DNA from: Nitrospina sp.
GTDB lineage: Bacteria > Nitrospinota > Nitrospinia > Nitrospinales > VA-1
Assembly (NCBI GenBank): GCA_018702695.1
Contig: JABIYR010000134.1
Location: 1-41,323 of the forward strand
Direction: 5' to 3'
DNA length: 41,323 nucleotides
Positions within the stretch are counted from its first letter, which is position 1. Every line of letters begins with the position of its first letter. Under the pieces are notes generated by a model that worked only from the letters and a program-made list of their open reading frames with translations, did not search any database and was not told where the DNA came from. Of this stretch, positions 1 through 41,323 are shown piece by piece. The position numbers and the translations under genes were made by a program.

Positions 1-1
1 A

Positions 2-1405
2 CAAAAAATAATTCCCGGTCTCAATTTAAGTGAGTTGTTTCAGAGATTATTCGCTAATAAAAAAAACACCTTCTTGTTTGAAAGCGGTAACGGGCCGAAA
101 GAAACCGCCCACTATTCCTTAATGGGTGAAATCAGTTCCCGGATTTTAGAAATCACAGGTCAGCAGGCAAAATTGTTCTGCCAAAACGAACTGGTTTCAA
201 GTTGGGATAATCCCCAACAGGCTTTGTCTTTATTAAATTTTGATGAAAACATTCAGCCAGTCGCTTACCTGCCTCATTTTTGGGGTGGTTGGGTAGGTTT
301 TATGGGGTATGAAGCCGGTGTATGGTTTGAAAATTTACCCATTAGGGAACCCTCTGAGGAGGAGTTACCGGATCTTTTTTTCATGGAGGTGGAACGGTTT
401 TATTTATATGATCATTTGACCGAAGAGTTCAAATTCATTCTTTCGCAAAAATCAGAAGGAAACTCTTTAACTTATGAAAATATCTGCGCCGACATTCAAA
501 CTACTTGGAATGAGCTGATTCCCCTTATTAAGGACATTTCAGAGAAACCGAGCTCCACATTTGCTCCAGTCAGGTCTTTGTCAGCAGGTGAATTGCAGTC
601 CAATATGTCTTTGAATGACTATAGCGAACTAGTTGTGAAGGCGAAGCAATACATTCATGATGGAGATATTTATCAAGCTAATTTAGCGCAAAAATTCACC
701 ACACATTTTCCAGGAGAATCATTTCAACTTTACAAGAAGTTGATTCGGCTGAACCCGTCCCCTTTTTCGGGTTATTTGAATTATAAAAATTTCTCACTCA
801 TAAGTTCTTCTCCCGAACGACTGGTGAAAGTTGATGGTCATCAGGTAGAAACCCGGCCCATTGCAGGAACTCGGCCTCGGGGCAAGGAAGATGCTGAGGA
901 TATAGAGCTTTCAACCCAATTATTATTGAACCCGAAAGAACGTGCTGAGCATTTGATGTTGGTCGATTTGGAACGCAATGATTTAGGAAGAATTTGTCAG
1001 GATGGAACGGTTTCTGTTACCGATTTTATGTTTCTGGAAAAATATTCTCATGTTAGCCATATCGTTTCAAATATCGTTGGCCGCCTCAAACCGAAAACCA
1101 GTGTCTGCGATATTTTGAAATCGGTTTTTCCCGGAGGAACCATTACGGGCTGTCCCAAAATTCGTTGCATGGAAATCATTGCAGAACTGGAACCGATAAA
1201 AAGAGGCCCCTATTCGGGATCGTTTGGATATATTGGCTTTGGTTCTTATTTGGATTTAAATATTATAATACGTTCGATAATCGTGTGCGGTGAAATTGCG
1301 AGTTTTCATGTAGGTGCGGGCATTGTGGCAGACTCTAACCCGGAAAAAGAATATCAGGAAACTTTAGATAAAGCGGCGGCAATGATACAAGCTTTATCAC
1401 AATAA
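2..1405 (+). CDS. pabB: Aminodeoxychorismate synthase component I / anthranilate synthase I-like (5' truncated by window edge)
   Basis: Chorismate-binding motifs: DGDIYQANLAQKF, SSSPERLVKVDGHQVETRPIAGTRPRG, VDLERNDLGRI, FPGGTITGCPKIR. The frame stays open upstream of the listed TTG at 35, to the window start. Confidence 0.9.
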   Translation, partial: QKIIPGLNLSELFQRLFANKKNTFLFESGNGPKETAHYSLMGEISSRILEITGQQAKLFCQNELVSSWDNPQQALSLLNFDENIQPVAYLPHFWGGWVGFMGYEAGVWFENLPIREPSEEELPDLFFMEVERFYLYDHLTEEFKFILSQKSEGNSLTYENICADIQTTWNELIPLIKDISEKPSSTFAPVRSLSAGELQSNMSLNDYSELVVKAKQYIHDGDIYQANLAQKFTTHFPGESFQLYKKLIRLNPSPFSGYLNYKNFSLISSSPERLVKVDGHQVETRPIAGTRPRGKEDAEDIELSTQLLLNPKERAEHLMLVDLERNDLGRICQDGTVSVTDFMFLEKYSHVSHIVSNIVGRLKPKTSVCDILKSVFPGGTITGCPKIRCMEIIAELEPIKRGPYSGSFGYIGFGSYLDLNIIIRSIIVCGEIASFHVGAGIVADSNPEKEYQETLDKAAAMIQALSQ

Positions 1406-1407
1406 TT

Positions 1408-2280
1408 ATGAAAACGACGATGCGCGACTCGATTGTATATCTAAACGGTTTATTTACCCCTCTCGAAAAAGCTCATATATCGATCATGGATAGGGGTTTC
1501 TGTTACGGCGATGGTTTGTTTGAAACCATGCGGGCTTGTAATGGAACTATTTTTAGGCTGGATCAGCATATAGATCGGCTGTTTAAATCTTTACCTTTGA
1601 TTTTTCTAGATATTCCGATGACTCACAATGAAGTCAAGCATACCGTGCAGGAAACATTGAATAGAAATGATTTTGAAAACGCTATCATTCGATTGACGCT
1701 AACGCGCGGTGTTAACCGGACGGGATTTCAGATAGATCCCGATACAGCCCCAACTCTGGTGATTCATGCACGCCCCCATATCCCCAATATTGTTCATCAA
1801 AAGGGGGTTCAAATATCATTAATTAATACGGCCGCAAGCCGTTTGCCGGGTCTCAATAAAAATTTAAAATCTTGTAATTTCCTATTGAATATTTTGGTCC
1901 AAGAATTATCCCGGCAAAAAGGAAGCATGGAAGGCATTATTGTAGACCCAGACCTAGGTGTGACTGAAGGGGCGACCAGTAATATTTTTATCGTTAAAAA
2001 TGGGGCTCTTAAAACCCCAAGTATGGACAACCTGATTCTAGAAGGTATCACTAGGCAGGTTGTTCTCGAAATCGCTCAAACCCATGATATCCCTATCGAA
2101 CAATGTTCCTTAACCGCTGAGGAGGTTCTGACCGCTGACGAAGTGTTCATCACCAATTCGGGGATTGATATCGTTCCGGTGATTCAGGTAGACGAAATTA
2201 TTATCGGCACTCATCAACCCGGTGATTTGACCTGTTTTTTGCGGAATAAATTTTTAAAATGCGTTGAAGCGTCCCATTAA
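1408..2280 (+). CDS. pabC: Class IV PLP aminotransferase, likely aminodeoxychorismate lyase
   Basis: DRGFCYGDGLFETMR, LNKNLKSCNFL, GVTEGATSNIF; immediately downstream of pabB. Confidence 0.8.
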   Translation: MKTTMRDSIVYLNGLFTPLEKAHISIMDRGFCYGDGLFETMRACNGTIFRLDQHIDRLFKSLPLIFLDIPMTHNEVKHTVQETLNRNDFENAIIRLTLTRGVNRTGFQIDPDTAPTLVIHARPHIPNIVHQKGVQISLINTAASRLPGLNKNLKSCNFLLNILVQELSRQKGSMEGIIVDPDLGVTEGATSNIFIVKNGALKTPSMDNLILEGITRQVVLEIAQTHDIPIEQCSLTAEEVLTADEVFITNSGIDIVPVIQVDEIIIGTHQPGDLTCFLRNKFLKCVEASH

Positions 2281-2319
2281 ACGTGGTAGTTTTTCATCTT
2301 TAATTATTTGGATAATCTT

Positions 2320-2742
2320 ATGAGCCAACTAGAACGTTTTCATGACAACCCATCTGGGGTTATTACTGACACTAAATTCAAAAATCAATGGTTGCCGAAA
2401 GATTCGTGGGGAGACTTGGGGCAATGGCGAAACTTTGACGAAGCCCGCAGTTATGCCTTAACCATGAATCAGGTTTATGCAGGCAGTTACAACGATTGGC
2501 GTTTTCCCACGCGTGAAGAGGCAGAAGGTTTTTATGAAGAGACATTGAGCCAAAAGGATTGGGAAGGTAAGGACATTCATATCCATTCTTTATTTGTCAC
2601 TCAATGCGCTCATTATATGTGGATCAGCGAAACCAACGATAATCAGGAAGCGGCTAGAATTAACCTCAGAAATGGGGAAGTCGAATGGGTCGCTAGTAGT
2701 AGTCGTGAGCATCAATCTGTTCGACTGGTTCGCGATATTTGA
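2320..2742 (+). CDS. DUF1566/Lcl-like domain protein
   Basis: ORF 2308-2742, with the more likely ATG at 2320. Motifs NDWRFPTREEAEGFY, MWISETND and SVRLVRD resemble DUF1566. Confidence 0.55.
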   Translation: MSQLERFHDNPSGVITDTKFKNQWLPKDSWGDLGQWRNFDEARSYALTMNQVYAGSYNDWRFPTREEAEGFYEETLSQKDWEGKDIHIHSLFVTQCAHYMWISETNDNQEAARINLRNGEVEWVASSSREHQSVRLVRDI

Positions 2743-2750
2743 CTCAGTTT

Positions 2751-3137
2751 TTATATATCTTGCCAGATAAGTGCCCAGAAATCTTGCGAGTTCATAGTAC
2801 TGAATAGACCCGAAGTGTAAGTGTCGCTCATCACGACACGCTCTTCAACTCTGTCCTGCTTGGCACTGACAATCTTCACATCCGCATGTTTGGTTTTGGT
2901 AAAACCATTAAAGAGTGAACCTGAAAGAGTGGGTTCTAAATCCAGCGGGAATTTTCGGGCAAGTCTAATGCCCACTCCGTGTAAGTCAACGCATAATATG
3001 CCATTGTCCACCCAGCACTCAATGCTTTGATCTTCTTCTTTGCCAGTCGCAAATATTTTATTTCCTGATCGGATGGCATGAACCGGGCCAGTTGTCCCTT
3101 TGCACCAAATTTTACCTGAATCCTGAATTTCTTGCAT
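2751..3137 (-). CDS. Hypothetical protein (128 aa)
   Basis: Uninterrupted ORF with plausible composition, divergent from bioF; no recognised family. Confidence 0.55.
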   Translation of the reverse strand: MQEIQDSGKIWCKGTTGPVHAIRSGNKIFATGKEEDQSIECWVDNGILCVDLHGVGIRLARKFPLDLEPTLSGSLFNGFTKTKHADVKIVSAKQDRVEERVVMSDTYTSGLFSTMNSQDFWALIWQDI

Positions 3138-3192
3138 CGTCTCTGAACAACCTCTGTGTTATTGATTGTAGATGGTTTCTCTGCTGTAAACT

Positions 3193-3221
3193 TTGACTTG
3201 ATCTATATTTTATATCATAAT
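3193..3221 (+). promoter_or_regulatory. Predicted sigma70-type promoter for the bioF operon
   Basis: TTGACT (3193-3198), 17 nt spacer, CATAAT (3216-3221), about 22 nt before the bioF start. Confidence 0.55.
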
Positions 3222-3243
3222 TTTAGTAATAATTTCCCTTCCC

Positions 3244-4401
3244 GTGGGGTTGAATTCGTTGAGTGATCAATTTTTAAACCGTCTAGAAAATGAAATAAAA
3301 ATCCTCCAAGATAAGAACCTTTATCGCGAGGTACGGCTTTACCCCAATAGTCGGCTTAACCTTTGCTCCAACGATTATTTTCAGTTGCGCAAGCACCCAC
3401 AAGTTACTGCGGGCAGTATTAAAGCCTGTGAAGATTATGGGACTGGCAGTGGCGGTTCTCCCCTACTCTCAGGATACCTTCCCTGCCATCAAAGTTTGTT
3501 AGATCAGCTACGTCAATGGAAGCATAAGTCTTACGGAATGTTATTGAACTCTGGTTTCATGGCCAATCAAGCGGTTTTAAAACATCTTCCGGGTAAAAAT
3601 GATCTGATACTGGCTGATAAATTGATCCATAACTCCATTGCCCAAGGCCTCATGCAGGGTCAAGCTCGGTTTAAACGATATCAGCATTTAGATTTAAACC
3701 ATTTGCGCGATTTATTGGAAGCAAATTTCCATTCTTACGAGACCGTTTTTGTGGTGACAGAAAGTATTTTTAGCATGGATGGAGATTATCCAGATTTAAG
3801 GAAACTGGTAGAACTGAAACAGCAATACCCATTTGTTTTGATTCTTGATGAAGCACACGGCACAGGAGTGTTCGGTGCAACCGGAGCGGGTTTGGCTGAA
3901 GAAATGCAAGTGCAAAGTCATGTAGATATTATCATTGGCACATTGGGGAAATCGTTGGCCAGTATGGGGGCTTATATTCTATCTGATTCACCCATCGTCA
4001 TAGATTATCTAATAAATCGAGCTGGTGAATTCATCTACTCAACATTTTTATCACCAGCTCAAGTTGGGGCCGCTGAAAGTGCATTAAAAATATTGCAATC
4101 GGGGCAAGACCAACGACGGGCTCTGCAAAAAATATCGAAGCAATTTAGAGAGATCATGAACTTAGAGGATCAAACAACAAATGAGCACCCCTCCCCAATT
4201 GTCCCCATTGTAATTGGTGACCCGATAAGAACTCTTGAATTGAGGAATTATTTGCTACAAAAAGGTGTTATGGTAGGGGCAATTAGACCGCCTACGGTGC
4301 CTCCACAGACATCAAGACTGAGGGTGTCTTTGCATACAGGAATAACCGAAGAAAACCTCGTGGAGTTGGGAAGCCTAATCAAGCCATGGATAACCTCTTA
4401 A
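3244..4401 (+). CDS. bioF: 8-amino-7-oxononanoate synthase
   Basis: LCSNDYFQLRKHP, GTGSGGSPLLSGY, LILDEAHGTGVFG, GTLGKSLASMGAY (PLP lysine), RLRVSLHTG. Confidence 0.92.
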   Translation: MGLNSLSDQFLNRLENEIKILQDKNLYREVRLYPNSRLNLCSNDYFQLRKHPQVTAGSIKACEDYGTGSGGSPLLSGYLPCHQSLLDQLRQWKHKSYGMLLNSGFMANQAVLKHLPGKNDLILADKLIHNSIAQGLMQGQARFKRYQHLDLNHLRDLLEANFHSYETVFVVTESIFSMDGDYPDLRKLVELKQQYPFVLILDEAHGTGVFGATGAGLAEEMQVQSHVDIIIGTLGKSLASMGAYILSDSPIVIDYLINRAGEFIYSTFLSPAQVGAAESALKILQSGQDQRRALQKISKQFREIMNLEDQTTNEHPSPIVPIVIGDPIRTLELRNYLLQKGVMVGAIRPPTVPPQTSRLRVSLHTGITEENLVELGSLIKPWITS

Positions 4402-5045
4402 CCATCACCGCAATTTCTGGATGGGCTATTCCTCAAAAATGGTTCCAGAAAGAAATTCTTACGGCCTTTCCAGGTTCCAGGATCGAGGTGATTTATCCAG
4501 AAAACCCTGAAAGTAATGAGGAGGCTGAAAAAAATCTACGCCGATATCCGGCGGACCTTTATATCGGCTACTCCCTAGGAAGTTTATGGTTACTCAAATA
4601 TAAAGATCTATTACCAATGACCGCAAAAAAGGCCTTACTAGCCCCTATTTTGTCATTTTTGGATAAAGATGGCTTAGGGGGCACGACTTCTGAAACTCAA
4701 TTGAATTATCTGTCCAGACAAATGAAGCAAAATCCCGACAGTTCTTCCTGCCTTAAACAGTTTTTCTCGTACTCCAAGCTCCCCTACCCAGAAAACCTGA
4801 TTGACGAACTTCCTAGTAGGGATATTTTATTGAAGGGTTTGGATTTTCTGAAAACCTGTCGAGTTAAGGGTGAAGACAGCAAAATATTTTTGTCCATATT
4901 GGGAGAAGATGATATTTTTGTAGATGGGAAGATGCTCCAAACACATATTCCCCATCTAGATATTATTCAAGGTGTTGGACATGCCCCAGGAAAATTGCTC
5001 AATCGTCTGGCATGGCATTTGAAGTGTGGAAAATATAATTCATGA
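4386..5045 (+). CDS. Alpha/beta hydrolase, probable pimeloyl-ACP methyl ester esterase (BioG/BioH-type)
   Basis: GYSLGS nucleophile elbow, later Asp (GEDDIFVDG) and His (GVGHAPG); overlaps bioF and lies in a cluster with bioC. Confidence 0.7.
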   Translation: MDNLLTITAISGWAIPQKWFQKEILTAFPGSRIEVIYPENPESNEEAEKNLRRYPADLYIGYSLGSLWLLKYKDLLPMTAKKALLAPILSFLDKDGLGGTTSETQLNYLSRQMKQNPDSSSCLKQFFSYSKLPYPENLIDELPSRDILLKGLDFLKTCRVKGEDSKIFLSILGEDDIFVDGKMLQTHIPHLDIIQGVGHAPGKLLNRLAWHLKCGKYNS

Positions 5046-7303
5046 AAATATTTGGCATAAATTTTAATCATTCGCCGAGCTCTAAAAATCCGATCACGGT
5101 GGCGATTTGTGACTTTAAAAAAAGTCAGGGTCTGTCTGTGTCCAGGGTTGAACTTTTATGCTCTTTGAAAGAATTTGAAACTTTCTTACAGCAGAAAGGC
5201 CCTTGGTTCGCGGGCGTCAATTTCCCTCTCGGTCAGCCAAGCCAGTTTCTGCAATCCATGAAACTCCCCCAAAAATGGAGCGGTTATATTAAAGACATAA
5301 ACCGCTGGAAACTTGATGGTTACCAAAAGAAAGTTTTAAAATTCAAAAAAAAATTGGCCACTGGTTCGAAGGAACCTCAGCGTATAACAGATACCTTGGC
5401 AGGTTCCGGAAGCCCTTTAACGTTCAATAAAAAACAAACGGCCCATCATTTTTTTGAAGGCACTCATTGTTTGATACGCTCGGGTGCATCCATTCTTCCT
5501 TGTAATATTAAAGTAGATAAACGCGTTGTGCTAGAGACCTACCCTGATCTAGTGGCTAAACGATTTGCCGTCCATGCTATTGGGGCTAAGGCCAAAAACG
5601 TAGACATAGAAAATCTTCACAAAGAAATTATAAAAGGGCTGGAAACACCTGAATTTGAACGAGACTTTAAATTTAAAATATTTTTGGATGACAGCCTCAA
5701 ACTAAAATGTGTCGAAGAATCTAACGGTGCAATATTAAATGCGGTTTTAATTTCAGCTCAAGTTGCATGGGCCTATAGCGAAGGAAAACCCAATTATGGG
5801 ATTCCTGATATTCAGCACCCTAATATCCAGACTGAAGGATGGATCGTTGACCCCAGTCTGGTTAACGATTTAGTTAAACCCAAAAATCGTTTTGGAAGTG
5901 AACTGGCTGAGTTCATCCAAAAAGGTGGGTTGGATACTAAAAGGTCTTTCAACCTAATGGGTCATATTCAAAGGTTATCTAATATAGGGCGAGCGTTGTC
6001 GGGTGAGCGAAACTTGATGGCCTTATTAGAAACCATTGTGAATGAAGCCCGGAGCCTGACTTTGGCCGATGGCGGGACGCTCTATATTCTTAAAGATGAC
6101 TTACTGCATTTTAAAATTGTTCAAAATGAATCTTTGAATATCACTATGGGCGGTGTCACCGGTGTTGAGATCACCTTCCCACCCTTGGAGAATAAAGAGT
6201 CCAATGTTTCTTCCTATGTGGCTATAAAAAACATCTCTGTCAATATTCCCGATGTTTATAACTATAAACCGTTTGATTTCACCGGCCCTAAAAAATTTGA
6301 TGCCAAGACAGGGTATCGAACCAAATCAATGCTTGTGGTTCCACTGACCAATCATGAAGATGAGGTCATAGGAGTTTTGCAACTTTTAAATGCTAGAGAT
6401 GTGAATGACAAAAAAAAGGTGATTCCTTTTTCACCCGATTATGAAAGCCTTGTTGAGTCACTCGCTTCTCAGGCGGCTGTTGCCGTCAGCAATGCTTCCC
6501 TTATTAATGAGTTGAAAACTGCCCATCAAACACTCATTGGAGCTAGAGATAGGGCCGAAGACGCGAGCCGGGCAAAAAGTAATTTCCTCGCCAATATGAG
6601 TCACGAGCTACGCACCCCCATGAATGCGATCATTGGATATAGCGAAATGCTTATAGAAGATGCGGAGGAAGAAGGTCTGGATGAATTTGAAGCCGACTTG
6701 CAAAATATTTGCTCATCAGGAAAACACCTATTGGGCTTAATCAATGAGATTCTAGACCTTTCTAAGATAGAAGCCGGCAAGATGGAAATATTTTTAAAAA
6801 GTTTCGACATCGCTAAACTGGTGAAGGATGTAGAGGAAACTATACATCCAATGGCTGAGAAAAGGTCTAACAAATTATTGATTGATTGCTCAGATAATAT
6901 TGGTTTTATGGAAGCGGATGAAACACGAGTGCGACAAATGCTTCACAATCTTTTAAGCAACGCTTGTAAATTTACCGACAAGGGAACGGTGACCTTAAAA
7001 GTCACGCGTATTACTGTTGAAGGCATAGATTGGGTTCGGTTTGATATCATTGATACAGGCATGGGCATACCCAGTGAATCCATAAAACATTTGTTCCATG
7101 AATTTTCGCAAATCGATAATTCCTCCACCCGCGAATTTGGCGGAACAGGTTTGGGTTTAGCAATCAGTAAAAGATTTTGTCTGATGATGGGTGGCGATAT
7201 AACGGTTGAAAGTGTAATAGGTGAAGGTTCAACCTTTACCATTGAAATGCCAGTTAAAGTCGTGACTAAAGCGAAACTTCGACGCCGAGCCAGTGACCGT
7301 TAA
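5042..7303 (+). CDS. Hybrid protein: N-terminal DUF429-like (RNase H-fold) domain + GAF + HisKA + HATPase_c sensor kinase
   Basis: N-term GVNFPLGQP, VVLETYPDLVAKRF, NAVLISAQVAWAY, PNYGIP, EGWIVDP resemble DUF429. GAF region about 5990-6520. H-box NFLANMSHELRTPMNAIIGYSE, N-box HNLLSNACKFTDKG, G-boxes DTGMGIP and GGTGLGLAIS. Confidence 0.85.
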   Translation: MKIFGINFNHSPSSKNPITVAICDFKKSQGLSVSRVELLCSLKEFETFLQQKGPWFAGVNFPLGQPSQFLQSMKLPQKWSGYIKDINRWKLDGYQKKVLKFKKKLATGSKEPQRITDTLAGSGSPLTFNKKQTAHHFFEGTHCLIRSGASILPCNIKVDKRVVLETYPDLVAKRFAVHAIGAKAKNVDIENLHKEIIKGLETPEFERDFKFKIFLDDSLKLKCVEESNGAILNAVLISAQVAWAYSEGKPNYGIPDIQHPNIQTEGWIVDPSLVNDLVKPKNRFGSELAEFIQKGGLDTKRSFNLMGHIQRLSNIGRALSGERNLMALLETIVNEARSLTLADGGTLYILKDDLLHFKIVQNESLNITMGGVTGVEITFPPLENKESNVSSYVAIKNISVNIPDVYNYKPFDFTGPKKFDAKTGYRTKSMLVVPLTNHEDEVIGVLQLLNARDVNDKKKVIPFSPDYESLVESLASQAAVAVSNASLINELKTAHQTLIGARDRAEDASRAKSNFLANMSHELRTPMNAIIGYSEMLIEDAEEEGLDEFEADLQNICSSGKHLLGLINEILDLSKIEAGKMEIFLKSFDIAKLVKDVEETIHPMAEKRSNKLLIDCSDNIGFMEADETRVRQMLHNLLSNACKFTDKGTVTLKVTRITVEGIDWVRFDIIDTGMGIPSESIKHLFHEFSQIDNSSTREFGGTGLGLAISKRFCLMMGGDITVESVIGEGSTFTIEMPVKVVTKAKLRRRASDR

Positions 7304-7350
7304 CTCGTTTTTTTATCATAATTAATTCCACAAATCTTAGGAAATATTTC

Positions 7351-8118
7351 TTGAGCCTCAATGATCACCCCTTGGTAAATGATGACAGCCTAATAAATAG
7401 TTTTTCTAAATACGCCAAAAGTTATGATCGTTATGCACAACTGCAAAAATCTATGGCAAAAAGACTTGCGGCATTCCTTCCCAATCCATTACCGAGCCAT
7501 ATTCTAGAAATCGGTTGTGGTACAGGGCTTTTCACACGACATTTGTTAACTCAAGCCCTTGGACAACTTACACTGAATGACATTGCGCCCGGAATGCTTG
7601 AGATATTACAGCGTTCATTGGAGTTACCAAAAAACACAATAATCGCATCGGGAAATGCTGAACGAATCCAATTTGAAAAGGTAGACCTTATTTGTGCTAA
7701 TGCTGTTTTTCAATGGTTTCAAACGCCTCAGGAAACATTAAAAATGTTGAACCAGTCTTTAAGAGAGAGGGGCCAAATGATTTTCAGTACTTTTGGCCCC
7801 AAAACATTAATTGAATTTCGTGAAGCGGCTGATTTAACCAACCCTATTGAGCTTTATAAAAATACGACTTGGAAAAAAATGATACAAGATTCGGGTTTTA
7901 GAATAAAGTCTAGCGACGTGGAAGTTCGAAAAATATTTTTTTCCAATGCTCTGACTTTATTAAAAAACTTACAACAAATTGGTGCGGCCCCAGTTCGCAT
8001 GGCTAAAACAGGTGGGCTTAGAAAATTAATACGCGACTATGATTCGAAATTCTCAACCTCTCAAGGTGTGTATGCAACTTGGGAATTGTATTATTATTCC
8101 ATCATCAATGAAAATTGA
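7351..8118 (+). CDS. bioC: Malonyl-ACP O-methyltransferase
   Basis: SAM motif ILEIGCGTGLFTRHL, LICANAVFQWF, FSTFGPKTLIEFREA; bioF context. Confidence 0.85.
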   Translation: MSLNDHPLVNDDSLINSFSKYAKSYDRYAQLQKSMAKRLAAFLPNPLPSHILEIGCGTGLFTRHLLTQALGQLTLNDIAPGMLEILQRSLELPKNTIIASGNAERIQFEKVDLICANAVFQWFQTPQETLKMLNQSLRERGQMIFSTFGPKTLIEFREAADLTNPIELYKNTTWKKMIQDSGFRIKSSDVEVRKIFFSNALTLLKNLQQIGAAPVRMAKTGGLRKLIRDYDSKFSTSQGVYATWELYYYSIINEN

Positions 8119-8188
8119 AATGCTTTACTCGGATCAATGTTTATTCTTTTATAACGGTTTTATATTCACCGAAAACCAATATTGATCA

Positions 8189-10060
8189 ATGAGTGACTCC
8201 CTCGCAAATAAAAACCTAACATTATTGAAGCGACTCCATCCGTCGCTTTATACAATAATTGCACCTGCAAAAGTTTCCCTTTCTTATGAACCCATAATCT
8301 CTAAATCTGGAGCTTTATCTCTCAGTCACCGTGACTCAATGGGAGTGAAAAAACAGGTTTATAGTCTCTATGACCCAATCGCAGAGGCTTCTCGTCACCT
8401 AGAATCATTAGAAATTGAAAAATTCACCAACTTTATTGTTTTAGGTTTCGGTTTGGGGCATCAGGTTACGGAGTTAATCAAGAAAACATCCAGCCGTTCA
8501 AATATTTATATCTTCGAAAAAGATCCTGAACTTATAGCTTTAGCAATTCGTGAAATCGATTTGTCCAATATATTAAATCATTCTAGGGTCAAACTTTTTG
8601 TAGATGTTAAAACCCATTCGCTGGTTTCTTTGTTGGAAACCATTCAAACAGATTTCAGCCTAAATGAATATCGCGTCATTTCGCAAAAATCTTTGGTTGA
8701 TTTCAACCGTGAATATTATGGAAGTTTAAAGACCGAAATAGAGGCAATTTTTAAGAAGTCAGAAATCAATTTAAAAACCCAAGTGATCCACTCTAAGCAG
8801 TATTGCAAAAATATTTTTTCAAACCTCACCCGTTTTTTGGACAGTCCTGGCATTATTCAATTAAAAGAGGGATTGCCTGATATTCCGGTTGTCATATGTT
8901 CGGCCGGGCCTTCACTGGATAAGAATATTCAACTGCTTAAATCTTCACGAAACAAATTCTTTTTAGCCGCTGTCGGAACTGCTTTGAAACCACTTCTCCG
9001 TAATGGAATTAGACCGGATGTGGTTTTTTCGATAGATCCCGATGCTCTAACCATCAATTGTTTCGACCTTTCCAAAGACATCGATGACTATTGGCTGATA
9101 TTCAACAGTTCAGTTCCTGAATTAATTCCACAACTATTCCCTAAATGTAGATTGGCATTTGATTCCGAATACTATTTGGCCAAATGGTTTAAAAAATATT
9201 CTGAAGATAAAGGAGGTTTAGGAGACATTTTTTCCGTTGCTCATGCGGCGGTTCGATTTGCTCAATTTTTGGCTTGTTCACCGATCATTACTATAGGACA
9301 AGACTTATCTTTTAATCGCCAACAATTACATGCGCGTAATACTTTTTATTGTGACGGACTTATGGATAAGGTGTGTAAGTTAAAACCTTATTCCTATTGG
9401 GAAGATAAAAAGTTTAAAGTTTTTGGCGAAAACTTATCACCATCTCAGAATCTCTATGGGGTGAATACGGTCAGTACTCATGCGATGGAAAGTTATAATG
9501 ATATGTTCGCAAAAAGTTTTAATAACTCTCAATCAGTTATCAATGCCACCGAAGGGGGAGTACCCATTAAAGGGGTGCAAAACTTAACTTTGCGAGAAGC
9601 TATTTATAGTTACTGCCATGAACCGGTTACGCAACAGATAGATTCATTATTTGAGAGGGTTGAGCAAAAAAAAGAATGTTTTCAATCCTTAGATTTAGCG
9701 ACATCGGAGCAAGTTAATCAATTGCAGGATATTGCGGCAACACTCAATATTCTTAAAGATAAATACTTAGAGCCTGGGAAAACGACTTCACAAGAAAAGC
9801 ACGCTTTCATCGATGAGATGAGAAACCTGTATCAAATTATTTTAACTAATAGTGAAACGGCTCTGATCATTCAAGGCTATGAATTTGCTGGGTTTTCTAA
9901 TTGGTATCGTTCTAATAATAAAATATTAGGTGATAAAGAACGTTCGCTGGATAGTGATTTGCTCGAAGAGGAGTTTAAACGTGATCATGATTTTCTTGTT
10001 TTATTGATAGACGCAGTGGATGAGCTAATGATTAGGTTTAAGGAAATCATACCTGCATGA
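8189..10060 (+). CDS. Maf/DUF115 family protein (motility accessory factor-like, putative flagellin glycosyltransferase)
   Basis: VVICSAGPSLDKNIQLL, RNGIRPDVVFSIDPD, GQDLSF, and the overall 620-aa layout match DUF115 proteins. Confidence 0.8.
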   Translation: MSDSLANKNLTLLKRLHPSLYTIIAPAKVSLSYEPIISKSGALSLSHRDSMGVKKQVYSLYDPIAEASRHLESLEIEKFTNFIVLGFGLGHQVTELIKKTSSRSNIYIFEKDPELIALAIREIDLSNILNHSRVKLFVDVKTHSLVSLLETIQTDFSLNEYRVISQKSLVDFNREYYGSLKTEIEAIFKKSEINLKTQVIHSKQYCKNIFSNLTRFLDSPGIIQLKEGLPDIPVVICSAGPSLDKNIQLLKSSRNKFFLAAVGTALKPLLRNGIRPDVVFSIDPDALTINCFDLSKDIDDYWLIFNSSVPELIPQLFPKCRLAFDSEYYLAKWFKKYSEDKGGLGDIFSVAHAAVRFAQFLACSPIITIGQDLSFNRQQLHARNTFYCDGLMDKVCKLKPYSYWEDKKFKVFGENLSPSQNLYGVNTVSTHAMESYNDMFAKSFNNSQSVINATEGGVPIKGVQNLTLREAIYSYCHEPVTQQIDSLFERVEQKKECFQSLDLATSEQVNQLQDIAATLNILKDKYLEPGKTTSQEKHAFIDEMRNLYQIILTNSETALIIQGYEFAGFSNWYRSNNKILGDKERSLDSDLLEEEFKRDHDFLVLLIDAVDELMIRFKEIIPA

Positions 10061-10202
10061 TCAAAATTATTTATTGACCGACTTCATGATCTTGCCTCCC
10101 CCCTCCCCTTCAAAAATACTCATCTTTACATTCACGGTCTGTAATTAAATAAGACAGAATCAACCTAGAATTAATGAAGGTTAAAGTTTTCAGTGTTTTA
10201 AG

Positions 10203-10230
10203 TTGACATCAATAAAAAATAGATTATATT
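10203..10230 (+). promoter_or_regulatory. Predicted sigma70-type promoter for the small ORF
   Basis: TTGACA (10203-10208), 16 nt spacer, TATATT (10225-10230). Confidence 0.6.
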
Positions 10231-10276
10231 GTTTATACATCAATAATTCAAATAGTTAACAGAATTGGAGGCCAAA

Positions 10277-10447
10277 GTGGGCTCGAAATCAACCGATAAT
10301 CCTGTTGACAGTGAGGCGTTAGAAACTAAACGTGTTGCTGAGCAGGTCAAGGACTTTGAGGAAAAATTAAATGATGCAAATATGCATTTATACCGTCAAT
10401 TAAACTTAGAAAAATTTATCAATAAATTTAAAAAACAGGCTCGTTAA
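10277..10447 (+). CDS. Small charged protein (56 aa), function unknown
   Basis: ORF track starts at 10265 (TTG), but GTG at 10277 is preceded by GGAGG with 5-nt spacing (GGAGGCCAAAGTG). Product is helical and charged. Confidence 0.6.
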   Translation: MGSKSTDNPVDSEALETKRVAEQVKDFEEKLNDANMHLYRQLNLEKFINKFKKQAR

Positions 10448-10483
10448 TAAAAATAGTATTAGATCGGTCGGACAAATTTGTAC

Positions 10484-11149
10484 TTAGATCAAAACTTTTC
10501 CTACCTCTTTTTCTAAACCATAACCACTGCCAAACCATTTACCACGCAAAACTCCCTCTCTGTCGATCAATAAGGTCGAGGGTGTACCTTTTAACTGGTA
10601 ACTCTCAAATGTTTCAGCGCTAATTTTTTTCTGTTTTAAATAACCCAGGACCTGGTTTGAAATGAGCTTCTGATTTTTTATTGGAAATGATTCAAATTGC
10701 GGAAAATCCTTTGCAATGAACTTCTCAGTTTCCAATAAGTAATCTACAGGCTGATAGGGAGTAATTTTATCCCAAGCGATTGGAAAGGGTAGTCTGTAAT
10801 CCAGACGGTTATTGTTGAGTAGACCTCGGGTATTTAATACCTCCAGCGTTTCGCCAACGACCTCCCCTGTTTGAATTAATTTATTTAAATTTTCCAGGTT
10901 ATTATGATGAAAATCCTCAAATGCAGTTGCCAGTCCCCAGACTAGTAGCGGTGAATCTTTAAACTGATTGTGGACTTCAATGATCTCTGGAATGCCGTGC
11001 GTGAAGCAGCCGGGGCAATTAACCTGAAAGATATGTATAAGAATGGGTTTGCCAATTTCATGGCTGATATTAGTGGTGGGGCCTGTGACCCATTTTTCTA
11101 TTGCTAAATCAATTGCTGGCGAGTCAACTTGCGGCATAGGACTAGTCAT
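10484..11149 (-). CDS. Thioredoxin-fold protein, TlpA-like
   Basis: ILIHIFQVNCPGCFTHGIPEI (CPGC) and cis-Pro region GTPSTLLIDREGVLRGKWFG. Confidence 0.7.
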   Translation of the reverse strand: MTSPMPQVDSPAIDLAIEKWVTGPTTNISHEIGKPILIHIFQVNCPGCFTHGIPEIIEVHNQFKDSPLLVWGLATAFEDFHHNNLENLNKLIQTGEVVGETLEVLNTRGLLNNNRLDYRLPFPIAWDKITPYQPVDYLLETEKFIAKDFPQFESFPIKNQKLISNQVLGYLKQKKISAETFESYQLKGTPSTLLIDREGVLRGKWFGSGYGLEKEVGKVLI

Positions 11150-11948
11150 TAATAGTATTAATCAAACGGTTGATCATGGCCCTCAATTTATCAGGCGGAT
11201 TATTATTAAGTGCTTGCTCAAGAATATATATAGCTCGGCTTTTTTCCCCTTGGCTATTGTGAATGATGCCTAGCATAAAATACGATATAAAGCGTTTGTC
11301 GCCTTGCGCATAATTATCCAGTACTTTATGTAAATGAGAGATGGCCTTCGTATAATTTTTTAAGCGATAAAAAGCAGAACCTATACCAAATTGAATATTA
11401 TCTTTTAAAAAAGCTGGTGGATTTTGTTTATCCAGTTTGAAAAACAATTTAAGACTATCCTTGAACTTACCATTACGAAAATGATTCAAGGCTAAATTAT
11501 AATCCGAAACGGAGAAATTAATAGGAGGTTTGATCTCCATGATTGCTTTCAATCTATCCTGCGCACTGAGAAAACCAGTATTTGAACTCTCAATATCCTG
11601 TTCCATCTGTTTGATACGTTTTTGCTCGATTTCGATATCCTGACTGTAAGAAGAATCCATTTTATTGAGTTTTTGCTCCACATCACCCAAAGACTCAAGC
11701 ATCGCTCGTTCTTGACCTGTTAAGGAGGCGTGATTTGCAAATAGGATAGATATCTCTTCAGTCAAACCATCAAGGTGAGTTTGGTTTGCTCTTCTTTGGA
11801 TTAAAACGGTTTCGTCTGGCGGTTGCCAATAATACATCTCCTCAGCATTTATGGGCCAATCTGTTCTGTCTGGGGGTAAGTGACCGCTACAACCCACCCA
11901 AAAAAGGCTGATTAAACATAATAAAATATTTTTCTCTGCTGTTTTCAT
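11142..11948 (-). CDS. TPR-containing lipoprotein
   Basis: Signal peptide with lipobox (LFWVGCSG), central coiled coil, C-terminal TPR-like repeats. Confidence 0.7.
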   Translation of the reverse strand: MKTAEKNILLCLISLFWVGCSGHLPPDRTDWPINAEEMYYWQPPDETVLIQRRANQTHLDGLTEEISILFANHASLTGQERAMLESLGDVEQKLNKMDSSYSQDIEIEQKRIKQMEQDIESSNTGFLSAQDRLKAIMEIKPPINFSVSDYNLALNHFRNGKFKDSLKLFFKLDKQNPPAFLKDNIQFGIGSAFYRLKNYTKAISHLHKVLDNYAQGDKRFISYFMLGIIHNSQGEKSRAIYILEQALNNNPPDKLRAMINRLINTIND

Positions 11949-12029
11949 AGTCAGACGTTATATAATAATCTTAAAGCAAACTAACCACAGTCTATCTAAT
12001 TACCCCTTATTTATCAACTTATTAGCTAA

Positions 12030-12917
12030 ATGAAAAATTATTATACGGTTCTGGGTATCAGCCAAGGAGCCACAGACGAAGATATTAAAAAAGCTTATAG
12101 AAAATTGGCCATGCAATATCACCCCGATAGAAATGAAGGGGATAACAAAGCCGAAGAAAAGTTTAAAGAAGTGAGTGAAGCTTATGCCGTTTTGAGTGAT
12201 GCTAAAAAACGCGGCCAGTATGATCAATATGGTTCAGAAGGGTTTCATGAAAAATTTTCTCGCGATGATATTTTTCGCGATTTTGATATCAATGATATTT
12301 TAAGAGGTTTTGGTTCTGGCGGTGGAAACCCGTTTCAAGGGCAAGGAAACCCTTTTGGTGGCGGTTTTGGTGGTCCATTTGGGCAAGCACAACGTGAGGC
12401 GCCCATCCCGCCATTGAAGAAGGAACTCACCATCAGCTTTGAAGAGGCCGCATTAGGTTGCCAACGTTCCCTTTCGATATCCAGAAATGGCGTTGTTGAA
12501 GAAATTAAGGTGGTCGTTCCTCCCGGCATCACGCATGGGAAAGTTTTGCGTTTAAAAGGTAAAGGTCAGAGTGCTTTGTCTAGCAATCGACGTGGAGATT
12601 TGCACCTCCTCGTCAATGTTTATCCACACCCTTTATTTCGCCGTGAAGGCCGAGACATTATCGTGGATGCAGACATTAAATTGACTCAAGCTTTGTTGGG
12701 GGCAACCATAGAAGTCCAGACCATGAATGATATTAAGTCTGTTAAAATTCCCCCAGGAACACAGCATAATACCAAATTACGTCTGAAGGGGATGGGTATT
12801 GACTTTCCATCAGGCTTGCGTGGTGATCAATTGGTCCGAATTTTGGTTAAAATCCCTAAAAACCTGAGCGATGAGCAAATTCCTCATATTCAATTTTTGC
12901 AAGATACGGGTATTTGA
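12030..12917 (+). CDS. DnaJ-class co-chaperone, CbpA-like (no zinc finger)
   Basis: J-domain YHPDRN, G/F-rich linker, C-terminal DnaJ domains ([17 protein letters not shown]). Confidence 0.9.
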
Positions 12918-13008
12918 GAATTTACAGTTTCATTGTATATATTGAAACCTTTTGAAGCTGGTAAGCATCTTTAAATGAATTCGTATAATATTTAAGGGAG
13001 TTGTTATT

Positions 13009-13305
13009 GTGGCTAAGGTATATTTTAAGACAGATGATGTGACGCATCAGGTTGAGGATGGAACGCCTCTTATAGATTTCTGTGATGATGTGGGGGTTTC
13101 TTTATCTTTTGGCTGTACGGAAGGCACCTGCGGGGTTTGTGAAGTGACAATTGTCAAAGGTCGAGAAAATGTGTCGCGCATTACTGAAGAGGAAACAGAT
13201 TATTTGCTACCGGAAGACTTGGAAGAAGGAATGCGGTTGGGGTGTCAGGTGAAAATTCGTAAAGGGGACGTGACATTAAGTTGGAAGAAAAATAAAGTCA
13301 AGTGA
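13009..13305 (+). CDS. 2Fe-2S ferredoxin
   Basis: GCTEGTCGVCE plus distal Cys (MRLGCQVKI); GTG start with an upstream purine-rich SD. Confidence 0.88.
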   Translation: MAKVYFKTDDVTHQVEDGTPLIDFCDDVGVSLSFGCTEGTCGVCEVTIVKGRENVSRITEEETDYLLPEDLEEGMRLGCQVKIRKGDVTLSWKKNKVK

Positions 13306-13313
13306 AGCTCGCC

Positions 13314-15875
13314 TTATAGACCACTGTCCTTAATTTCGTCCCCTACTCGTTTAAGCATCCATTCTTTTATTTCTTCACCCAGTACCTTGAAGTCATTGTT
13401 CAGAGGTTGTGCAGAACAGATATGGCTCGCTAACTCGGCATTGCCCAGAGCATCGGTAAAATCTCCAGACTGCTGACAAGTTATTGATAGATTCCATAAA
13501 GCTTTTGCCTCGAGGTAGCGGTCTATATGTTTTTTCCCCAACGATCGGGCATGCCTAAAGCATATTTGAGATTTTTCAAACCGATCGATTTCTAAATAAG
13601 TATTGCCAAGACTTTCCAGTAATGAATACTCTATGGCATAAGTTGAAAACTTTCTAATTTTAGGCAAGCCACGTTCATAATACTCAATGGCTTTAGTAAA
13701 TTCCTTTAGATTATAATAATAATCACCCATCTTCTTAAGGATGATGCCCTGCCCTCTATTGTCACCCATTTTTTTTGCTAAATCTAAAGACGAATCCAAA
13801 CACTCAAGGGCTTTTTTATGTTTCCCCGTTTGCAGGTAACACACGGACAAGTTTTCCAGCGCTCCCATTTCTAATACCTTGAGATTTCCTTGACTGGCAA
13901 GAGTCTTAGCTTCTTTTAAATAGGTTATGGCAGATTGAAACTTTTTAACCGTGTTGCATAATATACCTAGGTCACTCAATAGTTGAGCCTGAAACTTTTT
14001 ATTGCTGGTGTTACGCGCCTTTTCTAAAGCCAGTTTATAGTATTGCTCGGAGTGTTCATAATCTTTCGCTTTGAAACACGCTTGCGCCAGTGAATCCAGC
14101 ATTTCCATTTCCTTATTGGCTTTTCCCTCTAATCGTACATACTCAAGAGCCTTAGTGAAACACTCTATAGCTCTTTCATAGTTGCCAACACTGAAACAAC
14201 ACTGACCTAATAAATCGAGTGCTTGCTTTTCATCTGAAACATGACCTAATTTGCGAGACAGGGTCTGAGCCTCTTCGAGATAGTCAATGGCTTTATCATA
14301 ATGGGCCATTGAATGCAGTTGAATTCCAAGAGATAAGAGGTTGTTTTTTTCCGCCTCCACATTTTCCGACTCTCTGGAAGCAGTGAGAGCCGACTCACTC
14401 CACTCGATGCATTCATCGGTTGAATGCCTCATCGGAATTAAAGCCCGGGCCTCTTTGCAATAATCGCCACAGAGTTTAGCAATTTTTGCATCCTCTTCAC
14501 TTTTTTGGGAGGACCATTTTTGACCGGCTTTAATATTAAACCAATCTTGATCGAATATATTCAGCGCGCTTTCTAAAGCGTCCTCATCATTTTCATACAA
14601 CTCATTGGCATTTTGAAGAATATCGAAATAATAAAAAGCCAGAGTTCGATAGGTGAGAATTCTTTCAGAAGGTCTGACTTCCGCTTTAACCAGTTGATGC
14701 AATAACTCGTGGAAATAATATCTATTGTTCACACTATCATGTTCGATGAACTTGAGTGAGACCAAGCGTTTAAGATGATCACAATCTCTGTCCCCGCATA
14801 CCGCGATAACCGCTTTCTCGTCAAAGGAACTGGAAAACAAAGCTAGTTTACGCAATACCGTTGCGGTTTCCTTTCGCATATCCCTGAAAATCACATTAAA
14901 AATAGGTTCTATATTCCTGTCAAGGATTTCCTTTTTGTTAGCATTTCCATCTAATTCCTCATCACCGCCCGACTTCAAAACGCGCTTTTCTTCACGTAGT
15001 TCCTTAACCAATGTGTCAACAGCTAGGTCCGGGTTAGATTGCAAATAAGAGCCAGCCAATGCAATGGCCATGGGGGAGTAGCCACATAGTTCATTAATTT
15101 CCGTAGCCCAGCGTTTTGCGTGCCCGGCGTAGAAAAAAAGCAACAGTTCTGCTTCATCGGGAAACAGTTCTTTCACCGGTTTGGCATAGGAACCGGGTAA
15201 TGATACTTTTTCCCTACTTGTAAATAGAATCAATACCGATTTGCCGACCAACAGTCGTTTTATTTGGCTGGCTTTGCTTGCATTATCAACCAGCATTAAT
15301 ACACGTTTGCCTTTTAATGCCGACACATATTCTTGCGCTAGTTTAGCCGGATCATTAGGAAGTGATTCTTTCGGAAAGAAAGCTCGCAAAACATGACCCA
15401 TTGCATGATTGACCGATAGAGGTCTATCTCCTCCACCGTTAAAATCAAAATAAAATTGCGCATCCGGGTATTTAGGTTTCAATTGATGAGCTAATTCTAA
15501 TGCCAAGGCAGTTTTACCATTTCCTCTATCACCATACAGACAGATAGGGCCACCTGTGTCCCAGCTTCTACCCATTACTTCCAGTAAAACATCTTTCCTA
15601 CCAAAAAAAGCGTTCAGCTTAGCGGGAAGTTGGTTTTTTGATAACGCTGGAAAACTTCTGGCATTTATCATGGATAGCTGGTTGAGCAAACTATTACCGG
15701 AACCAACTGATGCAGAGGAGGGAGAGGCACTAGAATTCGTAGTAAAACTTACTTCATTTTCAATGTTCGGATTATTGTTTGAGTCCAATTTGTCATTGTC
15801 TTGAGGTTTCCTTAGGATCAATACAAACCCTAAAACGACCACCAACAAAATTATAATGACTAAAGATAAATCCAT
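13314..15875 (-). CDS. Membrane-anchored STAND ATPase: N-terminal TM helix, NB-ARC-like P-loop NTPase, C-terminal TPR array
   Basis: N-term MDLSLVIIILLVVVLGFVLIL; Walker A YGDRGNGKTALA; Walker B KRVLMLVDNAS; GYSPMAIALAGSYL; many 36-40 aa TPR-like units. Confidence 0.82.
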   Translation of the reverse strand: MDLSLVIIILLVVVLGFVLILRKPQDNDKLDSNNNPNIENEVSFTTNSSASPSSASVGSGNSLLNQLSMINARSFPALSKNQLPAKLNAFFGRKDVLLEVMGRSWDTGGPICLYGDRGNGKTALALELAHQLKPKYPDAQFYFDFNGGGDRPLSVNHAMGHVLRAFFPKESLPNDPAKLAQEYVSALKGKRVLMLVDNASKASQIKRLLVGKSVLILFTSREKVSLPGSYAKPVKELFPDEAELLLFFYAGHAKRWATEINELCGYSPMAIALAGSYLQSNPDLAVDTLVKELREEKRVLKSGGDEELDGNANKKEILDRNIEPIFNVIFRDMRKETATVLRKLALFSSSFDEKAVIAVCGDRDCDHLKRLVSLKFIEHDSVNNRYYFHELLHQLVKAEVRPSERILTYRTLAFYYFDILQNANELYENDEDALESALNIFDQDWFNIKAGQKWSSQKSEEDAKIAKLCGDYCKEARALIPMRHSTDECIEWSESALTASRESENVEAEKNNLLSLGIQLHSMAHYDKAIDYLEEAQTLSRKLGHVSDEKQALDLLGQCCFSVGNYERAIECFTKALEYVRLEGKANKEMEMLDSLAQACFKAKDYEHSEQYYKLALEKARNTSNKKFQAQLLSDLGILCNTVKKFQSAITYLKEAKTLASQGNLKVLEMGALENLSVCYLQTGKHKKALECLDSSLDLAKKMGDNRGQGIILKKMGDYYYNLKEFTKAIEYYERGLPKIRKFSTYAIEYSLLESLGNTYLEIDRFEKSQICFRHARSLGKKHIDRYLEAKALWNLSITCQQSGDFTDALGNAELASHICSAQPLNNDFKVLGEEIKEWMLKRVGDEIKDSGL

Positions 15876-16147
15876 TTAATATCCTGAAAGTCCTTTTAGA
15901 TAAGTTGAAACCTAAATTGGATAGGACACAACTCTCCCAAATAACTAAGGGGTTAATTGTTTCATATGTTTACGATGTAAGAAGATTTTACCTCATTTAT
16001 TACCAAAAATTCAATGGATTATGACATTATTTTCAATAACGCCCTGGCTTTATTGGATTGTCGAAATTATGTTAAACCATTAATTTACTCATTCATTGAG
16101 ATGCCATAAACCCGAATTTAATTCGTAACAATGCTTAACTATCCAAC

Positions 16148-16176
16148 TTGACTTAACAAGAAGACTTACGTATATT
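16148..16176 (+). promoter_or_regulatory. Predicted sigma70-type promoter of the pyr operon
   Basis: TTGACT (16148-16153), 17 nt spacer, TATATT (16171-16176). Confidence 0.65.
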
Positions 16177-16187
16177 TGGTTAAATAA

Positions 16188-16222
16188 CTCTTTAAGATGG
16201 TTCTGTGAGACCATCAAGGGAA
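16188..16222 (+). promoter_or_regulatory. Predicted PyrR-binding loop in the pyr leader RNA
   Basis: CTCTTTAAGATGGTTCTGTGAGACCATCAAGGG: GATGGT/ACCATC hairpin with GTTCTGTGAGACC at the loop, flanked by CTTTAA and AAGGG. Resembles PyrR binding loops (GUCCnGnGAGGCU type). Confidence 0.7.
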
Positions 16223-16254
16223 AATTATATGACTTGTGTGAAAACTATTTTATT

Positions 16255-16297
16255 ACCTCCTTTTTCTGCCATTTTTGGCTGTAGGAGGTTTTTTTTT
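16255..16297 (+). terminator. Rho-independent terminator/attenuator upstream of pyrR
   Basis: ACCTCCT (16255-16261) pairs with AGGAGGT (16283-16289), inner GCC/GGC pairing, followed by a T-run to 16297. Confidence 0.8.
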
Positions 16298-16312
16298 GCC
16301 CGATTTTAAGAC

Positions 16313-16852
16313 ATGAAATCCACACTTTTAAATTCTAAAGATATTAGCCGCGCTGTTAATCGCATCTCTCACGAGATTTTGGAACGCAATCAAGGGGCTG
16401 AAAGTATCGCTTTAGTTGGAATTCGCACTCGTGGTGTGGCGTTTTCTCTGAGACTGAAAGAGAAAATTGCTGAAATTGAGGGTGTCTCGGTTGATCATGG
16501 TGTCTTGGATATCACCCTTTACAGAGATGATCTTGCGGCTGGAATACAAAAACCAGAATTAAAAAGGACTGATATTTCTTTTACTTTGGAAGGGAAACAT
16601 ATCGTTCTTTGCGATGATGTTTTGTTCACCGGTCGAACTATTCGTGCGGCCATTGATGCGCTCATGGATTTCGGTCGTCCCGCGTCTGTGCAATTAGCCG
16701 TTTTAATCGACCGTGGGCATCGTGAACTTCCCATCAGGCCCGACTATGTTGGCAAAAATATTCCAACAGACCGCTCGAAACGTGTTCAGGTTTTATTGAA
16801 TGAAGAAGATGGTGAAGATAAAGTTTTTATTCAGGAGCCAGATAACGGATGA
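16313..16852 (+). CDS. pyrR: Pyr operon attenuator protein / uracil phosphoribosyltransferase
   Basis: PRPP-binding motif [29 protein letters not shown]-like segment, start of the pyr operon. Confidence 0.93.
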
Positions 16853-17784
16853 GTCTATCCACAAAAAATATTTTGGGAGCAAAGGATTTAAATAAACAAG
16901 ATATTCAACAAATTCTTGATACCGCTGAATCCTTTAAGGAAATTTCTACCCGTTCGATTAAAAAAGTTCCTACCCTGCGTGGAAAAACTATCATCAATCT
17001 ATTCTTTGAGCCGAGTACCCGCACGCGAACCTCTTTCGAAATTGCTGGAAAGCGTTTGAGTGCCGATGTTATCAACATATCTGGCTCTACGAGTAGCACC
17101 GCTAAAGGCGAAAATCTGATTGATACGGCTCGGAACCTAGAAGCGATGAATCCGGATATATTGGTAGTGCGGCATAATTGTTCCGGTGCTTCAGCTCTGT
17201 TAACACAATTTATTAAATGTCCCATTATCAATGCTGGCGATGGAGCGCATGAGCACCCCAGCCAAGCTTTGCTCGACCTACTCACCATTCGCAGTCATAA
17301 GGGTGACTTGCAAGGGCTTAAAGTTGCGATAGTCGGTGACATCAGGCATAGCCGGGTGGCACGCTCTAATATTAAAGCTATGCAGACCATGGGCATGCAG
17401 GTTCGCGTTGTCGGGCCACCGCCACTCATACCTGTTGAACTGGAGCGTCTAGGTGTCGAAGTCAGCAGTGACCTCTCTAAATCGATTAAAGATGTCGATG
17501 TAATAATGGTTCTCCGTATTCAGCATGAACGGCAAAACCAAATGTTTTTATCGAGTCTGCGTGAATACTCGAATTATTTTTGTCTGACTGCTGAAATTCT
17601 GGCTCAGGCCCGCAAAGATGTCCTCATTGTTCACCCCGGCCCTGTAAACCGAGGTATCGAAATCAGTCTAGATGTGATGGAAGGCCCGCATTCTCTAATA
17701 TTAAATCAAGTCACCAATGGAGTTGCTATTCGTATGGCGCTTTTTTATTTATTGCTGGGAGAAAATAATGCCAACCCTAATTAA
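16849..17784 (+). CDS. pyrB: Aspartate carbamoyltransferase catalytic subunit
   Basis: [39 protein letters not shown]. Confidence 0.95.
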
Positions 17785-19063
17785 AAATGGTCGAGTTATA
17801 GACCCGGCAAACAAGCTCGATGGTTCGTTTGATATTCTCATTAATGATGGAAGAATTGAAGCCGTTGAACCAAAGGGTAAAATATCTGGCAGTAAATTAA
17901 AGGGCATTGCAGAAATCGATGCCAAGGGTTGTGTTGTTTCCCCTGGTTTTTGTGATATGCATGTGCATTTCAGAGAACCCGGTCATGAATATAAAGAAAC
18001 TATCGAGACAGGCAGTGCTTCTGCTTCTGCTGGCGGGTTTACCACGGTGGCGGTGATGCCAAATACTTCTCCTGTGAACGATAATCGTTCTGTTACAGAA
18101 TTAATTTTGTCCCAAGCTAGAAAAACCAGCGCGATCAATATCCTGCCCATTGGTGCAATCAGCAAAGGCTTAAAGGGCGAAACATTATCTGATATGGGGG
18201 AATTGAAAGAAGCGGGTTGTATCGGTTATTCCGATGATGGCAGACCGGTTATGGATAGTGAGTTAATGCGAAGGGCATTAGAATATAGCCGAATGTTTGA
18301 CTTGCCTTGTATTCAACACAGCGAAATGTTGGATTTAACTTTGGGCGGTTGCATGAATGAAGGCATTATCTCGACGGAATTGGGTTTGAAGGGAATGCCG
18401 GTTGAGGCAGAAGATATTATGGTCTTTCGAGACATCAGTTTACTGGCTAAAACAGGCGGAAGATTGCATGTTGCTCATATCAGCAGTGGAGGGGCGGTCG
18501 ATCTTGTACGTCAGGCCAAAGCTAAGGGTTTGCCGGTGACATGCGAAGTCGCACCGCATCATTTTACTCTGACAGAAGAAGCCTGTCGGGAATATGACAC
18601 CAATTCCAAAATGAGCCCGCCTTTAAGGACACATCAAGATATCGAATTGATAAAGGAAGGTTTGCGAGACGGGACGATTGATATCATCGCAACAGACCAT
18701 GCCCCTCATGATTTAGCGGACAAACAGGTAGAGTTCAGCAAAGCTTGTTTTGGTATTGTTGGCTTAGAAACGGCGTTACCACTAACGCTTAAACTGGTTG
18801 ATGAAAAAATCATCACATTAGAAAAAGCGGTGGATCTATTGACCCATCAGCCCTGTCGTCTGTTCAATTTGGATAAAGGAGATATCGGAGTGGGAAAAAT
18901 TGCAGATATTGTTATCTTCGATCCTCAGTCCAAGTATTGCATTGAACCTGAAAAATTTAAGTCTCGTAGCAAAAACTCTCCCTACAAAGGTTGGCAAGTG
19001 AGAGGACAAATTCTTCATACTCTCGTTGCAGGTAAAACCGTATATTCTGTCGGCAATGAATAA
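17768..19063 (+). CDS. pyrC: Dihydroorotase
   Basis: DMHVHFREPGHEYKETIETG, IATDHAPHD. The ORF track start at 17717 lies inside pyrB; ATG 17768 ([13 protein letters not shown]) is preferred. Confidence 0.94.
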   Translation: MPTLIKNGRVIDPANKLDGSFDILINDGRIEAVEPKGKISGSKLKGIAEIDAKGCVVSPGFCDMHVHFREPGHEYKETIETGSASASAGGFTTVAVMPNTSPVNDNRSVTELILSQARKTSAINILPIGAISKGLKGETLSDMGELKEAGCIGYSDDGRPVMDSELMRRALEYSRMFDLPCIQHSEMLDLTLGGCMNEGIISTELGLKGMPVEAEDIMVFRDISLLAKTGGRLHVAHISSGGAVDLVRQAKAKGLPVTCEVAPHHFTLTEEACREYDTNSKMSPPLRTHQDIELIKEGLRDGTIDIIATDHAPHDLADKQVEFSKACFGIVGLETALPLTLKLVDEKIITLEKAVDLLTHQPCRLFNLDKGDIGVGKIADIVIFDPQSKYCIEPEKFKSRSKNSPYKGWQVRGQILHTLVAGKTVYSVGNE

Positions 19064-19093
19064 CTCATTCAACGTTATAAAATCTCGAATATT

Positions 19094-20218
19094 ATGAAAG
19101 CCTATTTAGCTTTATCTGACGGAAAAATTTTTGAGGGCACTCACTTTGGAGCCGAAGGTGAAGTGGACGCAGAAATTGTATTCAATACCAGTATGTCGGG
19201 TTACCAAGAAATCATTACAGACCCATCTTATTGTGGCCAAATGGTGGTCATGACCTATCCACTCATAGGTAATTACGGAATCAACCCGCAGGATTTTGAG
19301 TCGGACCGCCCTCACCTCTCTGGTTTAATCATCAAAGAATTGAGTAACATTACCAGCAATTGGCGGTCAACCGGAAAACTGGAAGATTTTTTTAAGGAGT
19401 TTGGCATCGTTGGTATTCAGGGTATCGATACCAGAGCTTTAACCCGACGCATTCGCGAAACGGGTGCACAGCAGGCTGTGTTAACTACCATTAAACAAGA
19501 CCACCAAGAATTAGTTCGTAAAGCACAAAACTCACCGAGTCTTGTGGGCAAAGATTTGGTTCAAAAAGTGACTTGTCAAAAACCGTATGATTGGTCAGAG
19601 GGGGAATGGAATATTGTTAAGGGTGAAACGATTCTCAAGACTCCGGTTAATGCAAAATATTTTGTCGTTGCCTATGATTTTGGGATCAAACGAAACATAT
19701 TGAGAAAGCTGGTGGGTGCAGGGTGTCGAGTTCGTGTCGTTCCCGCTTCGACTCCGGCACAAGAAGTATTAGCCTTAAAACCCGATGGCGTGTTTTTATC
19801 GAATGGTCCGGGCGACCCAGAAGGGGTTCCATACGCTGTTAAAAACATTAAACTGCTATTGGGTAAAATTCCTATATTTGGCATTTGTTTGGGGCATCAA
19901 ATATTAAATCTAGCATTAAATGGAAAGACATTTAAACTAAGGTTTGGACACCATGGTGGAAACCAACCCGTCCAAGATGTGCCGTCTGGGAAAGTTGAAA
20001 TTACCTCTCAGAATCATGGTTTCGCTGTGGACTCGAATTCAATCGATCCGGCCATTGAGGTGACATCCATCAATCTAAATGACCAGACCGTTGAAGGCAT
20101 TCGTCATAAAGAGTGGCCTGTTTTTTCAGTTCAATATCATCCAGAAGCATCACCCGGCCCCAACGACTCGACCCACCTTTTCCAAAAATTTTCACAGCTC
20201 ATGGAAGCAAAAATTTGA
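19094..20218 (+). CDS. carA: Carbamoyl-phosphate synthase small subunit
   Basis: [50 protein letters not shown]. Confidence 0.95.
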
Positions 20219-21093
20219 TGCTAAAAGAACCGTTGGACCAACTCTTCGAGTATGTTGCCCAAAACATACCTTCTGAAGAAATAATGATTGCTAAAAAGGA
20301 ATATCAGACGACCACCGGAGAAATCTATGAAGATGACAAGTCATACAATACACGCATGGCTTTATTTTTAGAGTGGTACCTTTTAGATTATTATGGTCCT
20401 GGAAAAGACAAAACCGTATTGGAATCAATCATAGAAGAAAACCCCACGTCATGGATTCAAGGTGCTGTGGAAGTTTATAAGGCGATATCAAATAATATTC
20501 AGGCTCTTTTTGAAGTCAAAAAAATTCGTGAAAATATGGTGACAGTTCTAGATCTGTTTACCGACGAAAAATACCAAGTTTATGAAGATGATTCTAAACT
20601 TGTTTTCAGAAAAAATGATCTTTTTCAAGGTCGTATTGTTTTCCATCAAGGTAAATATTATTTCACCGGTTATTATTCATTTCATCCGAGTAAAACCGAA
20701 CGTTTTATTAAAGGCGAAACAAAAAAAATCTATTTAGCTCAAAATATATGGCTCAAAGAGTTGAAAGTTCTTGAAAAGAGTTTGGCGAAACTTCAAAAAT
20801 CGAATCTCAAAAATTCAAATTTGATAGAAAAAGTACAAGTCAAAATTGGCAAAACAGATATTGAAGCGAAACTAGAGGTTTTAAATAAAGATTTTCAAAT
20901 TTTAAAAACAACTGATTCCAATATAAAAGAAAACATCCAAGGCGTTGAAAGAGAAATTGCTCAGTTGAAACACGATAAATTGAAGGTGGAAAAATGCAAA
21001 CTCATATCTGACTTGATCAATAAACTGGCTTATATGAATTTAAAATGGGAACGCTCCCGGCAAATTGAATTACTGGATATATATAAAAACTAA
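20218..21093 (+). CDS. Uncharacterised 291-292 aa protein between carA and carB (helical N-term, beta-rich middle, C-terminal coiled coil)
   Basis: ATG at 20218 overlaps the carA TGA and the stop overlaps the carB start. The ORF track start at 20113 is an upstream in-frame extension into carA. Confidence 0.8.
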
Positions 21094-24000
21094 TGCCTAA
21101 ACGAACCGATATAAAAAAAATTCTCCTCATAGGTTCTGGCCCAATTATCATAGGCCAAGCATGTGAGTTTGATTACTCTGGCACGCAAGCTTGTAAAGCT
21201 TTAAGGGAAGAAGGTTATGAAATAATTCTGGTCAATAGCAACCCTGCGACCATTATGACTGATCCTGAATTTGCAGATCGAACTTATATAGAGCCTGTAA
21301 CACCAGAAATCGTAGAGAAAATTATAGCGCGTGATCGTCCTGATGCACTCTTACCCACAATGGGTGGGCAGACGGCTTTGAACACGGCATTGGCTCTGGC
21401 TGAAATGGGGGTTCTAGAAAAATATAATGTCGAGTTGATCGGTGCAAACCTCGAAGCCATTCATAAAGCGGAAGACAGAACTCTTTTCAAAGAAGCCATG
21501 TTTCGGATTGGACTGCAAGTCCCCCCCAGTGGCAATGCAAAAACTTTGGCAGATGCATGGGAGGTTGTTAAAGAAACTGGTTTTCCCGCCATCATTCGGC
21601 CTTCTTTCACATTAGGTGGCACGGGCGGAAGTGTGGCCTACCATAAAGATGAGTTTGAATCGCTAGTTGCCTTTGCTTTAAAGGCTAGCCCTGTTTCTCA
21701 AGTATTAATTGAAAAGTCACTCATTGGTTGGAAAGAGTATGAATTGGAAGTGATGCGTGACTTGAAAGATAATGTCGTCATCATCTGTTCGATCGAAAAC
21801 TTAGATCCCATGGGTGTTCATACCGGTGACAGCATTACAGTGGCCCCGGCTCAAACACTCACTGACAAAGAATATCAAGTCATGCGCGATGCGGCGATTG
21901 ATATCATTCGTGAAATCGGGGTTGAAACGGGGGGATCTAATATTCAATTTGCTTTAGACCCTAAAACCGGAGACATGATTGTCATTGAAATGAACCCACG
22001 CGTATCCCGTAGTTCTGCTCTGGCTTCGAAGGCCACCGGATTTCCCATTGCAAAATTTGCCGCGAAGCTTTCAATCGGCTACACCCTAGATGAAATTAAA
22101 AATGATATTACAAGAGTTACCCCGGCATCCTTCGAACCAACTCTGGATTATTGTGTGGTGAAAATACCTCGGTTTACATTTGAGAAGTTTTCCCAGACGG
22201 AACCTATTCTTTCAACGCAAATGAAATCTGTAGGCGAAGTGATGTCGATGGGCCGTACCTTTAAGGAATCTTTATTCAAATCGATTCGATCTATGGAAAC
22301 CAATATTTATGGGTTTGAAGAAAAATTCAACTTTGATTTGAATAAGCTTTCCCTTGAACAACAAAAAGAAAAATTATTATCTAGCCTACCCACACCTTTT
22401 GCGGACCGTTTATGGCAGGTTGCCGCCGCTTTACGAAGAGGTATCTCGGTCGAACAAACCTACGAACTCACCGGAATTGATCCTTGGTTTCTAGATAATA
22501 TTAACACCCTGATACAGTTTGAAATTCAGCTATCTAAATTAGGTGGGTTATCGAATTTGGATGATGAAACCCTCTTGCAGGCCAAAAAATTTGGGTTTTC
22601 AGATATTTTTTTGGCAAGTCTTCTGAACTGTGCCGAAGCGGATATTCTTCAGCGTCGAGTGCAAGCAGATATTTATCCTGTATTCAAGCGTGTTGATACT
22701 TGTGGTGCAGAATTTGAAGCTTTCACTCCTTATATGTATTCGACCTACGAGGAAGAGTGTGAGGCCAACCCCAGTACTAAAAAGAAAATCATTATTTTAG
22801 GGGGTGGTCCCAATAGAATTGGTCAGGGCATTGAGTTTGACTACTGCTGTGTGCATGCTTCTTTCGCCTTGAAAGAAGATGGTTATGAAACCATTATGGT
22901 CAATTGTAACCCCGAAACAGTTAGCACCGATTACGACACCTCTGACAGGCTTTATTTTGAACCGGTCACTTTTGAGGACATTCTGCATATCGTCAGAGTG
23001 GAGAAACCTGAAGGGGTGATTGTTCAACTCGGTGGGCAGACACCCTTGAAATTGGCATTAGCTTTAATGGAAGCAGGCGTTCCCATTATTGGTACCAGCC
23101 CTGCTGATATCGACCGTGCAGAAAACAGACAATTATTCAAGGAGGTTTTGAATAAACTGGGGCTTCGTCAACCCAAAAATGAAACCGCTACTTGTTTTGA
23201 AGAAGCCCTTAAAATTGCTGAAGATATCGGTTACCCCGTAGTGGTTCGCCCTTCATATGTGTTGGGTGGACGGGCAATGGAAATTGTTTATAATCAGGAT
23301 CGTCTCAAATATTATATGGAGCATGCGGTTCAAGCCTCTCCCGAGCATCCCATTCTGATCGATGACTTCCTCCAAGATACAATAGAGATTGATGTTGATG
23401 CCGTGTCTGATGGCACAGATGTGGTGATAGGTGGCGTGATGGAACATATTGAGGAGGCGGGTATTCATTCAGGTGATAGTGCTTGTTCTCTACCAACATT
23501 TTCTCTAGCCTCAGAAACCATTGAGGAAATAAAAAATCAAACTTGTGCTTTAGCTCGCGAACTTAATGTTATAGGCCTCATAAATATTCAATTTGCCGTG
23601 AAGGATGGCAATATTTTCATCATTGAGGTCAACCCACGTGCTTCGCGGACGATTCCTTTTGTAAGTAAAACAATCGGTGTACCATTAGCTAAAATTGCCG
23701 CTCGCGTTATGGCAGGTAAAACTTTACAAGAAATTGGATTCACCGAGGAGATCAAATTTCCTCATATTGCCATTAAAGAGTCTGTCTTCCCTTTCAATAA
23801 ATTTCAGGACGTGGATATCTTACTCGGGCCTGAAATGAAGTCTACCGGCGAAGTGATGGGAATCGATATGATTTTTGGCCGAGCTTTTGCAAAATCTCAA
23901 TTGGCAACGGGAGTGAAACTCCCTCTAACAGGGACGGCATTTATCAGTGTAAAAGATTCAGACAAAGAAAAATCGGTTATTATCGGTAAGAGTCTGCAAG

Positions 24001-24329
24001 AATTGGGCTATCAATTGATCGCTACGCGTGGAACTGCAAAATATTTAAAAGAAAATGGAATTGAGGTATCACCGGTTAATAAAGTAAAAGAAGGTTCGCC
24101 CCACTGCGTTGAAGCCATTGAAAATCAAAAAATAGACATTGTGATCAATACCGTATTTGGAGAACAAGCCATTAAAGATTCTTTCACTCTCCGGAGAAGT
24201 TCTTTGAATCATAATCTGCCTTATTGCACCACGATGGCTGGAGCATCGGCTCTAGTAAGTGCTTTGCGAGCGATCAAAGAAGAAGGTCTGACCATAACAA
24301 CCATACAGGAGTATGGGGCTAAAATTTAA
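21093..24329 (+). CDS. carB: Carbamoyl-phosphate synthase large subunit
   Basis: [29 protein letters not shown], duplicated ATP-grasp halves, [21 protein letters not shown]-terminal MGS domain. Confidence 0.96.
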
Positions 24330-24339
24330 AGTTTGTCAG

Positions 24340-25488
24340 TTATTCTGGAGTGCGTTTAGTCATAAACTCCCACCACGGTTTTTTTTCTAACTTAAAATTC
24401 ATTTCGTTTGTCATGGAGTCTTTTTCTCCCCCATACTGGCTCACCGATTGAATTAAAAACCCCGGCTTATAATCATTCCCAGCTATTGATTGGGCGATTG
24501 CGTGCCCTGCCCCGGTATTTGAAATTTGTATGACACCAGCTTTAACATAAATATCTCCAACATCACTACCCGTATAGGGGTCATGCATGTTAATACCCAT
24601 CGCATAAACATTAAATAAATCACCAACACGAACCCCATTATTGTATCCAATATTAATCAATATTTCATTTTCAGTATTCTCATTCATATCAATTGGCATT
24701 TCATGATTTTTCAGTGAAATGATTTCTCCCTCTAATTTTATCGAATCCAATTTGTGGTTGATGAATGATATTATTTCGCCCTTTATAAATTTAAGAGCGT
24801 AGTACATAGAGCTCTGTTTATTACCTGAAGCATCACTCAAACTCATAAAATTTTGAGCGGAAAAGCTTTGAGTTCCCGCGCTGGATAATGCTTTAAACGT
24901 TTGCTCGAAAAGAACTCTACCCGTTTTATGTTGAATTAGTTGTATCAGAATTTGAAACTGTGCATTTTCGCGTCTGTCGTTATTCAAGGTGTTGGTCTGA
25001 TCGGAAGTAATCCCAAGCGAATCAGGAATAAATTTAATAATTTGACCTCTAATTTCTGTCATAGAAGCTTTTGATGGCTCTTGCCCCATATTAGCTGGCC
25101 AAAATGAGGGAAATGACTTAGCGATCATCTCATTGTTTGGGATATTTTGAATTTCTTGAATTTCTTGAATTTCTGGATAGAGTGAATTTTGAAAATTGAA
25201 AATGGCAGGCTCAGCATTATATTTAGACTTTGGCATTCTAGAATTTTCTAGAAACTCATTATTTTGAGGCAGGCTCAGCAATTGAACTCGATTATTAATT
25301 TTTAATTCTTGAATTATGAGTGTCTTTAAAACAGTACTAGGGTTATATTTTTCTTTCCATCCTGAAGGATTTTGAATCTCCCCAATTTTAACCTTTTTCT
25401 TATAAAAAGCCTGTGAAGGCGAGGGAACCAAAAGTAATATAAAACTAATGACACAAAACATCCTTGCCAACCCAACAGTCATTTTCAT
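24340..25488 (-). CDS. Secreted FlgT/CsgG-like envelope protein
   Basis: Signal peptide; C-terminal INIGYNNGVRVGDLFNVYAMG...DVGDIYVKAGVIQISNTGAGHAIAQSI resembles the FlgT C-terminal fold. Confidence 0.5.
   Translation of the reverse strand: MKMTVGLARMFCVISFILLLVPSPSQAFYKKKVKIGEIQNPSGWKEKYNPSTVLKTLIIQELKINNRVQLLSLPQNNEFLENSRMPKSKYNAEPAIFNFQNSLYPEIQEIQEIQNIPNNEMIAKSFPSFWPANMGQEPSKASMTEIRGQIIKFIPDSLGITSDQTNTLNNDRRENAQFQILIQLIQHKTGRVLFEQTFKALSSAGTQSFSAQNFMSLSDASGNKQSSMYYALKFIKGEIISFINHKLDSIKLEGEIISLKNHEMPIDMNENTENEILINIGYNNGVRVGDLFNVYAMGINMHDPYTGSDVGDIYVKAGVIQISNTGAGHAIAQSIAGNDYKPGFLIQSVSQYGGEKDSMTNEMNFKLEKKPWWEFMTKRTPE
25147..25174. repeat. Three tandem copies of the 9-bp unit TTGAATTTC
   Basis: 25147-25155, 25156-25164 and 25165-25173 identical; encodes EIQEIQEIQ on the minus strand. 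Confidence 0.9.
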
Positions 25489-25641
25489 TCTAGTCAGAGA
25501 CCCTGGTTAATTGAAGTTATGATATTTATCGGCATAATCGAGTAAATCTATAAAAATAAACTATTTATTTAGGCTCTCTGGGTTGTATTAATCTGTCCAG
25601 ATGACTTGACCCAAACTTTATCTATCGGTACAATTCATCCA

Positions 25642-26388
25642 ATGAAACATTATTATTCGACTCTATTTTTATTCGCTTTGCTCATCTTTCCTTATCAGGT
25701 ATGGGGTGCAGAAAAAACCAGTGAAATGGTTAAAATTCCTGCAGGGTGCTTCTCAATGGGCACCAATAAAACCTATTTATATGAAGATGATAATATCAAC
25801 TCGCGAGAAAAACCGGCGCACAAGGTTTGCTTGGATAGTTTTTATATGGACCCCTATGAGGTGACTCAGGAAAAATGGGATGCCGTGATGAATTTTAATC
25901 GCTCTGTGTTCCATAAACCCAATCAACCCATGACTCACATTACCTGGCGTGAGGCACGAAGTTATTGCAAACGGGTTGGTAAAAGATTGCCAACTGAAGC
26001 CGAATGGGAATATTCAGCCCGTGCCGGAACTCAAACCCGTTTTTATTGGGGGGATGAAGTTGATGGAGACTATCTTTGGTATGCAGACAACAGTTCCAGA
26101 GAACCTGCAAATGTCGGAACCAAAAAACCCAATGCTTGGGGTTTGTATGACATGGTTGGAAGCGTTTGGGAATGGGTTGAAGATTGGTATTCAATTCATT
26201 ATTACGAGAACAGCCCCACCAAAAACCCGCTCGGGCCGGATAGAACTAGTTTCAGAATTATACGAGGAAACTCTTGGATCACCGATGAAAAATATTTACG
26301 CGTGACCATTCGTCATGGAGGTCTATCAGACCCGACTCTCACCTATTGGGTGGGAGTACGTTGCGCTATGTCACCTGCAAACCACTGA
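25642..26388 (+). CDS. Secreted FGE-sulfatase (SUMF1)-like domain protein, probably non-catalytic
   Basis: MVKIPAGCFSMG, YEVTQEKWDAVM, RLPTEAEWEYSARAG, NAWGLYDMVGSVWEWVEDWY. ORF track starts at 25606; ATG 25642 starts a signal peptide. Confidence 0.85.
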   Translation: MKHYYSTLFLFALLIFPYQVWGAEKTSEMVKIPAGCFSMGTNKTYLYEDDNINSREKPAHKVCLDSFYMDPYEVTQEKWDAVMNFNRSVFHKPNQPMTHITWREARSYCKRVGKRLPTEAEWEYSARAGTQTRFYWGDEVDGDYLWYADNSSREPANVGTKKPNAWGLYDMVGSVWEWVEDWYSIHYYENSPTKNPLGPDRTSFRIIRGNSWITDEKYLRVTIRHGGLSDPTLTYWVGVRCAMSPANH

Positions 26389-26394
26389 TAATTC

Positions 26395-27021
26395 TTGACC
26401 CCTCGCAATATAAATCAACTCTATCAAAAGTTAGCCCGTAGTTTGCCTGAGGCAAAATCTGAATTAATATTTAATAACCATTTTGAACTTTTGATTGCTG
26501 TCATTTTAAGCGCACAATCAACGGATAAAACGGTTAATAAAATAACTCCAACGCTATTTTCACTCTGCCCCACTCCAGCCGAATTTATCACTCTGGGGCA
26601 AACCAAACTCGCAAAAATTATCAAGCCTATAGGTTTAGCTGCCACAAAATCGAAAAATATTATTACTACCTGCCAAATATTGTTGGATAAACATAAGGGC
26701 ATTGTTCCATCTACTAGGAAGCTGCTTGAAGAACTGCCCGGGGTTGGAAGAAAAACAGCCAATGTGGTATTAAATGAAGGTTTCAATCAACCCACTATTG
26801 CCGTCGACACACATGTATTTAGGGTTTCCAATCGCACTGGTTTGGCACCGGGACAATCTGTACTCACAACCGAATTGAAACTACTAGAGGTGACACCGAA
26901 AAAATGGTTGCTCATGGCGCACCATTATTTGATTTTACATGGGCGCTATATCTGTACAGCCAAAAATTTCAATTGTCAAAATTGTGTAATAAATAAAGAA
27001 TGTGAGTACCCAGATAAATGA
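26395..27021 (+). CDS. nth: Endonuclease III
   Basis: HhH LEELPGVGRKTANVVL, catalytic AVDTHVFRV, C-x6-C-x2-C-x5-C Fe-S loop at the C-terminus. Confidence 0.93.
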   Translation: MTPRNINQLYQKLARSLPEAKSELIFNNHFELLIAVILSAQSTDKTVNKITPTLFSLCPTPAEFITLGQTKLAKIIKPIGLAATKSKNIITTCQILLDKHKGIVPSTRKLLEELPGVGRKTANVVLNEGFNQPTIAVDTHVFRVSNRTGLAPGQSVLTTELKLLEVTPKKWLLMAHHYLILHGRYICTAKNFNCQNCVINKECEYPDK

Positions 27022-27806
27022 ATGAATCTTCATCAAAACACCCAAAGATAAGAAATATTGATTCTATTTATGCCCGTTTGCATAAATATCTTGATGAAAT
27101 AGCCCCGCCGACATCTAATTACTCTCAACAGACAGAGGAACAAAATTACTCTTTAAAACAATTTGTCTTGGGTGAAGGTAATCCGTTTCGGGTGTTGATA
27201 TCAGCAGGTATTCACGGTGATGAGCCAAGTGGCGTGGAGACCATTTGTGCTTTGTTTGAAAATGATATTTTTAAAAACTATATCGACGATTGGGAAATCA
27301 TATTACTGCCTTGTTTAAACCCCTATGGCTATGAACGCGGGATTAGAGAGAACCACGAAGGGATTGATTTGAACCGGTCATTTAGGAACGAATCACCACC
27401 CCAGGAAGTCGTGTTTGCGCAATCGATATTTGATAAAGAGTTCGATCTGACTATAGAATTACATGAAGATGATGAAAGCAAGGGGTATTATTTATATCAA
27501 AAGGGAGACCATCTGGAAGATGATGTTTTGGGTCCCCAAATTATTCATACTGTCAAAAAAATCATTCCTATAAACGATGACTCCGAAATTGACGGTCATA
27601 TTTCTAAAGCCGGAATTGTAACTACTGTAGAGGATTATAAAACCATGGATTGGTGGCCGATGACTCTTTTTTCAATTTCGAAAAATAGTCGCAGGTGTTT
27701 CACACTTGAGTCGCCGACGGCATTGCCACTAGAAAAAAGAGTGGCAGCACATATAAGTGCTGTTGAAATGGCTCTTAATTATTTTACTAAAGTGTTTACC
27801 GATTAA
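27018..27806 (+). CDS. M14-family carboxypeptidase / AstE-like zinc hydrolase
   Basis: GIHGDEPSGVE, EGIDLNRSFR, FDLTIELHED. Confidence 0.8.
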   Translation: MNESSSKHPKIRNIDSIYARLHKYLDEIAPPTSNYSQQTEEQNYSLKQFVLGEGNPFRVLISAGIHGDEPSGVETICALFENDIFKNYIDDWEIILLPCLNPYGYERGIRENHEGIDLNRSFRNESPPQEVVFAQSIFDKEFDLTIELHEDDESKGYYLYQKGDHLEDDVLGPQIIHTVKKIIPINDDSEIDGHISKAGIVTTVEDYKTMDWWPMTLFSISKNSRRCFTLESPTALPLEKRVAAHISAVEMALNYFTKVFTD

Positions 27807-30004
27807 GCGTTTTTATCTTTAGGGGTGATGACGGGGACAACGATAGGCTCGCCTACTGAGAGAGAACGAATGTTTTTATCGGTATTGTAACTACTTAACA
27901 GCCAAAGAGGGATGGTATAAATTTCATTGCATATCTCCCATAAGGTTTCTCCTTTTTCAACACTTCGAATCGCAAGTTTGCTGATTTCAAAATTATTGAA
28001 AAAATCTTCTTGAATTGCTTTGTGATATTCCTGCCGTTTTTCTTCGAATTTATTAGGCCGGGTTTTGGAGAATTTTACTCGAATGGTTTCATTCGCAGAG
28101 ATACCGCCTCTTTTTCCCAGTCGATTCATTCGGCGCAACTCTTTCACCGATTGTAGTGACCACTCTGCATAATGACTGAGGGTTTCATCAAAATCTACCG
28201 TGATTGTGCCTATCAGAGTGTCTGAATTACTATCAGGATTAAACGAAACGGGTTTAAAAGCAGGACGATTTCTATTTAATTTGTTCTTGGAATTACTCGC
28301 TACTTGAACGATTCCGGTAGAAGCGGACCTGTCAACCTTAATGCGTTTTGATGGTTTTGATGGTTTTGATTTATTGGTAGCTCGCTTAACAGATAATTTA
28401 AAATTTGGGGTATTAATATCTTTAGAGGCAGTTTTAATAGGTTCAGCTATGATATCCCCACCTGGAACCTTAATTCTTTGCCCCGGATGAATAGAATTTG
28501 GGTTGCGCATACGGTTGATACGAGTCAGATGTCCTACATTGGTATCAAAGCGTTTCGCAATTTTTGAAAGGTTATCATGTCTTCGAACTCGATATGAGAC
28601 AAGGCCACGTGAAACTTTTTTAGTATTAAGCTTTGCTAGTTGGTAGTTAGGCTGTTGCCGAGAAGATCTTTTTGTAGGTAATTGTAGAACCTGTCCAATA
28701 TAAATATTATTGCGTCGACCGATATTATTGGAATTCTTCAGTGAACTGACACGCGTTCCAAAACGTAATGCGATTCCCGATAAGGTATCGCCTCTGCGGA
28801 CGGTATACCACTTAGATCGTAATTGCCTTCGGTGTTTAACATTGCTAGGAATTTCTTGATAGCGTGCGACCAAGTTCTCAATTTTATGGGTCGGTGCTTG
28901 GAAAATGAAACCTTTAGGAATCCTTTTCTCACCATTTAGAACAGGACGTCGAAGAGAAGGGTTCGCATTGGCAATTTCATCCCTCGACATACCAAAATGA
29001 TTCATGGCAGTACGAATGTGGATATAGTCTGGCAATATAAAAGAAGCCTTTGAGATGGGTTTCTTTATATTAATATTGGAAAAGTATTTATTCTGATTTT
29101 CAACGACATGCAAGGCGGCAAGAAACTCTGCATAAAAATTTTGCGATGCAAAACCAAAGGTGCGGCTCTTATATTTATCGATCACCTTTACAATATCGTT
29201 CCCCACGCGTTTTTTAGCCCGTTTCATACCCTGCAAACCGTGGTTGTAAGCTGTGATAGCGAGCGGCCATGAAGCTACACTTTTAAAATTTTTCTTTAAG
29301 AGTTTGGCGGCTGCATAAGTTGCCAGAATGGGGTCGCGTCGTTCATCCACGTCGTAACCGACCCTCATAAACAAGCGACCGGTTCCACGAGTGAATTGCC
29401 AAATTCCCGCCGCTCCAGCACTGGAGTAGGCTCCTATTTGAAAAGACGACTCAACATGGGGAAGAATACTCAATTGAGGAGGAAGGCCAAATTCATTGAA
29501 TATTCTACTGATCTCTTCTTTATATAGGCCAGAACGTTCGATTCCTTCTTTGAAACGATCTTTTTGCCCTAGTTGTGATCGAATACGTTTCGATGCTTTA
29601 TAAAAATTCTTACCGACAAGCTTATAAACTCTTTTTTCCTCATTGCTCAAATTCGCTGTGTTTTTAACTTTTGCTAATTTGCGTAGAATGTTTCGATATT
29701 TCTTTTTAGTTTTTGCGAGTTTGCGTTCACGAGATCTTCGGGACAAGCGTTTCTCACCGAGAAAGACCACCTCATAAACGATATCCAAGTTTCTTATGTC
29801 GTGAATCACGACATGCTTGGTGCTATATTCGGAATAAATCTTTTTCCAAAACTCAACCTTGCTTTCCAAACCGGGCGGTGTCGTGAAATGGTATTGGTTC
29901 AGTGAGTGAACTTCATAATTTAATTTTGCATTCGCTTTAACTGAAAAGCAAAGAGTCAATATGAGGGCAAAAACAGCGCTGAAATTTCTTATGAGTGGTA
30001 GCAA
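27803..30004 (-). CDS. mltD: MltD-like membrane-bound lytic murein transglycosylase with LysM repeats
   Basis: SLT domain (LPHVESSFQIGAYSSAGAAGIWQFTRGTGR, ITAYNHGLQGM); LysM-like modules YTVRRGDTLSGIA, YRVRRHDNLSKIA, ITVDFDETLSHYA, RSVEKGETLWEIC. Confidence 0.9.
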   Translation of the reverse strand: MLPLIRNFSAVFALILTLCFSVKANAKLNYEVHSLNQYHFTTPPGLESKVEFWKKIYSEYSTKHVVIHDIRNLDIVYEVVFLGEKRLSRRSRERKLAKTKKKYRNILRKLAKVKNTANLSNEEKRVYKLVGKNFYKASKRIRSQLGQKDRFKEGIERSGLYKEEISRIFNEFGLPPQLSILPHVESSFQIGAYSSAGAAGIWQFTRGTGRLFMRVGYDVDERRDPILATYAAAKLLKKNFKSVASWPLAITAYNHGLQGMKRAKKRVGNDIVKVIDKYKSRTFGFASQNFYAEFLAALHVVENQNKYFSNINIKKPISKASFILPDYIHIRTAMNHFGMSRDEIANANPSLRRPVLNGEKRIPKGFIFQAPTHKIENLVARYQEIPSNVKHRRQLRSKWYTVRRGDTLSGIALRFGTRVSSLKNSNNIGRRNNIYIGQVLQLPTKRSSRQQPNYQLAKLNTKKVSRGLVSYRVRRHDNLSKIAKRFDTNVGHLTRINRMRNPNSIHPGQRIKVPGGDIIAEPIKTASKDINTPNFKLSVKRATNKSKPSKPSKRIKVDRSASTGIVQVASNSKNKLNRNRPAFKPVSFNPDSNSDTLIGTITVDFDETLSHYAEWSLQSVKELRRMNRLGKRGGISANETIRVKFSKTRPNKFEEKRQEYHKAIQEDFFNNFEISKLAIRSVEKGETLWEICNEIYTIPLWLLSSYNTDKNIRSLSVGEPIVVPVITPKDKNA
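28345..28370. repeat. Tandem 9-bp repeat GTTTTGATG, about 2.9 copies
   Basis: Encodes the SKPSKPSKR linker of the MltD-like protein on the minus strand. Confidence 0.85.
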
Positions 30005-30087
30005 TTGAGGGCTTTCTATTTTAAAAATTTATTTTTTAGAAGTGGAAAATCCACCCTTAAAATCAAGGTGCCAAGAATGAAATTTTT

Positions 30088-30124
30088 AAAAAACAACGTT
30101 ATGACTAAATATAGTAAGACGTTG
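30088..30124 (-). terminator. Terminator-like hairpin downstream of fhlB / upstream of mltD
   Basis: On the minus strand CAACGT...ACGTTG stem with inner ACTA/TAGT, followed by T6. Confidence 0.5.
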
Positions 30125-30131
30125 ATTTAAA

Positions 30132-30160
30132 AGGATATCAAAGCCATTATAGGAGGTCAA
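30132..30160 (-). promoter_or_regulatory. Possible sigma70-type promoter for mltD
   Basis: Minus strand TTGACC, 17 nt spacer, TATCCT. Confidence 0.35.
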
Positions 30161-30231
30161 GATAATTCGGTTTTTTATGAGATTAACGCTCCGATTACGT
30201 TATGTTTATATTTTTTCTCCTCTTGCAAGAA

Positions 30232-30516
30232 TCAGGATGCTTTTGGCGGGTTCGGATACTCATTATTTAATTGATAGACCCATGCTAATAACTCCGCCAC
30301 AACCTTGTATAAAGATTCTGGAATTTCTTTCCCCACATCAATTTTCTCTAATAGTGTAATGAGATCTTTATCTTGCTTTATGGGTATATTTTGTTCTTGA
30401 GCCAAGGCAATAATTTTATCTGCTACCCAACCTTTGCCTTTCGCCGTTACTTTTGGAGAACCATTCTTCTCCCGATCGTATTTTAAGGATACGGCTGTGT
30501 TTTTCTTTTTATTCAT
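30232..30516 (-). CDS. FlhB-like protein (soluble C-terminal domain; FhlB type)
   Basis: AVSLKYDREKNGSPKVTAKGKGWVADKIIALAQEQNIPIKQDKDLITLLEKIDVGKEIPESLYKVVAELLAWVY matches the FlhB/YscU cytoplasmic domain without NPTH. Confidence 0.85.
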   Translation of the reverse strand: MNKKKNTAVSLKYDREKNGSPKVTAKGKGWVADKIIALAQEQNIPIKQDKDLITLLEKIDVGKEIPESLYKVVAELLAWVYQLNNEYPNPPKAS

Positions 30517-32033
30517 GTTTTTATATTCACCAAAGATGTGTTTTTGCTCACCAATAACTCAATCAGGCCATCATTCAAGGGTTTAACCTCTTGCGTCACA
30601 TTGCAGTCCACTGAAGTGGCGATATTAATTTCTTTCATTCTGTCTTTAAGGTCTTTGCTTCTTTCTTTGATAAATTTGGCCACGTCTTCATTTTCTACAT
30701 CAATCGTTACAGATAATTGCTCTTGATCTATTTTGGAATTAATTTTTATATTTCCTAAAACAGAAAGGTTCAGGAAAAAGGCAATATTATGCCCTCGCTT
30801 GGCCCCTTTGTCTTTACCGCTGTTATCAGGGTCATCTTCTCTCACAAATAATTGGATGGTTTTATTGCCCGAAGACAAAGGATTGGGAATTTGAATCACC
30901 ACCGGTAGATTTTCTTGTTTAGATACTTGTGATGAAAGTTGGTTCAATTCAATATTGTCAATGGCATATTTGATTGCCTGCCGAAACTCTGATAATGGAT
31001 GGGTTGTTTTTGATACGATTTGCTTGGGCGTTTTATCTACATATTGATTGAGCTCCATGAGCAGACCTTTTAAATCACTGGCTAATTCTTTTCGAGCCAA
31101 TCCATTTCCAGGAGATTGGATAACCTGCTTTATTTTTGCCTCATAATTCACCCCTGACGCTTCGACCTGTTTTTTTATTTGCGTGGCAGTGGGGAGGTTC
31201 CCTTCTCGGGGTAATAATAAATTGAGAGTCTTCTGCAAACGAACAATCAGTTCAGGTTTTATTTTTAAATCTCCCATTAGAGGAGACTCTAAAATATCGT
31301 TTTTCACCCATTGGGTCATTTGCGTTAAGGGCATTCGTGCTGGTAGATACGGCTTCAAAGTATCCAAGTTAACAAGTTGGTTCTTGGCAGAGGCTTGATT
31401 TGAAGTGTTATTGGGTAGCGCAGGCCCCGTATTTGCACCGCTTAAATTGATTTTCATTGCAGGTTGTAAAGTCTCTGCGTTCGGTCGCGGCCTTATATTA
31501 TTGGCATTTCCTGGCTCAACCTTTATCGTCTTTGCGGTCACAATAGGAGTTGGTGTCATAGTTTTATTAGGTATCGGTGTTTGAGCTATATTAGTTGGGG
31601 TTAAAAACTTTGAAATAGACCTACCGCGCAAAGTCAAGTTTGTGGTGATTCCCCTGCCCTCTAAATCATCATTTAAAGGATGTAAGGGAATGATTTTCAA
31701 CGCTTGTCTGGAACCTTGGTTTTCGACCTGCAACCTCAATGGTTGCCCTTTATTAAATGATAACGGTGAAAGCTCTGGTTGGGTATTGGGTGTTTTGGCT
31801 GATAACTCTTTAGGTAGTTGAACCGTTAATTTATTTCCTTCAATGGATACCACTGCCTTTCCCTCAGGAAGTTTTTTTAGGAAAACTGCATCCAATAATT
31901 CTCCCGCTTTCAATTGATTGATGAATTGAAGCGTGACTTTATTGGAAGCCTGATGGGAAACAATTTTGATAAGCTGAGGCGCTAAGCTTTCAATCTGAGC
32001 CCATTTTTCAGGAATGACTGATGTCTCAAACAT
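30513..32033 (-). CDS. fliK: Flagellar hook-length control protein FliK-like
   Basis: Pro/Asn-rich N-terminus with C-terminal Flg_hook-like region; overlaps fhlB-like. Confidence 0.65.
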   Translation of the reverse strand: MFETSVIPEKWAQIESLAPQLIKIVSHQASNKVTLQFINQLKAGELLDAVFLKKLPEGKAVVSIEGNKLTVQLPKELSAKTPNTQPELSPLSFNKGQPLRLQVENQGSRQALKIIPLHPLNDDLEGRGITTNLTLRGRSISKFLTPTNIAQTPIPNKTMTPTPIVTAKTIKVEPGNANNIRPRPNAETLQPAMKINLSGANTGPALPNNTSNQASAKNQLVNLDTLKPYLPARMPLTQMTQWVKNDILESPLMGDLKIKPELIVRLQKTLNLLLPREGNLPTATQIKKQVEASGVNYEAKIKQVIQSPGNGLARKELASDLKGLLMELNQYVDKTPKQIVSKTTHPLSEFRQAIKYAIDNIELNQLSSQVSKQENLPVVIQIPNPLSSGNKTIQLFVREDDPDNSGKDKGAKRGHNIAFFLNLSVLGNIKINSKIDQEQLSVTIDVENEDVAKFIKERSKDLKDRMKEINIATSVDCNVTQEVKPLNDGLIELLVSKNTSLVNIKT

Positions 32034-32199
32034 AAATGTATTTTTGTTGAGTAATAATCTGGCTGATATCCAAGGCCTATTTCTTTATCGGCAAGTAATT
32101 TAAACTCAACAACCACAATCTTATGTTATCCAGAAAAAACAGGGAAAACTATTTATTTACAATAAGTTGACGCAATACACTGGTGGGGTGAAAGACCGG

Positions 32200-32514
32200 T
32201 CAAACAATGATGTTGATAAAGCCTTGGTGCGTTGATTCGGCCACGGGAGGTTCGGGGGTTTCATCGTCAGGGTCATTGTTTTTTTTGACTCTAACCCGCT
32301 TTTTTTGCTTGGTATGTGGGTCGGTTTCTTCAATATAGGATGAAGGGTCCAGATCTTGTACTTGTCGGCGTTTTAATTCATCTGCCACTTGACGCTCTTT
32401 ATCAACCTGTTGTGCAACAACATTGGGAAGGTTCTGCATCGTATGCTGAAGTTTCTCCGTATGAGTCCCCATTTGTAATACTTGTTGTGTGTTGACAGGT
32501 AGTGTGGATGGCAT
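32200..32514 (-). CDS. Hypothetical flagellar-cluster protein (104 aa)
   Basis: Intact ORF between fliL and fliK; helical N-term, basic/acidic C-term. Confidence 0.65.
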   Translation of the reverse strand: MPSTLPVNTQQVLQMGTHTEKLQHTMQNLPNVVAQQVDKERQVADELKRRQVQDLDPSSYIEETDPHTKQKKRVRVKKNNDPDDETPEPPVAESTHQGFINIIV

Positions 32515-32588
32515 AAAAAACGCTCGCTAGTTTAATTATAAACACAATGAATATGTGGCTACTTTTAATAAATTACAAGTATAAGGGC

Positions 32589-33230
32589 TTACTTAATCAT
32601 AAATTGAGTGAAGTAGACATCGTTGATCGTTCCGGTTCCACTCAAAAGCAGGGAGTTGGACGCGACCAGCATTTCCTTTTTAATTCTTTCTTCAATAGAA
32701 ACCCTTTTGGAGTTGAAATCTTTAGGCCTTTTGCGCCTTAGAATATTGTAAATATTCTTTCTTATGAGAGGCAAAATTTTATCAAGTTCTCTATTTAAAA
32801 CACTATTACTCAATAAAAAATTGGCTGTAATCGCTATGAATTGTCCGGTTTCTTTGCCGTTATCACGAATGGGGAGGAAAAAAGGCTCTAATTTATAAAT
32901 ATTAACCTTTTCAATTTTAACCGCTTCCTCTTCTTCTATTATTTCTTCTTCAACGACATTTTCCTGAATGGGTGCCTCAACTGCCTTGTCAGCCATTAAA
33001 AAATAGACTCCGGCACCGATGGCTAGAATCAAAACCAGCAATCCACCACCATAAATCATCAGCAGTTTTTTGTTGGACAGGATATTATTGAATTTGGCCT
33101 TCAAACCTGCAAGGCCACCGGCGGATGCACCCTCTCCCGTCCCGGTATCTTCCAATAAGCGCTCTAATTCAGACGCTTCATCGGTCGTTAATTCCTGTGA
33201 GCTTTCTGTCGTTTGATCGTCTTCAGCCAT
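32589..33230 (-). CDS. fliL: Flagellar basal body-associated protein FliL
   Basis: Single TM (LLMIYGGGLLVLILAIGAGVYFL), YKLEPFFLPI, C-terminal VYFTQFMIK. Confidence 0.85.
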   Translation of the reverse strand: MAEDDQTTESSQELTTDEASELERLLEDTGTGEGASAGGLAGLKAKFNNILSNKKLLMIYGGGLLVLILAIGAGVYFLMADKAVEAPIQENVVEEEIIEEEEAVKIEKVNIYKLEPFFLPIRDNGKETGQFIAITANFLLSNSVLNRELDKILPLIRKNIYNILRRKRPKDFNSKRVSIEERIKKEMLVASNSLLLSGTGTINDVYFTQFMIK

Positions 33231-33300
33231 TATTCATTAAAAAAATATTTTTATACTACTGAATTTAACGGTATCACTGTTTAAGAACTGAACCTCTAAC

Positions 33301-33924
33301 TCATTGAATTTCTGAGCTATTAGAAATATTGATGAGTTTGGAGTGAAGGGCGATGACATTCCGCTTTAAGTCTACTTCCGTGGAGTCATTGTCGAGAATG
33401 AAATCGGCATACTTAGCTTTCTCTTCATAGCTCAACTGATTATCAATCCTCGATTGAGCTTCATCAATGGTAAAACTGTTTCTTTTTACAATTCTCTGAA
33501 CTTGAGTCTTTGGAGTGGAGCGAACAACAATGACTTTATCCATATTTTTATAGTTTCCAGACTCGATCAACAAGGCGGCATCGACAATTACGATGGCAGA
33601 AACATCTTGACGGCAAATGTTGGAATATTGACGCTGTTCTATTTCTACGATTTTAGGGTGAAGAATACCCTCCAAAATAGTTTTTTTTTCAGAACTTTGA
33701 AATATAATGTTGGCTAGCTTTTTACGATTGAGGTGGCCCGTCTTGTCAAGAATGGATTCGCCAAAACATTGGACAATCTCTTTTAAAGCAATTTGGCCAG
33801 GTTCCACTAAGTTTTTACACAACTGATCCGCGTCAATGATATAGGCATCCAGACTTTTAAAAATGGATGCGGCTAAACTCTTCCCCGATCCTATCCCGCC
33901 TGTCAACCCAACAAGTAACGACAC
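33301..33924 (-). CDS. coaE: Dephospho-CoA kinase
   Basis: VGLTGGIGSGKSLAASIF, IIDADQLCKNLV, HPKIVEIE, VVDAALLIES. Confidence 0.94.
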   Translation of the reverse strand: MSLLVGLTGGIGSGKSLAASIFKSLDAYIIDADQLCKNLVEPGQIALKEIVQCFGESILDKTGHLNRKKLANIIFQSSEKKTILEGILHPKIVEIEQRQYSNICRQDVSAIVIVDAALLIESGNYKNMDKVIVVRSTPKTQVQRIVKRNSFTIDEAQSRIDNQLSYEEKAKYADFILDNDSTEVDLKRNVIALHSKLINISNSSEIQ

Positions 33925-33935
33925 AAGTCACCGCT

Positions 33936-34793
33936 TTATTCTGCGCTTTTTAATAAGTCGCCATAAAGTCGCATTAGTTTCAAAGTAAGAGGCCCTGGCT
34001 TACCAGAGCCTACAGGACGACCATCCAAACAGGTTACTGGCATTATTTTTTTTAGCGTTCCTGTTAAAAATATTTCGTCCGCATCATTGAGTTCATCACC
34101 CGTCCATTTACCTTCTGCAAATGCGAAGTCGTTTTCCTTAGCCAATTGAATGACTTTTTTACGCGTGATACCAGAAAGAAGCCCGCAATCAAGTGAGGGC
34201 GTACAGATTTGATCATCGCGAACAAAAAATAGATTGCTGGTCGTCCCCTCTGTTAAGTAACCCCACGGGTTGACCATGACGGCATCCTGAGCGCCCGATT
34301 TATTGGCTTCCATTTTAGCTAAAACATTATTCAAATAATTACCAGTTTTAACATTTGGGTTTAAAGCATCGCGCGAGTTTCTTTTAATAGAAACTAGCGC
34401 AACAGAAATACCCTTTTCGTAAAACGATTCGGGGTATTGAGATATTTCCATTACTATGATGATGATATTGGGGTGCAGACACGTTGAGGGATCAATATTT
34501 ATTTCCCCCTCCCCTCTTGTAACAATAATTCTAATATACGAATCATCATTGCCAGCGGCACCTAGGGTGATGTTTAGTTGCTCACGAAACCACTCTTTGT
34601 TTTGTGGGATTTTTAAAGCAATGGCTTCTGCCGAAGCAAAAAGTCTATCTAAGTGAGGGTCTAAAAAGTACGGGGCACTATCGATCGTACAGACCACTTC
34701 ATAAACACTATCCCCAAATAAAAAACCATGATCCAAAATCGAGATCTTGAGGTGGTCATGGATTTCACCATTAAAATTTATTTTTGTGGTCAT
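33936..34793 (-). CDS. Class IV PLP aminotransferase (D-alanine / branched-chain / ADC lyase type)
   Basis: DHGFLFGDSVYEVV, NPNVKTGNYLNNVLAKMEA, YLTEGTTSNLFFV; paralogue of 1408-2280. Confidence 0.85.
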   Translation of the reverse strand: MTTKINFNGEIHDHLKISILDHGFLFGDSVYEVVCTIDSAPYFLDPHLDRLFASAEAIALKIPQNKEWFREQLNITLGAAGNDDSYIRIIVTRGEGEINIDPSTCLHPNIIIIVMEISQYPESFYEKGISVALVSIKRNSRDALNPNVKTGNYLNNVLAKMEANKSGAQDAVMVNPWGYLTEGTTSNLFFVRDDQICTPSLDCGLLSGITRKKVIQLAKENDFAFAEGKWTGDELNDADEIFLTGTLKKIMPVTCLDGRPVGSGKPGPLTLKLMRLYGDLLKSAE

Positions 34794-34829
34794 TATTTAA
34801 TAAGTAATTTCAGTTAACGGTTAAATCTT

Positions 34830-35498
34830 TTATTTTTTATCAACGGATTTAAAAATCTCGTTTAATTTCTGCATATCTTCTTTAGAATATTGATCTTGAG
34901 GTTTGCCGTTATCAGGCAAGTGGTTTTTTAAACCTTCTAAGGTTTCAGTAATTTCTTTTATTTGTTTCAATTCCTCAAATTTTTCTTTAGCACCCTCCAA
35001 ATCAAAATTTGAAATACTTTTCCTGATATTTAACGTACCGGGATTCTTGTTTACAAAATCTAAAACCTTCGCCAAATAGGGGGCGGTATAAGAATCTTGA
35101 GTGATTTTATTGGATATTTCAGGGAAAAATTGTAATGGGAATGTGACGGCTACTAGAATAGCCACCCCTTTAGCCAAACCCACAATACCCCCTAAAATAC
35201 GGTTGAAAATAGTCAGGCTGGCTCCCGACCAGAGCATTCCGCTCGCAACCCGACCCATGAGCGAAATAATGATGGCAGTAATGATATAAATAGCCACGAA
35301 TGCAATTAGCTTAGCAATCGGATTACTGGGAATGCTTTGCATCAAAACATCAGCAAAAACAGACTGATATTTAACAGCCATGAAATAACCACCGATGTAT
35401 GCAAGGAGTGCAAAAACTTCTCGCACGAATCCTTTTATCAAAGAGAAAATCAGGCATAAACCCAGCACAGCTGAAACAAATATATCAAAGGGAGTCAT
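34830..35498 (-). CDS. cvpA: CvpA family membrane protein
   Basis: DIFVSAVLGLCLIFSLIKGFVREVFALLAYIGGYFMA and 4 predicted TM segments. Confidence 0.85.
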   Translation of the reverse strand: MTPFDIFVSAVLGLCLIFSLIKGFVREVFALLAYIGGYFMAVKYQSVFADVLMQSIPSNPIAKLIAFVAIYIITAIIISLMGRVASGMLWSGASLTIFNRILGGIVGLAKGVAILVAVTFPLQFFPEISNKITQDSYTAPYLAKVLDFVNKNPGTLNIRKSISNFDLEGAKEKFEELKQIKEITETLEGLKNHLPDNGKPQDQYSKEDMQKLNEIFKSVDKK

Positions 35499-36046
35499 AG
35501 GTTTTTATCAGTTATCATTTCATTCATGGAGGTATACATATCGGAAGCATCCAAATGTTCGAATAGTTTTTTAAATGAGGAGGTAAAACTATTTGGGCTC
35601 AAAGATATTTCTTTCCTAATATAGGGGAGGTCAAAAAATGCGCCCTCGCTAATTTCGTCTAAGTTGATCTGAACGACATCATCAGTAGAACAAGTATACA
35701 CCTGAATATGCTCACCGTGTGTTTCATGACAAGCCGCAATTTTAAAGGGAATACTTAATTCAGCCTTCAAACCCAACTCTTCAAAAAGTTCACGATGCGC
35801 ACACGCATCGTAAGATTCTCCGGCATCAACATGCCCCGATGAAGAAGTATCCCATAAACCGGGACTTTCATCTTTACAAAGCGCGCGTTTTTGCAAGAAC
35901 AACTCTTTGTCAGAATTGAAAACCAGAACATGGGTAGAACGATGCAATAACTGGTTTTCATGGATGTGTTTGCGTGAAGCCTGACCGATTACACGATCAT
36001 CGTCGTCCACGATATCATAAATTTCATTTTGAACATTCATGTGCAA
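35495..36046 (-). CDS. NUDIX hydrolase (YfcD/IDI-like)
   Basis: GHVDAGESYDACAHRELFEELGL Nudix box; LHRSTHVLVFNSDKELFLQKR. Confidence 0.9.
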   Translation of the reverse strand: MHMNVQNEIYDIVDDDDRVIGQASRKHIHENQLLHRSTHVLVFNSDKELFLQKRALCKDESPGLWDTSSSGHVDAGESYDACAHRELFEELGLKAELSIPFKIAACHETHGEHIQVYTCSTDDVVQINLDEISEGAFFDLPYIRKEISLSPNSFTSSFKKLFEHLDASDMYTSMNEMITDKNL

Positions 36047-36052
36047 ATTGTT

Positions 36053-37375
36053 TCAAGCATTACTTTGGTCTGGTCTTAGATAATTCAAAGACTGAGGAAA
36101 CTCCCCTTCTTCACAATAATTGTTCTGGGCTAAAATTTTCACGTCATTGATGGCCTGACGAGAACCTTCCATCGTGACTTGTTTGTAGCCTTTATCCGCA
36201 AGCAGACCACCTGCTTGCAAAAGACTCATAACTGATTTAGCATTAAATTTATCATCATCGATGATCATATTGAGCTCCCCCTCATGATGCCGGGCGATTA
36301 ATGAAATATAAGTTGAAGGCCGAGCGTGAAAACCTAAAGGGTGAGGAACATTCACTTCTGCGCGAACGATTTCGATGAAGTTTCCGAGAATTTTTCTTAC
36401 AAATTTATCGCCTTTTTGAAGGTAGAATTTACTGTAATAAATACCGAAATTAAAAATCTGACCTAACAACACATCTTTGTTGACCATCTGGGATATTTTT
36501 TGTCGGCATTCACTGTGTCTAATTTCATCCTCATGGCGTTCATAAAAATGACAAAGCCATAAAACAACTTCTAGCAGATGCAAGGGCATTGAAATATAAC
36601 CGCGCATATTTTTCAATTCTTCTACCGATTGTTCTATACGTGTGTTTTTGACATAGGTGTCGTATTCAGATTGAACACTATGAACCAGCTCTTTAAACAT
36701 TCGCACCAACTTCTCATCTAATTGGTCAGGGATGATATGACGAAATTTCTCTAGATCTTCACTTCGTTCAAAACCAGCATCGTTGACCATCTGAGCCACT
36801 TTTTTATACTTTTGGCAGAGATCTAAAATTCTTTCCTGTTCGCCTTTCACTTCATCTTCTAAAATCGTTCTGGGCAAGCGTTTATTGGATTCTATTTCAG
36901 AAAAATCATCTTGCGAAAAGGGTCCATCTGAAATTATCAGGCCATTTGCTCGACCGGTGCTGATAACCTCGGCCCGTAAATTTTGAATTGAGTTATTTAA
37001 AAATTCTAGGAGTTGATAGGCGGCTTTATGGAATTCGAGTGAATCTTCCTCTGATTCTCCCAGTGAATAATATGGATATCGATCCAAAATATGTTTTAAA
37101 TAAAAAGCCGCAATCGTAAGGTTACGAATGCAGGCTACATATTCTGAAAAAAAGGACCACGTCTTATTTTCTCTAGCTCCATATTCGTCTAAAAAACATT
37201 CTAGATATTCTGTTTCCTGAATAAGGCTGGAATAAAATTTGCGCGACACTTCTTTTTTATTTTTAAGTTTCTCGCAAAATAAGGCACTGATTTTTATAAA
37301 GGGTCGTGTGGGCTCTTGTAAAATGGGTAGAAACTCGTCTTCAGCAATTATTTGAATCAGAGATTTTGCTTCCAT
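36053..37375 (-). CDS. Protein with uncharacterised helical N-terminal domain (about 330 aa) fused to C-terminal HPr phosphocarrier domain
   Basis: C-terminal VNVPHPLGFHARPSTYISLIARHHEG (HPr His site) and FNAKSVMSLLQAGG (HPr Ser site). Confidence 0.85.
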   Translation of the reverse strand: MEAKSLIQIIAEDEFLPILQEPTRPFIKISALFCEKLKNKKEVSRKFYSSLIQETEYLECFLDEYGARENKTWSFFSEYVACIRNLTIAAFYLKHILDRYPYYSLGESEEDSLEFHKAAYQLLEFLNNSIQNLRAEVISTGRANGLIISDGPFSQDDFSEIESNKRLPRTILEDEVKGEQERILDLCQKYKKVAQMVNDAGFERSEDLEKFRHIIPDQLDEKLVRMFKELVHSVQSEYDTYVKNTRIEQSVEELKNMRGYISMPLHLLEVVLWLCHFYERHEDEIRHSECRQKISQMVNKDVLLGQIFNFGIYYSKFYLQKGDKFVRKILGNFIEIVRAEVNVPHPLGFHARPSTYISLIARHHEGELNMIIDDDKFNAKSVMSLLQAGGLLADKGYKQVTMEGSRQAINDVKILAQNNYCEEGEFPQSLNYLRPDQSNA

Positions 37376-37448
37376 CTATGTTACCTAGAAAAGAAAAGAT
37401 TAGAGTGAGAGTGCAAACAACTAACAGTATACTCGGATATGAGGTGGG

Positions 37449-37991
37449 TTAAAAGGCTACAGATTTTGCAAAGATTTTTGGAGGTATGTATTTTTGCCAA
37501 ATTTCTAAATGCGAATTGGGCCCAGAGGGTATGATGAACGGAATAGATTGAAAGTCTGGTTTCTTAGGAGGCTGGCATAACGGCATATCCATTTCCAAGG
37601 GTGTGCGGTCTCCCTTTCTAAGGTTACAAGGTTTACAAGCCACAACGATATTAGTCCAGTTTGTGGCCCCACCCCGTGACTTAGGAACGATGTGGTCAAC
37701 CGTGAGCGGCTGGTTGGATGCGCCGCAGTACTGACAGGTATAGTTATCTCGACGTAAAATATTTTTTTTACTGAACGCCAAGCCTTTGCTTCGGTTTCGA
37801 CGAACCATTTTCAAAGTACGAATTACAGTAGGAAGTTTAAAGACGGTAGAAGGCGTGCGAACTAAATAACCAGCGCTCTCCAAATCTTCTGCCCTGCCCC
37901 CAAACACCATGATTATGGCGTGACGAGCACTGCAAAATTGGAGTGGCTCATAAGAATAATTCAAGACTAGACTTTTAAACGAATCGATCAT
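37449..37991 (-). CDS. HNH endonuclease family protein
   Basis: CQYCGASNQPLTVDHIVPKSRGGATNWTNIVVACKPCNLRKGDRTP. Confidence 0.9.
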   Translation of the reverse strand: MIDSFKSLVLNYSYEPLQFCSARHAIIMVFGGRAEDLESAGYLVRTPSTVFKLPTVIRTLKMVRRNRSKGLAFSKKNILRRDNYTCQYCGASNQPLTVDHIVPKSRGGATNWTNIVVACKPCNLRKGDRTPLEMDMPLCQPPKKPDFQSIPFIIPSGPNSHLEIWQKYIPPKIFAKSVAF

Positions 37992-38100
37992 CTTTCCAAA
38001 CCTTTCGTCGGTGGAAAAACTTGATTTGCTTGGGCCGTGACTTATTAAACTGCAAAAATTTTACTCTTTCACCCAACAAACTGTCAATAAAAAGGCTATT

Positions 38101-39519
38101 TCAAAAAATATTCCCCGTATTGAGTCTCAGTTCTGGGTCTAGGCATTGTTTGAGCGTTTTCAAATCGTTCAACCCCATAACGCCTACCATCCTTGCAAAA
38201 TATTGCTTTTTCAGTTTACCGATTCCATGTTCTGCCGAAACCGTCCCTCCCCATTGCAATATCTGTTCGACTATTTGATCGTATATTGATTGCGCCAGTA
38301 GGGTTTGTGAGGCACTGGGAAGAAGGTTAATATGCAGGTGATTATCTCCCAAATGCCCGAACATCACATAGTCTAGGTGGCTAGTTTCTAGTAATTCCTT
38401 ATAAAATCGCATCATGGGGAAGAAATATTTGTCGGGAACAGCCATGTCTGTACCGAGCTTAATCCGTTTCGCACGACTATTCTCTTCATTAATGATAACG
38501 GGGATTTGATGGCGGAAATCATGAAATCGTTGTGCGTCATTAGGGTCCTGCGCAAACCACGAATCTTCAAGACTCCTCCCTTCAGCGTTCAAAAAAACGA
38601 ACCAATTTTCTAAAACCTCATCATAATCATTCTCATTGCTAATACTTTGTTCAAAAAACAAGGCGGCTTTGGCATTATGAGGAATATTTTTATATTTATT
38701 CTTCAACCTATTGAGAGAATGTGTATCGAAATATTCAAGGGAACAGGGGTCTATATTCCCACCATTAATGGATTTAATTTTAGCAACCAGTTCCCAACAA
38801 TATTCTTCTTTTTCAAAAAATAAGATGCCGCTCACAAAATCTTCAGGGCGTGGAAGCAAACGCAGAATTATCTTGGTAAAAACCGCCAACGTCCCATCTG
38901 AACCGATGAACAAATCCAGCCAGTCCATATCAGGACGAACATAAAAACCCGCTGAATTTTTACAATCAGGGCTTTGGTAGGTAATTTCAGGAAATTCCAA
39001 TGTACTGCCATCTTCAAAGCACAATGGTTCAGAAATCTTCAAGCCTTTTTTAAGCTTGAGCTTTCGTCCATCAATGAGGATGCATTCAATCTCATCCACG
39101 AAATCACGTGTGCAACCATATTTATAACTTCGAGAACCCGATGCATTGGTTGCTAAAGTTCCCCCTAATGATGCCAACGCTTCTGTTGGATTAAGGGGAT
39201 AAAACCATTCCGTAGAAAATAAAAAATCGTTAAGCGCCTTTAGGGTGACAGCAGGGCCCACTGTGATTCTGCCTGAATCGAGAACCCCTATTTCATCAAA
39301 TTTTTCCAACGATACAATGACCCCTGCAAGAGGGATACGGGATGCTGTCAGCCCGGTGCCCGCTCCCGCCAAGGTGACGGGGCGTTTATCATGAGCGAGG
39401 AATTTTACCAGCTCCTCTACGGTTTCAGGAATCACAACCTCATCTGCATTACCTCCAGAATAATTAGAGGCATCCTGCAAATAGGGGGCAATGGTTCCGG
39501 GATCATTTTTTCGGATCAT
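38101..39519 (-). CDS. FAD-binding oxidoreductase, GlcD/D-lactate dehydrogenase type
   Basis: PVTLAGAGTGLTASRIP, LGGTLATNASGSRSYKYG, FGHLGDNHLHINLLP, GTVSAEHGIGKLKKQY. Confidence 0.92.
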   Translation of the reverse strand: MIRKNDPGTIAPYLQDASNYSGGNADEVVIPETVEELVKFLAHDKRPVTLAGAGTGLTASRIPLAGVIVSLEKFDEIGVLDSGRITVGPAVTLKALNDFLFSTEWFYPLNPTEALASLGGTLATNASGSRSYKYGCTRDFVDEIECILIDGRKLKLKKGLKISEPLCFEDGSTLEFPEITYQSPDCKNSAGFYVRPDMDWLDLFIGSDGTLAVFTKIILRLLPRPEDFVSGILFFEKEEYCWELVAKIKSINGGNIDPCSLEYFDTHSLNRLKNKYKNIPHNAKAALFFEQSISNENDYDEVLENWFVFLNAEGRSLEDSWFAQDPNDAQRFHDFRHQIPVIINEENSRAKRIKLGTDMAVPDKYFFPMMRFYKELLETSHLDYVMFGHLGDNHLHINLLPSASQTLLAQSIYDQIVEQILQWGGTVSAEHGIGKLKKQYFARMVGVMGLNDLKTLKQCLDPELRLNTGNIF

Positions 39520-39593
39520 TGATATCTTTTAAGGCGAGGATTTTCCGCCGTGTTATAGGGGCTTGCAAAAATAATTATCGGGTCGGATATTCG

Positions 39594-39752
39594 TTACGAG
39601 GGGTCATTAGGAGGTTGATTATTCTTATCCCTGTTCTCTCGTCGTTCTGCTTCCATCTTAGGTTGTTTATGAATAAAACCCGCGTATTTAACCATTAAAA
39701 CCATCATTCCGACCGCAAACAATGCCGCTAATCCTAAAAATAAATTGTCCAC
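39594..39752 (-). CDS. Small single-TM protein (52 aa)
   Basis: Not in the ORF track (under 60 aa). GTG start with GGAGG just upstream; translates MDNLFLGLAALFAVGMMVLMVKYAGFIHKQPKMEAERRENRDKNNQPPNDPS. Confidence 0.6.
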   Translation of the reverse strand: MDNLFLGLAALFAVGMMVLMVKYAGFIHKQPKMEAERRENRDKNNQPPNDPS

Positions 39753-39841
39753 TCCCCCTCCTCAAAAAATATTTATTGTCTATTATAACATCCTTGAAGG
39801 CCTGTTTAAAGTTTCTGAGTCTATTCTCATGACCTGCGTGC

Positions 39842-39871
39842 TTGACAGCCCCCCTATTGGCTAAGTATCCT
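39842..39871 (+). promoter_or_regulatory. Possible promoter for the MoxR-like gene
   Basis: TTGACA (39842-39847), 18 nt spacer, TATCCT (39866-39871). Confidence 0.4.
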
Positions 39872-39907
39872 ATCTGCATTTGAAACTGAGTAATTAAGGA
39901 TCGAGCT

Positions 39908-40855
39908 TTGAATACATCGACAAAAAAAATCGTAGACATAGATGGGGTCAGCTTACATTTGAGCCAACCCGACACCACTCCTTCAGAATGGATCGGGCAA
40001 GATGAAGTGCTCAAACAAATTCAGGCCTGTTGGATGGTTATATCCGAGAAAGACTTTCCTCTTTCGCCCCGTATAACCGGGATGCCCGGAACCGGGAAAA
40101 CAACCCTAGCAATGGTGGCGGCAAAACAGAGAAAACAACCACTTTATATTTTTCAATGCACCAGTGATACAAGACCCGAGGATTTGCTGATCACCCCTGT
40201 TTTATCTGAAAAAGGGAAAATTTCTTATCATGCGTCTCCCCTTGTCTGTGCCATGATTGAAGGTGGAATTTGTATTCTTGATGAAGGAAATAGGATGAAT
40301 GAGAAAAGTTGGGCTTCCTTGGCCCCCTTGCTCGATCATCGTCGTTATGTCGAATCGATCATCGCCGGAATTCAAATTCGCGCTCACAAAGAATTTCGGG
40401 CCTGCGTCACCATGAATAATGACGAATCCACCTTCGAAATCCCCGATTATATTTTATCGAGACTGCAACCCACTTTGCAGATGTCGATGCCCAGTTATCA
40501 CGATGAGTTAGCAATATTGAAATATCATCTGCCTTTTTCAGAAGACGATCTTTTAAAAATGACAGTGGATTTTCTGCAGAAATCACATCAATTAGATTTG
40601 GATTTTTCGCCTCGTGACGGCATTCACATTATCCGATATGCTCTCAAGCGAATCAGTCAAGATAAAGACAATCCGCTCGCTAAAGACAAAATGTGGCAAG
40701 AGGCGGTCAGCAAGGTTCTTGGTGATGAAGCACTCGATCTGGATGCTCTGGCTTCCAGCAACCGTAGAGCATTGGGTGAAGACCGGCTTCCGATGGGCTT
40801 GGGTGACTTCTTCTTCAATGATGACAACCCTTTGCACCCGGATAGCGATCATTAA
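39908..40855 (+). CDS. MoxR-like AAA+ ATPase
   Basis: Walker [12 protein letters not shown], Walker [13 protein letters not shown], sensor [16 protein letters not shown]; probable TTG start. Confidence 0.85.
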
Positions 40856-40867
40856 AACAGATAACTT

Positions 40868-41323
40868 ATGAGCCAGATTCTCAAACTCAGTGATCGTATT
40901 CAATTTCTGCCTGTGGTTCATGGCAGTGGTAGTTTTGCCCGAGAGGTGCGTCATCAGCTTTTATCGAACTCCTGCGATTGTCTCGCTATCGCCCTGCCGC
41001 CCGAGTTCCAACCAACGGTTGAGCAAGGCATCAACCACCTGCCAGCGATTTCTCTAAGTTGTCAGGAGCAATCCAATGGGGCTATGAATTATGTGCCCAT
41101 CGACCCCAGTCAGCCATTTATCATGGGTCTGCGCATTGCCATGCAGGAGGGAATTTCTCGTCATTTCATCGACTGGAGCACTGAAAGCTATGAAAAAAGG
41201 AGTGTGGATTTCCCTGATAGCTTTTCTTTAAGCAAACTCTATTATGAGAAATACATCAGCACCCTGCTTTTGACTCTAAAACGGCCCGAAGATAAGACTT
41301 TACATTTCTGGCGTGCACGATGG
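40868..41323 (+). CDS. Uncharacterised protein downstream of the MoxR ATPase (3' truncated by window end)
   Basis: Open reading frame from ATG 40868 to the window edge: MSQILKLSDRIQFLPVVHGSGSFAREVRHQLLSNSCDCLAIALPPEF... Confidence 0.7.
   Translation, partial: MSQILKLSDRIQFLPVVHGSGSFAREVRHQLLSNSCDCLAIALPPEFQPTVEQGINHLPAISLSCQEQSNGAMNYVPIDPSQPFIMGLRIAMQEGISRHFIDWSTESYEKRSVDFPDSFSLSKLYYEKYISTLLLTLKRPEDKTLHFWRARW

Follow-up and report, generated by a model that had tools for sequence, protein, structure and literature searches.

The window analyzed here (the whole stretch of 41,323 nucleotides, one contig of a MAG related to Nitrospinaceae) encodes a sensor histidine kinase whose N-terminal DUF429 domain has kept an RNase H/RuvC-like fold and lost all four acidic residues predicted to bind metal. 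This loss arose once, in one clade and stepwise, and the domain has stayed under purifying selection; it is now probably a sensing or regulatory part of the kinase.

Kinase gene and its biotin-gene neighborhood

In silico analysis of the kinase gene distinguished the following features:

5042..7303, + strand: sensor histidine kinase gene, 753 aa, DUF429-GAF-HisKA-HATPase (ORF and Pfam)
5042..5869, + strand: N-terminal DUF429 domain, residues 1-276, RuvC-like RNase H fold, predicted to be catalytically degenerate (homology and model)
5867..6007, + strand: DUF429-GAF linker, residues 276-322, nearly frozen in the degenerate clade and variable in other clades
6014..6487, + strand: GAF domain, residues 325-482 (Pfam)
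6572..6778, + strand: HisKA domain, residues 511-579, with an intact SHELRTP box and phospho-acceptor H521 (Pfam)
6917..7258, + strand: HATPase_c domain, residues 626-739, with intact N, G1, F and G2 boxes (Pfam)

The ORF, its coordinates and the motifs FGIN (N7), GVNFPLGQP (N60), ETYPDL, ILNAV (N233) and EGWIVDP, all listed in an earlier note on this DNA, are borne out by the sequence, and Pfam confirmed that the N-terminal domain is joined to a GAF-HisKA-HATPase module, as had been claimed. With HisKA, HATPase_c and complete boxes the protein is a HisKA-type sensor histidine kinase. No defect was seen in the H, N, G1, F and G2 boxes, either of the window kinase or of those orthologs that extend far enough, which rules out a kinase-dead protein. 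It has no apparent membrane part, and no response regulator was recognized among the annotated neighbors of its gene. All kinase boxes and the GAF input are shared with cytoplasmic GAF-HisKA-HATPase kinases, to which the window protein adds an N-terminal RNase H-fold domain.

The gene lies within a cluster of biotin genes, with three conserved neighbors:

3244..4401, + strand: bioF (8-amino-7-oxononanoate synthase-like), conserved upstream neighbor
4386..5045, + strand: BioG/BioH-like alpha/beta hydrolase, conserved direct upstream neighbor (role suggested by its triad and context)
7351..8118, + strand: bioC-like malonyl-ACP methyltransferase, conserved downstream neighbor

Apart from small rearrangements, the taxonomic order as a whole shares the arrangement pabB-pabC-LclC-orf128(-)-bioF-bioG-like-HK-bioC. 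The bioG-like product has conserved GYSLG, D176 and H199, gives weak alpha/beta-hydrolase matches (the window copy has no Pfam match) and shares 37-65% identity among aligned orthologs; it is possibly an unrecognized type of pimeloyl-ester esterase. Judging from the gene arrangement, the kinase is probably co-expressed with biotin synthesis, since its start codon overlaps the stop codon of the upstream biotin gene (ATGA at 5042-5045). In genomes devoid of the kinase the biotin genes stay adjacent, so biotin synthesis as such does not depend on the kinase. A literature search for biotin operons containing a histidine kinase found nothing fitting.

This placement underlies a reading that we consider quite improbable, according to which the domain was never a nuclease and holds a small-molecule site, the kinase reporting biotin precursors or a ligand of BioG/BioC. 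The order-wide position between the bioG-like gene and bioC, the 4-base gene overlap and the continued adjacency of the biotin genes upon kinase loss are in its favor, but the same losses leave the biotin genes undisturbed, and the gene order may be mere inheritance. Moreover, among the 108 neighbors of 30 stand-alone DUF429 homologs no family, biotin or other, occurred more than three times; the genomic context of the stand-alone proteins therefore gives no function, and the lack of a recurrent neighbor family counts against a biotin link. The spacing of the acids in the domain (strand 1, strand 4, helix i/i+3) instead agrees with that of RuvC-type nucleases, and the DUF429 domain of the protein RelZ is reported to cut RNA-DNA hybrids.

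Three other ORFs of this region were recorded: (i) a 128-aa ORF (2751-3137, - strand) that has no Pfam match and is oriented against the bio/pab cluster in which it lies, its place being conserved across the order at 37-68% identity; (ii) a gene for an MptE-like/Maf-type protein (8189-10060, + strand) directly 3' of bioC, found in the same place, at lower identity, in many relatives; and (iii) a gene for an 853-aa protein (13314-15875, - strand) that combines an ATPase-like N-terminal region (GDRGNGKTAL) with a long TPR array and resembles STAND-type regulators.

Fold and active-site residues of the DUF429 domain

The window domain alone matches nothing: residues 1-299 had no Pfam match, PF04250 gave no match to the domain at E<=10, and searches against Pfam, NCBIfam and, with phmmer, PDB returned no family match; a profile of its clade likewise had no match among PDB sequences. 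The family was therefore assigned through orthologs. Of the 26 aligned domains (window and orthologs, scanned singly), 16 matched PF04250 (DUF429), with a best value of 9.1e-13. Three fusions that retain the Asp residues (D-type; L013, L014 and L018) and three stand-alone homologs (L053, L059 and L064) scored above the PF04250 curated cut-off, and the D-type fusions and stand-alone proteins cover the model up to positions 1-204 of 214. The window domain shares 32-46% identity with the D-type fusions. On sequence grounds it appears to be a DUF429 homolog that has drifted below Pfam detection and, by its active site, not a canonical member of the family.

The AlphaFold model of the domain (61 sequences; pLDDT 93) has the RNase H strand/helix order, with strands at residues 2-7, 18-26, 30-39, 55-59 and 161-165 and a C-terminal helix at 230-247. 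This agrees with the published placement of DUF429 in the resolvase clade of the RNase H superfamily (PMC3985635). The four best Foldseek matches in PDB were Ydc2 and Thermus thermophilus RuvC, with weak E-values, none below 0.001 (4ld0, T. thermophilus RuvC: probability 0.96, TM 0.55 by target); a D-type homolog matched RuvC and phage terminase nucleases, again with weak E-values. When the DUF429 profile was compared by hhalign with RuvC from these genomes, the result was Probab 0.15 (percent scale) and E 0.4, a weak test given the narrow RuvC alignment. The RuvC/Ydc2 resolvases are thus the nearest solved folds and have the same kind of acid places (strand 1, strand 4, helix i/i+3), but profile similarity to them is not detectable, the DUF429 domain has large extra helical parts, and the window has lost the acids. 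Together, the PF04250 matches of the orthologs, the AlphaFold model and the Foldseek results uphold the original identification of the N-terminus as DUF429 with an RNase H/RuvC-like fold.

The residues of the predicted active site were compared in an alignment of 79 sequences, comprising 53 stand-alone and 26 fused homologs (16 D-type and 10 degenerate fusions). Six codons of the window are of importance:

5060..5062, + strand: N7 (AAT), end of strand 1; Asp in 52/53 stand-alone homologs (alignment, model)
5219..5221, + strand: N60 (AAT), just after strand 4; Asp in 53/53 (alignment, model)
5729..5731, + strand: A230 (GCA), start of the C-terminal helix; Asp in approximately 98% (alignment, model)
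5738..5740, + strand: N233 (AAT), C-terminal helix, i+3 from 230; Asp in 52/53 (alignment, model)
5390..5392, + strand: D117, invariant acid kept (RxTD; alignment)
5534..5536, + strand: E165, invariant acid kept (ExYP), end of strand 5 (alignment, model)

Columns 7, 60 and 233 are also all Asp in 16/16 D-type fusions, and D230 sits in the GDxLDA motif of the homologs. The window reads N/N/A/N at positions 7/60/230/233. It lacks the acids of strand 1 and strand 4 that form the potential DUF429 active site (PMC3985635), having N7 and N60 there, as well as the two acids, spaced by three residues, with which the C-terminal helix of RuvC-type nucleases begins (A230 and N233 in the window). By topology, not by measured distances, these four positions would correspond to the RuvC-like catalytic places. 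In RuvC from these genomes the motifs are GIDPGS, VEDLF and DASDA, residues whose catalytic role is established for the RuvC family.

These data place N7, N60 and N233 at acidic positions, as the earlier note had proposed. The uniform Asp-to-Asn change inferred there holds for the three sites and fails at the fourth, position 230, which had been overlooked and is Ala; the statement that all acidic residues are lost was wrong in detail, as D117 and E165 are invariant in 79/79 sequences, the window included. D-type DUF429 proteins (53 stand-alone homologs and 16 D-type fusions) do not commonly have Asn at these sites. None of the three contrary outcomes named beforehand—misaligned Asn residues, Asn common in the active family, an N-terminus other than DUF429—occurred.

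The changes extend beyond the four acids. At the 43 columns conserved in the stand-alone homologs, D-type fusions show 0-6 deviations vs. 12-16 in the window clade. The clade has lost D7, S10, M136, Y177, K178, R193 and D230, and usually also T9, D60 and D233, while F8, P12, W55, P62, P66, W79, R114, D117, E165, P168 and EGWI are kept. The pattern suggests that one functional site was lost and the fold retained. Compared with the DUF429 family (PF04250; COG2410, COG4328 and COG4923; RNase H-like clade D, PMC3985635), the window domain is homologous over nearly the full model and has the same fold; D-type relatives retain the predicted acids, whereas the window is without those of strand 1, strand 4 and the C-terminal helix and has no Pfam score. 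An assembly error or a special code behind the Asn residues was ruled out, as independent MAGs share them with varied codons (AAT/AAC). Outside Nitrospinota, an independent D7N change was noted in a 490-aa DUF429 protein with an extra C-terminal part, encoded in a Silicimonas MAG (L101, 4192-5661).

Some of the replacements are histidines: R193 has become His in 10/10 clade members and K178 in 8/10, and the window additionally has H10 and H136 in place of an invariant Ser and Met, respectively. Together with the invariance of D117 and E165, this might point to a changed chemistry, i.e., a domain that is still an enzyme or metal site, with a center rebuilt from D117, E165, R114 and the newly fixed histidines. 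We regard such a center as very improbable, because H10 and H136 vary within the clade and two-metal catalysis normally ends once all four RuvC-type ligands are lost.

Distribution, order of loss and constraint

Kinase orthologs were found in 33 of 77 genomes of the phylum (remnants counted), all within one order. Samples of Chloroflexota and Nitrospirota gave only stand-alone copies and no DUF429-kinase fusion; the scan of bacterial and archaeal genomes comprised the best 80 loci, so rare fusions elsewhere could escape it. The stand-alone subfamily (53 proteins analyzed, mostly 268-306 aa) occurs in Chloroflexota, Cyanobacteria, Gammaproteobacteria, Methanoperedens and others, and its distribution is patchy (5/150 and 2/148 genomes in two groups). 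No stand-alone copies were found in phages, and among plasmids they were found only in those of Sinorhizobium. Three DUF429 proteins (L057, L058 and L061; 361-368 aa) have approximately 90 additional C-terminal residues.

In a tree built from the GAF-kinase part only (after residue 285, with DUF429 excluded), the degenerate sequences form one clade with support of 100/100, and every sequence outside it has the Asp residues. Chance is thereby excluded as an explanation of the Asn pattern. The sister genus (g6) reads N/N/(F,Y,H)/D at positions 7/60/230/233, while the genus of the window is mostly N/N/A/N, with N/D/A/N in L004 and L006 and N/N/A/T in L002. The closest sequences accordingly differ among themselves, with D60 in L004 and L006, Thr233 in L002 and D233 in g6. 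In the simplest order of events, positions 7, 60 and 230 changed before 233, and D60 was either regained or lost twice around L004/L006.

The gene itself has been lost repeatedly. Within the window's genus, kinase remnants lie between the bioG-like gene and bioC in two genomes, corresponding to residues 1-94 and 710-753 in G002 (L138, 1574-1974) and to residues 253-328 in G012 (L139, 1595-1822). The kinase is cleanly absent from G005 and G010 of the same genus and, outside it, from G042, G021 and G022; G042 lost it although other members of its genus keep the intact form. A frameshift (G015) and an in-frame stop (G020) were also found. Repeated loss, also within the same genus, indicates that the kinase system is dispensable.

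These losses raise the alternative of relaxed constraint, in which a jobless DUF429 domain is decaying, the Asp-to-Asn changes are steps toward loss of the whole gene, and only the GAF domain and kinase matter. The remnants and complete losses in the window's genus, the frameshift and the stop fit it, as does the evolution of the DUF429 part approximately twice as fast as the kinase. However, the ratio of DUF429 to kinase dN (1.96 and 2.12 in the degenerate genera) is not above that of clades with an intact site (1.11-2.22), the clean losses occurred outside the genus too, including one in a genus otherwise of intact form, and the structural residues, D117, E165 and EGWI are retained in 10/10 clade members. 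For clade pairs with usable dS, the dN/dS of the DUF429 part was approximately 0.07-0.11 (example: dN 0.049, dS 0.69).

The linker has likewise not decayed. Its residues 276-300 have a mean identity of 82% in the degenerate clade vs. 17-27% in the intact clades, residues 301-322 are identical throughout the degenerate clade, and the conserved stretch reads AEFIQKGG/RSFNLMGHIQRLSNIGRALSGE. Over the 47 codons of residues 276-322, pairs of degenerate sequences differ synonymously at 13-29 and in amino acid at 0-7, as against 10-24 amino-acid-changing codons in comparable D-type pairs (none in the very close pair L014/L019). The linker thus gained stronger protein-level constraint in the clade where the acids were lost. 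With a dN/dS of about 0.1 and a linker 82% identical, the DUF429 domain is not simply decaying: the gene is dispensable, yet constrained where kept. We therefore judge relaxed constraint to be unlikely, and the earlier proposal that the domain was retained for a non-cutting role gains support from purifying selection and the newly constrained linker.

Proposed role of the degenerate domain

We favor, as a reasonably probable explanation, a pseudonuclease of the DUF429 family that now serves a soluble kinase as its regulatory input. The closest functional parallel is RelZ (MS_RHII-RSD) of Mycobacterium smegmatis, which combines DUF429 with a (p)ppGpp synthetase. RNase HII activity has been reported for it, its DUF429 domain is reported to cleave RNA-DNA hybrids and R-loops, and its synthetase is inhibited by single-stranded RNA (PMC7591505, PMC4429107). 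Both proteins carry DUF429 N-terminal to a signaling enzyme on one chain, with regulation by RNA reported for RelZ. They differ in that RelZ has a (p)ppGpp synthetase as its output and a DUF429 domain reported to be active, whereas the C-terminus of the window protein is GAF-HisKA-HATPase, with no RelA/SpoT domain. By analogy with RelZ and the DUF429 family, the D-type relatives are presumably nucleases.

The evolutionary course was probably as follows. DUF429 became fused long ago, and as far as seen once, to a soluble GAF-HisKA-HATPase kinase in the order that holds the Nitrospinaceae, most of which has retained all the carboxylates predicted to bind metal (D7, D60, D230 and D233). By analogy with RelZ, the ancestral Nitrospinaceae kinases may have coupled binding or cutting of nucleic acid or nucleotides to phosphorylation. 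In the window clade the four acids have been lost stepwise, together with further polar residues of the presumed active site that are invariant elsewhere; as all four and further site residues are gone, cleavage of the RuvC type should be lost. Purifying selection has meanwhile preserved the fold together with D117/E165, R114 and EGWI, and the GAF linker is now nearly invariant. The degenerate domain may now bind a ligand—the ancestry of the domain and RelZ make nucleic acid or a nucleotide the first guess—or a partner protein, and the binding signal would pass via the now-fixed linker to the GAF-kinase core, which would phosphorylate a putative response regulator. More tentatively, and with distinctly less confidence than in regulatory reuse as such, we suggest a non-cutting RNase H/RuvC-fold receptor for nucleic acid or nucleotides that gates the histidine kinase, its conversion being recorded in an ortholog series that runs from four acids to none. 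Against the pseudonuclease explanation count the dispensability of the gene, the weak Foldseek E-values and the lack of profile similarity to RuvC; the GAF domain may also be the real sensor, with DUF429 only an accessory.

DUF429, GAF and histidine kinases are individually already known. The DUF429 combinations described in PMC3985635 are single-domain proteins and fusions with NUDIX or RelA/SpoT, a histidine-kinase fusion not being among them, and the literature searched describes neither the DUF429-GAF-kinase fusion nor its order-wide place in a biotin cluster nor the stepwise disappearance of its acids.

DUF429 is widespread and nearly unstudied, and its fusions to signaling enzymes hint at a cell-state signal as the ligand. 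Within one order of abundant ocean nitrite oxidizers the same kinase occurs with an intact, a half-lost and a fully lost site at one conserved locus; this ortholog series is a natural experiment on the turning of an enzyme domain into a regulator, and the kinase offers a measurable output for finding the DUF429 ligand. It would also give access to regulation linked to a biotin operon in a group of bacteria of which few members are cultured.
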